From Bacteroidota bacterium (GTDB lineage Bacteria > Bacteroidota > Bacteroidia > NS11-12g > UBA9320), in NCBI GenBank assembly GCA_947468275.1, contig CANIKO010000004.1:167429-231428 (forward strand): a stretch of 64,000 nt of DNA, given 5' to 3'. Position 1 is the first letter of the stretch. Each line of letters starts with the position of its first letter. Shown in pieces: positions 1-64,000 of the stretch. The notes beneath the pieces were generated by a model, which searched no databases, was not told the DNA's origin, and was given only the letters and a program-made list of their open reading frames with translations. A program made the position numbers and the translations under genes.

Positions 1-24
1 GTTTTATCGACTGGAATTGTCTTT

Positions 25-483
25 TTAATTCAAGAGCGTCTTAAACCAACTAATAAATTTATCTTTTTCATATTCATTAGTGGTCTGTGGATTCTCGTGT
101 GCCATTATATCGCTTGAAAAGAGAACCAGATTGACATTGTCTTTGCTTACACAAAGTATCATAACAACTGAACCGCTTCCTGTATTTGACTTCCAAGCAT
201 AAACTGTTAAGTCTTTAATATCATAAAGCCAATTCCAATCATCAAATCCATAATTTATTTCTTCAATAAATCTTTTTTTACTGTATCCCGATAAATCAAA
301 ATAAAATTTATACTGGTCATGAAAAGTCAGAACTTCTTTTGAAATACTGCTCAAGGGAACATATTTCTTCACACCACCTGAATCACTTTTCACTGTTGAC
401 CAAAGAAATTGTTGTCCAAATGCTGAATTTGTTAAGGTCAACAACAAAATAACAATGCCAATATTTTTCATAATGTTCTTCAA
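25..483 (-). CDS. hypothetical secreted protein (signal peptide, 152 aa)
   Basis: ORF with N-terminal hydrophobic signal (IGIVILLLTLTNSAFGQ); no family recognised. Confidence 0.6.
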   Translation of the reverse strand: MKNIMKNIGIVILLLTLTNSAFGQQFLWSTVKSDSGGVKKYVPLSSISKEVLTFHDQYKFYFDLSGYSKKRFIEEINYGFDDWNWLYDIKDLTVYAWKSNTGSGSVVMILCVSKDNVNLVLFSSDIMAHENPQTTNEYEKDKFISWFKTLLN

Positions 484-647
484 GTAATATTCAAAAGTAT
501 AAATTTTTTATTTAAACGGATTTATCTAAATAGTAATTTTTAAAATACCACTAACTATTATATATGTGTGTTGTACAAATCAGGATTATGTAAGTAATCG
601 TATAGATCAACGACCTGATAATAATCACGTAGAAAGTTAGAATTCGC

Positions 648-667
648 TTCAATTCCCGCTACTGGCT
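648..667 (+). other. tRNA 3'-end fragment (T-loop to discriminator), no 5' part
   Basis: TTCAATTCCCGC-TACTGGC-T fits tRNA positions 54-73 (T55 C56 R57 A58 N Y C61), followed at once by a terminator; no matching D-arm/anticodon arm upstream. Confidence 0.45.
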
Positions 668-668
668 T

Positions 669-701
669 AAAAAAGGTTGATAGAAATATCAACCTTTTTT
701 T
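669..701 (+). terminator. Rho-independent terminator
   Basis: aaaaaGGTTGATAgaaaTATCAACCttttttt hairpin with T tract. Confidence 0.7.
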
Positions 702-726
702 ATTAGGTTGCTTTAAATAGTTTAAT

Positions 727-784
727 TGGTTAAAATGGTGATTAGTTAGATAATTTAACAAATCACAAATCACCATTTTAACCA
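727..784. repeat. 17-bp inverted repeat with 24-nt loop
   Basis: tggttaaaatggtgatt (727-743) and aatcaccattttaacca (768-784) are exact reverse complements. Confidence 0.85.
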
Positions 785-802
785 TTTTACAACCACTTTA
801 CC

Positions 803-810
803 TACTTTTG
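803..810 (+). promoter_or_regulatory. Bacteroidota -7 box (TACTTTTG) upstream of hddA
   Basis: exact TANNTTTG 7 nt before ATG at 818; -33 TTTG not clear. Confidence 0.4.
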
Positions 811-817
811 CACCCAC

Positions 818-1840
818 ATGATTATTAAAAGTAAAGCCCCTCTTCGCATTGGTTTAGCAGGTGGAGGCACAGATGTTAGTCCTTATTCCGATCTTTACGG
901 AGGTTCCATTCTAAACGCCACTATAAATAAATATGCCTATGCTACTATAGAACCCTTAGAGGGAGACATTATTGAATTACATTCAATTGATAAAAATGAA
1001 ACACTTACCTACAAATCGATGCCAGTTTTGGAGGCCAATGGGAATCTTGATTTACTAAAAGGGGTTTATAATAGGATCGTAAATCAATTTACCCATAAAC
1101 CACTTTCATTCAGACTTACTACATATGTAGATGCACCGGCGGGTTCAGGGTTGGGGTCAAGTTCAACTTTGGTGGTAGCTATTATTGGTGCTTTTGCCGA
1201 ATGGCTTAATTTACCTTTAGGCGAATACGATATTGCCCATCTTGCTTTTGAAATAGAACGAATTGACCTAAACATGGCCGGTGGCAAGCAAGACCAATAT
1301 GCTGCGACGTTTGGCGGGTTTAATTTTATGGAGTTTTATAAGGACGATAAAGTAATAGTTAATCCTTTACGTATTAAGAGAAAGTATATTACCGAACTTC
1401 AAAATAATCTAGTATTGTTTTATACTGGAACTAGTCGTAATTCCAGCAATATTATTGAAGAACAATCCAAAAATATAAAAGATAAATCGGTAGATGCCAC
1501 AGAAGCTACTCATCGCTTAAAAGAACAATCTATTAAAATGAAAGAAGCCTTATTAATGGGGCATTTGGATAAAATAGGGGAGATACTGCATTTTGGATGG
1601 GAGCATAAAAAGCAAATAGCTAAAGGTATTAGCAATCCTGAAATTGAAGCCATTTATGCAGCCGCTTTAAAAGCAGGTTCAAATGGCGGTAAAATATCAG
1701 GAGCAGGTGGGGGAGGTTTTATATTTTTCTATTGCCCCGGCAATACCCGTTTTAAAGTAATCGATGCCATGAGAGCCTTTAACGGCAGGGTAGAAAACTA
1801 TGAATTTACTACCGGCGGCTTGTATACTTATACAATGTAA
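818..1840 (+). CDS. hddA: GHMP kinase, D-glycero-alpha-D-manno-heptose 7-phosphate kinase
   Basis: MIIKSKAPLRIGLAGGGTDVSPY N-terminus, PAGSGLGSSST GHMP ATP loop, C-terminal SGAGGGGF motif; neighbours hddC and gmhB. Confidence 0.85.
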   Translation: MIIKSKAPLRIGLAGGGTDVSPYSDLYGGSILNATINKYAYATIEPLEGDIIELHSIDKNETLTYKSMPVLEANGNLDLLKGVYNRIVNQFTHKPLSFRLTTYVDAPAGSGLGSSSTLVVAIIGAFAEWLNLPLGEYDIAHLAFEIERIDLNMAGGKQDQYAATFGGFNFMEFYKDDKVIVNPLRIKRKYITELQNNLVLFYTGTSRNSSNIIEEQSKNIKDKSVDATEATHRLKEQSIKMKEALLMGHLDKIGEILHFGWEHKKQIAKGISNPEIEAIYAAALKAGSNGGKISGAGGGGFIFFYCPGNTRFKVIDAMRAFNGRVENYEFTTGGLYTYTM

Positions 1841-2550
1841 TGGAATCGTTTCCTGATATAATAATATTGGCCGGAGGATTTGGAACACGGCTAAAAAGTG
1901 TGGTTAAGGATGTTCCAAAACCGATGGCACCTATAGCCGGAAAGCCTTTTTTGGAATGGCTAATAAATTACCTTTCTGTTTTTAACCCTAATAAAATAAT
2001 ACTAAGCACAGGTTATAAACATGAAACGATTGAAGCACATTTTGGAAAAAGCTTTAAAAATATTCCTATTGTTTACAGCATTGAAACCAACCCATTGGGA
2101 ACAGGGGGAGCCATTAAAAAAGCTTTAAATTTAGTAGAAACTGAAAACTGCTTGGTATTGAACGGGGATACTTTTTTGCAAATTGACCATCCTAATTTTC
2201 TGAATTTTCATAATGTAAATAAAGCGCTGTTTTCGATGGCCTTAAAACCTATGAAGAATCCTGCCCGTTATGGAACCTTAGAAACTGAGGGAGATACCAT
2301 TAAAAAATTTAATGAAAAAAATCCTAAATTATCGGAAGGGCTTATCAATACAGGTGTATATTTGATGAATAAGTCAATTATTAAACATTTACCTATACAG
2401 GAAAAGTTTTCATTTGAAATTGACTTTATGGAACTTAAAACCAGCGAAATGGAAATGAAAAGTTTTATTACCGACGATTATTTTATAGATATTGGTATTC
2501 CTGAAGATTATAAAAAAGCAAACGATGAATTCCCAAATATTTTCAATTAA
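1840..2550 (+). CDS. hddC: NDP-sugar nucleotidyltransferase, heptose-1-phosphate guanylyltransferase type
   Basis: ILAGGFGTRLKSVVKDVPKPMAPIAGKPFLEW nucleotidyltransferase motif; start overlaps hddA stop (TAATG). Confidence 0.8.
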   Translation: MESFPDIIILAGGFGTRLKSVVKDVPKPMAPIAGKPFLEWLINYLSVFNPNKIILSTGYKHETIEAHFGKSFKNIPIVYSIETNPLGTGGAIKKALNLVETENCLVLNGDTFLQIDHPNFLNFHNVNKALFSMALKPMKNPARYGTLETEGDTIKKFNEKNPKLSEGLINTGVYLMNKSIIKHLPIQEKFSFEIDFMELKTSEMEMKSFITDDYFIDIGIPEDYKKANDEFPNIFN

Positions 2551-3061
2551 ATCTGATTCAGCTTTATTTATTGATCGAGACGGGGTAATAAACAAATTGC
2601 GAGTGGCCGATTACGTCAAACAAATCAACGAATTTGAATTGTTGCCGGAGGTAATTCCAGCTTTGGAAATTTTAAGACCTTTATTTAAACGAATTTTTGT
2701 AGTAACCAATCAGCAAGGCATAGGTAAAGAATTAATGGTCGATTCAATTGAGGAGATACATAATCATTTTTTGGAGCTATTGCCTTCCAATCTTCGCCCC
2801 GATAAAATTTACCATTGCCCGCATTTAAAAGACGATAATTGCGTTTGCCGTAAACCCAAACCCGGTATGGCTTTAAAGGCTAAAAATGATTTTCCTGAAA
2901 TACAACTCACCAATTCAATTATGATTGGCGACAGTCAAAGTGATATGGAATTTGCAATAAATTCAGGAATTATGCCGATATTTATTTCAGAAAATTCCAA
3001 CCCCGAAATTCCAACATTTAGTAATATTTTGACATTTGCCCTAAGTTTAGTACAGAAATAA
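2525..3061 (+). CDS. gmhB: HAD-IIIA phosphatase, D-glycero-D-manno-heptose 1,7-bisphosphate 7-phosphatase
   Basis: ALFIDRDGVINK, VVTNQQGIGK, CHCP-like Zn residues (YHCPHLKDDNCVCRKPKPGM), GDSQSDM; internal ATG at 2525 preferred over tracked 2492. Confidence 0.85.
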   Translation: MNSQIFSIKSDSALFIDRDGVINKLRVADYVKQINEFELLPEVIPALEILRPLFKRIFVVTNQQGIGKELMVDSIEEIHNHFLELLPSNLRPDKIYHCPHLKDDNCVCRKPKPGMALKAKNDFPEIQLTNSIMIGDSQSDMEFAINSGIMPIFISENSNPEIPTFSNILTFALSLVQK

Positions 3062-3120
3062 CAGCCTTTTGTAAAAAATAGCATTTTTAAGAAACGTATT
3101 TAACGAAATTTGCGTTAAAT

Positions 3121-6100
3121 TTGATAGAAGACTTGAAAAGACTCCTTTCTATATTATTGATTTCACTTTTCCTTGTTCCTTTGGCTCAAGCTACGCATCT
3201 TATAGGTGGCTCTATGAGTTACCAAAATTTAGGACAAAACTCAAAAGGAAATTATAATTTCAAAATATCACTATCCCTTTATCGCGATTGTAAAGGTAGT
3301 GTAGCCAACACTGTTCAATTTACTAATGATATAGAAATCGGGTTCTATTATAGCAATAATAAAGCCCTTTACAAAACGGCTCATATTACCTTAGTTTCCA
3401 AAAAGCTTGTACAAGCCCCAGGAAGAACGGATTGCCCTGCCATTTTAAATGCCTGCATTGAAGAGGGGTTTTATGAAGGAGTTGTTGAATTAATTCCATC
3501 AACGGTAGGTTATGAATTTACTTTCGAATTGTGTTGCAGAAATATTCAGAACAATATTGTAGCGGGAAGCACAGGGCCCATGCAGGGACAAACTTATTAT
3601 TGTAAAATTCCTCCCACAAATATCAAAAATAGTTCGCCGGTTTTTATAAATGGCGTCCCATCACCTTTTATGTGTGCCAATGATACCACTTCGTTTTTAA
3701 ACACCGCTGTGGATCCTGATGGCGATTCACTTGTTTATTATTTTGTTAAACCTTATGGAAGTATAAGTGATGGGGCAATTTTAAATCCTCCTAGTAAAAT
3801 GACTTTGCCATCTATAATTTACAATAATGGCTTTGATGAAAATCGCCCTTTTGGTGCTAGTGGGTATTCAAGTATTGATAGGTTTAATGGACTTACTCAA
3901 TATTTTACCAATATCACCGGAAACTATATAGTAGCTGTCGAAGTAGCTGAATATAGAAATGGAATACTCTTAAGCACAGTAAGGCTCGATTTACAAATTA
4001 TTTTTATTAATTGTACCCCAAATAGAAAACCTAACATTAGCAGTGATAAAGGAAAAAGCTTTACTATAGAGGCAGGAAGTAAATTGTGTTTTAATGTTAT
4101 TTCAACGGATGCAGATAATGATAATTTAAAATTAACTCCTTCGGGTGATATTTTCACAGGTTTTAATGGATGGAAGGGCCCAAAAGCTACATTATCTTCC
4201 AAAACGGGTAAAGGAAATATTATCTCTGAATTTTGTTGGCAAACATCTTGTGATCAGGCAAGCCCTAAACCATACCAGTTTGCAGTAACTGTAGTTGATG
4301 ATGGTTGTCCAGGAAAATTCAATTCTGTTAATTTCACTATACTTGTTAATCCATTTAATAGTAAACTAGGCATTTCAGGTGTTATAGATCCTTGTCAAAA
4401 TACCGCTACAACTTATCAAGCACTTTTTTTGGCAAAAAATTCAACATTAGAATGGGAAGCCATTCAGGGAATAATTTTAACAGGACAAGGTACCAATCAA
4501 ATTGGTATTAGATGGAACGGCTCGGGAATAGGTAAGGTAAGATGCAGGGAAATTTCCCAATATGGCTGCCTTGGAGAATGGAAAGACTTTATTATAAATA
4601 TCAAAACAAGCCCAGCAACACCTGTTATCGTTGGAAAAGACACTGTTTGTATTAATTCAACAGAAATTTATAAAATTGGTTCAACGTTGCTTCAGTCTTT
4701 TTGGTTTGTTAAATCAGGTAATAAAATTTCAAGTTCTAATTCAGATTGCAATATAAATTGGGATGTCATAGGCAATCATACTTTGAAGGTAATAACTGTA
4801 GCTAATGGATGCTTTAGTGATACAGGATTATTAAAGGTAAATGTTCGTAAACCGAATCCAAATATTATTGGGCCGGCTTCTGTTTGTCCTAATTCTCGAA
4901 AGATTGAGTATAATGCATATGGAATTAGTAGCTCATCTTATCAATGGACTATTGCAGGAGGAAGTATTGCCTCAGGAAATAATACCTCAAAGATTTTTGT
5001 AAATTGGGGCAATGCAGGAACCGGAAATTTGACGGTTATAGAAACCGACCGTTTTGGATGTAAAAGTGATCCTATTTCTTTAACAATAAACAAATCTTAC
5101 ATTTTAGATAGTGAATTCCCAAAAGGAAAGACATCTGTTTGCGAGTTTGAAAAGGGAGTTCAATATTTTGTATTTCCAGCCAATGGGGCCACTTATGTTT
5201 GGGGGATTTCAGGTGGAAATATATTTCCACCCGGAAATACTAATGCAATAAAAGTTGATTGGGGGAAAGGAGGATTAGGTAGTGTGACAATAACAAAAAC
5301 AGCTTTTGATAGTGTTAATTTAAAACTTTGTTCAAGCTTACCTGCAAAACTGAACGTAGTAATTAATCCAACACCTACTGCCTCAATTATTAACGGAGAT
5401 TATGAAGTTTGTCAATTGGCCGATTCTTTAACTTATTCAGTAAACGGATTCGTTGGAAGTAAATATTTTTGGAGGGTAAATGGCAATTTGAATAACATTA
5501 TAGGGCAAGGAACAAATACTATAAAACTAGCTTGGAATGCACCGGGCCAATTCAATATAGAGGTAACCGAGGTATCAAAAGACAGTTGTTGGGGAAATGT
5601 AATTGATACATCTGTAATTGTTCATCCTAAACCTGCAGCAAATTTAATTATTGGTCCGGCCATTGTTTGTGATCCTGATTATTTTAATAGAAAATATATT
5701 ATTAGTGGATTAAATAATTCATTTTATTCATGGTTGGTTAATAACGGAAATATTATTTCGGGAAATGGGAAAGATAGTATTATTGTTAATTGGACTGAAA
5801 ACGAACCAGCATGGATAAAAGTTATTGAAACCTCTGAATTTGGTTGCTCCGGTGATACATTAACTAAGAATGTAATTCTTGATAAGTTGAACATCGAAAT
5901 GTTAGTGGTATCTGTAGGAAAACCAGATAATAAAATGGAAATTAGTTGGAAGAATGCAAATTCAAAATCAATCCCTAGAAACTATGAATTGGATAAAAGG
6001 AATGCTAGTTCTTTGGTCTGGAAAAATTTGGCCACCGTAAATAATTTCACAAATTATATTGAGCAACCATTAAATACCGACATTAATGCCTTTGATTACC

Positions 6101-6708
6101 GAATAAAAGTTAAAGATTTATGTGGAATTGAAAAAACCTCTGACATACATACCAACGTTTGGTTATCTGGAGCAAAAACAGAAGATCCTTATGCTATAAA
6201 AATGCAGTTTTCAAATTATATGGGTTTTAAAAATGGAGTGAGCAAATATGTGTTGTACAGAAAAATAAGTGACAACGGAGATTTTTACCAACCTTATGAT
6301 TCTTTTTCAACTCCCGAAAATATGTTTTATAAAAATGGCCTTGATGGTTATAGCCAGTGTTATAGAATTTTAAGTTTTGAAAATGGTGGAAATAATCAGG
6401 TCAGTTGGTCTAATGAAATCTGTTTCAATTTTTCCCCAACTATTTATATTCCTAATGCCTATTCGCCAAACAATGATGGCTTAAACGATAAATTTGTAAT
6501 AAGTGCAGGAGCTATAAAAACTTTCAGTATGAAAATATTTGACCGTTGGGGAGAAAAACTTTGGGAAACTGAAGATTATACCGCTGCTTGGGATGGCTTC
6601 TATAAAGAAAAGCCTGTTCAAATGGATGTTTACGTGTACACCGTAACTTTAACTGATTTTAGAGATAAAGTTTATAAAATGAACGGCACGGTGCATGTAA
6701 TAAGGTAA
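3121..6708 (+). CDS. large secreted PKD-like multi-domain protein with T9SS type B (gliding-motility-associated) C-terminal domain
   Basis: TTG start, signal peptide, repeated PKD-like blocks, C-term IYIPNAYSPNNDGLNDKF...DRWGEKLWE...DGFYKEKPVQMDVYVYTV typical CHU_C domain. Confidence 0.85.
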   Translation: MIEDLKRLLSILLISLFLVPLAQATHLIGGSMSYQNLGQNSKGNYNFKISLSLYRDCKGSVANTVQFTNDIEIGFYYSNNKALYKTAHITLVSKKLVQAPGRTDCPAILNACIEEGFYEGVVELIPSTVGYEFTFELCCRNIQNNIVAGSTGPMQGQTYYCKIPPTNIKNSSPVFINGVPSPFMCANDTTSFLNTAVDPDGDSLVYYFVKPYGSISDGAILNPPSKMTLPSIIYNNGFDENRPFGASGYSSIDRFNGLTQYFTNITGNYIVAVEVAEYRNGILLSTVRLDLQIIFINCTPNRKPNISSDKGKSFTIEAGSKLCFNVISTDADNDNLKLTPSGDIFTGFNGWKGPKATLSSKTGKGNIISEFCWQTSCDQASPKPYQFAVTVVDDGCPGKFNSVNFTILVNPFNSKLGISGVIDPCQNTATTYQALFLAKNSTLEWEAIQGIILTGQGTNQIGIRWNGSGIGKVRCREISQYGCLGEWKDFIINIKTSPATPVIVGKDTVCINSTEIYKIGSTLLQSFWFVKSGNKISSSNSDCNINWDVIGNHTLKVITVANGCFSDTGLLKVNVRKPNPNIIGPASVCPNSRKIEYNAYGISSSSYQWTIAGGSIASGNNTSKIFVNWGNAGTGNLTVIETDRFGCKSDPISLTINKSYILDSEFPKGKTSVCEFEKGVQYFVFPANGATYVWGISGGNIFPPGNTNAIKVDWGKGGLGSVTITKTAFDSVNLKLCSSLPAKLNVVINPTPTASIINGDYEVCQLADSLTYSVNGFVGSKYFWRVNGNLNNIIGQGTNTIKLAWNAPGQFNIEVTEVSKDSCWGNVIDTSVIVHPKPAANLIIGPAIVCDPDYFNRKYIISGLNNSFYSWLVNNGNIISGNGKDSIIVNWTENEPAWIKVIETSEFGCSGDTLTKNVILDKLNIEMLVVSVGKPDNKMEISWKNANSKSIPRNYELDKRNASSLVWKNLATVNNFTNYIEQPLNTDINAFDYRIKVKDLCGIEKTSDIHTNVWLSGAKTEDPYAIKMQFSNYMGFKNGVSKYVLYRKISDNGDFYQPYDSFSTPENMFYKNGLDGYSQCYRILSFENGGNNQVSWSNEICFNFSPTIYIPNAYSPNNDGLNDKFVISAGAIKTFSMKIFDRWGEKLWETEDYTAAWDGFYKEKPVQMDVYVYTVTLTDFRDKVYKMNGTVHVIR

Positions 6709-6710
6709 TC

Positions 6711-8012
6711 TTATTCCAACCCTTTCACCCAGCCTGAAATATCCTCAATCACATACATCGGCACATTTCCTCCGTTAAAATATTCACTTGGATTTGGTTT
6801 TCCTTCCCCTTCAATAAATAAGTGATTTAGTTTTGGATAGGAAATAAACGACCAATTCTTTTTTTCAAGATACCCGGTTTTCCAAAGTTTTAAATCCTCA
6901 TTTGTTACCTGATAATCTCTGTCACCCTGTAAAAATAATACAGGCATATCAAGGGTTTTAAGAACTTCAACAGGTTTATAATTTTTCACATCTATCCAAA
7001 ATGCCGTTGGCCAATAACCAAGCAGTTTCAATTTTGGTTTTGAAGTAAGTAATTTATCACTTCTTACAAAATGAACCTTTTTCATTTCTTTTTTTAGAAA
7101 TAGTTTTTCAGGCACACTCACCTTTCCATCCAGTTCAGTTAAATAATGATATTGATATTCAATAAGCGCATCAATAGGGCGGGAGCAACCGGCTAATGAA
7201 ATTCCACCTTTCACACCATTACAATTTTTTAAAATTAGTGGCAATGCATATCCACCTAGGCTATGGCCAATAATATAAATTTGGTTTGTGTCTACATCCG
7301 GGCGGGTTTTAGCTAATTTAAAAGCATTTACAGCGTCGGTTACCGTTTCATCCCACAGGGTAAATTGCATTGTATCAAATTCCATTTTGTAAACCAAGGT
7401 GCGCTTATCATATATCATACACGAAATTCCTTTGGTTAATAAACCTAAATAAATATCTTTAAAAACCTTGATTGGGCCAATACCTTCGTATCGGTTGTTG
7501 GCTCCCGAACCATGAACAAAAATAACAAGAGGCACTTTTTTTGAAAGGTCTTTTGGGTACACAATTTCGCCGGGTAAATTATATTTTCCAGAGATTATAA
7601 CTACATCTTCTTTATTATAAACTAGATTATTGCCGAAAGTGGGTAAGGTATATACTTTGGGGGTTAAGGTAATTCTATTTATTTCCCCTTTATCACTTAG
7701 CGATGTTGTTAATTTTAAACTGCCTTTTTCAAAGTAAACAATAGTAATATATTGATCTGTTTTTTTGCCTTTAACAATAATTGTTTTGTCATTTGATTTA
7801 TACTTACCAAATTCTTTTTCCAAACCTTGCCAAGAAGTTTTAAGAAAATGAACAGAAACTGATTTTTTTAAATTTTTATCAAATTGATTATGCAGTTTTC
7901 TGTAATTATGATGCTTTAAATATTTAATAGCTTTTTCCTGATGCTTGTATTCCTGCGCTTCGCAAAAATTTGCAAATAGAAGTAATAGAAAAACTAACCT
8001 TAATCCATTCAT
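6711..8012 (-). CDS. secreted alpha/beta hydrolase with N-terminal DUF3887-like domain
   Basis: signal peptide; VIFVHGSGANNR oxyanion region, GHSLGGYA nucleophile elbow, late LNHLF His. Confidence 0.8.
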   Translation of the reverse strand: MNGLRLVFLLLLFANFCEAQEYKHQEKAIKYLKHHNYRKLHNQFDKNLKKSVSVHFLKTSWQGLEKEFGKYKSNDKTIIVKGKKTDQYITIVYFEKGSLKLTTSLSDKGEINRITLTPKVYTLPTFGNNLVYNKEDVVIISGKYNLPGEIVYPKDLSKKVPLVIFVHGSGANNRYEGIGPIKVFKDIYLGLLTKGISCMIYDKRTLVYKMEFDTMQFTLWDETVTDAVNAFKLAKTRPDVDTNQIYIIGHSLGGYALPLILKNCNGVKGGISLAGCSRPIDALIEYQYHYLTELDGKVSVPEKLFLKKEMKKVHFVRSDKLLTSKPKLKLLGYWPTAFWIDVKNYKPVEVLKTLDMPVLFLQGDRDYQVTNEDLKLWKTGYLEKKNWSFISYPKLNHLFIEGEGKPNPSEYFNGGNVPMYVIEDISGWVKGLE

Positions 8013-8037
8013 AACTTATAATTCATAACTCATAATT

Positions 8038-8793
8038 TTAAACTGTATCATATTTATGAAGCAGTTTTAAAAAGGTTCCAAAATCCTTGGGATACTCAGC
8101 TTCCAACTCATATTTTTTATCATACAATTCAAAGTGAAGACTACGAGCATGCAAAGCCACGCGGTTCATCATAGGTTGTTCTTCAGTATCTTTACTTAAT
8201 GAAAATTTGCGCTTAATTTTTGAAAGCATCGGCATGGTTCCACCGTACTGAACATCGGCTGCCAGCGGTGCATTTTGCGATTTCATGTGAACCCTTATTT
8301 GATGCAATCTGCCCGTAAAAGGATAGCATTGCAAAAGTGTAAAATGTCTGAAAATTTCAAGAGTATTTACAATCGTTAAGGATTCTTTACCCTCTCTAAA
8401 ATCAATTTTGGCATAACCTTTTGAATTAACTTTTAGAGGTTTGTTAATTTCTAGGTGATCAAAGTGATGGCAACCTTCGGCAATAGCATGATACCATTTA
8501 GTTACTTTTCGGTGTTCAAACTGAATCGCCATTTGGCGATATACCTCATTATTTTTAGCAAATAATATTATACCAGTTGTTTCTTTATCTAACCTATGGC
8601 AAACCTGGATATCAGGCCACTGCTTTCGAGCCAAGCCTAATAAAGATTTTTTGGTTTCATCTCGCTCATCCAAAGTGGATAAAAAGGCAGGTTTGTTAAT
8701 TGCCACAATGTGTTCATCTTCGGCAACTATTAGTTCGGTGATATGTGGGAATTTAAGATTCAATTTTAATATTTTGTTTTTTGGGGGGTTCAA
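8038..8793 (-). CDS. RluA-family RNA pseudouridine synthase
   Basis: VCHRLDKETTGIILFAKN catalytic HRLD motif, GRLHQIRVHM; TTG start is the only in-frame plausible start. Confidence 0.9.
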   Translation of the reverse strand: MNPPKNKILKLNLKFPHITELIVAEDEHIVAINKPAFLSTLDERDETKKSLLGLARKQWPDIQVCHRLDKETTGIILFAKNNEVYRQMAIQFEHRKVTKWYHAIAEGCHHFDHLEINKPLKVNSKGYAKIDFREGKESLTIVNTLEIFRHFTLLQCYPFTGRLHQIRVHMKSQNAPLAADVQYGGTMPMLSKIKRKFSLSKDTEEQPMMNRVALHARSLHFELYDKKYELEAEYPKDFGTFLKLLHKYDTV

Positions 8794-8804
8794 AATTTTG
8801 AACC
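8787..8804. repeat. 18-bp perfect palindrome GGTTCAAAATTTTGAACC
   Basis: self-complementary; overlaps rluA-family TTG start codon. Confidence 0.85.
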
Positions 8805-8831
8805 GATGACCTATAACGGTTTACTTCACAG

Positions 8832-8851
8832 GGGTTCGAAATTTTGAACCC
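8832..8851. repeat. second near-identical palindrome GGGTTCGAAATTTTGAACCC
   Basis: one mismatched pair; between hisS stop and rluA-family start. Confidence 0.8.
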
Positions 8852-8857
8852 TTACTT

Positions 8858-10213
8858 TTATTTTAAAAATCCTCCCAATTCGGTCCTTTCAATTTTTCCT
8901 TGTTCTTTAGTGATTAGATTTTTATAGGATAATTGTTCTGATGCAATTTCATCGTCGCCAGTAATTATGACCACTGGGATTCCTTTCTTTTCAGCATATT
9001 CAAACTGTTTGGGCAATTTTTTAATATCAGGAAAAACTTCAATTGAGATTCCCTCTTTTCTTAATTCACTGGCTAGTGTGTAATTAAAGTTCTGTCCATT
9101 TTCATCCAAATGGCAAAACATGGCTTTTACTTCCGTTTGAGCAACATTGGCAAACAAATTCAACTCTTCCATCACGTCATAAATCCGGTCAATACCAAAT
9201 GAAATTCCAACTCCTGAAACAGACGGCAACCCAAATACGCCGGTTAAATTATCATATCTGCCACCACCTGAAATACTTCCCATTTTTACATCGTTGGCTT
9301 TTATCTCAATGATGCTGCCTGTATAGTAATCAAGTCCTCGTGCAAGGGAAAGATCTATATATATTGAATTAATTATTCCTGTTGTTCCTGTAAAATTTGA
9401 TATTTTTCTTATTTCGTCACACCCCTCTTTTGCTCTATCAATTCCAATCAACTTGTTTTCAATAGTGGAAATTGAATTTAAGTTAAAAGGCATTTTAACT
9501 AATAAATTCTTTAAGGTGTCCATTTGAAAATTATCTAAACCTAAATCGGATAATTCATTTGTAATAGCATCAAATCCAACTTTGTCTAATTTGTCAATTA
9601 AAATTACAAAACTTTGAAATTTATCTTCAATATTTAATTTTGATGCAATGGCCTCTAATATTTTTCGATTGTTTAATAAAATCGAAAATCTAATACCTAA
9701 TTTCTCGAAAATTTCTGCAGCTATACATAACAAATCCGCCTCATTCATCAAACTTTCTGAACCTATAATATCGGCATCGCATTGCCAAAACTCTCGGTAA
9801 CGGCCGCGTTGAGGTCTGTCTGCTCGCCAAACGGGTTGCATTTGATAGCGTTTAAAAGGAAATGTTATTTCGTTCCGATTCATGGCCACGTAACGTGCCA
9901 AAGGAACCGTTAGGTCATAGCGCAATCCTTTTTCTGAAATTTGTGATGTTATTTTATTCGAAGCTTTTGAATTCCAAATAGCATCATTGGCATTGGCAGC
10001 AAAATCGCCAGAGTTTAATATTTTAAACAATAATTTATCTCCTTCCTCTCCGTATTTACCGGTTAGGGTTTCAAGTTGCTCCATAGCAGGAGTTTCCAAG
10101 GGCATAAAACCATATTTTTTAAAAACGGTTTCAATGGTATTGAAAATATATTTCCGCCGCTGCATCACAGCCGGCCCAAAATCGCGGGTTCCTTTTACTA
10201 ATGAGGGTTTCAT
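8858..10213 (-). CDS. hisS: histidyl-tRNA synthetase
   Basis: KGTRDFGP, class II motifs (FKRYQMQPVWRADRPQRGRYREFWQCD), LARGLDYYTG, SGGRYDNL. Confidence 0.95.
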   Translation of the reverse strand: MKPSLVKGTRDFGPAVMQRRKYIFNTIETVFKKYGFMPLETPAMEQLETLTGKYGEEGDKLLFKILNSGDFAANANDAIWNSKASNKITSQISEKGLRYDLTVPLARYVAMNRNEITFPFKRYQMQPVWRADRPQRGRYREFWQCDADIIGSESLMNEADLLCIAAEIFEKLGIRFSILLNNRKILEAIASKLNIEDKFQSFVILIDKLDKVGFDAITNELSDLGLDNFQMDTLKNLLVKMPFNLNSISTIENKLIGIDRAKEGCDEIRKISNFTGTTGIINSIYIDLSLARGLDYYTGSIIEIKANDVKMGSISGGGRYDNLTGVFGLPSVSGVGISFGIDRIYDVMEELNLFANVAQTEVKAMFCHLDENGQNFNYTLASELRKEGISIEVFPDIKKLPKQFEYAEKKGIPVVIITGDDEIASEQLSYKNLITKEQGKIERTELGGFLK

Positions 10214-10228
10214 TTTGATTAGTGTCTT

Positions 10229-10290
10229 GTCATTCCGACTTTAGGAGGAATCTAATTAGAAAACAGATGATTCGTTCCTCAGCATGACAA
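10229..10290. repeat. dispersed GTCATTCCGA...CATGAC imperfect inverted element
   Basis: gtcattccgactttaggaggaatct...cgttcctcagcatgacaa; relative at 20288-20350. Confidence 0.6.
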
Positions 10291-10498
10291 TGTTGGCAAA
10301 ATTAGTTTAAAGTAAGTTTAATATTGTCACAAGGGCACAAAAACAGCAAGTTTAACTTAGGTTTTCTTTTTGGAAATTTGTGACTTGGTGTCATAGGGGC
10401 AATTCATTCAGCCGAAATTTCAGAAGATTTGACAAAATATTTGTGAAATCAAATTCGTTTACTATTCCTTTGCACCACAATTTAAATAAACAAAAAAC

Positions 10499-11080
10499 AT
10501 GAATCGTACTTGGATTATCGTATTAGTAGTTTTAGGAATTCTATTTTTAGGTGGTTGCAATACCTATAATGGGTTAATTGGCAAGAAAAATGACGTTGAC
10601 CAGAAATGGGCCGATGTTCAATCCCAATACCAACGCAGGTTAGATCTTATACCTAATCTAGTAAAAACAGTTAAGGGATACGCTGATTTTGAAAAAAGCA
10701 CCTTACAAGCAGTTGTTGAAGCTAGAGCTAAAGCCACTAGTATAAATGTATCAGCCGATAATTTAGATGATGCCACTATTGCTAAAATAAATGCACAGAT
10801 GGGCCAGGTAAACAGTTCATTAAGCCGTTTATTAGCGGTAGTTGAGAACTACCCTGATCTAAAAGCTAATCAAGGGTTTCTTAAACTTCAAGATGAATTA
10901 GCAGGAACTGAAAATAGAATTGCTGTTGCCCGTGATAATTTCAACGAAGTGGTTAAGATGTATAATAATGCCGCTCAAAAATTCCCATCCGTAATTTTTG
11001 CGCGCCTTTTAGGGTTTAAATCCAAACCATATTTCGAATCCGAACAGGGAGCAGAAAAAGCACCTAAAGTAGAATTCTAA
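10499..11080 (+). CDS. LemA family protein
   Basis: lipobox-like GGCN after TM, YNGLIGKKNDVDQKWADVQSQYQRRLDLIPNLV signature. Confidence 0.95.
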   Translation: MNRTWIIVLVVLGILFLGGCNTYNGLIGKKNDVDQKWADVQSQYQRRLDLIPNLVKTVKGYADFEKSTLQAVVEARAKATSINVSADNLDDATIAKINAQMGQVNSSLSRLLAVVENYPDLKANQGFLKLQDELAGTENRIAVARDNFNEVVKMYNNAAQKFPSVIFARLLGFKSKPYFESEQGAEKAPKVEF

Positions 11081-11511
11081 TGGCTTGGCGTCCATTTTCC
11101 AAGGAGGAAGAACATACAATTACCAAAGCCGTGGCAGATGCTGAGGATGGAACTTCGGGTGAAATAAGGGTTCATATTGACCGTTATTGCAAAACCAATC
11201 CGTTATTAAAAGCACAAAACTTTTTTCACCATCTAAAAATGGATCAAACTGAATTGCGCAATGGAGTTATCATTTATATTTCAATGGATGATAAGCAAAT
11301 TGCCATTTATGGTGATAAGGGGATTAACGAGAAAGTAGATCCCGATTTTTGGGATTCTACACTCTTAAAAATTACTGAACAATTTAAAGCAGGGAAAATG
11401 GTTGAAGGCATAATAGCTGGACTGAATGAAGCCGGACTTCAATTAAAGAAGCATTTTCCTAAATCAAATAACGACACTAACGAACTATCGAATGAAATCA
11501 GTTATAGTTAA
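11080..11511 (+). CDS. TPM domain protein (soluble)
   Basis: SGEIRVHIDRYC..., IAIYGDKGINEKV TPM-phosphatase motif; overlaps lemA stop. Confidence 0.85.
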   Translation: MAWRPFSKEEEHTITKAVADAEDGTSGEIRVHIDRYCKTNPLLKAQNFFHHLKMDQTELRNGVIIYISMDDKQIAIYGDKGINEKVDPDFWDSTLLKITEQFKAGKMVEGIIAGLNEAGLQLKKHFPKSNNDTNELSNEISYS

Positions 11512-12253
11512 AATAGGTGCTGCATTTCTTCTTTTCTTCTATATAGGACAAACCTTTGCATATGATGTTCCTAAAAAACCAGAGGGCAATACGCGTTATA
11601 TAAACGACTATGCAGATCTTATTAGCTTAGATGAGGAGAATTTTCTTAATCAAAAGCTTCAAAAATATTGGGACAGTACATCCACTGATTTGGTTGTAGT
11701 TACCATTGAAACACTCAACGGAGAAGAGCCATTTGATGTTGGTTTAAAAATATATAATACATGGGGAATTGGAACAGCTTCTAAAGATAACGGAATCCTG
11801 ATTCTTATTGCTCATGAAAATGATGACCCTGCCAAACGAAAAATTTGGATTACAACAGGAAAGGGAGCTGAAGGGTTTTTACCAGATGGTGCGGCAGGCG
11901 AAGTTATCAGAAATACAATGGTGCCTGCATTTAAAGAAAAAATGTATGGCAAAGGTATTAATGCTGCCATTGATGAAATCATAGCTCGTTCAAAAGGTGA
12001 ATATAAGAACACGGTAGAAGGGCCTAAAATTAAATTTCCAATTTGGCTAATCATTATGATTGTCATTTTGATTTTAAGTATAATGGGGCGCAATTCGGGT
12101 CCTGGTTCACGCACCTACGGCGGCGGTTTGCTAGGTCCAACTATGTGGGGAGGTTTTGGTGGAGGATTCGGCGGCGGTGGAGGTGGTGGAGGATTTAGTG
12201 GCGGTTTTGGGGGAGGAATGTCAGGTGGCGGTGGTGCAGGAGGTAACTGGTAA
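11492..12253 (+). CDS. TPM domain membrane protein with Gly-rich C-terminus (YgcG-like)
   Basis: signal peptide, INDYADLIS..., KIWITTGKGAEGFLPDG, TM, GGGFGGGGGGGGFSGGFGGG tail. Confidence 0.9.
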   Translation: MKSVIVKIGAAFLLFFYIGQTFAYDVPKKPEGNTRYINDYADLISLDEENFLNQKLQKYWDSTSTDLVVVTIETLNGEEPFDVGLKIYNTWGIGTASKDNGILILIAHENDDPAKRKIWITTGKGAEGFLPDGAAGEVIRNTMVPAFKEKMYGKGINAAIDEIIARSKGEYKNTVEGPKIKFPIWLIIMIVILILSIMGRNSGPGSRTYGGGLLGPTMWGGFGGGFGGGGGGGGFSGGFGGGMSGGGGAGGNW

Positions 12254-12331
12254 TAACATTTCAGTTTTCTTTTTACATAAACTTTTTAATTATAAATTCG
12301 TAATTTTTAACTCCTAATTTGTAATTAACCC

Positions 12332-13054
12332 ATGCTCGATCAACTAAATTTAGACAATGTTCTTTTTATAGATATTGAAACGGTTCCCCAGTACAGTAAT
12401 TATGATGAACTTAGCGACCGTTGGAAATCCTTATGGAACAGAAAAGCGAGTTTTTTAGCCCGTAATCAGGAAACACCAGAAGAACTCTATAACCGGGCCG
12501 GTATTTATGCTGAGTTTGGTAAAATAATTTGTATTTCAGCAGGTTTTTTAAGCCGTAATGGAAACGGTTGGTCATTCAGAGTTAAATCATTTTATGGCCA
12601 TGATGAAAAATTAGTTTTAAAGGAATTCTCAGAATTGCTAAATAGCCGTTTTTCGGATACAGGAAAAGCTCTTTGTGCGCATAATGGTAAAGAGTTTGAC
12701 TTTCCATACCTTGCGCGTAGGATTTTAATCAACGAATTACCTTTGCCTTATATTCTAGATTTATCGGGTAAAAAGCCTTGGGAGGTTAGCCATTTAGATA
12801 CTATGGATTTATGGAAGTTTGGTGATTTTAAAAGCTTTACATCCTTGGATTTATTAGCTGCGGCATTTGATATACCATCTCCAAAGGATGATATTGATGG
12901 CAGCCAGGTTTACGGGGTGTATTACAATGAACCCGATGGTTTGGAACGTATAAAAACCTATTGCGAAAAAGACATTGCTACATTAGCAAAAATTTTATTA
13001 AAGTTTTCAGCAAAAGGAAGTTTTAATGATGAGGATGTGGTGGTTTTGAAATAA
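12332..13054 (+). CDS. predicted 3'-5' exonuclease, PolB-like DnaQ fold
   Basis: VLFIDIETVP ExoI, CAHNGKEFDFPYLARR ExoII, YCEKDIATLAKI ExoIII. Confidence 0.85.
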   Translation: MLDQLNLDNVLFIDIETVPQYSNYDELSDRWKSLWNRKASFLARNQETPEELYNRAGIYAEFGKIICISAGFLSRNGNGWSFRVKSFYGHDEKLVLKEFSELLNSRFSDTGKALCAHNGKEFDFPYLARRILINELPLPYILDLSGKKPWEVSHLDTMDLWKFGDFKSFTSLDLLAAAFDIPSPKDDIDGSQVYGVYYNEPDGLERIKTYCEKDIATLAKILLKFSAKGSFNDEDVVVLK

Positions 13055-13067
13055 TTAAAAATATATA

Positions 13068-13946
13068 ATGATAAAAATATTTACCCCAAAACTTTGGAAA
13101 GAATACAGTCTGATAGACTGTGGTGATTTTGAAAAACTAGAACAGTTTGGGCAATACATTCTCCGCAGACCTGAGCCACAGGCAGTTTGGCGAAAAGCAC
13201 TAAGTGAACAGGATTGGCAAAAAAAAGCGGATGTCGTTTTTAAAGCATCCAGCAGTCATAAAGGAGAATGGATAACCAAATCTGGATTTAAAGAACCTTG
13301 GAATATTTCCTATTATTTGCCAGATGCTGAGCTTAAATTCAAACTCCATTTAACAGCCTTTAAACATGTTGGGATTTTCCCGGAACAAGCTGAAAATTGG
13401 GAGTATATTTTTAAAACCATCAACGGATATAAGGCAGATGTTAGGATTCCTAAAATTTTAAACCTTTTTGCATACACTGGTGGGGCAAGTTTAGCTGCTA
13501 GAGCTGCCGGAGCGGATGTTACTCATGTGGATTCTGTAAAACAGGTGATAAACTGGGCTAACGACAACCAAAATTTATCCAAACTAAAAGACATTCGCTG
13601 GGTAGTTGAAGATGCTATGAAATTTGCAGAACGGGAAGCGAAACGAGGTAATTTATACAATGGAATTATTTTAGACCCACCGGCTTATGGGATTGGTGCC
13701 AATGGCGAACGCTGGAAATTGGAAGAAATGATTGATAAATTGCTGCAGATACTAAGTAAAATAATTCATCCCGAACATCGTTTTTTGGTTTTTAATTCTT
13801 ATTCATTAGGTTTTAGCAGTTTGATTGTTAAAAATCTATTGGAAAGTAATTTTAAGAACATCAAAAACTTAGAAATAGGTGAATTGGTGCTCCCTGCTAA
13901 ATCGGGATTGGATTTACCATTGGGAGTGATTGGAAGGTTTCAGTAG
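13068..13946 (+). CDS. class I SAM-dependent rRNA methyltransferase (RlmI/K family)
   Basis: LNLFAYTGGASLAARAAGADVTHVDSVKQVINWANDN and LDPPAYG motifs. Confidence 0.85.
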   Translation: MIKIFTPKLWKEYSLIDCGDFEKLEQFGQYILRRPEPQAVWRKALSEQDWQKKADVVFKASSSHKGEWITKSGFKEPWNISYYLPDAELKFKLHLTAFKHVGIFPEQAENWEYIFKTINGYKADVRIPKILNLFAYTGGASLAARAAGADVTHVDSVKQVINWANDNQNLSKLKDIRWVVEDAMKFAEREAKRGNLYNGIILDPPAYGIGANGERWKLEEMIDKLLQILSKIIHPEHRFLVFNSYSLGFSSLIVKNLLESNFKNIKNLEIGELVLPAKSGLDLPLGVIGRFQ

Positions 13947-13954
13947 CTCAATTG

Positions 13955-14013
13955 TAATTACGACGAAGGAGGAATCTCTATGTGAAATTTAGAGACCTCG
14001 AGCATCGGCATGA
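13955..14013. repeat. degenerate member of the dispersed GGAATCTC-type element
   Basis: acgacgaaggaggaatctct...cctcgagcatcggcatgag resembles 10229 and 20288 copies. Confidence 0.4.
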
Positions 14014-14074
14014 GAAATCCTTGAAATATTTTGATTTGTTTAAAATTTGTTCTTTCATACCAATCATTCCCGCT

Positions 14075-14082
14075 TAAATTTG
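14075..14082 (+). promoter_or_regulatory. -7 box TAAATTTG upstream of fsa
   Basis: exact TANNTTTG 23 nt before ATG. Confidence 0.4.
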
Positions 14083-14105
14083 CATCTTATTAAAAAAAAT
14101 ATTTA

Positions 14106-14762
14106 ATGAAATTTTTTATAGACACAGCCAATCTTGATCAAATACGCGAAGCTCAGGATTTAGGAGTATTGGATGGAGTTACAACCAATCCATCATTAAT
14201 GGCCAAAGAAGGAATTACTGGGGCCGAAAATGTTCTAAAACACTATAAAGCTATTTGTGATATAGTGGATGATAATGTAAGTGCTGAAGTAATTGCGACC
14301 GATTATGAAGGCATGGTAAAAGAAGGAGAGGTGCTAGCTAAAATTGACCCTAAAATTGTGGTAAAAATACCAATGATTAAAGACGGTATAAAAGCTATAA
14401 AATATTTTTCAAACAAAGGAATACGTACCAATTGCACTTTAGTATTCTCTGCAGGTCAAGCTATTTTAGCTGCAAAAGCAGGCGCTACTTTTCTTTCTCC
14501 TTTTATTGGCCGAATAGATGATATGAATTGGGATGGGATTGATTTGATTCACCAAATTTCAAATATTTATGCCATTCAAGGATACGATACTGAAATCTTA
14601 GCCGCTAGTGTTCGAAACTCTTTACATATTGTAAAATGTGCTGAAGCAGGTGCAGATGTAGTTACTTGTCCATTATCAGCAATACTTGGTTTATTAAAAC
14701 ACCCATTGACAGATATTGGGTTGGCTCAATTTTTGGCCGACCATAAAAAAGCAAATTCGTAA
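14106..14762 (+). CDS. fsa: fructose-6-phosphate aldolase / transaldolase-like
   Basis: MKFFIDTANLDQIREA..GVTTNPSLMAKEG..VVKIPM..TCPLSAI. Confidence 0.9.
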   Translation: MKFFIDTANLDQIREAQDLGVLDGVTTNPSLMAKEGITGAENVLKHYKAICDIVDDNVSAEVIATDYEGMVKEGEVLAKIDPKIVVKIPMIKDGIKAIKYFSNKGIRTNCTLVFSAGQAILAAKAGATFLSPFIGRIDDMNWDGIDLIHQISNIYAIQGYDTEILAASVRNSLHIVKCAEAGADVVTCPLSAILGLLKHPLTDIGLAQFLADHKKANS

Positions 14763-14820
14763 TAACTTTTAATACATCTTTTCAAAGTTTAATACTTAGG
14801 AAAAGTTTATCATAAAAATA

Positions 14821-15549
14821 GTGAAAAATATCGTCATCATTCCTACCTACAACGAATGTGAGAATATTGAACTCATGGTTAGGAAGGTATTTTCATTAAA
14901 TATTCCGTTTGATTTACTAGTTATTGATGACGGATCACCTGATGGAACAGGTGCTATTGTGAAACAATTACAAACTGAATTTTCTGGCAAGCTTCACATC
15001 ATTGAACGTCAAGGTAAACTTGGCTTGGGAACTGCATATATTGCAGGTTTTAAATGGTGTCTGGAAAAGGGTTATGATTATATCTGTGAAATGGATTGTG
15101 ATTTTAGCCACAATCCTGATGATTTATTAAAGCTTCAAAAAGCTTGTGCTGATGATAGTGCTGACTTATCCGTTGGCTCGCGTTATGTTAATAATCTTGT
15201 AAATGTCGTAAACTGGCCCATGGGAAGAGTTCTTTTAAGCTACTTTGCAAGTATGTACGTTCGAATTATTACAGGAATGGACGTAATGGATACCACAGCT
15301 GGTTTTGTTTGCTACAAACGCAAAGTTTTAGAAAAGATAGAACTTGATAAAATTCATTTCAAAGGGTATGCATTCCAAATTGAAATGAAGTTTACAGCCA
15401 TCAAATATGGTTTTAATTTAAAGGAAGTTGCCATCATTTTTACTGACCGTACAGCAGGTGAAAGCAAGATGAGTAAAGGAATTATTAAAGAAGCTTTTTT
15501 AGGTGTTATTCAATTGAAAATAAGCAGTTGGTTTAGGAATTGGAAGTAA
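14821..15549 (+). CDS. polyprenol monophosphomannose synthase (GT2, DPM1-like)
   Basis: GTG start; IIPTYNECENIELMV, LVIDDGSPDGTG, EMDCDFSHNPDDL, GSRY. Confidence 0.9.
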   Translation: MKNIVIIPTYNECENIELMVRKVFSLNIPFDLLVIDDGSPDGTGAIVKQLQTEFSGKLHIIERQGKLGLGTAYIAGFKWCLEKGYDYICEMDCDFSHNPDDLLKLQKACADDSADLSVGSRYVNNLVNVVNWPMGRVLLSYFASMYVRIITGMDVMDTTAGFVCYKRKVLEKIELDKIHFKGYAFQIEMKFTAIKYGFNLKEVAIIFTDRTAGESKMSKGIIKEAFLGVIQLKISSWFRNWK

Positions 15550-15550
15550 A

Positions 15551-16003
15551 TTATTTTATTGCCAGCAATAGTACAATACAACCAATTGAAATTAAAGTTT
15601 GACTAACCCAATATCCGTTACTTCTCGGTGGAACAGTTAAAAGTTGGGTATTTGTTTTCCCACTTTTAACATTAACTTCAATTTTTTTATCCATAGCCTC
15701 ATTCAAATTGTAAGAATCTGCCGAAAAATGGATGGAGTTAATTCCTTCGGGTACATTTTTTATGGTAATTCTTCTAACATATTTGCCGCTCATATACTTT
15801 TGTCCGATAAGCAATGAATCGTTTACAGTAAGGTTAGCATAAACTGGAGAGGTAGTTTTAATAACAAGATTGCCTGAATTGGAGGTAGGGTTACCATAGT
15901 TTACTACGATATTGGCACAGGAACTAAAAATCAAACATAGTGCAAAAAATAAAGAATATTTTGTTTTCATAATTTGCCTGAAATCTAACCTTTTGTGTTG
16001 CAA
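15551..16003 (-). CDS. hypothetical lipoprotein-like protein with PEGA-like domain and C-terminal TM
   Basis: signal and CAN lipobox; TTSPVYANLTVNDSL PEGA-like; C-terminal hydrophobic helix. Confidence 0.6.
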   Translation of the reverse strand: MQHKRLDFRQIMKTKYSLFFALCLIFSSCANIVVNYGNPTSNSGNLVIKTTSPVYANLTVNDSLLIGQKYMSGKYVRRITIKNVPEGINSIHFSADSYNLNEAMDKKIEVNVKSGKTNTQLLTVPPRSNGYWVSQTLISIGCIVLLLAIK

Positions 16004-16006
16004 AAT

Positions 16007-16753
16007 CTATAAGTTATTTTTCTTTAACCATTCTTCAGCCTTTAATAAATCCTCAGGCGTATCTATAGCAATACTTTGAAAATCCGTTTCAACCACTTTT
16101 ATTAAAAACCTATTTTCCAACCAGCATAATTGCTCAAGATTTTCCATTTTTTGTAAGGGAGTTTCCGTCAATCTAACTAGATCCATCAGAATATTCGTTT
16201 TATACCCATACACTCCTAAATGTTTAAAATAAACAGGAAAATTAGGCCATATTTCATTGTCATCGCGTTTGTAAGGAACAGGGCTACGACTAAAATATAG
16301 AGCAAAGTTGTCTCTGTCTGTCAGCACTTTAACGACATTTGGGTCATTTAATTCTTGAGCTGAATCAATTCGTTTTTTTAAAGTAGCTATACCTGTTCCA
16401 GGATCTTGAAGGGCTCTAACAACGGAGGCAATTTGTTGCGGTAAAATAAAGGGTTCATCCCCCTGAATATTTATAATAATATCCAGCTTTGAATTCAATT
16501 GTGCAATAGCTTCCGCAATTCGTTCAGTACCGTTCAAACAATTTTCTGAAGTCATAATAACTTCACCACCAAATGATTTTACATGGTCATAAATACGACT
16601 GTCATCCGTTGCCACAGCTACATAATCCAATCCACTTGAGCAGGCTTGGTCATAAACCCTTTGAATCATACTTTTGCCATTAATCAAAGCTAAAGGTTTT
16701 CCCGGAAAACGGGTGGAGGCAAAGCGGGCAGGAATTATGGCGGCTGTATTCAT
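16007..16753 (-). CDS. kdsB: 3-deoxy-manno-octulosonate cytidylyltransferase
   Basis: IIPARFASTRFPGKPLALINGKSMIQRVY, NIQGDEPF. Confidence 0.95.
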   Translation of the reverse strand: MNTAAIIPARFASTRFPGKPLALINGKSMIQRVYDQACSSGLDYVAVATDDSRIYDHVKSFGGEVIMTSENCLNGTERIAEAIAQLNSKLDIIINIQGDEPFILPQQIASVVRALQDPGTGIATLKKRIDSAQELNDPNVVKVLTDRDNFALYFSRSPVPYKRDDNEIWPNFPVYFKHLGVYGYKTNILMDLVRLTETPLQKMENLEQLCWLENRFLIKVVETDFQSIAIDTPEDLLKAEEWLKKNNL

Positions 16754-16773
16754 TTATACAAAAGTAAATATTT

Positions 16774-16848
16774 TAACACGGTGGCACAGAGAGTACAGAG
16801 AAAAAATTAAGAACATTAAAATAATTCTCTTCGCGAAACCCCGTGTTA
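16774..16848. repeat. small interspersed element with taacacgg/ccgtgtta ends
   Basis: 8-bp terminal inverted match, 'cacagagagtacagagaaaa' core in an otherwise AT-rich spacer. Confidence 0.35.
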
Positions 16849-16869
16849 TCATATCTTCTTGGGTTACCC

Positions 16870-17640
16870 TTATTTTCCAAATCCTTCAAGGCCCATTCCA
16901 AACAAAGCAAAATCATATTTCACAGGATCATTTTTATCAAATTTGCGAAGCCCTGAGGTTAACAATTCGGCTGTTTCCCAATTACTTTTTTCAGTAGTTA
17001 ATAATCCCAAAGTATTGGCCACTCTGAGCACATGAACATCTAAAGGGCATATTAATTGTGAAGGTTTAATAGATTTCCAAATCCCAAAGTCAACACCCTT
17101 ACCATCAACTCTCACCATCCATCGTAAATACATATTAAGGCGTTTACAGGCTGATTTCTTAATCGGTGTAGCAATATGTTTTTTACTTCGTAAAGGAGCA
17201 TACGAAAGATTAAAACACGAAGTATGAAAATTTTCTAAACCTGATTTAACGCTTTTATCACACAATTTCGGAAGAAATAAATATTCAAGAGAATCGTGTT
17301 CTTTATAAAACCCTTTAAAAGCTTCAATAATAAAAAGTAAATCTGTGCTGTTAAAGGTGCGATGGACGAAAGCTTCAAATTTTCTAAGTTCAATAGGAGA
17401 GTGGTTCGTTATGAAATCGTAAGGCTTTTCATCCATAAGATGCATTAAACGATTGCAGTTATTGATAATAGATTTCCTGTTGCCCCAGGCTAAAATTGCT
17501 GCAAAGAACCCAGAGATTTCGATATCCTGTTTTAATGAAAACCGATGAGGAATTCCTAATGGATCATTTTGCAAAAATGAAGGGTGATTGTATTGTTCTA
17601 CTTTTTCATCCAGTAATTCTTTTAGTTCTGCCGTCTTCAT
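16870..17640 (-). CDS. TIGR02757 family protein
   Basis: family-typical DPLGIPHRFS..DIEISGFFAAILAWGNRKSIINNC and CPLDVHVLRVANTLGL. Confidence 0.85.
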   Translation of the reverse strand: MKTAELKELLDEKVEQYNHPSFLQNDPLGIPHRFSLKQDIEISGFFAAILAWGNRKSIINNCNRLMHLMDEKPYDFITNHSPIELRKFEAFVHRTFNSTDLLFIIEAFKGFYKEHDSLEYLFLPKLCDKSVKSGLENFHTSCFNLSYAPLRSKKHIATPIKKSACKRLNMYLRWMVRVDGKGVDFGIWKSIKPSQLICPLDVHVLRVANTLGLLTTEKSNWETAELLTSGLRKFDKNDPVKYDFALFGMGLEGFGK

Positions 17641-18305
17641 ATATTCCGAAACGGAGAGCTGTCGTTATGGATTTTTATGGCTTTTCGGGTTAACCAAACT
17701 CCTAAAATCAAGGAAAGAATAGCTCCAAATTTAATAAGAGGAACATTATTTATAAAAAGAAAATAATCGTAAGATCCATGTAAAGCAACTGCTCCAACAA
17801 TTCCCATCAGTGTATTAAGCATATAATTACCATTAAATTTAGCTTTTGCCAAAAAATATCCCATCATGGCTGCAAAAGTTGCATGAGCAGGCACTGCAGT
17901 AAAAGCTCTCATTATTCCAACACTGGAACCACTTTCATAAACATAAAAAATATTTTCAATAAAGGCAAAACCAAGCGAAACTATTACACTATAAAGTATT
18001 CCATCGTAAGGTTCATTCACATATGATTTTTTCATAATTCTTCTTATAAAAAAGAATTTACTTATTTCTTCACTTAACCCAACAACTATATAAGCATAAA
18101 ATGCCAAATACAAATTGCTCCCTTGCTGAGTATACCCATAATGCTCCCACAAACCTTCAAATAATATAGCCGGAAAAATACTGATGCAGCCTCCTAAAAA
18201 GGCCCAAAACAATATTCGTAATGGTTCCTTATCAAATTTATCTTTATGGTAAAACCAAAAAAGAAGATAAATAACAGGAGCTGCGGCTATGGCTAGTAAT
18301 GTCAA
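17637..18305 (-). CDS. PrsW family intramembrane metalloprotease
   Basis: multi-TM; GLSEEISKFFFIR, ENIFYV, HATFAAMMGY, HGSYDY motifs. Confidence 0.9.
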   Translation of the reverse strand: MTLLAIAAAPVIYLLFWFYHKDKFDKEPLRILFWAFLGGCISIFPAILFEGLWEHYGYTQQGSNLYLAFYAYIVVGLSEEISKFFFIRRIMKKSYVNEPYDGILYSVIVSLGFAFIENIFYVYESGSSVGIMRAFTAVPAHATFAAMMGYFLAKAKFNGNYMLNTLMGIVGAVALHGSYDYFLFINNVPLIKFGAILSLILGVWLTRKAIKIHNDSSPFRNI

Positions 18306-18422
18306 AATTATTTAAGAATTTTAATTTACAATTTTAACTTTTTCAGTTGAAATGGTTGTAAAAGTGATTGGTGAATGTTTGAGACCGTGATAACCAATCA
18401 CCATTTTAACAAACCAAACAAT

Positions 18423-19559
18423 TTACAACGCCTGATTAATGTCGTCAATTAAATCATTCACATCTTCAATCCCAACACTGAGGCGAATTAAAGAATCTAC
18501 AAGACCCGATTTTAAACGTTCTTCACGAGGAATGGAAGCATGCGTCATACTTGCAGGATGGCCACATAAAGATTCGACACCACCTAATGATTCGGCTAAT
18601 GAAAACAAGTGAGTATTAGATAAAAATTTATGAGCATCTTCAATCGAATCACTTTTTAAAGTAAAAGACATCATTCCTCCAAAATCTTTCATTTGTTTTT
18701 TTGCAATATCATGATTGGCATGATCCTCAAATCCCGGCCAATACACTTTATCAACTTTAGGGTGATTCCTTAAAAACTCAGCTATTTTGCGCCCGTTTTC
18801 GCAATGGCGTTCCATGCGCAAATGAAGAGTTTTAATACCTCTTAAAACTAAAAAACAATCTTGTGGTCCAGGAACGGCACCACATGAATTTTGTAAAAAT
18901 GCTAAGCGTTCATGCAACAATTCATCACTTCCAACTATCGCTCCCATTACTACATCTGAGTGGCCATTGATATATTTTGTAACGCTGTGCATTACCAAAT
19001 CAGCTCCCGAATCCAAAGGATTTTGTAAATAGGGAGAAGCAAATGTATTATCAACAATCGATAGAATATTATTAGCCTTTGCTACTTTAGTGATTGCTTC
19101 AATATCAATAATGGTAAGCATTGGGTTGGTTGGAGTTTCCATCCACACCATTTTGGTATTTGGGTTTATCAGCTTCGCAAAATTCTCAGCATTACCCAAA
19201 TCAGTGAAATGAAATTTTATACCATAATTTTCAAAAACCTTTGTAAAAATACGGTAAGAGCCTCCATACAAATCATTGGTAGAAATCACTTCATCGCCAG
19301 GTTTTAAAAGTTTGGCAATAGTATCAATAGCTCCCATTCCGCTGCTGAAACACAATCCCCAGTTTCCGTTTTCGAGGGCTGCTAAATTATCTTGCAACTG
19401 AGTTCGAGTGGGGTTATGGGTTCGCGAATATTCAAACCCTTTATGGTCGCCGGGACTTTTTTGAACATAGGTAGATGTTTGATATATGGGAGTCATAATA
19501 GCTCCTGTTTCCGGGTCGGGATGCACTCCGGCATGTAATACTTTGGTGGCAAATTGCAT
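18423..19559 (-). CDS. PLP-dependent trans-sulfuration enzyme (cystathionine gamma-synthase/lyase family)
   Basis: FEYSRTHNPTR, SVTKYINGHSDVVMG PLP-Lys motif, SLGGVESL. Confidence 0.92.
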   Translation of the reverse strand: MQFATKVLHAGVHPDPETGAIMTPIYQTSTYVQKSPGDHKGFEYSRTHNPTRTQLQDNLAALENGNWGLCFSSGMGAIDTIAKLLKPGDEVISTNDLYGGSYRIFTKVFENYGIKFHFTDLGNAENFAKLINPNTKMVWMETPTNPMLTIIDIEAITKVAKANNILSIVDNTFASPYLQNPLDSGADLVMHSVTKYINGHSDVVMGAIVGSDELLHERLAFLQNSCGAVPGPQDCFLVLRGIKTLHLRMERHCENGRKIAEFLRNHPKVDKVYWPGFEDHANHDIAKKQMKDFGGMMSFTLKSDSIEDAHKFLSNTHLFSLAESLGGVESLCGHPASMTHASIPREERLKSGLVDSLIRLSVGIEDVNDLIDDINQAL

Positions 19560-19564
19560 GGTGC

Positions 19565-19612
19565 AAATTTATCACTTGCCATTGGTTTAAACCAATGGCA
19601 AGTGATAAATTT
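19565..19612. repeat. 48-bp perfect spacerless palindrome
   Basis: aaatttatcacttgccattggttt|aaaccaatggcaagtgataaattt, halves are exact reverse complements. Confidence 0.95.
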
Positions 19613-20267
19613 ATAAAATCACCCCATCCGCAATATGAATAATCCTGTCAGCAGAATTAGCAAGTTCTTCATTATGAGTTACTATGACAAAGGTTTGGCC
19701 ATATTTTTCACGCAATTCAAAAAAAAGTTTGTGAAGTTCTTTGGCATTGGCAGAGTCTAAATTTCCAGTAGGTTCATCGGCAAAAACAACTTTAGGAGAA
19801 TTGATTAAAGACCTGGCTACTGCCACACGTTGGGCTTCTCCACCTGACAGTTGAGATGGCTTATTATCCTTTCGGTGGTCAACTCCTAAAAAGGTTAATA
19901 ATTCCAACGCTCTTTCTTCCGTCGCTTTTCTATCGGCTTTACTAATCCATGCTGGGATGCACACGTTTTCCAAAGCCGAAAATTCAGGCAATAAATGATG
20001 AAACTGAAATACAAAACCGATGTGATGATTTCTAAAATCGGATAAAGTATTTCCTTTTAAGTTTGAAATATCCTTTCCTTCAAAAAAGATTTGCCCGCTG
20101 CTAGGTTGGTCTAAGGTTCCTAATAGCTGTAATAGTGTAGTTTTTCCGGCTCCGGATGAACCAACAATGGCTACTATTTCACCAGCATTTATTTGCAGGT
20201 TGATGCCTTTAAGAACCTGAACGGTTCCGTAATTTTTCTTTATGTCTAATGCTTTAATTATTTCCAC
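19611..20267 (-). CDS. ABC transporter ATP-binding protein, LolD/MacB type
   Basis: Walker [25 protein letters not shown], Walker [13 protein letters not shown]. Confidence 0.93.
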
Positions 20268-20287
20268 TTTCGTTTACTATTTATTTT

Positions 20288-20350
20288 TGTCATGCTGAAG
20301 CACGAAGCATCTTTATTCTGAGTAAAGATTCCTCGTTCCTCGGAATGACA
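20288..20350. repeat. dispersed GTCATGCTGA...GGAATGACA imperfect inverted element
   Basis: gtcatgctgaagcacgaagcat...cctcgttcctcggaatgaca. Confidence 0.6.
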
Positions 20351-20399
20351 AATCGTAGCCCATTTTCAAATTTCCAAATCTTCAAATTTCCAAATTGCA

Positions 20400-23300
20400 T
20401 TAAAACGCCCTATTAATCCCAACAACATACCTAAAAGCCACATAATTGGCTCCGGTTTCTACTCTGTTTAAAAAGAAAGGAACATCAAAGCGCAAAACCA
20501 ATGGTTGAAGTTTGTTGTACTTTCCAAAATTTATAGACAACGTTGTTCCTAAACCTGCATCGGCTCTTAATCCACCGTATTGCTTTCCATTTCCTAAAAT
20601 ACCGGCATCAGCAAAAGCATAAGGATTGAAACGGAAAGTATTTAACATTTTTGGAGCATTAATTTTAAAGAGTTTTCCAAATTCAAGTTCTAAGTTGATA
20701 GCCGCACCTTTATTACCATTGTAAATATAAAAACTATCCAACCCTTTGCTATTAGTAGCTTTATAACCTGCCATCCCTCTAATATTTAATCCTCCACCCA
20801 TTTGAAAGGCATATTGCCCTGTATTGCCATAGCCTACTATTTCAGCAGGAATAATACCGCGTGAACGGGTAAATTTATTATCAATCAAATCTTCGTTATT
20901 GGCTCCAGATGAAAACAATCTGCTTTCTTTAGGCACATCACCATGAAGATATTGAGTAAATATTCGGCTTTTTAAAACCAGTTTTTTACCAATTGGGTTG
21001 GTATTATTAATTTTTATAGTTAAGCCTGAATAATTAAAATCACTAAATAAGGCTGTGTTTCTTAGTCCAATATTTAATAATCCATTTCCTTTGCGGTAAC
21101 GGAAAGGATGCTGGTAGTAGAGGTTTAGGGTGGCATTAAGTTTATTATTTTCCATTAAGTCTGGATATAATAAGTATTTGTTAGATACTTCTGAAATTGG
21201 ATTTACAAAATTTCCAACTTTGTCATGGAATTGAATAAATTGCTTGCTTCCAAATGCTTTATACGAAATTGAAAATTTATCATTTCTAAATGTTTTTTCT
21301 AATCCAGTTTCGAATAGATTTATACCATCTAAAGTTCTTCCTCTTAAAGATAAATCAAGCATTTTGCCCACCCGGGTTTTATAATTAAGTGAGAAATTTA
21401 ATAAATTACCATTGGGCCCATTTTTCTTATCACCTGTATTTGTGCCAACCCAAATTGTTGCACTATAAATATGTTTAAAATTATAGTAATTGCCCGAAAA
21501 GTTTAAACCAACTTTAATACCATCTCTTTGGTTATACCAAAACTCAGGTCGCCAATAGGTTTTTAGCTTTGTAAAATCAGGAGCAGGAACTATTAATTTT
21601 TCACGTTCAAAACTAAAAGGAAATTTTAAGCTGTTATTTAAACGGTTAATATCGGCCAGCCGGCCACTTGTATCAATAATCACATCCTTAATTCCATATT
21701 GCGATTGAACCCAAAGCATGTCCGTTTTGTTCATCATATCCCAGGATATCCAACGATGGTTTACCTGTGCCTTACCCAATTCTTTATTAAAATAAGTATT
21801 TGGAATATAATAATTTAAACGATTTCCTTTTTTGTCAATTACGGTCACATCTAAAGGCATGTGCATTTCACCTTTTCGCTTTATTTCCACTACATAATCA
21901 TATTTGGAATTAGTAACTTTTGTATATCCTTTTACTTTATAATCAATGGTTTTTGTGGTGGTAAACCAATCATCAAAAAACCAATTTAAATCCACCTTTG
22001 TATAATCAATAATTGAATTACGAAAATCCTCTTCATACGGATGGCAAAATTTCCATTGGTTGAAATAATGTTTCATCGCATCCAAAAACAATTTATCGCC
22101 CAATACATATTGCAAATTATAAAGCATGGTGGCTGTTTTATAATACACCTGACCATAGCCGCCGCCGTGCCTTTCAGCCGAATTAAAATGGTCGGAATGA
22201 GTATTTAATCTTGCAGAGTTTTCATTAATAGCATGATTGATATAACCGGCATATACATAAGCCCAATCTACTGAATTGGGAGTATAATCTTTATTCGACA
22301 ATTTTTTAATACTCCAGGCGGTTAAAAATTGAGTAAACCCTTCATCCATGCAGGCTCTATAAGTTTCGTTATTTCCCACCATTCCAAAAAACCAATTGTG
22401 ACCTACTTCGTGTGCTATTACATATTGATGACCGGGCCAATTGCCACCATCTAATGTCAGCATTGGATATTCCATACCATCGCGGGCATCAGCAGCCACC
22501 ATTTTAGGGTAGGCATACATTCCAAAATCTTGTGAATAGGTTTTAACAACATTAGCCACAAACTTAGACGTAGGCTGCCAGGCATAGGCATTTTGTTCTT
22601 GAGCCAAGGCAATACATTTTATACCATTCCATTCAGTTTCGCCAATTCGATAAGTAGGATCGGTAGTAAATGCGAAATCATGAACATTATTTGCCATCCA
22701 TATCCAGCGTTTATAGGTTCCATTTGGAATCACAGGTGTTGAAATAACTTTTGACGGTTTGGTGAAATTACTAATATCAATTTTTTCTCTTAAGCCATTT
22801 GCATATACTTCGTCCTTATTAGTTAAAACACCCGTAGCCTCGCATATATAATGGTTGGGTAAATCCAATTCCACATAATAAATTCCATAATCGCCATAAA
22901 ATTCTTTGCCAAGATGTTGATCAGTAGTCCATTTAAATTTTCTATCATAAACCGAAAGCCGCGGATACCAATGTACTCCATCAAAATGCTTAAAATTATT
23001 ATGTTCAAACCGTTTCATACGGCGGCCCATGCTACCTTGGTCAAAATAGGTTTTAAAATCCACTTCCATTTTTAGGATTTTGCCGGGAAATAAAGGTGCC
23101 GGCAAATCAATTATCATAATGGTATTATCCACCACAAAAGGAACTTCAGTACCTGCTATTATTACTTTAGAAACTTTGGTTCCTAATTTTTCCTGTTCAT
23201 ATTTTCCAAATTTATTAAACACTTTTCCGCCTTTTTCCATTTCATCCTTATAGCTTCCCGGTTGAAACGCATTTTGGGTTAATCTGAAATATAATTTATA

Positions 23301-23555
23301 AATTGTATCGGGTGAATTGTTGGCATATTCCAATGTTTCGCTGCCGGTTATTATCTCAGTCGTATCATTTAGTCGAGCCTTTATATGATAGGAAACATCC
23401 TGTTGCCAATAACCGACAAATGGTTTTCTATTTTTCCAATACAGATTATTATCTTCGCTTTGATAGGCGGATAGAGCACTTTCAGGTTCAAAAATTTGTG
23501 CCTGAGAGCTATAAAAAATAAATGAAAATACTGCGAGAAGGCAATGTTTATACAT
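20400..23555 (-). CDS. M1 family metallopeptidase with C-terminal outer-membrane-barrel-like region
   Basis: GMEYPML (GxMEN-like), VIAHEVGHNWFFGMVGNNE zinc site, signal peptide; C-term ~385 aa with amphipathic strands, IRGM motif, terminal Phe. Confidence 0.88.
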   Translation of the reverse strand: MYKHCLLAVFSFIFYSSQAQIFEPESALSAYQSEDNNLYWKNRKPFVGYWQQDVSYHIKARLNDTTEIITGSETLEYANNSPDTIYKLYFRLTQNAFQPGSYKDEMEKGGKVFNKFGKYEQEKLGTKVSKVIIAGTEVPFVVDNTIMIIDLPAPLFPGKILKMEVDFKTYFDQGSMGRRMKRFEHNNFKHFDGVHWYPRLSVYDRKFKWTTDQHLGKEFYGDYGIYYVELDLPNHYICEATGVLTNKDEVYANGLREKIDISNFTKPSKVISTPVIPNGTYKRWIWMANNVHDFAFTTDPTYRIGETEWNGIKCIALAQEQNAYAWQPTSKFVANVVKTYSQDFGMYAYPKMVAADARDGMEYPMLTLDGGNWPGHQYVIAHEVGHNWFFGMVGNNETYRACMDEGFTQFLTAWSIKKLSNKDYTPNSVDWAYVYAGYINHAINENSARLNTHSDHFNSAERHGGGYGQVYYKTATMLYNLQYVLGDKLFLDAMKHYFNQWKFCHPYEEDFRNSIIDYTKVDLNWFFDDWFTTTKTIDYKVKGYTKVTNSKYDYVVEIKRKGEMHMPLDVTVIDKKGNRLNYYIPNTYFNKELGKAQVNHRWISWDMMNKTDMLWVQSQYGIKDVIIDTSGRLADINRLNNSLKFPFSFEREKLIVPAPDFTKLKTYWRPEFWYNQRDGIKVGLNFSGNYYNFKHIYSATIWVGTNTGDKKNGPNGNLLNFSLNYKTRVGKMLDLSLRGRTLDGINLFETGLEKTFRNDKFSISYKAFGSKQFIQFHDKVGNFVNPISEVSNKYLLYPDLMENNKLNATLNLYYQHPFRYRKGNGLLNIGLRNTALFSDFNYSGLTIKINNTNPIGKKLVLKSRIFTQYLHGDVPKESRLFSSGANNEDLIDNKFTRSRGIIPAEIVGYGNTGQYAFQMGGGLNIRGMAGYKATNSKGLDSFYIYNGNKGAAINLELEFGKLFKINAPKMLNTFRFNPYAFADAGILGNGKQYGGLRADAGLGTTLSINFGKYNKLQPLVLRFDVPFFLNRVETGANYVAFRYVVGINRAF

Positions 23556-23584
23556 GCCGTGAAATTAAATAAAATTTTTATTAA

Positions 23585-24238
23585 CTACTTTTTTGATTTT
23601 TGGGGCCAAAGTTGATAACCCATTCCAAAATATACTCCTATTTGCCCAATATAAGAATAGGCAGTATTTCCAAAAATTTTGAAATACTGTTTTCCCGAGC
23701 GATTTTTTTCTGAACTATTTGTTGCGTATGTTCCAATTTCTAAATTCCATTTATTACTTACTCTATATGTAGCCCCTAAAGCTAATTGTAAATATAAGAA
23801 ATCATACTTTTGTGTATAGGCCAGTGTAGAGTAATAATCTCCAAAATCATTACCTTTAAAATGATATTGAGCACTTTCTTTGCCTTTTCCAAATACCAAA
23901 GAAGGGTTTATATATAAAGATAATTTTCTTTTCTTTCCTCTCATACGACCAGATGTTTTTAAAAATGCTCCTCCTGAAATAAAAGAACCTTTGGTATGAA
24001 TATTTGAAAGATTATAATAGTTAGAATGAGGGTTGGAAATACCATAACCAAAGCTGAGATTTATTCCAAGAGTTTCATAAATACTAAATAATGTCTTACT
24101 ATATAAAGCCATACCTTTTTCTAAAGGCATAACACCAACTGAAGTTAGTAATTGAGGATTAATATCTGAATTATTTTTCTTTTGTCCCATTATAAGTATT
24201 GGACATAATAATAAAGCTATAACAAAATTAATTTTCAT
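23585..24238 (-). CDS. hypothetical outer-membrane beta-barrel-like protein
   Basis: signal peptide; alternating aromatic strands (GISNPHSNYYN, LYINPSLVFGKG, YIGQIGVYFGMGYQ). Confidence 0.6.
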   Translation of the reverse strand: MKINFVIALLLCPILIMGQKKNNSDINPQLLTSVGVMPLEKGMALYSKTLFSIYETLGINLSFGYGISNPHSNYYNLSNIHTKGSFISGGAFLKTSGRMRGKKRKLSLYINPSLVFGKGKESAQYHFKGNDFGDYYSTLAYTQKYDFLYLQLALGATYRVSNKWNLEIGTYATNSSEKNRSGKQYFKIFGNTAYSYIGQIGVYFGMGYQLWPQKSKK

Positions 24239-24687
24239 TACCTTATATAAAATACTGGATATGGTACAAATGAGGTATAGTGTTTAACATCTATAAATGA
24301 ATCTTGCAGATAGAAATAATTAATAAATTTTGCATTTTTAAAGGAAGATTCTTTTATATAAAGCGTATCAAAGTTCATTAAAGTTTTCTTATCACCTACT
24401 GAGGCATGGATTTTATAAAAGATTACAAATGAGTCAATCTCTGTTCCTCTTGTAATCCAGAATTTCGTTGAGTTAGCATTCATATCAATTCCGGGAAGGT
24501 CATTCTGTAGCACAGGTTTCTTAGATTTATTAATGCTTGCCGATTGCGTTTCGAAGTTTTGATTTCCGTCGTGAAAAACTATTTGAATAGCGGGTTCTTC
24601 ATCAAATCCAAAATCAATTTCAGTCCCACATTCAGAACTACAGAATAAGAAAAATAAAAGAATAATAATTAGGTTTCTCATCGACAT
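24238..24687 (-). CDS. hypothetical lipoprotein
   Basis: N-terminal hydrophobic segment ending in FCSSECG; translationally coupled to downstream barrel-like ORF. Confidence 0.55.
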   Translation of the reverse strand: MSMRNLIIILLFFLFCSSECGTEIDFGFDEEPAIQIVFHDGNQNFETQSASINKSKKPVLQNDLPGIDMNANSTKFWITRGTEIDSFVIFYKIHASVGDKKTLMNFDTLYIKESSFKNAKFINYFYLQDSFIDVKHYTSFVPYPVFYIR

Positions 24688-24754
24688 ACAAACTTATAAC
24701 TTTATATGGTAAATTTATTTCAAAGTTCAATTTAAGCCTTGCCAATAAATTCAG

Positions 24755-24762
24755 TAAGTTTG
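24755..24762 (+). promoter_or_regulatory. -7 box TAAGTTTG upstream of murF
   Basis: exact TANNTTTG 7 nt before ATG. Confidence 0.42.
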
Positions 24763-24769
24763 CCAAACC

Positions 24770-26068
24770 ATGGTATCCACTGAACAACTTTACAAATACT
24801 ACATAGAAAGCAACCACATCGTTAGTACCGACACCCGTAAAATAGAACCCGGCAGTATATTCTTTGCCTTAAAAGGTGAAAACTTTGATGCCAATACATT
24901 TGCTGCACAAGCCTTGGAAAAAGGGGCTAAATGGGCGGTGATTGATAATTCGGAATTTGAACAATCAAGTGGAACTATATTGGTGGAGGATGTTTTAAAA
25001 ACGCTTCAAAATTTGGCTAATTACCACCGACATCAGTTAAAAATACCGTTTATAGGAATAGGAGGGAGCAATGGAAAAACCACCACCAAAGAACTGGTTC
25101 ATTCTGTGCTTTCGCAAAAATTTAAAACCATTAGCACACCGGGTAATTATAATAACCATATTGGCGTTCCATTAACTATATTGGGAATAAAACCCGGAAC
25201 GGAGATGGCTGTAATTGAACTTGGGGCTAATAGGATAGGGGATATTGAAGAATTGTGCCAAATAGCTGAACCTGATTTTGGCCTGATAACCAATATTGGT
25301 AAGGAACATTTGGAGGGTTTTGGCAGTTTGGAAGGAGTGGCCAAAGCCGAAAGTGAATTGTATTATCATTTGTTAAAATCAGAAGGTTTGGCCTTTGTAA
25401 ACAAAGATGATGAATGGCTAACCCGCATGTCATCAAGATTGACAAAAGTTCATAGCTATTCGTGCAATGATAAATCTGCAGAAACCTATTGTGAGTTGGT
25501 TCAGGATTTTCCAACCATTGAGTTTTCGTTTCAATCAATTTCTATAAGCAGCCAACTAAGCGGCTCTTATAATTTTGAAAATATAATGGCGGCGGTTGCC
25601 ATTGGGCAATATTTTAACGTTCCAACAGATTTAATTAAAAAAGGAATTGAAAGCTATGTGCCCAAAAACAAGCGTTCGCAAATAATAACTCATGGCAGCA
25701 CCATGATTTTTTTGGATGCCTATAATGCCAACCCAAGCAGTATGGAAAAGGCTTTGGAGAATTTTGCTCGCTTTAATTTTCATAAGAAAATAGCTGTATT
25801 AGGCGATATGTTTGAGATGGGAGATTATGCTGAACACGAACATGAATTAATTTATAACTATGCAAACTCTTTAAATTTCAATCATTTGTTAGCAGCTGGT
25901 GAACACTTTAAAAAACAAGCTTTGGCAAATGGAAAAGATGGATTTGAAACAGCGAAAGAAATCAATTTGCTATTAAAAGACTTAGATTTGACGGACACAG
26001 CAATATTTATAAAAGGAAGTAGAGGTATGGCTATGGAAAATGTATTGGATGGAATAATTGAATTATAA
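24770..26068 (+). CDS. murF: UDP-N-acetylmuramoyl-tripeptide--D-alanyl-D-alanine ligase
   Basis: GSNGKTTTKEL P-loop, NYNNHIGVPLT, DAYNANPSSM. Confidence 0.95.
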   Translation: MVSTEQLYKYYIESNHIVSTDTRKIEPGSIFFALKGENFDANTFAAQALEKGAKWAVIDNSEFEQSSGTILVEDVLKTLQNLANYHRHQLKIPFIGIGGSNGKTTTKELVHSVLSQKFKTISTPGNYNNHIGVPLTILGIKPGTEMAVIELGANRIGDIEELCQIAEPDFGLITNIGKEHLEGFGSLEGVAKAESELYYHLLKSEGLAFVNKDDEWLTRMSSRLTKVHSYSCNDKSAETYCELVQDFPTIEFSFQSISISSQLSGSYNFENIMAAVAIGQYFNVPTDLIKKGIESYVPKNKRSQIITHGSTMIFLDAYNANPSSMEKALENFARFNFHKKIAVLGDMFEMGDYAEHEHELIYNYANSLNFNHLLAAGEHFKKQALANGKDGFETAKEINLLLKDLDLTDTAIFIKGSRGMAMENVLDGIIEL

Positions 26069-26147
26069 ATTATGAGTTATAAATTATAAGTTAAGAATTA
26101 GAAAAATACCTTCTATTTAAAAAAATAATAATTTATAACTCATAATT
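26068..26147. repeat. 20-bp perfect inverted repeat, 40-nt loop, between murF and rsmE
   Basis: aattatgagttataaattat (26068-26087) / ataatttataactcataatt (26128-26147). Confidence 0.9.
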
Positions 26148-26160
26148 CATCACTAAAAAA

Positions 26161-26874
26161 ATGGAACTATTTTTCAGCAACGAAATCTTCGAAACCTACC
26201 TTTATCTTAAAATTGAGGAAAGCGGTCATTGTATAAAAGTACTTCGCAAGACCAACGGAGATGTAATAAAAGTAATTGATGGAAAAGGGAATTTATACGA
26301 AGGACCTATTGAAATTGAGAATAAAAATAAACCTGTAAAAGTTCGTATTCTGTCCAAAACTCATTTTGAAGCTTCAAAATTTCAATCTGGATTTCATTTA
26401 GCTATCGCTCCAACAAAAAATGCTGACCGAATAGAATGGATGGTTGAAAAGGCAATCGAGTTAGGAATTGGTTCAATTACTTTTTTGCAATGTGAACATA
26501 GCGAACGGACCAATTTGCGTTTGGATAGAATTGATAAAATAGCTATTGCGGCCTTAAAACAAAGTCAACAATACTGGTTACCTGAAATTATGGCTCCAAT
26601 ACCTTTTAAAAAATATTTGGAACAAAGCAAGTCAGAAGAAAATAGCTACATAGCATTTTGTTTAGAAGGAGAAAAAAATGAATTTGGTTCAAAACCGATA
26701 AAAAATAATTGCAACATTTTAATAGGCCCTGAAGGAGATTTTTCAGAAATGGAAATTGAACTGGCTTTGGCAAAAGGATTTCAACCGGTTTCATTAGGAA
26801 AATCAAGGCTCAGAACAGAAACTGCGGCTTTATATGCTTGCGGAGTTTATAAAAGTAAGCTTGAAACTAAATAA
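26161..26874 (+). CDS. rsmE: 16S rRNA (uracil1498-N3)-methyltransferase
   Basis: HCIKVLRKTNGD, NADRIEWMVEKAIELGIGSI, LIGPEGDFSEMEIELA, LGKSRLRTETAAL. Confidence 0.93.
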   Translation: MELFFSNEIFETYLYLKIEESGHCIKVLRKTNGDVIKVIDGKGNLYEGPIEIENKNKPVKVRILSKTHFEASKFQSGFHLAIAPTKNADRIEWMVEKAIELGIGSITFLQCEHSERTNLRLDRIDKIAIAALKQSQQYWLPEIMAPIPFKKYLEQSKSEENSYIAFCLEGEKNEFGSKPIKNNCNILIGPEGDFSEMEIELALAKGFQPVSLGKSRLRTETAALYACGVYKSKLETK

Positions 26875-27556
26875 AACTATAGCCAAACCCAATCATAACT
26901 TGGCCTGAGCTATTTCTAAACCTATAGTTACCATCATGACCAATTCGATTTTTCGAGGAATATTCTGTGGTAATAAAACTATAACCCACTTTTAAATTAT
27001 AGCGTTGCTGATAGGTGTAACGCACAAATACTTCAGAATAAATAGTTCCTTTATTATTGTTACCAATAAGTAAAAAATTATTTTGACTCACTTTCACTTG
27101 GGTATTTGAAATATATTTTCGAGCGGGTGTTTCTTCTTGCGAAGCCTTACTTGGATAATAATCGGAATCCTTTTTCTTACCAAAAGTAAATCCTACAGCA
27201 TCCACATTGCAGCCTACAGACCATTCTGGAGAGAAATGATAAGAAGCATTAAGACTAATATTTATACTTATCAATAGGGGTTTTGAAATAATGATAGTAT
27301 CAATACCATCCTCATTTTTTTTATGTTTGGCAGGAGCTGTTAAATAAGAAACGTCAATTCCCTGAAAATAACCTACTCTGGCACCAACCCCTAAATGAAG
27401 TTTTTCGCTTTTTAATAATTTGAAATTTTTAACCACATTACCTGATAATGTATTTGAATTTTTGCCAAAACTAAAAGCTAAGTCAGCATGGTGCTCTCTT
27501 TGAGCAAAAGAAATTAAAGTTAAAAATAATATAAATAGGCTTAAAATGTACTTCAT
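26867..27556 (-). CDS. hypothetical outer-membrane beta-barrel protein
   Basis: signal peptide; alternating strand pattern; C-terminal GFGYSFI. Confidence 0.6.
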   Translation of the reverse strand: MKYILSLFILFLTLISFAQREHHADLAFSFGKNSNTLSGNVVKNFKLLKSEKLHLGVGARVGYFQGIDVSYLTAPAKHKKNEDGIDTIIISKPLLISINISLNASYHFSPEWSVGCNVDAVGFTFGKKKDSDYYPSKASQEETPARKYISNTQVKVSQNNFLLIGNNNKGTIYSEVFVRYTYQQRYNLKVGYSFITTEYSSKNRIGHDGNYRFRNSSGQVMIGFGYSFI

Positions 27557-27673
27557 AATTTAAGAGTTCAAAAATAGTAGGGTTTTGGGAAGAATTGGTT
27601 ACCAAATAATGGTTAATTGTAAATGATTAATTAATTTACCACTTACAATTAATCATTAACCATTAAAATAAGT

Positions 27674-27756
27674 GCCCAGGACCGGAGTCGAACCGGTACG
27701 AGTGTAACCTCACAGGTGTTTGAGACCAGCGCGTCTACCAATTCCGCCACCTGGGC
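27674..27756 (-). tRNA. tRNA-Leu (anticodon CAA)
   Basis: GCCCAGG/CCTGGGC acceptor, GCGGAATTGGTAGACGC D-arm, loop CTCAAAC, extra arm, ACCGG-TTCGACT-CCGGT T-arm; no encoded CCA. Confidence 0.95.
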
Positions 27757-27781
27757 ATTAAAAGACTTTAAAAGAACGTAT

Positions 27782-28297
27782 TTAAAGGGCTGCAATATTA
27801 GCCAATGTTTCCTTTAATCGCAAAATATATTTATGCTTTAAAAGATTTTCTTTTACTTTTTTCAAAGGCATTTCTTCTAAAGAATTATAACCATCTGAAA
27901 TTTCAGCTAATGCCTTTAATTCTATTTCTAAAGCACTACTGATTTCCAATATTATATTCCTCAAAGATTTTAGTTTATTAGAGTCGGGTTCTTGCTGTAG
28001 ATCATCCAAAGCTTCATTTATGTCCATCATTTCAATCAAAAAATCGGAGGGTAATTTATCTTCTAAAGTTAAGTCCGAGAGGGATAGAATATGGTTGGCC
28101 CTAGAATAAAAATTAGATAAACACTTATAAGCTTCATTATTCAAAGAAGAACTTATTAATGACTCTTCGTATTTTTTAGGGTCATTTACAAAAAAATCAG
28201 GATGATTGGTTTTTAGCAGACTAAAGTATTTTGTCTTTAATTCCTGTTCATTCAAGTTGAATTTTAACGGTAAACCGTAAAAATCAAAGTAGTTCAT
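27782..28297 (-). CDS. hscB: Fe-S cluster assembly co-chaperone, J-domain
   Basis: NYFDFYGLP..., LLKTNHPDFF (HPD), SSLNNEAYKCLSN, C-terminal HscB helical domain. Confidence 0.88.
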   Translation of the reverse strand: MNYFDFYGLPLKFNLNEQELKTKYFSLLKTNHPDFFVNDPKKYEESLISSSLNNEAYKCLSNFYSRANHILSLSDLTLEDKLPSDFLIEMMDINEALDDLQQEPDSNKLKSLRNIILEISSALEIELKALAEISDGYNSLEEMPLKKVKENLLKHKYILRLKETLANIAAL

Positions 28298-28299
28298 TA

Positions 28300-29631
28300 T
28301 TATTTACTAAACCAAGTCTGGAAAATATCATTACCAAAGATGAATACCATCAAGGCTAATAATATAAACATACCTATAAGTTGCATTACATACATAAACT
28401 TTTCGGGCAAAGGGCGACGAATAATCATTTCTATTAGCAGGAATACAACATGACCACCATCTAATGCAGGTATTGGCAATAAATTCATAAATGCTAGTAC
28501 AATAGATATCATTGCTGTGAATCCCCAGAAACGATACCAATCCCAAGTTTCACCAAATAGTTTACCTATTTGAATTGGACCAGCTAACGATTTACGAGGA
28601 TCCATTTCTCCCTTAAACATTTTTCCGAAAGCTGTAATTTGCGTAGATATTAATTCCTTTGAACGATTAGCACCTTCAGGAACTGCCTTAAGTAATGAAT
28701 AATGCTCAGTTTTAGCCCATGATTCGTATTCATACAAATCAGGATTAAAGCCAACTATCAATTCCTTTCCAATAGCAATTTGTTTAATCAGAGTATCTTT
28801 TCCTCGAAGGATAACAAATTCCTGAGTTGTATTCGATTTTAAAGATTGTCTAATTTCATGAAAATAAGTAATTGGTTTATTATCAATGGATAATATAAAA
28901 TCTCCTTTTCTAAGATCAGATTTAGAGGCCGGTGAATTTGGACCAATATTGCCAAGTTTAAACTTCATTCTTTCCTCAATAAAACCACTGTCTTTACCAA
29001 GTTTGGTATATAGGTCGGCAAAATTATCAGGAAGCATTAAAGTGACATTTTCGCCATTTCTATTGATAACATATTGAGTTCCGTTTTTAAGAATCGCATC
29101 TGGATTTTTAGCTTCGTAAAATTTATTAATGGATTTTCCATTCACCGTAATTATTTTATCACCATCTAAAAAACCAACTTTCTTGCCCAATGGCAATGCG
29201 TGAATACCGTATTTAACATTTGCATTTGGCAAATATTGATCGCCATAATAAACCAACGATAATGACATTATTATAATACCTAAAATGGCATTAACAGTAA
29301 CACCACCAAGCATTACTATTAAACGCTGCCAGGCTGGTTTACTTCTAAATTCCCAGGATTGAGGGGGGGTATTCAATTGCTCTTTATCGAGCGACTCATC
29401 TACCATACCGGCTATTTTAACATAACCGCCCAAAGGCAACCAACCAATACCATATTCAGTATCTCCTTTTTTAAAGCTAAAAAGTTTTAAGCCCCATGCA
29501 TCAAAGAAAAGGTAAAATTTTTCAACACGAATTCCAAAAGCACGTGCCGCCCAAAAGTGACCCATTTCGTGTAATGTTATTAAAATTGCAAGAGCCAATA
29601 CGACTTGGCCAACCATTGTTAGTACACCCAT
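28300..29631 (-). CDS. rseP: RIP metalloprotease (site-2 protease), one or more PDZ domains
   Basis: HEMGHFWAAR zinc site, LLPIPALDGGHVVF, PDZ GPNSPASKSDLRKGDFI. Confidence 0.93.
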   Translation of the reverse strand: MGVLTMVGQVVLALAILITLHEMGHFWAARAFGIRVEKFYLFFDAWGLKLFSFKKGDTEYGIGWLPLGGYVKIAGMVDESLDKEQLNTPPQSWEFRSKPAWQRLIVMLGGVTVNAILGIIIMSLSLVYYGDQYLPNANVKYGIHALPLGKKVGFLDGDKIITVNGKSINKFYEAKNPDAILKNGTQYVINRNGENVTLMLPDNFADLYTKLGKDSGFIEERMKFKLGNIGPNSPASKSDLRKGDFILSIDNKPITYFHEIRQSLKSNTTQEFVILRGKDTLIKQIAIGKELIVGFNPDLYEYESWAKTEHYSLLKAVPEGANRSKELISTQITAFGKMFKGEMDPRKSLAGPIQIGKLFGETWDWYRFWGFTAMISIVLAFMNLLPIPALDGGHVVFLLIEMIIRRPLPEKFMYVMQLIGMFILLALMVFIFGNDIFQTWFSK

Positions 29632-29725
29632 TTTTAAATATAAGTCGCGAATTTAAGGAATTAGAAATTAGAAATTGGAAATTAGAAATTAAGAATTGAC
29701 CAATTGGGTAATTTTTATCGTTAAA

Positions 29726-29763
29726 ATATTGTAGAGACTCGATGCATCGGGTCTCTACAATAT
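29726..29763. repeat. 38-bp near-perfect palindrome overlapping the valS 3' end
   Basis: atattgtagagacTcgatgcatcgGgtctctacaatat; only one non-Watson-Crick (G-T) pair. Confidence 0.9.
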
Positions 29764-32370
29764 CAATTGCTTTCGTAATGTTTCTATCTTACTCTCAGCA
29801 TCAGCCTTTTTTTGACGTTCTTTTTCAACCAAATCAGGATTTGCGTTAGCCATAAATTTTTCATTGCTCAGTTTGGCTTCCACCGATTTTAAAAATCCTG
29901 TCAGGTAATCAATTTCCTTTTGAAGCTCAGAATTATCGGCTTGTTTCATTTCCCAACCTAGATATTCGATGCTTATTTCATCTTTATTTACCAATCCTTT
30001 AAAGCCTTTGTTGCTTTTATAAAAATCAATAATTTCAATGTTTCCTAATTTTCGAATAATATCATATAACAACTTATAACCTGAATTATCATCCGTAGAT
30101 ATTGAAATTATGGCTGGTATTTTTGGCGATATACCATTCTCATTTCTTTTGTTTCTTACTAATGTTATTAATTCAAAGGAATTTTCAAATGGAATTGGAT
30201 CAATATCCGGTATTTGTTCAGGCCATTTCGATTTATTTATAAAAGAATTAACATTGCCCAATAACCCGTTTCTAATTTCCTCGGAAATAAAAGGCATGTA
30301 GGGGTGAAGCAATCGCATCAAGCGTTCGAATACCATTTTTACTTGAAGCAAAGCTTTATCATAAATTGGCTGTCCATAGGGTGGTTTCATCATTTCAAGA
30401 TACCATGCACAGAAATCGTCCCAAATCAATTTATAAATACACATTAAAGCATCTGATAAACGAAACTTTTCAAAATGGTCATTTATTTCTTCCAGTGCTA
30501 AATTTAAGCGGCCTTCCATCCAATGCCAGGCTACTTGCGAATAGGTAGTATAATATTCTGTTGGTTCGTTGGTAATTTCCCAGCCCATAACCAATCGATA
30601 GGCGTTCCATATTTTATTGCAAAAATTTCTTCCTTGCTCTACTTGAGTAATATCATATAAAATATCATTTCCTGCAGGAGCACATAATAACATTCCCATT
30701 CTTACCGCGTCGGCCCCATATTCGTCCATAAGATCAATAGGGTCGGGACTATTACCAAGCTGTTTCGACATTTTGCGACGCAATTTATCCCTCACAATCC
30801 CAGTATAATAAACGTTATTGAACGGCTTTTGCCCTCGGTATTCATAACCAGCCATAATCATGCGAGCCACCCAAAAAAAGATAATATCAGGCCCAGTTAC
30901 CAAGTCATTGGTAGGGTAATAATAATCAATGTCTTCATTATTTTTATCATTAAACCCATCAAAAACGGATATTGGCCAAAGCCAAGAAGAGAACCAGGTA
31001 TCTAAAACGTCTTCGTCTTGGTTAAGGTGTTGTGCTTTTGGTTTATTAAATTGTTTTTTATAAATAGCTAATGCCTCATCGTGAGTTTTTGCAACTACCG
31101 TATTGCCGTTTTCATCATACCAAGCAGGTATTCTTTGACCCCACCACAATTGTCGGCTGATGCACCAATCCTTTATGTTTGCAATCCAATGATTGTAGGT
31201 GTTTTTAAGTTTTGAAGGATAAAAATTGATTTCATCGTTCATTACACTATCCAAAACTTCAGGATTTCGAGCCATGTATTTTTTCATGTCCACAAACCAT
31301 TGCTTAGAAATACGAGGTTCAATAACAGCATCGGTTCGTTCGCTATAACCGACTTTGTTTTTAATGGGTTCTTCTCTTTCCAAATGGCCTGATTCAGCCA
31401 AGTCTTTCGCTATTTGCTTGCGAACAGCAAAACGATCCATTCCTATATAGAAACCCGCAGCATCGCTCATTGTGCCATCTTCATTAAAACAATCAATTGA
31501 GGCTACCTTGTGCTTAATACCTAAATTGTAGTCATTAATATCATGAGCAGGTGTAATTTTTAAAACACCTGTTCCAAATTCGGCATCCACGTAATCATCA
31601 AAAATTACGGGTACTTCACGGTTTACAATAGGAACAATAACCGTTTTACCTTTGAATTTTTTATACCTTTCGTCATTGGGGTTGGCGCAAACTGCTGTAT
31701 CTCCAAGCAATGTTTCCGGTCGGGTAGTGGCTACCATAATGTATTCCTCCGAATTAGGAACAAAATACTTAATATAATAAAGTTTTGAATCTACCTCTTT
31801 ATAAATTACTTCTTCATCACTCACGGCTGTCTTTCCTGCGGGATCCCAGTTTACCATTCGGCTGCCCCGATAAATCAAGCCTTTGTTGTGTAAATCAATA
31901 AACACATCAATTACAGCTTCCGAAAGGCTTGGTTCCATAGTAAAACGGGTTCTGTCCCAATCACAACTACAGCCCAATTTTTTTAATTGTTCAAGAATTA
32001 TTCCCCCATATTTATCCTTCCATTCCCAGGCATATCCTAAAAATTCATCACGACTAATATCTTTTTTATTAATTCCTTTTTCCTTGAGCATGGCTACCAC
32101 CTTGGCCTCGGTAGCTATACTGGCGTGGTCGGTTCCCGGCACCCAGCAAGCATTTTTTCCCAGCATTCGGGCACGCCTCACCAACACATCCTGTATGGTA
32201 TTATTGAGCATGTGACCCATGTGCAATACCCCGGTAACATTGGGTGGAGGAATGACTATGGTATAAGGTTCACGGGAATCGGGTGTGCTTTTAAACAGGT
32301 TGTTGTCCAACCAGTGTTTATACCATTTGGTTTCAATGTCTTTGGGCGAATATTTTGAAGAAATTTCCAT
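29755..32370 (-). CDS. valS: valyl-tRNA synthetase
   Basis: PPPNVTGVLHMGHM, KMSKQLGNSPDP, C-terminal coiled coil. Confidence 0.97.
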   Translation of the reverse strand: MEISSKYSPKDIETKWYKHWLDNNLFKSTPDSREPYTIVIPPPNVTGVLHMGHMLNNTIQDVLVRRARMLGKNACWVPGTDHASIATEAKVVAMLKEKGINKKDISRDEFLGYAWEWKDKYGGIILEQLKKLGCSCDWDRTRFTMEPSLSEAVIDVFIDLHNKGLIYRGSRMVNWDPAGKTAVSDEEVIYKEVDSKLYYIKYFVPNSEEYIMVATTRPETLLGDTAVCANPNDERYKKFKGKTVIVPIVNREVPVIFDDYVDAEFGTGVLKITPAHDINDYNLGIKHKVASIDCFNEDGTMSDAAGFYIGMDRFAVRKQIAKDLAESGHLEREEPIKNKVGYSERTDAVIEPRISKQWFVDMKKYMARNPEVLDSVMNDEINFYPSKLKNTYNHWIANIKDWCISRQLWWGQRIPAWYDENGNTVVAKTHDEALAIYKKQFNKPKAQHLNQDEDVLDTWFSSWLWPISVFDGFNDKNNEDIDYYYPTNDLVTGPDIIFFWVARMIMAGYEYRGQKPFNNVYYTGIVRDKLRRKMSKQLGNSPDPIDLMDEYGADAVRMGMLLCAPAGNDILYDITQVEQGRNFCNKIWNAYRLVMGWEITNEPTEYYTTYSQVAWHWMEGRLNLALEEINDHFEKFRLSDALMCIYKLIWDDFCAWYLEMMKPPYGQPIYDKALLQVKMVFERLMRLLHPYMPFISEEIRNGLLGNVNSFINKSKWPEQIPDIDPIPFENSFELITLVRNKRNENGISPKIPAIISISTDDNSGYKLLYDIIRKLGNIEIIDFYKSNKGFKGLVNKDEISIEYLGWEMKQADNSELQKEIDYLTGFLKSVEAKLSNEKFMANANPDLVEKERQKKADAESKIETLRKQLIL

Positions 32371-32482
32371 GTATTAGTAATCTGCGAAATTAAGAATAAT
32401 GTAGGGGTGTTGCAAAGGAGCTGAGATGCAAAGTTTTAGAAGTTAAAATAAAAATATTAAGTCCTTGTTGCAACCAATTGAT

Positions 32483-32490
32483 TAATTTTG
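32483..32490 (+). promoter_or_regulatory. -7 box TAATTTTG
   Basis: exact TANNTTTG 27 nt before the ATG at 32518. Confidence 0.35.
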
Positions 32491-32517
32491 GTGTCTTGCT
32501 TATAAATGAAATAAATT

Positions 32518-34005
32518 ATGAACAAAATTCTTACTCTGTGTATCGGAATTTTATTGGGTTCTACCAATTATTTAAATGCCGAACAACTTTTAGGGATAAA
32601 TATTACTTATAGAAATATTGGTAGCTTAAAATATTCAGTAACTTATCTGGTATATACGGATAAGTCAGATACCTCAACTTTTAAGCCTTTGGTTTTTAAA
32701 GTTATTTCTGGAGCTGCATCTGTTATTAATCAGCCAAAGTTTGTTAAAACTTTTACCTATAAATATGGATGTGAGCCGGATATTAAAGAAACTTTTATAT
32801 CAACCTATCTTGATACGGTTGATTTGGATTTATCAAAATATTCTTCAATAAAAACTTCAGGAAATTGTAGGACTTATTTTACTTGCAAGTACCTAGAAAG
32901 GTATAAAAATTTAAAAAACATTGCACCTAACTCTTATTTTTCTTATGCTTTTATAAACACTTGCAACGGTGCTTCAAATACATCTCCAATATTTAATTAC
33001 AATAATGAATCAACTAATTTAATTTGTATTAATAAAGCATACGATTTAGGTTCAAGTTCAGCAGATACAACGAATTACGATTCCTTGGTTTACACTTTTT
33101 CTTCACCTTATTCTGACCTAAATTCAAAAATTAATTTCCAAAGTGGCTATAGTTTAAGTAATCAATTTGATAGTTATAAACCAACAGGATATTCAGGTCC
33201 TCCAATTCCTGAATCTAATCCTCCAATAGGGATTTTTCTTGATAGTGAATCCGGGGATTTGGTTTTTTCTCCTACAGATAATTCAAATTACGCTACCACT
33301 TCAGAATTAATTGAATATCGAAAAATTGGAAATAAATATTTAGAAGTAGGAGGTATATTAAGTGATTTTGTTCTAAGAGTTGTTAGCGACTGCCCATATA
33401 ACTCTCCACCACGTTTAATTGGGAAATCTAAATATGAAGTAGAAGCTGGTAAGCAAATCTGTTTTACCATAGATTCTTATGACAATACTTATATACCACC
33501 ACCACCTCAAAAACCAGCACCTCCGGATACTGTAAGATTAACTTGGAACAGAGCGATACCTGGAGCCACATTTACAATATTGGATCCAAAAGCAAGACTT
33601 CAAAGTGGTAAATTTTGCTGGACACCGGCATCTAACCAGTATAATGATTTGCCTTTTAGTGTTATAATAACTGCAAGAGATAATGGATGCCCACGTAATG
33701 AAAAAGTTGACATAACCTATACAATTAAAGTTAATAAATCTGTAAACTCCATTTCAAAATCCAATCCTCAAAATATCATTATTTCACCAAATCCTTCATC
33801 CAATGGCCAACTAACTATCACTTCCGATAATATTAAATTTAATGAAATAGGCTTGTTTGATATTTCAGGACAGTTAATGGCGAATTGGAATTTTGAACAA
33901 ACGAATTATTTTTCAAAAGATTTAAGCTTTTTAGCTCATGGCATTTATATAATCCAATGCAAAAATGGGGGAGAGGTGTTCAATTTTAAATGGATACGGG
34001 AATAA
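32518..34005 (+). CDS. secreted protein with T9SS type A sorting domain; N-terminal region related to the 3121..6708 protein
   Basis: signal peptide; IIISPNPSSNGQLTITSD...GIYIIQCKNGGEVFNFKWIRE C-term. Confidence 0.8.
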   Translation: MNKILTLCIGILLGSTNYLNAEQLLGINITYRNIGSLKYSVTYLVYTDKSDTSTFKPLVFKVISGAASVINQPKFVKTFTYKYGCEPDIKETFISTYLDTVDLDLSKYSSIKTSGNCRTYFTCKYLERYKNLKNIAPNSYFSYAFINTCNGASNTSPIFNYNNESTNLICINKAYDLGSSSADTTNYDSLVYTFSSPYSDLNSKINFQSGYSLSNQFDSYKPTGYSGPPIPESNPPIGIFLDSESGDLVFSPTDNSNYATTSELIEYRKIGNKYLEVGGILSDFVLRVVSDCPYNSPPRLIGKSKYEVEAGKQICFTIDSYDNTYIPPPPQKPAPPDTVRLTWNRAIPGATFTILDPKARLQSGKFCWTPASNQYNDLPFSVIITARDNGCPRNEKVDITYTIKVNKSVNSISKSNPQNIIISPNPSSNGQLTITSDNIKFNEIGLFDISGQLMANWNFEQTNYFSKDLSFLAHGIYIIQCKNGGEVFNFKWIRE

Positions 34006-34022
34006 TTGAAACCTTTATCTTA

Positions 34023-34514
34023 CTAAACCAATCCTCCCTTATCCTCTTTTATACTTTCCTCATATTCTTTATCAATCAATAAGCCCCCGCCGTCAGCAGC
34101 TTCCGTAGCCAATACGTCACATCGTTCGTTCATCGGATTTCCGGCATGGCCTTTTACCCAATGAAATTTTATAACATGTTTATTATATAACAATATTATA
34201 GGTCGCCACAAGTCAGGGTTTTTGATATTTTTGAAGCCTTTTTTTTGCCAGCCGTAAACCCAGTTTTTTTCAAAGGCATCCATTACATATTTGCTGTCGG
34301 TATAAATATCAATGACTAAATCATCTTTGGTTAAAGCTTCCAAAGCAACTTTTAAGGCCATTAATTCCATGCGATTGTTGGTTGTTAGCCGATAGCCACC
34401 ACTCAATTCTTTTCGGTGCTGACCAAACATCAATACCGCTCCATATCCGCCTTTACCCGGATTACCCCGAGCTGCTCCATCTGTATAAATTGTTACTTTC
34501 AAAACTTGGTGCAA
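34023..34514 (-). CDS. rnhA: ribonuclease HI
   Basis: IYTDGAARGNPGKGGYGAVL, NNRMELMALKVALEAL, YTDSKYV, WVKGHAGNPMNERCDVLA. Confidence 0.96.
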   Translation of the reverse strand: MHQVLKVTIYTDGAARGNPGKGGYGAVLMFGQHRKELSGGYRLTTNNRMELMALKVALEALTKDDLVIDIYTDSKYVMDAFEKNWVYGWQKKGFKNIKNPDLWRPIILLYNKHVIKFHWVKGHAGNPMNERCDVLATEAADGGGLLIDKEYEESIKEDKGGLV

Positions 34515-34650
34515 TATTATGCCAAATATTGAAAACCGACAGAAAAAAGAGGTATTGCTACCTTTAATTACCTTAAATGTAATTTTATGAGCTCTTTGTC
34601 AAATTGCTCTTTGTAAAAAAATATTTTTAATGTAGGTTTGGAATCCAATT

Positions 34651-36978
34651 ATGAGTAAAAGACTCTACCCTTTATTTTTCTGGTTATTATTCTCAATTCC
34701 TGCATTTTCTCAATACGATTATCGTTTGTTTGGATACGTAACCGACGAGGCAACTGGTGAACCATTAATTGGAGCAAGGATTAACCTTCCTGATTGGCAA
34801 ACCGAAACCTACACTAATAATTTCGGGTATTTTAGTATTTCAGTTCCTCCTCAAGATTTTTATGTTGAATATAGTTTTGGCGGATTCAAAACTAAAATCG
34901 ATTCGGTATACATTGATGCCGATATACAGGTAGATATTAAAATGCAAAAAATAGCGGTGGACGAATCGCAAATTAATGATGTTAAAAAATCTCAGAGCGA
35001 TGTCACTAATCCCATTTGCGGTAAAATAGATGTACCAACGGGTTTATTAAAAGAGTTGCCATATTTATTATCAGAACCTGACCTTATTAAAGGATTGCAA
35101 AGCCTACCTGGTATTACAGCTGGAAATGAATTTGGGAGTAACTTATACATTAGGGGAGGAGGGGCCGACCAAAATTTAACCTTACTAGATGGGGTTCCAG
35201 TATATAATGGCACTCATATATTTGGAATGTTTTCTATTTTTCAGCCTGATATTACCAATTCCATTCAAGTATATAAAGCTGGTTTTCCCGCCCGATATGG
35301 AGGTCGAGTGAGCTCTGTTGTTGATATTACATCTAACGAGGGGACTAATAAAGAACATTATGGCAGGGCATCTATGGGATTGCTGATTGCCAAACTATCT
35401 GTTCATGGGCCATTGGGTAAAAAGGAAAAAACAACCTATTCATTTGGATTAAGAAGAACTTATTGGGACGCATTGAGTATTTTTCAAGCATCTGGCAGTA
35501 ATCTTAATATTCCTGTTGTTTCAGATTATAACTTAAAAATTAAACATAAGCTTACTAAATATGATAATCTTATATTCTCAGCATATTATGGTCGCGATAA
35601 ATATCCATTTGATCTTTCAGATTCATTAACTCAAGTAAAGATTAAAATTCAATATGGCAACGCTTCGTCAATTCTTCGGTGGAATCATATATTTAGCCCT
35701 AAGTTATTTTCCAATTTATCAGTTAGCACTACCCAGAGCAAAGTAAATTATAATATTACCGAAACCTATTTTGATTCCTTATCTGGTAAAAATAAAACTT
35801 CAAAATATGATTACAGAAATGGAATTTCAGATATTGCAGTAAATGCTGAATTTGAGTATAGTTTAAATAATTATCATTACATGCATTTTGGTATCCAAAA
35901 TACCAACCATTTTATCAATCCTGGTTTTAGTGAAATAACAAACTCCGATAATTCTGCACCGACAATAAGCGGTAAAAAAACGCCTTCATTTAATCCTGAA
36001 ATAGCTGCATATATTGAAGATGATTATAAAATTTCTGATCGTCTAAAAGTCAATGCCGGTCTAAGAGCCGTTTATTTCACAAATAAAAGTTATAATTATT
36101 CCCCATTCTTCTTGGAACCTCGAATTTCAGGACGCTATATTCTTAATCCTACATTGGCCCTAAAAGCTTCATATGCCCGTATGCATCAAACTGTATTTTT
36201 GCTTACTAATTCGGGAATTGGGTTGCCTTTTAACTTTTGGGTCCCTGCTACTCTAAAAATTCCAGCTCAACAATCCGATCAAATAAATATAGGAATTGCC
36301 AAAGAATTAAAAGATGGATTCAGCCTTTCAATAGATGCTTATTATAAAAATATCAAAAATGTATTGTTTGCGAAAGAAGACCCTCAGTTTTTTGACAATG
36401 CTCAGGATTGGCAAAAGATATTAGAAACTGGCAAGGCTAATAATTATGGCTTAGAAATGCTTATTAATAAACGCACAGGCTACCTAACAGGTTGGTTGGG
36501 TTATACGCTTGCATTTGCAAACCGCAAATTTGATAACCTAAATCTTGGAAGGTCATTCGAGTTTTCATACAACAGACGAAATACAATTAACTTGGTTATG
36601 AATTATCGACTTACAGAATGGAACTCGTTGTTTATGAATCTAACTTTGGCTTCTGGTCGCCATTTTACAATTCCGGGTGGCAAATATTTGGATGTTGATG
36701 GCAATGTAATTTTAGATTACAGTTCACTTAATAATTATAAAGGTCCATTTTTTCAAAGACTTGATTTAGGCTGTCTATTTGAAAGAAATAATAGCAACCG
36801 AATATTTGAACAACAGGCTTTTTTAACGCTTTACAATGCTTTATTAGCTAAAAATCCAATGACCATTTTTGCTGAATATGTACCAAATAGCAATAATCCA
36901 AATAAAGGGTCGTATAAGCTAAAGCAAAAATCGGTTCCTTTTTTTATACCAGGTATTACCTATATATTAAGATTCTAA
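34651..36978 (+). CDS. TonB-dependent receptor with N-terminal carboxypeptidase-regulatory-like domain
   Basis: GYVTDEATGEPLIGARINL, plug LYIRGGGADQNLTLLDGVPVYN, long barrel, C-terminal Phe (YILRF). Confidence 0.93.
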   Translation: MSKRLYPLFFWLLFSIPAFSQYDYRLFGYVTDEATGEPLIGARINLPDWQTETYTNNFGYFSISVPPQDFYVEYSFGGFKTKIDSVYIDADIQVDIKMQKIAVDESQINDVKKSQSDVTNPICGKIDVPTGLLKELPYLLSEPDLIKGLQSLPGITAGNEFGSNLYIRGGGADQNLTLLDGVPVYNGTHIFGMFSIFQPDITNSIQVYKAGFPARYGGRVSSVVDITSNEGTNKEHYGRASMGLLIAKLSVHGPLGKKEKTTYSFGLRRTYWDALSIFQASGSNLNIPVVSDYNLKIKHKLTKYDNLIFSAYYGRDKYPFDLSDSLTQVKIKIQYGNASSILRWNHIFSPKLFSNLSVSTTQSKVNYNITETYFDSLSGKNKTSKYDYRNGISDIAVNAEFEYSLNNYHYMHFGIQNTNHFINPGFSEITNSDNSAPTISGKKTPSFNPEIAAYIEDDYKISDRLKVNAGLRAVYFTNKSYNYSPFFLEPRISGRYILNPTLALKASYARMHQTVFLLTNSGIGLPFNFWVPATLKIPAQQSDQINIGIAKELKDGFSLSIDAYYKNIKNVLFAKEDPQFFDNAQDWQKILETGKANNYGLEMLINKRTGYLTGWLGYTLAFANRKFDNLNLGRSFEFSYNRRNTINLVMNYRLTEWNSLFMNLTLASGRHFTIPGGKYLDVDGNVILDYSSLNNYKGPFFQRLDLGCLFERNNSNRIFEQQAFLTLYNALLAKNPMTIFAEYVPNSNNPNKGSYKLKQKSVPFFIPGITYILRF

Positions 36979-36982
36979 AACC

Positions 36983-37864
36983 ATGAAAAAAATCCTATTT
37001 ATACTCTTTATTATCGCCGGTTTGGGGTCATGTACAGAGGAAATACCTACAAGTACAATTGATAAATATTCAGAAAAACTGGTTGTTAACGAATATTTTA
37101 ACAATATCGAACCTTTCTCAATTCAAGTTTCAGTGAGTAAGGATGCCTATAAAGATGCTGATCCATATATATTAACCAATGCGGAGGCAATTGTATCATT
37201 AAGTGAAAATGGCAATTCTATTCCATTATCTTACAATAGTTTTGACCGCGTTTTTACATCCAATTTAAAACCTCAACCTGGTAAAAATTATAATCTTGTT
37301 GTAACGTCTAAAATTTTTGGTACAGTTACAACAAGTGGTGCATTGCCAAATAATATTTCAAATAAAAGTGCTATATTTATTGAAAATGGGGGTATTGATA
37401 TGCAAGGAAATAAATCGGACCTTTTAAAACTAACCTTTAAAGACGATGGAAATACTAAAGACTATTACAAACTAAATTTTTTCTACTACAGTGAATTGAT
37501 TGGTAAATTTAATGCCTTTGATTTTGAACTTAAAGATATTTTAACAGCAGTAAATACAATAAAAACACGTGACGGAGGCTTTCTATTTAGCGATGAATCG
37601 TTTAATGGTAAAGACAAAACATTTACGGCTGTCCCTCCTTTTGGTTTAGTAGCTGCAAATACAGGAGCCAAATATTTAATTCAAATACAACGCCTTAATG
37701 ATGATTTTTGGAAGTATAATACCTCGCTAGAGCAGTATAGGGGAGGACTTAATGGTGGTAGTGGTTCTAATATTTTTGGTGGCGCTGTAATTGTATACTC
37801 CAATATTCATAATGGATTGGGAATATTTGCCGGCTCAAATATTGAAAGTGATACGCTTAAATAA
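36983..37864 (+). CDS. DUF4249-type lipoprotein
   Basis: lipobox GLGSCTEE, position 4 nt after the TonB receptor, family-like LVVNEYF...VSVSKDAY. Confidence 0.8.
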   Translation: MKKILFILFIIAGLGSCTEEIPTSTIDKYSEKLVVNEYFNNIEPFSIQVSVSKDAYKDADPYILTNAEAIVSLSENGNSIPLSYNSFDRVFTSNLKPQPGKNYNLVVTSKIFGTVTTSGALPNNISNKSAIFIENGGIDMQGNKSDLLKLTFKDDGNTKDYYKLNFFYYSELIGKFNAFDFELKDILTAVNTIKTRDGGFLFSDESFNGKDKTFTAVPPFGLVAANTGAKYLIQIQRLNDDFWKYNTSLEQYRGGLNGGSGSNIFGGAVIVYSNIHNGLGIFAGSNIESDTLK

Positions 37865-39659
37865 CCTTTCTTTTATCATTAAGCTTACTGTGTTTATAGC
37901 TATAAATAAAATAGAAAATTAAACCCAGAACCATCCAGGTAATAAACCAAGCCCAATTACTTTTACTCATTCCAGTTAATAAATAAAGACAGGTGGAAAC
38001 ACCCATTAACGGGATCAAAGAATACTTTTTGATAAAAGTAAATATGCTGAGGACACTGCAGATGAGCCAAAATAAAATTACTGAAATTTTGGGTGTAGCT
38101 AAATCCATAAAGGAAACCAACCCCTTAATATACTCACTATTTCCATTAAAATTGAAATTAATGGTTTGAATAAAATATTCATTATTAGCCCAACTAAAGC
38201 CAATAAAGGCGAATATTACTATTGACGGAAATATCAATTTACCATTAATGTATGGCATACTAAATCGTCCTTTTCGTTTTTCAACCCTTGGCAAAAGTAA
38301 AACACCTCCACACACTAAAACAAAAGCAAAAAGGGTTGCAATACTTGTAAAATCAAGAACAAAGGTTTTATCTGTAAATAATATGGGTATTCCAACCACT
38401 AGTCCGGTAATAATAGTTGCAAATGAAGGGGTTTTATATTTCGGATGAATTTTTTGAAAAACCGGAGGCATCAATCCATCACGGCTCATGCTCATCCATA
38501 TTCGTGGCTGGCCCATCTGAAACACCAATAAAACACTGGTCATGGCCACAACAGCGCAAATTGAAACAAGTATTTGCATCCAGCCAATATTTAAATTTTG
38601 TGGCTCAAAAATAAAGGCCAACGGATCACCAACTCCATCAAATTTTTTATAATGAACAGCACCGGTAAGAACTAAAGTGAGCAAAATATACACGATTGTG
38701 CAAATAATCAATGAGTATATCATTCCTCTTGGTAAATCGCGCTGAGGGTCTTTACTTTCCTCGGCCAGCACACTTACCGCATCAAAACCTATATAGGCAA
38801 AAAACACCCCGCTAACGGCCATCATTATTCCTCCAAAACCGTTTGGCATAAATGATTTTATCCCTTCATCATTTACCGGAGCCCAGTTAAATGACAATCC
38901 ATTGGAATAAATTAAATATCCTCCAACCAAAATCACAAGAGTTACTATAAACAATTTTAAAATAACCATAGCATTACTAAAATTACGACTTTCTTTTATT
39001 CCCCTAAAAACCAAATAGGTTATCAAAATATTAATAATTAAAGCCGGTAAATCAAAAATCATTCTGATTCCACCAAGAAGAGGAGCAGAGTTCCATGCAT
39101 TTAATAGATCTAGATTCCCCCCCCCTAATTCAATCGCTTTTTTAGCTTCTAAATAACTACATGTGAGGTAGTCAGGAATATGAATATTGACTTTATTCAT
39201 AAACGAAGTAAAGTAATCACTCCAGCTAAAGGCTACATAAATATTTCCAATTGAATATTCCATTATCAATGCCCAACCAATTATCCACGCAAAGAATTCA
39301 CCGAAACTTGCATAGGCATATGTATATGCACTTCCCGCAACTGGTATTCTACTAGCAAATTCTGAATAGCAATAGGCAGTAAAAGCACAAGCAATACCTG
39401 TAATTACAAATAAAATTACTACCCCCGGGCCTCCATTAAAAACTGCCCCCCCTAAACTACTAAAACTTCCAGCTCCAATAATAGCGGCAATACCAAAAAA
39501 AGTAAGATCCCTTACGGTAAGCACTCGTTTCATTTTGTGCCTTACATGAGGTACATATTCCTGCAATCCATCCGCAAGTCCACCCTGGTTAGGGTTTTCA
39601 TCGTCAAAATCAATTTCGTTGTTAAAAGTTTTACGCCTAAATAAGTTAGAATAATTCAT
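37857..39659 (-). CDS. APC family amino acid permease
   Basis: FFGIAAIIGAGSFSSLGGAVFNGGPGVV, 12+ TM, FAYIGFDAVSVLAEESKDPQRDLPRGM. Confidence 0.93.
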   Translation of the reverse strand: MNYSNLFRRKTFNNEIDFDDENPNQGGLADGLQEYVPHVRHKMKRVLTVRDLTFFGIAAIIGAGSFSSLGGAVFNGGPGVVILFVITGIACAFTAYCYSEFASRIPVAGSAYTYAYASFGEFFAWIIGWALIMEYSIGNIYVAFSWSDYFTSFMNKVNIHIPDYLTCSYLEAKKAIELGGGNLDLLNAWNSAPLLGGIRMIFDLPALIINILITYLVFRGIKESRNFSNAMVILKLFIVTLVILVGGYLIYSNGLSFNWAPVNDEGIKSFMPNGFGGIMMAVSGVFFAYIGFDAVSVLAEESKDPQRDLPRGMIYSLIICTIVYILLTLVLTGAVHYKKFDGVGDPLAFIFEPQNLNIGWMQILVSICAVVAMTSVLLVFQMGQPRIWMSMSRDGLMPPVFQKIHPKYKTPSFATIITGLVVGIPILFTDKTFVLDFTSIATLFAFVLVCGGVLLLPRVEKRKGRFSMPYINGKLIFPSIVIFAFIGFSWANNEYFIQTINFNFNGNSEYIKGLVSFMDLATPKISVILFWLICSVLSIFTFIKKYSLIPLMGVSTCLYLLTGMSKSNWAWFITWMVLGLIFYFIYSYKHSKLNDKRKVI

Positions 39660-39765
39660 CGTGTATTGCGGTCAAACCTACAATTTTTTTAAAAGTTGGT
39701 GTAAATTATTTTTTGATAATAGTAGTAATTTTCCTAGGCTAAATATTTGTGTGTGGGCCTAAAAT

Positions 39766-39791
39766 AAAAAACCCCTAAAAAAGGGGCTTTT
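39766..39791 (-). terminator. Rho-independent terminator of the desaturase gene
   Basis: minus strand AAAAGCCCCttttttAGGGGTTTTTT. Confidence 0.75.
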
Positions 39792-39814
39792 CAATAGTAT
39801 TGCAATTAATATCT

Positions 39815-40894
39815 TTAGGCCACTTGTCCTAATTTTTTAAGAAATTGATGATGTATAACAAATGCCTTTAGAAACGATGGTTGTGTAAAATAGGGTATTC
39901 CAAATTCTTTAGTAGTTTCTTTCACTATTTTAGAAATTTCTTTATAATGCAAATGGCATATACCCGGAAACAAGTGGTGTTCCACCTGAAAATTTAATCC
40001 ACCGGCAAACCAACCCAAAAATTTACTTTTCTCACCAAAATTAGAGGTTGTTAATATTTGATGCACGGCCCATGCACTTTCCACGGTATCGTTTTCATTT
40101 GGCATAGGGAAAGTTGTATCTTCCATTACATGTGCCAATTGAAAAATAAATGCTAATATCCAACCAGCTACAAATTGAACTGTACAAAAACCAATCGCTA
40201 ATTGCCACCAGGTAATATCTAATAGATACAATGGAAGAAATACCATATAAAAATAATAAAAAAGTTTGCTAATAACCATAATTGTAAACTCTTTTTGCTT
40301 GGTAGTATTAAATTTAATCAAAAAATCTTGATTAGAATACCTACTCATTTGTTTGAAATCTTTGGTGGTAACCCAAAGCATAGTCATAAAACCATACAAA
40401 AACCAAGCATAATAATGCTGATACTTATGATACCATTTTTGATCAGAATGTGGTGAAAATCTTAAAACTCCCTTACCCGTAATATCCTCATCCATTCCAT
40501 CAATATTGGTATAGGTATGATGAAGAAAATTGTGTTGTATTTTCCAATTCATTGAATGACCTCCTAAAAAATTAAGGGTATACCCAAAGAATTCATTGAT
40601 TTTATTATTTTTTGAAAATGTTCCATGGCAAGCATCATGCATTACTGTTAGGCCTGTTCCAGCCATAGTTAAGCCCATAAATCCTGAAAATAACCAAAGC
40701 CATCCAAGTGAAAGTCCTGAGGTTAAAATCATAATATAGGAGGTAATATAAATACCAAGCATTACGAATGCTTTAATCCATATTCTATAATCTCCGTATT
40801 TAGAAATATTATTGTCTTTGAAGTAACTGTCAACTCGACTTCTAAGCGTAAAGAAAAATTTGTCTTGAGAACGATTTATAAATTTGACTACCAT
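39815..40894 (-). CDS. membrane fatty acid desaturase
   Basis: His boxes HDACHGTF, HNFLHHTYTN, QVEHHLFPGICH. Confidence 0.92.
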   Translation of the reverse strand: MVVKFINRSQDKFFFTLRSRVDSYFKDNNISKYGDYRIWIKAFVMLGIYITSYIMILTSGLSLGWLWLFSGFMGLTMAGTGLTVMHDACHGTFSKNNKINEFFGYTLNFLGGHSMNWKIQHNFLHHTYTNIDGMDEDITGKGVLRFSPHSDQKWYHKYQHYYAWFLYGFMTMLWVTTKDFKQMSRYSNQDFLIKFNTTKQKEFTIMVISKLFYYFYMVFLPLYLLDITWWQLAIGFCTVQFVAGWILAFIFQLAHVMEDTTFPMPNENDTVESAWAVHQILTTSNFGEKSKFLGWFAGGLNFQVEHHLFPGICHLHYKEISKIVKETTKEFGIPYFTQPSFLKAFVIHHQFLKKLGQVA

Positions 40895-40978
40895 TATTGA
40901 CTACAAATCTAAGTCATTACAACTTATTTTTAATTAAAAATTTCTATTATTTACGCCAATTAACAGTATATTAAACAT

Positions 40979-41428
40979 TTATGTATTTTTAAATAATGTA
41001 CAAATTAACGTCAGGTAATGCAAATCGGTTGAATCAAAATTGTTATAAAAACTGCTGTCAATATCAAATACTCCCCAAATTTCACCTTCGCTAATTAAAG
41101 GAATTACTATTTCAGATTTAGAATGCGGGCTACAAGCAATATGACCTTCAAACTGATTAACATCATTAACTAGTTGGGGGGCTTTTTTTTTCCAAGCTGT
41201 GCCACAAACACCTTTGCCTAAACCAATACGAGTGCATGCCATTGGACCCTGAAAAGGTCCTAAAACCAATTCATTATTTTTTACAAGATAAAAACCAGTC
41301 CAATGAAAATTGAATGCAAAATGTATGGATGCAGCAATATTGCCTAAATTGGCAATAAAATCAGATTCGCCATTGATCAGGGCTTTTATTTGGGGAATTA
41401 ATTCTTGATAAATTTTTTCTTTATCCAT
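40979..41428 (-). CDS. GAF-domain free methionine-(R)-sulfoxide reductase
   Basis: HFAFNFHWTGFYLV, GPFQGPMACTRIGLGKGVCGTAWKK, HIACSPHSKSEIVIPL, GVFDIDS. Confidence 0.9.
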   Translation of the reverse strand: MDKEKIYQELIPQIKALINGESDFIANLGNIAASIHFAFNFHWTGFYLVKNNELVLGPFQGPMACTRIGLGKGVCGTAWKKKAPQLVNDVNQFEGHIACSPHSKSEIVIPLISEGEIWGVFDIDSSFYNNFDSTDLHYLTLICTLFKNT

Positions 41429-41431
41429 TAA

Positions 41432-42313
41432 TTAAAAACCGCCGAAGGAAATGGCACTTCCCATAATATTAAAGTTTTTAGCATTGACACACAAGACAGC
41501 TATTTGAGGATCATTGTTCACTATTTTTACATCTTCATCCGCTACAAATATGTCTGAAATTTCCTTTTCCCGTTTTGTTGTAATAATTATTAGACCTGCA
41601 CTAATTGTGGATGCATAGCGAATAACTTCCTTTGAAAAACTTTTAGAACCCTCATTTTCATAAGCTTCTATTACTTTAATACCATTTGATAATAATTCAT
41701 TTTTCACAAAATTAGCATTGCCAGTGACCTTAATTTTTAGATATTCATCTTTTTCGTATTTGGAAAAGATATGAACTTCCGCATTAATCTCTTTTGCAAA
41801 TGCAATTGCTTGGTTCGCTTTTTGTTTTGTTTCTACACTTTCGTCAATTGGCAAAACTATTGGATTATAACCAGTTGAAGTAATTCCTTTGGACTGAACG
41901 ATGAGAACAGGGGCGGGAGAGGAGGTTACAACCTTCAGTGCAAATGCACCTAATACATGTTGCATTCCTCTAACTCCGTGGGTGCCAAGCAGCACTAATT
42001 TTGCATTTGTTTCGTCAGTAATTTCGGCAATTGTTGAGAAGATACTGCCTTTGCGGATGATTGGAAATGTTTTTATACCAGAATCTGAGCTGTTCTTAAC
42101 AGCAATTGCTGCCATCTTTTGTTCAATAATATTTTCTACCGAAACCGATCCGTCCTTAAATTTTGATTTTGAATCATTATTAACAATGTGAACCAGCGCA
42201 ATTTCGGAATTCGAAAATTTGCTTAAATAATTAGCATGGATTAATGCACAATCCGCTTCTTCAGTAAAATCGTATGCTACTATAACGAGGTTGTTTTTTT
42301 CTTGGTTAGCCAT
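41432..42313 (-). CDS. universal stress protein (two USP-type domains, second degenerate)
   Basis: NNLVIVAYDFTEEADCALIHA, LVLLGTHGVRGMQHVLGAFALKVVTSSPAPVLIV. Confidence 0.85.
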   Translation of the reverse strand: MANQEKNNLVIVAYDFTEEADCALIHANYLSKFSNSEIALVHIVNNDSKSKFKDGSVSVENIIEQKMAAIAVKNSSDSGIKTFPIIRKGSIFSTIAEITDETNAKLVLLGTHGVRGMQHVLGAFALKVVTSSPAPVLIVQSKGITSTGYNPIVLPIDESVETKQKANQAIAFAKEINAEVHIFSKYEKDEYLKIKVTGNANFVKNELLSNGIKVIEAYENEGSKSFSKEVIRYASTISAGLIIITTKREKEISDIFVADEDVKIVNNDPQIAVLCVNAKNFNIMGSAISFGGF

Positions 42314-42896
42314 AGGTTTTTATTCTTTCTATTATTTTTTGCAAATTAATTGATTTTTGTATATTTCTACTGTCTCGATTGGTAGAAGTGAAATAATGAT
42401 GCGAATTAAAAAAAATTACTTGAATATTATCCCAAACTTCTGAATTAGTAACAATTTTTCTAAATTTAAATTCCTCAAAAAGTGATTCTGAAATTTGATC
42501 AAAATCATTTCGGCCCAAATAATCTAAATCAGCATCACATAATATTTCAGCCAAATGCGAGTTAGGAGTTTGAGGTATTTTTGTAGCCATTATAATTTCA
42601 CAAATTTTATCTATTTCATTATCCGTATATCCAAATTTAGGCAACATATTCATGCACAAAATTGAACTTTGCTGTTCGTGATTTAATTCGGAAATAACAA
42701 AACCAATATCATGATAAGCGGCTGCAGTTAGCAAAATGGTTAGCTCTTCATTGGATTCTATTTTTTCAGCTTTAGCAATTCTTTGAGTTGCCTCATAAAC
42801 ATCTAAAGTATGACCAACACAATGATAGGTTAGATAGTTTGGAAGTGATTCCGTCAGTAAATTGATAGCCTTTATTTTAGCTTCTTCTAAATGCAT
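42306..42896 (-). CDS. HD domain phosphohydrolase-like protein
   Basis: TYHCVGHTLDVYEAT, AAAYHDIGFV, LCDADLDYLGR. Confidence 0.88.
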   Translation of the reverse strand: MHLEEAKIKAINLLTESLPNYLTYHCVGHTLDVYEATQRIAKAEKIESNEELTILLTAAAYHDIGFVISELNHEQQSSILCMNMLPKFGYTDNEIDKICEIIMATKIPQTPNSHLAEILCDADLDYLGRNDFDQISESLFEEFKFRKIVTNSEVWDNIQVIFFNSHHYFTSTNRDSRNIQKSINLQKIIERIKTYG

Positions 42897-43140
42897 TAAT
42901 TTTTATCAAAATCAAATTTAATTATTTGTGACTTACAAACTCTATTTTTTTAAATTTACGTTTTACCATATGTTCATTATTATGGAATATTATATTAATG
43001 TTTTATTTTGATTAGAGATAATCAGTATTATAAGAATGTACACTGGCAGGAATAAATCACCATTTAATTAAAAGATCTATAATTTATATTATGTTAAGTA
43101 GATAATTTAAAACAATAACGTATCTTCTCCTAGTTTTGTA

Positions 43141-43176
43141 AAAAAAAATCCTGGCAAAGATTAATTACCAGGATTT
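43141..43176 (-). terminator. Rho-independent terminator of TPR gene
   Basis: minus strand AATCCTGG..CCAGGATT followed by T8. Confidence 0.75.
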
Positions 43177-43197
43177 AGATATTAAAATTATTTAACT

Positions 43198-44397
43198 TTA
43201 CAACTCGTCTTTCAATTTCTTCATTTCAGATTCTTTGACCGTATTGCTAACATTTTTATATAAACGTTGCATATTATCTAATAAATCATAGGTTTCCTTT
43301 TTATCGCCATTAGGAACTCCAATTTCTCTGCATTTTTCAAAATAAAAAAGAGCTTTATTATAAACTACTTTTATCTGCGATTCTAGTACATCTTGATCTG
43401 CCTTTTTATACGTTTTTTGCAATTGCTCAATAACTGGACGGGCTTTGTTTACATTGAGTACACCTAAATTAAAATTTGCATCGTAATATTCAGGATCCAA
43501 TTCAGCGCATTTCATATAATCTTTTTCTGCTAGATCTGGTTTTTCAAGCTTCTCATAAGTGGCTGCTCTCGCAAAATAATAAATTTTATTCTGGTCATCA
43601 GCAGCTATGGCATCATCTAATTTTTTAATCAATATATCAGTCTTACCCTGTTTAAGATAGATATCTAATTCCATATTCATCAAATCCTGATCCGATGAAA
43701 ACCTTTCTCTACCAATAGCTAAGGTTTTTAAAGCATTGACTGTATCCATTTCATCAAGATATACTTTAGCTAATGCTGAAAAAATCTTAGGATCGTTAAA
43801 TTTATGATCAATTAATTTATTAATATATTCTTTGGTCAATTTATTATCACCCTTGGCCATCGCTGCATAATAGCTGTATTGATATATTAGATCTTCGTTG
43901 ATATTAATGGTTTTAAGGTCGCCTTTCGTATCAAATGGAATTAATTTTAACGTCAACTGATAGTAATCAATCGCTTTTTCATAATTTTTGTTTTGATACT
44001 CACTTACAGCAGCATTAAACAATACATTGGAAACATTTAAAAGATAAAAATCAAATTGTTCAGCCCATTGTTTTTTAACATCTGTTTCCTGACATTTAAA
44101 TAAGGCTTCTGCTGCAGTTTTTACGGCATCTGGAGTTTCTTTGCTTAAATCATCTAATTTTCTTGATATTTCAAAGTATACCGCAGCTCTATAAACCCAC
44201 ATTTTGGGACTATTAGCCGTTTTTGGATGCTCTTTTGCTTCATCAATCAAACGCTTACATTCACGCAAATCTTTAACAGCATTAGGATCCGTATCCTCCA
44301 AAATCATTCTAACGGTTTCAACCTTACTTGGTTGGGCCTTGCTTATAAATGCACCCAATAATGCAACTAGCAATATCACACGTTTTACTCTTTTCAT
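43198..44397 (-). CDS. tetratricopeptide repeat protein
   Basis: signal peptide; YEKAIDYYQLTLKLIP, AATYEKLEKPDLAEKDYMKCAELDPEYYDANFNLGVL. Confidence 0.85.
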   Translation of the reverse strand: MKRVKRVILLVALLGAFISKAQPSKVETVRMILEDTDPNAVKDLRECKRLIDEAKEHPKTANSPKMWVYRAAVYFEISRKLDDLSKETPDAVKTAAEALFKCQETDVKKQWAEQFDFYLLNVSNVLFNAAVSEYQNKNYEKAIDYYQLTLKLIPFDTKGDLKTININEDLIYQYSYYAAMAKGDNKLTKEYINKLIDHKFNDPKIFSALAKVYLDEMDTVNALKTLAIGRERFSSDQDLMNMELDIYLKQGKTDILIKKLDDAIAADDQNKIYYFARAATYEKLEKPDLAEKDYMKCAELDPEYYDANFNLGVLNVNKARPVIEQLQKTYKKADQDVLESQIKVVYNKALFYFEKCREIGVPNGDKKETYDLLDNMQRLYKNVSNTVKESEMKKLKDEL

Positions 44398-44508
44398 ACC
44401 TTGTTAATTTTTTTTATTATGATGATCAATAATGATGCCAAACATATTTCAAATATAAATGACAACAAAAAATATCTAATTATTCAATTTACCAGTAGCC
44501 TGTTTCTT

Positions 44509-47112
44509 TTATTCTGCGATATCCTTATCCGTTGCCGAAGAATCAGTTGATTCATCTAATCCTAAGTTTTCAATCACTTGTGGAGTTTCGTTGTCCTCGG
44601 TCAAATTAATTATTGGCTCCCCATTCTCATCTAAATGAACCACTGGTTCATCTTCTTCATGATCAACGCTAGCTATAGAAGCTATCTCATCCGACTCCCG
44701 CATTTTTATAAGCCTAACCCCTTGTGTTGCTCTTCCCATCACTCTTAAATCAGCCACGGGAATTCGGATTGTAAGACCTGACTTATTTATTATCATCAAA
44801 TCTTTTTCATCATTCACATCTAATATTGCTACTAAAACACCAGTTTTATCTGTAATACTAAGGGTTTTTACCCCTTTTCCTCCCCTACCGGTTATTCTAT
44901 AATCTTCTAGATCGGTGCGTTTGCCATACCCTCTTTGTGAAACGACCAAAATAGTAGATGCATTTCCTTTTTCAACACACACCATTCCGATTACTTCATC
45001 TTTATCATTTTCAAGTTTTACAGCTTTCACTCCTGAAGCAGTTCTGCCCATAGGTCTCACTTTTTCTTCAGCAAAACGTATAGCTTTTCCAGATTGCTTA
45101 GCGATGACCACTTCACAGGTTCCGTTGGTTAATTGAACATCCAATAATTCATCTCCTTCACGAATTGTTATTGCATTTATACCATTGGCTCTTGGGCGAG
45201 AATAAGCTTCCAAAGTAGTTTTCTTTATTATACCTTGCTTAGTAACCATAATGATGAAATTATTTGTAATGTAATCTTCATCTTTTAGATTAATAACATT
45301 TATACAGGCTCTAATTTTATCTTCAGCTGGAATGCTTATTAAATTCTGAATGGCTCGTCCTTTGGTGGTTTTAGCACCTTCAGGTACTTCCCAAACTTTC
45401 ATCCAGAAACATCTTCCTTGATCGGTAAAAAATAATAGATGATTATGATTTGTGGCGACAAACATGTGTTCCACAAAATCTTCTCCTCTATGACTAACTC
45501 CCTTATTACCAACTCCTCCTCTACCTTGGGCCTTGTATTCTGTCAATGGAGTACGTTTGATGTATCCCATGTGTGAAATTGTCACAACTACTTCTTCGTT
45601 GGCGATAAGATCTTCCACATTAAAATCTTCGGCTGAATGAATAATTTCGGTTCTGCGTTTGTCACCAAATTTTTCCTTCATTTCCAAAAGCTCTGTTTTA
45701 ATTAATTCCATTCTCAGGCTTTCGTCTCCCAATAGAGTATTTAGGTAATTAATTAACTTCATTATTTCCTCAAACTCCTCTTTAATCTTATCCCGCTCTA
45801 AACCCGTAAGTTTTTGCAATCTTAAGTCTAAAATGGCTCTTGCTTGAATTTCGGATAATGCAAAATTTTGTATTAATCCTGTTCTTGCTTCTTCTACTGT
45901 GGTAGAAGCACGAATCAATTTAATAACGGCATCTAAATTATCTAAGGCTATTAATAAACCTTCTAAAATATGAGCTCTTTTTTGAGCATCTTCTAATTCA
46001 TATTTTGCCCGGCGAATAACAACATCATGACGGTGATCAACAAAATGATGAATTAAGTCCTTAACGTTTAACATCTCAGGTCGCCCTTTAACTAAAGCTA
46101 TATTATTAACTGAGAATGAGGTTTGTAAGGGTGTATATTTATAAAGCTGATTTAATATAATATTTGGAATACCATCTCTTTTAATGTCAAATACAATTCG
46201 CAAACCATCTCTTCCTGACTCATCACGAACTTCGGCTATACCATCAATTACTTTTTCATTAATTAAATCTACCGCTTTGATAACAATTTGGGATGGCGAA
46301 ATTTGATAGGGAACTTCTGTAATAATAATTTGTTCGCGACCTGATGATAAGGTTTCAAATTCAGCTTTACCACGCATTACTACGCGGCCTCGGCCTGTCA
46401 TCAAGGCTTCTCTCACCCCTTCGTATCCATAAATAATTCCACCCGTTGGAAAATCAGGACCTTTTATAAATTGCATTAATTCTTCAATTGTAATATCACG
46501 GTTGTCTATGTATGCCATAGTTCCGTCTATCACTTCCGAAATATTATGTGGGGCCATATTCGTAGCCATACCTACTGCAATTCCTGAAGCGCCATTTATT
46601 AATAAATTTGGAACTTTTGCAGGTAATACGGTGGGTTCAGTTAACGAATCATCAAAATTGGGACGAAAATCAACTGTATCTTTTTCAATATCGGCTAACA
46701 TTTCTTCGGCCATTTTTCGCATTCTGGCTTCGGTATAACGCATGGCTGCAGGTGGGTCGCCATCTATGGAACCATAGTTTCCTTGACCATCTACCATCAT
46801 ATATCTTACACTCCACTCCTGGGCTAAGCGCACCATAGCATCGTAAACCGATTGGTCACCATGTGGGTGAAATTTACCCAAAACCTCTCCTACTATTCTG
46901 GCTGATTTTTTATAAGACCGATTACTGGCTAATCCTAATTCAGACATACCGTATAAAACACGGCGATGAACCGGCTTTAATCCATCACGTACATCCGGTA
47001 AAGCGCGACTCACAATAACCGACATTGAGTAATCAATGTATGCGGTTCGCATTTCATCCTCAATATTTATTGGGATAATCTTTTCATTTTCAGGTTCTAA
47101 TACCTCGTCCAT
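44509..47112 (-). CDS. gyrA: DNA gyrase subunit A
   Basis: [29 protein letters not shown]-type N-term, AMRYTEARM catalytic Tyr region, GyrA-box QGRGGVG. Confidence 0.97.
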
Positions 47113-47206
47113 TTAATTTTAAATTAAAACGTGAAAATAGGCATAAACGCTAAGGATTAAGGATATTTATAATGATGAGATACCCACAAGTTATTTACAA
47201 GAAAGG

Positions 47207-48601
47207 CTAAAGCCTAAACCTATCGCCTTTGTAAGGAATAATTATATTCTCCATTCCTTTTTCAGTAAGATACTTTTTAAAGTCTTCCGTGTTTTTTTCC
47301 TCGCCATGCACCAAAAAAAGTTTCTTCAACTTTCCTGTTTGGCTAGCGCTGATGTATTTATAAAGTCCGTCTCTATCAGGATGGGCTGAGAAAACATCGG
47401 TAGAAGCCACACGGGCATATACGGGGCGATCTTTGTTTTTTATTTTTATTGTGGACTGTCCTTGCAATAATCGATGACCAAATGTCCCTTCTGCACAATA
47501 CCCTGCTATTAAAATGGTGCACAACGGATTTTGAATATTATTTCGCACATGTTCTTGAATCCTCCCACCTTCCACCATACCTGCCGACGAAACTATGATT
47601 GACGGCCCACCATGATACGCCATTTGTTTTTGGTCACTTTCGGTTTGAATGACCAAAAGGTTGGGAAAATCAAACAAATCGCCATTGTTTCTGGCAAATT
47701 CTTTAGACTCCTCGTTTAAATAGCCCTCGTATTTCTCGTGTACTTTAGTGCTTATTATTCCCAATGGACTATCCGTAAATACTTTTATCCCATTTAATTT
47801 TCCTTCAACATACAATTGGTTTAAAGTAAATAAAATGGCTTGGGTTCGACCAACACTAAACGCAGGAATAACTAGTTTTCCGGGGGAATCAATACAATTC
47901 TTTTTTACATATTTATAAAGTTCCTCTTCGGCCGGCACTGTGATAGAGTGCAAACGACTTCCATAGGTAGATTCGCAAACTAGATAATCCAAATCAGGCA
48001 TTGGTTCTGAATCTACTACAATTTTCGAGTTTAATTTACCCAAATCACCAGTAAAACCAATTCGCTTGGTAGTGTCCGATTCAGATACTTCTACCAAAAC
48101 TGAAGCAGCCCCTAAAATATGTCCAGCTGGATAAAATGTAATACTTGATTCGTCATTTACCTTAAATTTTTTTTTAAAAGGTAAGGTTACCAATCGGTCT
48201 AGTGTTGCTTCCACCTGCTGCTGACCATATAATACAATTGGTTTATTTTTGCCATGTCTTTGATTTTTACCTTTTGATTTAGACTCAGACATTTGAACAT
48301 TTACTGAATCTCTCAATAAGTTTTCAGCCAATGCGGCGGTTGGTTCAGTGCAAATTACCTGCCCGTGATAACCCCGCTTTATAAGTGTCGGAATATTGCC
48401 AGAATGATCAATATGGGCGTGGGTTAAAACCAAAAGATTAATCGAAGAAGGTTCAAAAGGAAAATTATCGTTTAACTCAATAGCATCGCCCCGCTCATAA
48501 GAAAGACCGCAATCAATTAATATTTTGTAACCTGAATTTAAAGTTAGCAGGTGCATACTCCCTGTAACTTGGCGTGTTGCACCTAAAAAGGATATTTCCA
48601 T
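47207..48601 (-). CDS. MBL-fold / beta-CASP metallohydrolase (CPSF-like RNA nuclease)
   Basis: LTHAHIDHSGNIP, GAGHILGA-like PAGHILGAAS, FSAHPDRDGL. Confidence 0.92.
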   Translation of the reverse strand: MEISFLGATRQVTGSMHLLTLNSGYKILIDCGLSYERGDAIELNDNFPFEPSSINLLVLTHAHIDHSGNIPTLIKRGYHGQVICTEPTAALAENLLRDSVNVQMSESKSKGKNQRHGKNKPIVLYGQQQVEATLDRLVTLPFKKKFKVNDESSITFYPAGHILGAASVLVEVSESDTTKRIGFTGDLGKLNSKIVVDSEPMPDLDYLVCESTYGSRLHSITVPAEEELYKYVKKNCIDSPGKLVIPAFSVGRTQAILFTLNQLYVEGKLNGIKVFTDSPLGIISTKVHEKYEGYLNEESKEFARNNGDLFDFPNLLVIQTESDQKQMAYHGGPSIIVSSAGMVEGGRIQEHVRNNIQNPLCTILIAGYCAEGTFGHRLLQGQSTIKIKNKDRPVYARVASTDVFSAHPDRDGLYKYISASQTGKLKKLFLVHGEEKNTEDFKKYLTEKGMENIIIPYKGDRFRL

Positions 48602-48638
48602 TTATTTAATGCAAATCAAACTAATTTTAAACATTTAT

Positions 48639-49769
48639 TTAGTGTTGAACTAAAAATTTATTACGAACCATCTTACCATTCGAATTGAGATAGGCAAAAT
48701 ACACCCCATTCTTAAAATCATCTAAAGCCACATTTTTATCAATTTCACTCCCAAATTTGCTATATTTCAAACGACCCATTTGGTCAAAGATTAACAAAGA
48801 ATAATTAGAGTTCACGGATAAAATCAACCCTCTATCTGTAGCATAAACATTTAAACAATTAGCATCGCCCGTATCCAAAACAGTTCCAGCTGTAATTTCA
48901 GATTTTGAGAAATGCAATAAAAATGCTAAAGCACCTTGAACTGCAGAAATTAACGACTTGAATTCAACATATTTTAAAAGGTCATTTTGGGAATGATAGT
49001 AAGGAAAAGAGGAGGATTGATAAATGCCGGAGATTAGATAGCTCGAATCCCTAAATGATAAATAGTCGGATGAATAAGCTGGAGTAATTATTGGATTTAA
49101 ATTTGTATATGAACTATATATTTTAGCCATTGCAATTGCTAATTCGTTGCTTTCTGCTTTTTTAGATGAAATTTCATCCCTTTCACATTTTATGCCTGTA
49201 TTGTCTTCACCAACAGTTCCTCCAAGTTGGTCAAGATTAAGCATAAATTTAATTTTTACCGAGTCTTTGTTTAACGTTTTTACAAATTGGCGACTCCCCA
49301 AATAATCTATCTCCTCTCCTGAAAAATATAGAAATTTTAAAGTATACTTTGATTTAACTCCGTTCATTAATTTAGCTATTTGATAAAGTGCAAAATCACC
49401 GGTTCCATTATCGTTAACTCCTGGGCCACCTCTACTGTCATAATGCGCACCAATAATAATACTGCTATCGCTACTTCCTTTTTTTGTGAATTCAAGGTTG
49501 CGCAATGTATCATTACCATAAAGAAAATTTTGGATTTTTACTGAGTAGCCCACTTGCTCCAACATTTTTTTTAGCCAGAAACAAGTGGAATCCAATCCTG
49601 GCTTTTTAATTTCTTTAACCCCTAGGTTTTCTAATTTTTGGAGAAAAGAAAGTGGATGCTCAACTTTTAAAATATAATCAGCAATTTTTTGGTCAAAAAT
49701 TTGAGCAGAAGATTGAAATCCAATACTTGGCAGTAAAAATAGTAATAATAAAATTCTTAATTTACCCAT
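48639..49769 (-). CDS. secreted M28-family zinc peptidase with T9SS type A sorting domain
   Basis: IIIGAHYDSRGGPGVNDNGTGDFALYQIAK, FSGEEIDYLGSRQ, C-terminal sorting-like domain. Confidence 0.88.
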   Translation of the reverse strand: MGKLRILLLLFLLPSIGFQSSAQIFDQKIADYILKVEHPLSFLQKLENLGVKEIKKPGLDSTCFWLKKMLEQVGYSVKIQNFLYGNDTLRNLEFTKKGSSDSSIIIGAHYDSRGGPGVNDNGTGDFALYQIAKLMNGVKSKYTLKFLYFSGEEIDYLGSRQFVKTLNKDSVKIKFMLNLDQLGGTVGEDNTGIKCERDEISSKKAESNELAIAMAKIYSSYTNLNPIITPAYSSDYLSFRDSSYLISGIYQSSSFPYYHSQNDLLKYVEFKSLISAVQGALAFLLHFSKSEITAGTVLDTGDANCLNVYATDRGLILSVNSNYSLLIFDQMGRLKYSKFGSEIDKNVALDDFKNGVYFAYLNSNGKMVRNKFLVQH

Positions 49770-50197
49770 GCCTTCAATAATCTTTCATTCATGCTAAGAT
49801 AGCTCAATTGGCAGTTAACCAGAAGTTGTTGGGGTAATATTTCTGCTACTTTTTCAGGCCATTCAATAAAGCAATAGTTATTGGAATAAATATATTCTTC
49901 CAAACCAATATCCATGGCTTCTTCTAGATTTTTTAAGCGGTATAAATCAAAATGATAAATTTTGCCTTTATCACAATCATATTCATTAACTATCGAAAAC
50001 GTTGGACTTGAAATATCGTCTGTACTTCCAAGAGCAAGGCAAAGCTCTGTTATCAATGTAGTTTTGCCCGTTCCCAAATTTCCAACAAAGCAAAACAGTT
50101 TATATTTATCAAATTGGTTCAAAAGCTGTGATGCAATGTCGCCAATCTGATCTTTAGAAAAATTTATTTCAAATTTATCCTCCATACCTAATACCAA
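49757..50197 (-). CDS. tsaE: tRNA threonylcarbamoyladenosine biosynthesis ATPase
   Basis: FVGNLGTGKTTLITELCLALG, SSPTFSIVNEY, HFDLYRL. Confidence 0.93.
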   Translation of the reverse strand: MVLGMEDKFEINFSKDQIGDIASQLLNQFDKYKLFCFVGNLGTGKTTLITELCLALGSTDDISSPTFSIVNEYDCDKGKIYHFDLYRLKNLEEAMDIGLEEYIYSNNYCFIEWPEKVAEILPQQLLVNCQLSYLSMNERLLKAWVN

Positions 50198-51289
50198 TTA
50201 ACGGTCTTTGGTTTCCAATAACTCACCGTTATCCCATTTTTCGGTGCGAATTCGTTTTCCTTTATAATTAAAATAAAACCAATCGCTGTGTTTTTTTCCA
50301 TTAACAAAACTTCCATTACATTTTCCATAAATCCTACTCATACCAAAGGTCCAAGCACCATCTCGTTCACCGTTAACATAATTTCCAGAACATTTTGTTT
50401 TTATATCTGAGGCTTTTTCAACCCAAGGTCCGTCTTTCTTACCTTCCTTATAATTACCATCATTATCTACTACCCCATCTACCCATTCGCAATAATGTCC
50501 ATCAACAATATCTTCATCATAATTAACCTCTTTTAATTTAAGTCCTATTAAATCATAATACACCCATTTACCGTCCTTCTTTCCATTTTTGTATGATTCT
50601 TCATTTATCTTTCGGCCTTTAGGGTCAAATTTAAGAATCCTTCCATCCGGCAAACCGTTTTTATAAGTTCCTGTTTCCCCTATTTGTCCGTTACTATGAT
50701 AAATTATTGATTTTCCATCCCTCATCCCGTCTTTATATTCAATATCCTTTCTTATTTTTCCATCATCCGAATAGGAAATAACTTTACCGTCAGGCTTTCC
50801 GTTTTTTAATTCAGCCTCTTGTTGTTTTTTGCCATTTTCAAACCATAAAGTAACATTTCCATTTTCTAATCCTTTAATAAAAATTGTTTCTTTTTTAGAA
50901 GTTCCGGTTTGGTAATAACTTTTGTAGGGTCCATTTAAAATTCCATCATTGTAATTACTGAATTCTTCAGGTTTTCCATTGGAGTACCAAGATTTGTAGG
51001 TTCCGTTTCGTTTTCCTGCCATATATTCTATTTCAGTTTCTTTTATTCCTGTTTCAAAATAAGAACGAAAAAGTCCCTCAATCTTTCCGTTTTTCCAGTC
51101 GACTTCCTGCCATTTTTTATTGTTGGCGTGACTTAATACAGATTTTCCGGTGAAAAGGTTGTCTTTGTATGTGTAATTTCCATCACCATTTTTCTTTAAT
51201 TCAGAAAATTTAACAGATTGAGAAAAACTTAAAAAACTGAAAATTAGAAAGAGCAAGAGAAATGAATGTCGATAGGGCTTTATTTGCAT
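50198..51289 (-). CDS. MORN_2/YwqK-type repeat protein, secreted
   Basis: signal peptide and about a dozen NGKxxGxxxxYxxNG hairpin repeats. Confidence 0.88.
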   Translation of the reverse strand: MQIKPYRHSFLLLFLIFSFLSFSQSVKFSELKKNGDGNYTYKDNLFTGKSVLSHANNKKWQEVDWKNGKIEGLFRSYFETGIKETEIEYMAGKRNGTYKSWYSNGKPEEFSNYNDGILNGPYKSYYQTGTSKKETIFIKGLENGNVTLWFENGKKQQEAELKNGKPDGKVISYSDDGKIRKDIEYKDGMRDGKSIIYHSNGQIGETGTYKNGLPDGRILKFDPKGRKINEESYKNGKKDGKWVYYDLIGLKLKEVNYDEDIVDGHYCEWVDGVVDNDGNYKEGKKDGPWVEKASDIKTKCSGNYVNGERDGAWTFGMSRIYGKCNGSFVNGKKHSDWFYFNYKGKRIRTEKWDNGELLETKDR

Positions 51290-51354
51290 TAATAGTAAAA
51301 TTTATAAAGTTGCAATTTTACTTAAAATAACGCTGTAATCAGTATCTTATTTCG

Positions 51355-51471
51355 TTAGAATAAAAGAAATAAAGCGACCAAAAATAATATATTGATTAAT
51401 AAGGCTCCAAGAAGAAATTTTAAATCTTTCTTTTGAATAGGCTCTGTTGGGTTGGGTGAATTAATTTCCAT
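51355..51471 (-). CDS. putative 38-aa single-pass membrane small protein (not in ORF track)
   Basis: hand translation MEINSPNPTEPIQKKDLKFLLGALLINILFLVALFLLF*, polar N-term then one TM. Confidence 0.5.
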   Translation of the reverse strand: MEINSPNPTEPIQKKDLKFLLGALLINILFLVALFLLF

Positions 51472-51586
51472 TATTAATATACTTTATAGACAGAAGAAAA
51501 AAGATAATTCAAAATACAATTTTAAATTATTACCTATTTTATTGACGTAGGTACTATATATTTTGTGACAGCCCATTAAAAATTAA

Positions 51587-51594
51587 TAATTTTG
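51587..51594 (+). promoter_or_regulatory. -7 box TAATTTTG upstream of miaE, TTTG at 51562
   Basis: TTTG-N21-TAATTTTG, 4 nt before GTG start. Confidence 0.42.
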
Positions 51595-51598
51595 CACT

Positions 51599-52180
51599 GT
51601 GTTAGGATTAAAACTTGCTACCGACCCTCGCTGGGTAAATATTGCCGAAAAATCAATTGATGAAATATTGACTGACCATGCGTATTGTGAACAAAAGGCT
51701 ACGTCCAATTGTATCACTTTAGTTGTACGTTATCCTGAATACGAGCAAATGGTAGAGGAGGTTACAGCAGTTGCTGCCGAAGAATGGGGGCATTTTAGAA
51801 AGGTATTAAAAGAACTTAAAAAGCGAGGTTATAAACTTGGAAGAAATAGAAATGACAATTATGTAATAAAACTTAGAGAATTTAAATTAAAGGGCGATTC
51901 CCGCTTAAAAGGCTTTATTGATGAATTATTAATCGCAGCAATGATTGAAGCTAGGAGTTGTGAAAGGTTCCGCCTATTATCTCTCTATGTTAATGACGAG
52001 GAACTAAAAAAGTTTTATCATGAATTTATGGTATCGGAAGCTGGGCATTATGCTATGTTTCTTGATTTAGCAAAAACCTACATTGAGCCTGATTATGTTA
52101 AAATACGATGGGAAGAGTTTTTGAATTATGAATCTGAGCTCATTCAAACCATTGAATACCGAGGCGACAGAGTGCATTAA
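51599..52180 (+). CDS. miaE: tRNA-(ms[2]io[6]A)-hydroxylase
   Basis: GTG start; LKLATDPRWVNIAEKSIDEILTDHAYCEQKAT, EEWGHFRKVL, EARSCERF, EAGHY di-iron ligands. Confidence 0.93.
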   Translation: MLGLKLATDPRWVNIAEKSIDEILTDHAYCEQKATSNCITLVVRYPEYEQMVEEVTAVAAEEWGHFRKVLKELKKRGYKLGRNRNDNYVIKLREFKLKGDSRLKGFIDELLIAAMIEARSCERFRLLSLYVNDEELKKFYHEFMVSEAGHYAMFLDLAKTYIEPDYVKIRWEEFLNYESELIQTIEYRGDRVH

Positions 52181-52842
52181 CGATACGCCACCGTCATTTC
52201 CCGTTTTCCTGGAGGGCCGGGAAATGCTTTTACAATAAATCCTGCTTGTTTTAAATTTCGCTTTACTTCGCCCTTGGCACAATAGGTTGTTAACAATCCT
52301 TCAGGATTTAAAATATCAAAAAGCTTTGTGAAAATTTCTAATGTCCACATGTCAGTCTGCTTCTCAGGAGCAAAGGCATCAAAATATATTAAATCGTATT
52401 TATCGGTAAAATTAAACGTTTGTAGTTGGGTTAAATGAAGGGTAAAGATAAAATCTGAACTAAAAGAAAGCGGCTTTCCTCCTTCCGATTGGGATAATAA
52501 AATCATTGTTTCGGCTATATTTTCAGGATACCCTACAGCCACTTCCTTTATTATTTGTTTAGGCAAAGGATAAGGTTCCAAAGCCGTATAATTTATTACC
52601 AAATCCGATTCAAGCGATTGCAAATACGTCAACGCCGCATTGAGTCCGGTACCAAAACCAATTTCTAAAACATTGATTTTTTTTGATTCAATTAGCGTCA
52701 ACCCATGGTTTATAAATACATGTATTGACTCCTGCAAGGCACCATGAGTTGAGTGATACGTTTCATCTAATATTTTATTATAAATTGAATATGACCCGTC
52801 ATCCGTTTTAAAAACATTTAAATCATTTTTATTATTACTCAT
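52177..52842 (-). CDS. mnmD: MnmD-type tRNA 5-methylaminomethyl-2-thiouridine methyltransferase
   Basis: SHGALQESIHVFINHGL, NVLEIGFGTGLNAALT, YFDAFAPEKQTDMWT; start set at internal ATG MSNNKND. Confidence 0.9.
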   Translation of the reverse strand: MSNNKNDLNVFKTDDGSYSIYNKILDETYHSTHGALQESIHVFINHGLTLIESKKINVLEIGFGTGLNAALTYLQSLESDLVINYTALEPYPLPKQIIKEVAVGYPENIAETMILLSQSEGGKPLSFSSDFIFTLHLTQLQTFNFTDKYDLIYFDAFAPEKQTDMWTLEIFTKLFDILNPEGLLTTYCAKGEVKRNLKQAGFIVKAFPGPPGKREMTVAYR

Positions 52843-52861
52843 AAAAGATAAAATTTGCAGA

Positions 52862-53581
52862 ATGCAAATCAACACCCTTTCTATTATAGTTCCGGCATAT
52901 AATGAAGAAAAAACTATTCATCTTATTCTGAACAAAATAAAGGAAGTAACCTTAATTAATAATATAAAAAAAGAGGTAGTAATTGTGAACGATTGTTCAC
53001 GGGACAAAACTTCAGAAGCTATTACTACTTATATTAACAATAATCCTGGTCTTAATATTTCCTATTATGAACATGAGGTTAATAAAGGAAAAGGGGCCGC
53101 ATTGCACACCGGAATAGCCAAAGCCACGGGGGAAATCTTGGTAATTCAAGACGCCGATTTGGAATATGACCCAAATGAATTCAACGACCTATTAAAGCCA
53201 TTTTATGTGGCCGATGCAGATGTTGTTTACGGTTCGCGATTTATTGGAGGAAATCCGCATCGAATACTATTTTTTTGGCATACCATTGGAAATAAACTGC
53301 TTACCTTATTATCCAATGCGCTAACAAATCTAAATCTAACGGATATGGAAACCTGTTATAAAATGTTTAAGCGAGAAATTATTCAGGGATTAGATTTAAA
53401 AGAAAAGCGATTTGGTTTTGAACCAGAGGTGACCGCTAAAATATCCAAAATTAAGGAAATTAAAATTTATGAAATTGGAATTTCTTATTATGGCAGAACA
53501 TATGCTGAAGGAAAAAAAATAAGTTGGAAAGATGGTTTTAGAGCCCTTTGGTGTATAGCAAAATATAATCTCTTTAAATAA
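52862..53581 (+). CDS. GT2 glycosyltransferase (dolichol-phosphate-mannose/glucose synthase-like)
   Basis: SIIVPAYNEEKTI, VNDCSRDKT, IQDADLEYDP, GSRFIGG. Confidence 0.9.
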   Translation: MQINTLSIIVPAYNEEKTIHLILNKIKEVTLINNIKKEVVIVNDCSRDKTSEAITTYINNNPGLNISYYEHEVNKGKGAALHTGIAKATGEILVIQDADLEYDPNEFNDLLKPFYVADADVVYGSRFIGGNPHRILFFWHTIGNKLLTLLSNALTNLNLTDMETCYKMFKREIIQGLDLKEKRFGFEPEVTAKISKIKEIKIYEIGISYYGRTYAEGKKISWKDGFRALWCIAKYNLFK

Positions 53582-54459
53582 TGCAAGCCACAAAAAGTCC
53601 TTTGGCTTGGATTCTATTAATAGTTTTATCCATCATCTGGGGAAGTTCGTTTGTTCTGATGTTTGAAGGGTTAAAATCATATTCAGCCACTCAATTAGCC
53701 GCTTATAGGATATGCATAGCCGGAATATTATTTATTCCATTCGGTATAGCTAATTTATTTAAGGTTGAAAAAAGCGATATTAAGTGGTTTGCCCTATCTG
53801 GCTTAATGGGAAACTTTATTCCAGCCTTTTGTTTTGCTTATGCTCAAACGTATTTACAAAGCTCCACAGCAGGGGCCTTAAACTCGCTAACGCCTTTCTT
53901 TACATTACTCGCAGGAATTTTTATATTTTCAAAAAGCTTTAATAAATACAAAATTATAGGAATTTTAATTGGCTTAATTGGTGCTCTATCCTTAATCATA
54001 AACAAACCCGGTGGAGGAATTGAAACACATTATGAATACGGTTTAATTATTTTATTTTCAACGTTGCTTTACGGAACTAACGTTAATGTAATAGAAAATA
54101 AATTAAGCAAATACAGCCCGCTATATATTGCCTCAATCCCATTAAGCTTAATTTTCATTCCTGGCTTAATTTGCTTATTCCTCTTTAAATTCCCTTTTCA
54201 AAGCGCCCTATCGCCAGAGTTTATAAAGAGCACTTTCTCTATTAGCATGCTAGGCTTGCTAGGCACAGGACTGAGCCTAGTGCTTTTCAATCGACTCATC
54301 CAAATCACTAACGGGCTATTTGCATCTACAGTTACTTATATGATGCCGGTAGTTTCTACCCTTTGGGGCGTTTACTATAATGAACCTATTGGCTTAATTC
54401 AAATTATCTCGTTAAGCTTAATATTATTAGGTATATTGGTTGTTCGGAAATTCAATTAA
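53581..54459 (+). CDS. EamA/DMT family transporter
   Basis: 10 TM; IIWGSSFVLMFEGLKSYSATQLAAYR; start overlaps GT2 stop. Confidence 0.92.
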   Translation: MQATKSPLAWILLIVLSIIWGSSFVLMFEGLKSYSATQLAAYRICIAGILFIPFGIANLFKVEKSDIKWFALSGLMGNFIPAFCFAYAQTYLQSSTAGALNSLTPFFTLLAGIFIFSKSFNKYKIIGILIGLIGALSLIINKPGGGIETHYEYGLIILFSTLLYGTNVNVIENKLSKYSPLYIASIPLSLIFIPGLICLFLFKFPFQSALSPEFIKSTFSISMLGLLGTGLSLVLFNRLIQITNGLFASTVTYMMPVVSTLWGVYYNEPIGLIQIISLSLILLGILVVRKFN

Positions 54460-54510
54460 GCTAAAGAGTAATTGTAGATAAACTGTTCAAAACGGTTAAT
54501 TAATTCCGCT

Positions 54511-54518
54511 TAATTTTG
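54511..54518 (+). promoter_or_regulatory. -7 box TAATTTTG
   Basis: exact TANNTTTG 13 nt before ATG at 54532. Confidence 0.4.
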
Positions 54519-54531
54519 CGCAACATATTTT

Positions 54532-55614
54532 ATGGACAATTTAAGTTTAATTTGCAAAGAGTATCCTTTTATCCAATACTGCCTTGACTTGGCGGTAAAT
54601 AACATTCAACTTAATGGTGAGTTAAAGTTGCAAATAGATGAGAAGCGATTATTCAGATTGCTTAACACTGCAACCACGAAACCGCAATGGTTTGATTTTA
54701 GTGAAATAGCTTTGGATAGAATCGCTAATCCTGCTCAACTCGATTTATTAGGCCACTCAAACGAGCCTGTAATCCTTATAAAACCTGACATTGGTGGTAG
54801 TATTTATTTATTTAAACTAAAGAAATACGAAACAAGTGATGATATGTTTTATGGTAAAGACCAGGAATACTTAATCGAAAAATGCTTAATTCTATGGTTG
54901 TCTAACTTTGTCAAACTCGATGATACGGAAAAAGGGGGGTTTGAAAAATATTTTCAAGTGTGTAAAAATCAACAGATTAAGATCATCGAGCTAAACTATA
55001 TATTAACTGAACTAAATTTGAAGACTGAAAAAATATATACCTCCCTCTTCAATTACCTTTTAAAGGATGAAATTTTGCCTGAAACCAAAATTTCGTTGAG
55101 CGATTCTACATTAGATTACCTACAATCACGTGATTGGAACTTTATAGAATTAGAAACAATTGCCAAGGAGGCTTTTAAAATTGCTTCCAAAATATGCCTA
55201 TCCCCTACCGACATTAGGATTAAGCGATATTTTTTTCCTGAACAAACCCAAAATGATTTGTTTAAAAATGATTTACCTGATAAAGTCACAGAAATAAGCG
55301 AATCTATCATCGATAGCGTATCACAAAAAAAGGACGAATTGGTGCTTGAAAAAAGACCAAGTCTTTCAAAATTGGAAAAGACAAAAATCTTACTCGACCG
55401 TTATGAATTGGCTGTAAAAAAACTTATCGAAGTCAAACAACCAGTTTTAGGAAAGAATATAGCCAAAGTTTGTATTCCCGAAATAAGTGCACCAGCTTTA
55501 ACCGATTCAATTAATAAGCATGCTGAAAGAATAAAAGAATGCATGATAAGTTATCCAGATAAATGGGAACTTCTTAAAACTAATTATTTGCCAATACAAA
55601 AATTAAATTATTAA
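54532..55614 (+). CDS. hypothetical cytoplasmic protein, 360 aa, no recognised family
   Basis: long ORF with good codon character and -7 box; no signal or TM. Confidence 0.65.
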   Translation: MDNLSLICKEYPFIQYCLDLAVNNIQLNGELKLQIDEKRLFRLLNTATTKPQWFDFSEIALDRIANPAQLDLLGHSNEPVILIKPDIGGSIYLFKLKKYETSDDMFYGKDQEYLIEKCLILWLSNFVKLDDTEKGGFEKYFQVCKNQQIKIIELNYILTELNLKTEKIYTSLFNYLLKDEILPETKISLSDSTLDYLQSRDWNFIELETIAKEAFKIASKICLSPTDIRIKRYFFPEQTQNDLFKNDLPDKVTEISESIIDSVSQKKDELVLEKRPSLSKLEKTKILLDRYELAVKKLIEVKQPVLGKNIAKVCIPEISAPALTDSINKHAERIKECMISYPDKWELLKTNYLPIQKLNY

Positions 55615-55880
55615 GTCTTTATTTTTATGTGTTTATAACTGTATTAATTTACAGTAAAATTGTTTTTTAGATTTGGTTTAGTTTTATACCAAAAGTAAAA
55701 AATTGTATTTTTGATTTGGATTGTAAAAGGATCTTTAGAGAAAAGACTTTTTAAACCTTGTTCTATTGTTGGGATCTTGATTATAATTTATATCTAACCC
55801 ATTCCTATTGATTTGATTACAAAAATTACTTTATTTAGTGTTCATAAAAATTTGTAACAGGCTGATTTATAAAAAATAAC

Positions 55881-56417
55881 TTGAATTTTTCTATAACTGC
55901 ATTTAAGAGTTTATTTAGTAAACGGCTTAGCAAAGTCCAAGTAACAGAATTGGTGTGTGTTGTATCGGATTCCAAAGAATTATTTGATGAACTTATTTAT
56001 ATCATTATCAATGGAAACAAACACGAAGCGTTTATGGGTTCTTGGGTATTACAATATGCAGCCATAGAACAACCTGATTGGTTTTACGAGCATTTACACG
56101 ACTTATTACTTATCATTGAATCCAAACGTAACGAGTCTGTTTTGCGATGTATAACGCGAATAATTTGGAAAACTCCCATTCCAAAAGAAATGGATGGAAT
56201 TGTTACCCAAAAATGTATTGAATGGATTGAAAATAAAGAAAATCCAATTGCCGTAAAGGCCTTTAGCTTACATACTTTATCTAAAATAATAGAGCATGAA
56301 CCGGCACTTTGCAATGAAATCAGATATATTGCTGAATCGGTTTTACCTTATGCATCTTCAGGACTTAACAATGCAGCTGAAAAGCTTTTAAAAAAAATCA
56401 GAAAAATGGGTTATTGA
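55881..56417 (+). CDS. hypothetical helical-repeat (HEAT-like) protein
   Basis: TTG start; alternating helix pattern VLRCITRIIWKTPIP...AVKAFSLHTLSKIIEHEP. Confidence 0.6.
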   Translation: MNFSITAFKSLFSKRLSKVQVTELVCVVSDSKELFDELIYIIINGNKHEAFMGSWVLQYAAIEQPDWFYEHLHDLLLIIESKRNESVLRCITRIIWKTPIPKEMDGIVTQKCIEWIENKENPIAVKAFSLHTLSKIIEHEPALCNEIRYIAESVLPYASSGLNNAAEKLLKKIRKMGY

Positions 56418-56977
56418 TTATTAACAAACTTTTGAAGTTCATCATACACTCGGTTTACCGGCAAACCCATAACATTAAAAAAATCGCCTTCAATTTTTGT
56501 TACACCAATGTACCCTATCCAATCCTGTATTCCATAGGATCCTGCTTTATCCAAAGGATTAAAATTTCGCACATAATAAACTATCTGCTCGCGGGTTAAA
56601 CCCTTGAAATAAACGTTTGTTTGATCCGTAAAAGCTATTTCTTGAGTTTTACTTCTTAAACAAACACCTGTAAAAACGGTATGCATTTTACCAGAAAGTT
56701 TGGTCAACATTTTAATAGCATCGTCTTCATTCTCGGGTTTATTTATTATTTCACCTTCCAAATAAACGGTGGTATCTGCGGTAAGTAGTATTTTATTTTC
56801 AAGGTCACCAATATAGGCTTCGGCTTTTTTAATCGCCAAATATTCAGCTACTTTTTCACCGGCCATATCAGGATGAAAGTCTTCGTCGGAGTCAATATTT
56901 ATTAAAGTATAATCAATACCTGCACCTTTTAGTAATTCTTGCCTGCGGGGTGATTTTGAACCTAATAATAATTCCAT
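56411..56977 (-). CDS. Maf family nucleotide pyrophosphatase
   Basis: LLLGSKSPRRQELLKGAGI, TADTTVYLEGEIINKP, YGIQDWIG. Confidence 0.95.
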   Translation of the reverse strand: MELLLGSKSPRRQELLKGAGIDYTLINIDSDEDFHPDMAGEKVAEYLAIKKAEAYIGDLENKILLTADTTVYLEGEIINKPENEDDAIKMLTKLSGKMHTVFTGVCLRSKTQEIAFTDQTNVYFKGLTREQIVYYVRNFNPLDKAGSYGIQDWIGYIGVTKIEGDFFNVMGLPVNRVYDELQKFVNNQ

Positions 56978-56989
56978 TCTATTGGTTTT

Positions 56990-57850
56990 CTAAAAAAACA
57001 ACATTAATAAAGTTCCTGTAACCATTATATATAAAGCAACTTTACTTAGATAGGAAAAATCACTTTTTTCAGTAGCCAGCTGCAACCTAGACAATAAATG
57101 AAATAGAGGCAAACCAATGCACATTATGGAATAGCTTAAAAAAACATAACTTAAGGGGGCTGAAAAATATCGCATCATCATTAGTCTTACGCAGGTTGTA
57201 AAAACAAGAATGTATAAAAATAATAAAATAACCAATAAAGTTCTTGTAGCTTTTATCCCGGCAAGAATTGGAAATGTTTTATATCCTGCAGCTTCATCAC
57301 CGGCTGCATCTTCAATGTCTTTAAAGATTTCACGAATAAAATGTATTGCAAAGGCATTAATAGAGAAAATTATGGTGAGCTCTTGATTTAAATTAGAATC
57401 AAATGCGAGTAAAATAAATATAGATAATGCTCCCAATATGGCAATTATTAAGTTACCAATTAATGGAAGTTGTTTTAATAATATGCTGTAGCAAAAGAGT
57501 AAGGCTAATACAAGTGTAATTAAAACACCCAATTTGTAAGACTTAAAAAATGCTAATGAAACCGCCATAATAGCTGCTGCTATGACTATAATTAAAGCTG
57601 TTTTTCTGATTTTTGGTTCAGATAAATAATTGTTATTGGGCCTATTTATGGAATCTGCCTTCACATCCATAATATCATTCAACAAATAACCAAATACAGC
57701 ACAAAGCAATGTTGTAACATATATTAACAAATGGGAGAGATCAAAAACATCTTTTAATGTATTGCCAAAACCTAGAAAATATACGGTAAGAATTTGTGCA
57801 AACAGAATTATAAAAAGATTTAAAGGACGTGTGGCTTTAAAGATATTCAT
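56990..57850 (-). CDS. UbiA prenyltransferase, geranylgeranylglycerol-phosphate geranylgeranyltransferase-like
   Basis: multi-TM; NDIMDVKADSINRP and KDIEDAAGDEAAGYKTFPI Asp-rich motifs. Confidence 0.85.
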   Translation of the reverse strand: MNIFKATRPLNLFIILFAQILTVYFLGFGNTLKDVFDLSHLLIYVTTLLCAVFGYLLNDIMDVKADSINRPNNNYLSEPKIRKTALIIVIAAAIMAVSLAFFKSYKLGVLITLVLALLFCYSILLKQLPLIGNLIIAILGALSIFILLAFDSNLNQELTIIFSINAFAIHFIREIFKDIEDAAGDEAAGYKTFPILAGIKATRTLLVILLFLYILVFTTCVRLMMMRYFSAPLSYVFLSYSIMCIGLPLFHLLSRLQLATEKSDFSYLSKVALYIMVTGTLLMLFF

Positions 57851-57852
57851 GC

Positions 57853-58407
57853 TTACTTTTTGAAATAAAATTTCATTTTATAATCAACATCTACGTTTCC
57901 TTTTGAGATATTAACAAGTTTGCTTTTAATCATTTGTTTTTTTAGCGGCGAAAGATGGTCAACAAACAAAACACCTTCAATATGATCGAATTCATGCTGA
58001 ATAACCCGGGCCGCCATGTCATCAAACGATTCTTCGTTCCAATTGAAATTTTCATCCTGATATTTAATCAAAAGATTAGGAGGCCGTTTAATATTTTCTC
58101 GAATGCGCGGAATGCTAAGACACCCCTCTTCAAAATTCCACTCTACTCCTGATTCTTCAATAATCTCAGCATTGATAAATATTTTTTTTACGCCTTTGAT
58201 TTTCTTATCTGAAAATGCATTGGTATCAATTATAAATAAGCGAATATCATGTCCTATCTGAGGAGCTGCAAGCCCGACCCCATTGCTTTCATACATGGTT
58301 TGAAACATATCTGCAATCAACTGGTTTAACCCCGGAAAATCAGGAGTGATAGATTGGCATATTTTTCTTAAAATCGGGTCACCATAGGCCCTTATAGGTA
58401 ATATCAT
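57853..58407 (-). CDS. def: peptide deformylase
   Basis: GVGLAAPQIG, EGCLSIP, QHEFDHIEGVLF. Confidence 0.97.
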   Translation of the reverse strand: MILPIRAYGDPILRKICQSITPDFPGLNQLIADMFQTMYESNGVGLAAPQIGHDIRLFIIDTNAFSDKKIKGVKKIFINAEIIEESGVEWNFEEGCLSIPRIRENIKRPPNLLIKYQDENFNWNEESFDDMAARVIQHEFDHIEGVLFVDHLSPLKKQMIKSKLVNISKGNVDVDYKMKFYFKK

Positions 58408-58817
58408 TGAGTGGAGAGTAAGTAACCTTGCAAAATTAGAGTAGCACTCATAGAATCCAAGTTTTTTTTATCTTGGCGTTGTTTTTTTTTATATCCCCCT
58501 TCTATCATTGTACTTATGGCCATTTTTGTAGTATATCGTTCATCGTATCTAACAACAGGTATACTTGGTATTTGTTGAATAAGTTTTTTTAGAAATGGTT
58601 TTATATGCATTTCACTTTCTGATGGCTGACCGTTCATTTGAATAGGAAGGCCAACAACAATAAGATCAACCGATTCTTTTTGAGAATAATTTACAATAAA
58701 ATTTATAACATCATTAGGATGAATGGTATCAAGAGCTGTTGCAATAATTTGAAGTGGATCAGTTACTGCTATACCAACACGTTTTGTTCCGTAATCAAGG
58801 GCTAAAATTCTGCCCAT
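58404..58817 (-). CDS. ruvX: Holliday junction resolvase-like / pre-16S rRNA nuclease YqgF
   Basis: RILALDYGTKRVGIAVTDPL, VVGLPIQMNG, DERYTTKMA. Confidence 0.95.
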   Translation of the reverse strand: MGRILALDYGTKRVGIAVTDPLQIIATALDTIHPNDVINFIVNYSQKESVDLIVVGLPIQMNGQPSESEMHIKPFLKKLIQQIPSIPVVRYDERYTTKMAISTMIEGGYKKKQRQDKKNLDSMSATLILQGYLLSTQ

Positions 58818-59239
58818 TAATTACTAAATATTATTGGAATCATTTGGTATACAGGAACGACTTTGCCATCCTGTTTACCGGGTATCCATTTAGGCATATT
58901 TGCAAAAATTTTAACGGCTTGTTCTTCCAATCCATAACCCAATTTTGCCCCAACTGTTCTAACCTGATTTAATGAGCCATCCTTTTCTACTACAAATTCA
59001 ACATTTACTTTACCATGTATATTGTGTTTCATAGCTTCGAAAGGATAGGTAAGATGTTCAGTTATATATCGTTTTAATGCCATTTTACCTCCAGGAAAAT
59101 GGGGCATTTCGCCAACAATTATAAATGGTTTTTCTGATTGCGTTAATTTCAATGGATTGTTAATTGCCAATTGAAACGATAACATTGCCATCCCTAAAGC
59201 TAGGATAATATAAATCTTGCTATTTTTTTTAAATGTCAT
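58817..59239 (-). CDS. small TonB C-terminal-domain protein
   Basis: N-terminal TM, FPGGKMALKRYITEHLTYPFEAMKHNIHGKVNVEFVVEKDGSL TonB_C. Confidence 0.88.
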   Translation of the reverse strand: MTFKKNSKIYIILALGMAMLSFQLAINNPLKLTQSEKPFIIVGEMPHFPGGKMALKRYITEHLTYPFEAMKHNIHGKVNVEFVVEKDGSLNQVRTVGAKLGYGLEEQAVKIFANMPKWIPGKQDGKVVPVYQMIPIIFSN

Positions 59240-59274
59240 TTTAAGATAAGGAAACGAAATTAATAAATAAAAAG

Positions 59275-59742
59275 TTACTTCACAACCTTATTTGCGCAAT
59301 AGGAACTGGCAAAAGCTTCTGGTTTTGCCTTAAAAGTGTACCCCATTCCTAGTATATACCCCATAGCCTCTTTTAGTGCAATATTTGACCTAAATTCTGG
59401 ATTAGTGTTGATATCTACATGCACCTCCAATTCAACATTATACTCATCCAGAACAGGACAAATAATATATGCTATTTGGATAGAATCCGATACCTCCAGA
59501 ATCAGTCTTTCCTTTAAAGACATTTTTCTCTCTGTTTGGTAAGTATTATAAAAAATAAATCCTCCTTTGCCCTCCCTTACAAAAACAATGGCTGTAGCAA
59601 ATTCAGTAATACTGCCCTTTACCTGTGAATCAGTTCCGATGCATACCTTAATTTTGTTGCCTTGTTCCTCTATCATTTTTTGTTGTATTTCATCGATGAT
59701 AGGAAGTTGTAGCAATTCGCCGTTTAATTTTCGCCATGCCAT
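59275..59742 (-). CDS. YkuK-type RNase H-like protein
   Basis: KVCIGTDSQVKGSITEFATAIVF, VHVDINTNPEFRSNIALKEAMGYILGMGY. Confidence 0.8.
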   Translation of the reverse strand: MAWRKLNGELLQLPIIDEIQQKMIEEQGNKIKVCIGTDSQVKGSITEFATAIVFVREGKGGFIFYNTYQTERKMSLKERLILEVSDSIQIAYIICPVLDEYNVELEVHVDINTNPEFRSNIALKEAMGYILGMGYTFKAKPEAFASSYCANKVVK

Positions 59743-59852
59743 TCTACAAATCTCAACAAAACATATAAAAGATTAGTTATATCATTAACACATTATTGTA
59801 AAAATGCCTTTAAAAACTGAACTTTGCGGCCTCTATTTTTTAGCAAAACACA

Positions 59853-60854
59853 TTGACACAATCAGAAATAATAAAAGCTCTTGAAACACTAGGGAGCAAA
59901 TTATCAACTATCACATCGGAAGATGATTTAGTTACAAAGGCCCAAATCGAAAACCAATGGTTTACTCCCTCTTGGCAGCTATTTGCTTTTAAATACTGGG
60001 CGAGTCAACTGAACTCAGCCAACCTCAATCAATGGGTTTCCAATTATAAATTCACAAACAATCCTAAAAAAGTGGGTTTGATAATGGCAGGAAACATTCC
60101 TCTTGTGGGAATGCATGATTTAATAAGTATTTTAATTTCAGGTCATATAGCTTTAGTGAAACCTTCATCGGATGACAAAATCCTCACCCCTTGGATAATA
60201 GAACAACTGATATCAATTGACCCAAGGTTTAAGGAAAAAATAATTCAAGTGGAAAAATTAAACTCTTGCGAAGCACTAATAGCAACAGGTAGCAATAATA
60301 CTGCCCGCTATTTTGAATACTACTTTAGCAAGGTTCCAAAAATTATCAGAAAAAACAGAAACAGTTTTGCTGTATTAACCGGAAATGAAACCAATAATGA
60401 ACTCTCAGGATTAGCAGATGATATTTTCTCCTATTTTGGGTTGGGCTGCCGCAATGTTTCAAAATTAATGGTTCCTGAAAATTACGATTTTCAACGTTTT
60501 TTTGAAGCTTTAGAAAAATACAAAACTTCCGTAAACCATAATAAATACTATAATAATTACACCTATCACAAGGCCTTGTTTTTAATGAATATTGCCCAAC
60601 ATTTTGATAATGGTTTTTTATTATTAAAAGAAGATGAAAAAATAGCATCGCCATTGGGATGTATTTTTTATTCCGTCTATAAAGATAGAAATGATATTCT
60701 AGAATTTATTGACCAAAATCGGGAAAGTATTCAGATTGTTATTGGCAACCCAAATTTCATTAAAGAATGCATAATATTTGGTCAATCTCAAAATCCTAAA
60801 ATTGATGATTATGCTGACGACATGGATACTTTGAAATTTTTGAATCAATTGTAA
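59853..60854 (+). CDS. acyl-CoA reductase (LuxC-like)
   Basis: TTG start; GLIMAGNIPLVGMHDLISILISGHIALVKPSSDDK, ATGSNNTARYFEYYF, GLGCRNVSKL. Confidence 0.88.
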   Translation: MTQSEIIKALETLGSKLSTITSEDDLVTKAQIENQWFTPSWQLFAFKYWASQLNSANLNQWVSNYKFTNNPKKVGLIMAGNIPLVGMHDLISILISGHIALVKPSSDDKILTPWIIEQLISIDPRFKEKIIQVEKLNSCEALIATGSNNTARYFEYYFSKVPKIIRKNRNSFAVLTGNETNNELSGLADDIFSYFGLGCRNVSKLMVPENYDFQRFFEALEKYKTSVNHNKYYNNYTYHKALFLMNIAQHFDNGFLLLKEDEKIASPLGCIFYSVYKDRNDILEFIDQNRESIQIVIGNPNFIKECIIFGQSQNPKIDDYADDMDTLKFLNQL

Positions 60855-60928
60855 TATAAGTAATTAGAAAAAAAACCTTTCAGAATTGACAGTTTAAACG
60901 TTTATTTACAGCTTAAAACAAGAATATC

Positions 60929-61888
60929 ATGCATATGGAATCGCTTATTTCAACAAACTTAGCATTAAAAAAACAACGGGACTTTGGCAGAGGAAAGGTT
61001 AGGGATGTATACAATATAAACGACGATCTCCTTGTTCTCGTTTCTAGTGACCGTATTTCGGCTTTTGATCAGGTATTGCCCCGGGCAATACCATTTAAAG
61101 GTCAAGTATTAAACCAAGTAGCTTCTTTTTTTTTAGAGAAAACCAAAGACTTGGTACCCAATTGGAAAATAGCTGAACCTGACCCACATGTTACTGTCGG
61201 TTACAAATGTGAACCATTTAGCGTCGAATTTGTAATTCGGGGATATTTGGCAGGTCATTCATGGCGTCTATATAAATCTGGAGAAAGAACTATTTGTGGG
61301 GAAACATTACCCGAAGGACTTAAAGAAAATGACCCCTTGCCAACTCCAATACTCACTCCTACTACCAAGGCTAAAAGTGGACACGATATGGACATATCTA
61401 AAATTGAACTAATAAACCAAAAGATTTTAAAAAAGAAAGATTTGGAAAAATTAGAACATTACGCCCAAACACTTTTTAAAGCAGGAACTGACCATGCGGC
61501 TTCTCAAAATTTGATATTAGTCGATACCAAATATGAATTTGGAACCCGCGATGGCAAAATAATGTTGATAGATGAAATTCACACCCCCGATTCATCGCGC
61601 TATTTTTATAAAGATACTTACGAACAAATTCAAAGTAAAGACCAACAACAAAGGCAGTTATCTAAGGAATTTGTGAGACAATGGTTAATTGAAAATGGGT
61701 TTCAGGGCAAAGAAGGTCAGCTAGTTCCTGTAATGACAGATGATTTTATTAATTTAGTAACGAGTAGATACATTGAATTATTCGAACAAATAACCGGAAC
61801 AAAATTCATAAAAAGGTCATATAAGAATATTTCTGAAACGATTGAATTGGCTGTTAATACTTTTATAACAAATTATTACGAGAAATAA
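60929..61888 (+). CDS. purC: phosphoribosylaminoimidazole-succinocarboxamide synthase
   Basis: RGKVRDVYNINDDLLVLVSSDRISAFDQVLP, EFVIRGYLAGHSW, LIDEIHTPDSSRY. Confidence 0.96.
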   Translation: MHMESLISTNLALKKQRDFGRGKVRDVYNINDDLLVLVSSDRISAFDQVLPRAIPFKGQVLNQVASFFLEKTKDLVPNWKIAEPDPHVTVGYKCEPFSVEFVIRGYLAGHSWRLYKSGERTICGETLPEGLKENDPLPTPILTPTTKAKSGHDMDISKIELINQKILKKKDLEKLEHYAQTLFKAGTDHAASQNLILVDTKYEFGTRDGKIMLIDEIHTPDSSRYFYKDTYEQIQSKDQQQRQLSKEFVRQWLIENGFQGKEGQLVPVMTDDFINLVTSRYIELFEQITGTKFIKRSYKNISETIELAVNTFITNYYEK

Positions 61889-61923
61889 TCATATTTGCAA
61901 ACTTTAGAAATTAATTATTATTT

Positions 61924-63588
61924 ATGAATATCAAAAAAACGATTCTTTTATTTTTACTTTTTAGTTCGGCCTCGCTTATGGCCCAAACTGTTAAACAATT
62001 TGCTGGTATCCCAAATGAGGTTGATCCTTGGGCAACCTATGAAAACACAACCGTTGCATTAACTGGAGCTCATTTTTATCAACCAGAAGGTATCATGTGG
62101 GATAAGTCTGGCAACATGTGGATTACTGAAAGAAATAAAATTCGAGTAGTAATTAGCGGACAAGTATATAATCGTGCAGGTAAATTAGGTGATGGTAATG
62201 GTTCCCAAAGTTATAGAAACGGTACTGGCACTGGTGGCGATTTTTCAGGTGCCCATTTTTTTGCCCCTTCTTCAATAGTTGCAGACCCATCAACAGGTGT
62301 TTTGTATATTGTAGATTCAGAAAACCACGCTATCCGGAAAATGGATGCCTTTGTCAATGTAGGTAATGGACAAGTCGTTTCTACTTTTGCAGGAGCTGAT
62401 GTACAAACTAATAATATTGGATTGGCAGGCAGCGCTGATGGAACTGGACTTAATGCAAGATTTAATGTTCCTAAAGGAATTGTTAGAGATGCAAGTGGTA
62501 ATATGTATGTTACCGATTGGAGTAATTTCACCATCCGTAAAGTAACCTCAGCTGGAGTTGTAACTACTTTAGCAGGAAAGGCCGGAGTTACAGGATTTGC
62601 TGATGGAACAGGTACGACAGCTACCTTTGCCGGACCTTATGGTATTGCTCAATTGGATGCCAATAACTTAGTGGTTAGCGATATGGATAATGGAACTATT
62701 CGCACCGTTCACATGACTACCGGAGTAGTTACCACGCTTTGTGGTAAAGCTGAAGATTGGGGTTATATTGATGGCAATTTTGCCGCGGCACGATTTAATA
62801 CCCCAAGAGGATTAGCAGTAGTTGATGGTAAAATTTACGTTTGTGATGGTCCATCCATTAGGGTAATCGATGTGAATGCGAAAACAGTTTCAACTTTTGC
62901 TGGTAGTACATCTTTAACAGGAAATACGGATGGAGAAGGCACAGCAGCTCGATTCGGTGAATTGGTAGGAATGGCTTACGATGGAAAAATTAGTCTTTAT
63001 GTAACTGATCATTATTATAATGTTATAAAAACAGTAACGATAAATAGCCTTGCCCCTATAGTTAATTTTTCGGCAAGTAAAACCAAAGCAGTTGTTGATG
63101 CGGAAATAGTAACATTAACAAATACAACTACCGGTAAACCTGCTACCTCATTAAAATGGACTATTAATCCTGCCTCGTATACCATAACTACGGGAACGTT
63201 AACAGCGGCTCCTTTAAGTGTTAAATTCACCTCAACGGGATTTTATCATGTAACATTAAAAGTAACCAATACTTATGGCAAAGATTCTTTAACAAGAAAT
63301 AATTATATAAGCGTTTCCACCGTTGGAATAAAAGAAGTACCTGAAAGTGTTTCTGTTGGAGTATATCCTAATCCATCCAATGGAATATTTACATTACAAA
63401 GTTTATATGGTAATTTCCCTATTCAATCCTACGAAGTAATTGATATAACAGGAAAACTTTTAATATCAAAAACATGCAATAATTCTTTGACTGAAACTTT
63501 TGATATTAGCAATGCTCAAAGCGGGTTTTATTTTATTAGGGTAAAAACTTCACAGGGAGCCAATACCTTGAAATTACAGAAGATTTAA
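61924..63588 (+). CDS. secreted NHL-repeat protein with PKD-like domain and T9SS type A sorting domain
   Basis: repeats G..ARFNVPKGIVRDASGNMYVTDWSNFTIRKV; VGVYPNPSNGIFTLQS...GFYFIRVKTSQGANTLKLQKI. Confidence 0.9.
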   Translation: MNIKKTILLFLLFSSASLMAQTVKQFAGIPNEVDPWATYENTTVALTGAHFYQPEGIMWDKSGNMWITERNKIRVVISGQVYNRAGKLGDGNGSQSYRNGTGTGGDFSGAHFFAPSSIVADPSTGVLYIVDSENHAIRKMDAFVNVGNGQVVSTFAGADVQTNNIGLAGSADGTGLNARFNVPKGIVRDASGNMYVTDWSNFTIRKVTSAGVVTTLAGKAGVTGFADGTGTTATFAGPYGIAQLDANNLVVSDMDNGTIRTVHMTTGVVTTLCGKAEDWGYIDGNFAAARFNTPRGLAVVDGKIYVCDGPSIRVIDVNAKTVSTFAGSTSLTGNTDGEGTAARFGELVGMAYDGKISLYVTDHYYNVIKTVTINSLAPIVNFSASKTKAVVDAEIVTLTNTTTGKPATSLKWTINPASYTITTGTLTAAPLSVKFTSTGFYHVTLKVTNTYGKDSLTRNNYISVSTVGIKEVPESVSVGVYPNPSNGIFTLQSLYGNFPIQSYEVIDITGKLLISKTCNNSLTETFDISNAQSGFYFIRVKTSQGANTLKLQKI

Positions 63589-63609
63589 TTTTTTTAAAAC
63601 ATAATTTTT

Positions 63610-63642
63610 AAAAAGAGGCTGCTATATAGTAGCCTCTTTTTT
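63610..63642 (+). terminator. Rho-independent terminator
   Basis: aaaaaGAGGCTGCTAtaTAGTAGCCTCtttttt. Confidence 0.85.
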
Positions 63643-63716
63643 ATTGTTTAAAAATTCGTTTAGCCTATTAAATAGTCAAATCTTAAAAAGCAATTAAGAA
63701 AAGCGTTTACTTGCAT

Positions 63717-63774
63717 TAGGGGCTGTCAGCCCCTATAACCCTGACCTTCTTTTTTGCTTGACAAAAAAAGAAGG
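63717..63774. repeat. two adjacent hairpins at start of noncoding repeat-like tract
   Basis: taGGGGCTGtCAGCCCCta (63717-63735) and CCTTCTTTTTT-gcttgac-AAAAAAAGAAGG (63745-63774). Confidence 0.7.
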
Positions 63775-64000
63775 CAAAAAATTGCTCACCCGTTTATGCT
63801 AATTTTCAATGGTGTTCGCGAATGCTTCGGCATTTCAAGCCAAAAATATACTCCCTCCGCACCTGCTTACCCACGCCCGTATTTTTGGCCTCCCAACGCA
63901 CCTTAACCTTGAAACTTTTGCAGTTAAACAAAACTATGTCTGTTTGTAGCCGTGTGGTGGCCTGTCAGAAACCGAGGAACGAGGTTAGCAAATGCCTTAA

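Follow-up and report, generated by a model that had tools for sequence, protein, structure and literature searches.

Gene and domain layout

The window, the 64,000-nucleotide stretch of Bacteroidota DNA analysed here, carries a single open reading frame at 20400-23555 (coding 20403-23555, TAA stop at 20400-20402; this and all window features below lie on the minus strand). It encodes a protein of 1051 residues in which an Omp85-type barrel is, almost certainly, fused to a peptidase. Specifically, the data indicate an M1 zinc aminopeptidase joined to an outer-membrane barrel that has 16 strands and belongs to the BamA/TamA type. An earlier note, made from the DNA letters, had singled out this frame, and all the motifs that it quoted were found in it. 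The fusion is not an assembly artefact, since full-length orthologues, 42-88% identical, occur in many independent genomes; a chimaera was rejected on the same ground.

The first 19 residues (23499-23555) read from the sequence as a Sec/SPI signal peptide. Its cleavage would expose Q20, a residue that is Gln in 61 of 64 homologues and that fits the Q-rule of Bacteroidota. The N-terminal beta domain and the catalytic domain of the M1 peptidase follow at residues ~45-532 (21960-23423), as delimited by PF01433 and by the structural match to IRAP and ERAP1. PF01433 matches residues 378-530 (E 2.9e-14, 53.6 bits against a curated cut-off of 27.7) and is the only Pfam model above its cut-off in the whole protein; absent is PF00149, which we take to be the calcineurin-like phosphoesterase family despite the name "metalloprotease" attached to it among Omp85 proteins. 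The HExxH-(18)-E zinc site of the family is complete in an alignment of 64 homologues: H382, E383 and H386 of the HEVGH motif (residues 382-386; 22398-22412) and the third zinc ligand, E405 (22341-22343), are present in all of them. The GMEYP exopeptidase motif (residues 360-364; 22464-22478) is likewise invariant, including E362 (64/64), while Y471, the proposed catalytic proton donor in VYYK (22143-22145), is kept in 63 of 64 and its partner in the Tyr/Lys motif, K473, in all 64. The PF01433 match and the intact catalytic residues thereby bear out the proposal of an M1 peptidase at the N-terminus, and the protein very probably has aminopeptidase activity.

After the catalytic domain comes a small all-beta domain (residues 535-627; 21675-21953), delimited by DSSP on the model and by short M1 relatives, whose C-termini fall just past it; the M1 part including this domain thus covers residues ~45-627. 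A modelled linker (residues 628-663; 21567-21674) then leads to the barrel. POTRA domains are usual in Omp85 proteins, though missing in several accepted subfamilies, and none was found in the window protein: the domain before the linker is all-beta, and the linker, at only 36 residues, is too short for a POTRA domain between the M1 part and the barrel. An AlphaFold2 model of the full-length protein (pLDDT 86.7, pTM 0.84) reproduces the barrel strands obtained when the tail is modelled alone and matches ERAP/IRAP M1 structures with an E-value of 2e-22. As such, the window protein has the M1 fold and zinc site in common with ERAP1, IRAP and other M1 aminopeptidases, but the barrel occupies the place of the C-terminal helical domain that those enzymes carry.

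The C-terminal barrel

The earlier note had described the last ~385 residues (20400-21560) as a strand-rich, amphipathic, Omp85-like barrel ending in Phe, and this description holds closely. In the model the first strand begins at residue 664 (window position 21566), and the barrel extends over residues 664-1051 (20403-21566), the last of which is Phe. AlphaFold2 applied to an alignment of 64 tails from independent genomes predicts 16 barrel strands spanning 664-1047, with a pLDDT of 89.3 and a pTM of 0.87; the suggested structure prediction therefore yielded an Omp85-type barrel, and the usual helical C-terminal M1 domain and a soluble beta-sandwich or other soluble tail were rejected on the strength of it. 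When strand residues are averaged over the alignment, the alternation of lipid-facing and lumen-facing positions reaches 1.93, against 0.85 +/- 0.15 in shuffled sequences, none of which (0/5000) attains the observed value. In a Foldseek search of the PDB with the tail model, all 50 matches listed are BamA, TamA or Sam50 (best E 6.6e-08), at modest TM-scores (0.34-0.50 by query length, 0.23-0.57 by target length) and an rmsd of at least 7 A.

Sequence profiles speak less clearly. The window tail matches no Pfam or NCBIfam model, and searching the PDB sequences with a profile of the tail yielded nothing. The BamA model TIGR03303 matches eight of the 64 homologous tails weakly (best 5.2e-07) and none of nine control Bacteroidota outer-membrane proteins of FadL/PorV/BamG type. 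In hhalign, TamL ranks highest (probability 35%, E 4e-4), with GGGLNLRGY of the tail aligned on GGSNSLRAW, while the probability for BamA is 0.3% and the FadL control also falls below TamL. The comparison with Omp85 profiles that had been recommended is thus weak at best: the eight relatives and, faintly, TamL speak for it, the window tail itself and the hhalign comparison with BamA do not. Membership of the Omp85 superfamily is well supported by predicted fold and motifs, and weakly by sequence profile.

The motifs in question are those of the lid-lock. The two signatures of Omp85 proteins are (V/I)RG(Y/F), found at the L6 tip, and (F/G)xDxG, which belongs to strand 13; an Arg-Asp salt bridge joins them (PMC4490367). 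The modelled barrel has a long L6 of 75 residues between strands 11 and 12 (residues 874-948; 20712-20936), and within it lies NIRGM (924-928; 20772-20786), the counterpart of the first signature, with R926 in all 64 homologues and a consensus of NLRGY. Its partner, FADAG (981-985; 20601-20615), sits on strand 13 (974-989), with F981, D983 and G985 each conserved in 64 of 64. The resemblance to an (I/L)RG(Y/F) motif that had been remarked on in the tail therefore corresponds to the L6 signature proper, with its FxDxG partner, and both motifs occupy the loop and strand expected from FhaC, TamA and BamA. The FxDxG form is that of the narrow BamA/TamA type, as opposed to the wide GxDxG of FhaC. 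Both motifs are kept in the window's order; among distant M1-tailed forms, L056, L062 and L063 keep at least the RG part, and the remainder have lost the lid-lock motifs.

The model also bears on orientation. Long loops of outer-membrane proteins are extracellular. In the predicted barrel, the odd-numbered strand connections comprise 3, 14, 2, 36, 6, 75, 7 and 14 residues and the even-numbered ones 3, 2, 2, 2, 3, 15 and 10. The long odd loops and short even turns place both barrel termini, and hence the N-terminal M1 domain, in the periplasm. PlpD, a lipase with a comparable layout that was formerly thought to be displayed at the surface, has been shown to remain in the periplasm (PMC11116518). 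From the model and this analogy, the M1 domain probably faces the periplasm. Of the two placements that the earlier note had offered, surface or periplasm, the second is thereby favoured and the first is not.

Gene neighbourhood

Directly downstream of the fusion gene lies a gene for a LolD-like ABC ATPase (19611-20267), assigned by TIGR02211 and by synteny; TIGR02211 is its best model, with an E-value of 2.1e-83 and 279 bits, below the cut-off of 308. A LolD-like gene is next, on the same strand, in all 13 loci of the window's family (f1) with downstream sequence, and also in L164 (that is, in L006-L011, L013, L014, L016, L018-L021 and L164), and in L014, L020 and L164 the two genes overlap as TAATG. 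Across the wider set of loci there is no general neighbour, the LolD-like gene being conserved only in f1 and L164. The arrangement hints, from gene order and within one family, at a link between the fusion gene and outer-membrane biogenesis.

Upstream lie two overlapping reading frames of 217 and 149 residues (23585-24238 and 24238-24687, minus strand), one signal-peptide-like and the other a possible lipoprotein. Neither matches Pfam or NCBIfam, and they recur in one relative only (L008). In L224, L225 and L228, a short M1 gene adjoins recR-ybaB-dnaX-like genes, a conserved setting that differs from that of the long form.

Distribution and history

In the window's order, 101 of 108 genomes contain a match and about 70 an orthologue at 42% identity or above, and these orthologues nearly always extend to residue 1051, save where a contig ends. 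A survey of 393 genomes across the phylum counted a long form (frames of 986-1602 residues) in about 40 and a short form (about 605-731 residues) in about 90. Every one of the 13 distant long forms tested is recognised by a tail HMM, mostly with E-values of 1e-10 or better and at the weakest with 4e-5, whereas the short M1 forms give no significant match. The proposed survey of M1 homologues thus found homologous tails across the phylum alongside M1 proteins that have none. Short Bacteroidota M1 proteins (~610-650 residues) share the same M1 domain at 29-35% identity and end just past a shared IDxSxRLADxNxxNN motif; unlike the window protein, they lack the barrel.

The short forms are nested among the long ones on a tree of the M1 part, so that loss of the tail in the short lineages is the simplest reading. 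Gene fission was also considered for these lineages and rejected: in eight genomes examined, no tail-like barrel gene lies beside the short M1 gene. On a tree of barrels, the M1 tails form one group (90/65), separate from a family of stand-alone barrels (100/99), which fits a single fusion. The phylogenies suggest that the fusion took place once, anciently, and that the tail was later lost in lineages that keep an M1 protein of ~620 residues; judged by sequence, the fusion is old, vertically inherited and widespread in Bacteroidota.

The stand-alone barrels, of ~400-465 residues and devoid of M1, are present in numerous f26 genomes, where the M1 protein is of the short kind; families f24 and f45, whose M1 protein is long, have them too. 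They are not regarded simply as the missing half of short M1 proteins, because f24 and f45 carry both. They are homologous to the M1 tail in the same register (L242 and L248 are examples), with GGANLRGY and DAGLG and profile E-values down to 2.4e-47; unlike in the window protein, the signal peptide directly precedes the barrel and there is no M1 domain. These barrels match no Pfam or NCBIfam family. They were found at L237-L243 and L245-L265 (for example L242:1495-2664 and L248:1423-2655), and several of the loci adjoin acetate kinase and greA.

Three further observations concern relatives of the window protein. A second M1 branch (L048, L049, L050, L051, L052 and L055; ~30% identity, 991-1120 residues) has its own strand-rich C-terminal ~400 residues, in which the lid-lock is mostly missing and the tail HMM match is marginal; by sequence, it is probably also barrel-fused. 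A full-length orthologue, 40% identical, lies on a contig labelled Phycisphaerales (Planctomycetota; L145), probably a misbinned Bacteroidota contig. The L032 orthologue matches well except that three TGA codons interrupt its frame, which probably reflects either an error in the draft genome or a gene in decay.

Relation to known systems

The window protein resembles PlpD, the one characterised enzyme-Omp85 fusion, and the PL-Omp85 group: in both, an enzyme lies N-terminal to a 16-stranded Omp85-type barrel on one chain, with the enzyme (here by prediction) in the periplasm. The likeness to patatin-barrel proteins drawn in the earlier note is therefore apt for the layout, although the enzymes are unrelated. 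PlpD has a patatin-like lipase and a POTRA domain, whereas the window protein has an M1 metallopeptidase and no POTRA domain and is thus not a PL-Omp85 member; moreover, its barrel goes unrecognised by Pfam PF01103, unlike that of PlpD and PL-Omp85. With BamA, TamA and TamL the tail shares barrel fold, L6 RG motif, strand-13 FxDxG and terminal aromatic residue, but those proteins have POTRA domains and a known assembly function where the window protein has a peptidase. In the "Metallo" subfamily of Omp85 proteins, too, the barrel is preceded by a domain that depends on metal and is not a POTRA.

In the accessible part of their article, Heinz and Lithgow (2014) distinguish ten Omp85 subfamilies, of which the "metalloprotease" one is defined by PF00149 and none is named for M1 (PMC4104836); the same ten are given by the authors of the PlpD study. 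The "Metallo" proteins carry a PF00149 domain, in contrast to the genuine M1 peptidase of the window protein. A literature search, whose coverage excluded subscription papers and preprints, found no description of an M1-barrel or Omp85-peptidase fusion, in agreement with the remark of the earlier note that the architecture was not a familiar one. Since no such paper was found and none of the ten subfamilies named in the accessible text is an M1 one, the fusion appears to be undescribed, within the known class of enzyme-Omp85 fusions.

Proposed function

As a whole, the data are best explained, with a moderate degree of confidence, by an outer-membrane-anchored, periplasm-facing M1 zinc aminopeptidase with a trimming role. 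According to this model, the protein would be exported by Sec and its signal peptide cut before Gln. The 16-stranded Omp85-type barrel would then insert into the outer membrane and form its lid-lock from the L6 RG motif and the strand-13 FxDxG, leaving the M1 domain to hang at the periplasmic mouth of the barrel, where other Omp85 proteins hold POTRA domains or, in PlpD, the lipase. There it could trim N-terminal residues of peptides that reach the periplasm, and also exported proteins or failed outer-membrane protein fragments whose N-terminus is not protected by pyroglutamate. Whether the role is indeed such tethered trimming of peptides and unprotected proteins is an even call, and any assignment of substrate and physiological role is a weak one. 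Exported proteins of Porphyromonas gingivalis owe stability to their pyroglutamate caps, which presumably shield them from aminopeptidases (PMC10653852). The fusion is a candidate for part of the pressure behind such capping, the capping data being from P. gingivalis. A stronger version is rather unlikely. In it, the fusion would be the outer-membrane surveillance enzyme of N-termini that the Q-rule guards against, kept by its barrel on the route of outer-membrane proteins and lipoproteins and destroying exported proteins without pyroglutamate; the barrel might then help to recognise clients and be more than an anchor.

Other readings are less likely. Bacteroidota show many surface enzymes and Omp85-type barrels include translocases such as FhaC, so the barrel or BAM might carry the peptidase outside for nutritional digestion, as once proposed for PlpD under type Vd secretion. 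We consider this improbable: in a barrel with an even number of strands, an N-terminal domain that precedes strand 1 begins on the periplasmic side, a folded M1 domain of 600 residues would need to pass a lid-locked barrel whose FxDxG is of the narrow BamA/TamA type and not the wide GxDxG of FhaC, and surface display of PlpD was itself tested and rejected (PMC11116518). Alternatively, the M1 domain could stand in for POTRA domains as the substrate-handling module of an insertase or translocase resembling BAM or TAM. Outer-membrane protein assembly would then be coupled to the removal of stalled clients, and the M1 domain would be a covalently attached equivalent of the BepA that works at BAM. 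Every characterised Omp85 protein except PlpD assembles or translocates proteins, the lid-lock is conserved in full among the 64 homologues, and a LolD gene adjoins in the window's family. This reading is nonetheless doubtful, as there is no POTRA domain, both motifs are lost in distant M1 tails, whole lineages have lost the tail yet keep the M1 part, and M1 enzymes, being aminopeptidases, are ill-suited to removing folded or stalled clients by internal cuts.

The placing of an exopeptidase at a barrel opening would also suit a peptide channel, through which peptides enter to be trimmed at the periplasmic mouth, coupling import to digestion; the conserved L6 lid-lock, which implies a mostly plugged lumen, and the finding of no transporter signature make this a poor prospect as well. 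By far the least credible reading takes the tail for a soluble domain rich in beta structure, or the fusion for an artefact: no curated family matches the tail, but the 16-stranded model, the residue alternation, the Omp85-only structural matches, the invariant lid-lock and the dozens of independent genomes that carry a full-length orthologue all speak against it.

With this protein, the few known enzyme-Omp85 fusions come to include a genuine peptidase. It would be a further case in which an enzyme with no part in assembly has taken over the Omp85 scaffold, a reuse for which PlpD gave the first indication. The family has been hidden, in that databases recognise the M1 part alone and its sister stand-alone barrels bear no annotation at all. 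Additionally, the fusion offers a concrete candidate for the aminopeptidase pressure that is thought to explain pyroglutamate capping in Bacteroidota (PMC10653852).
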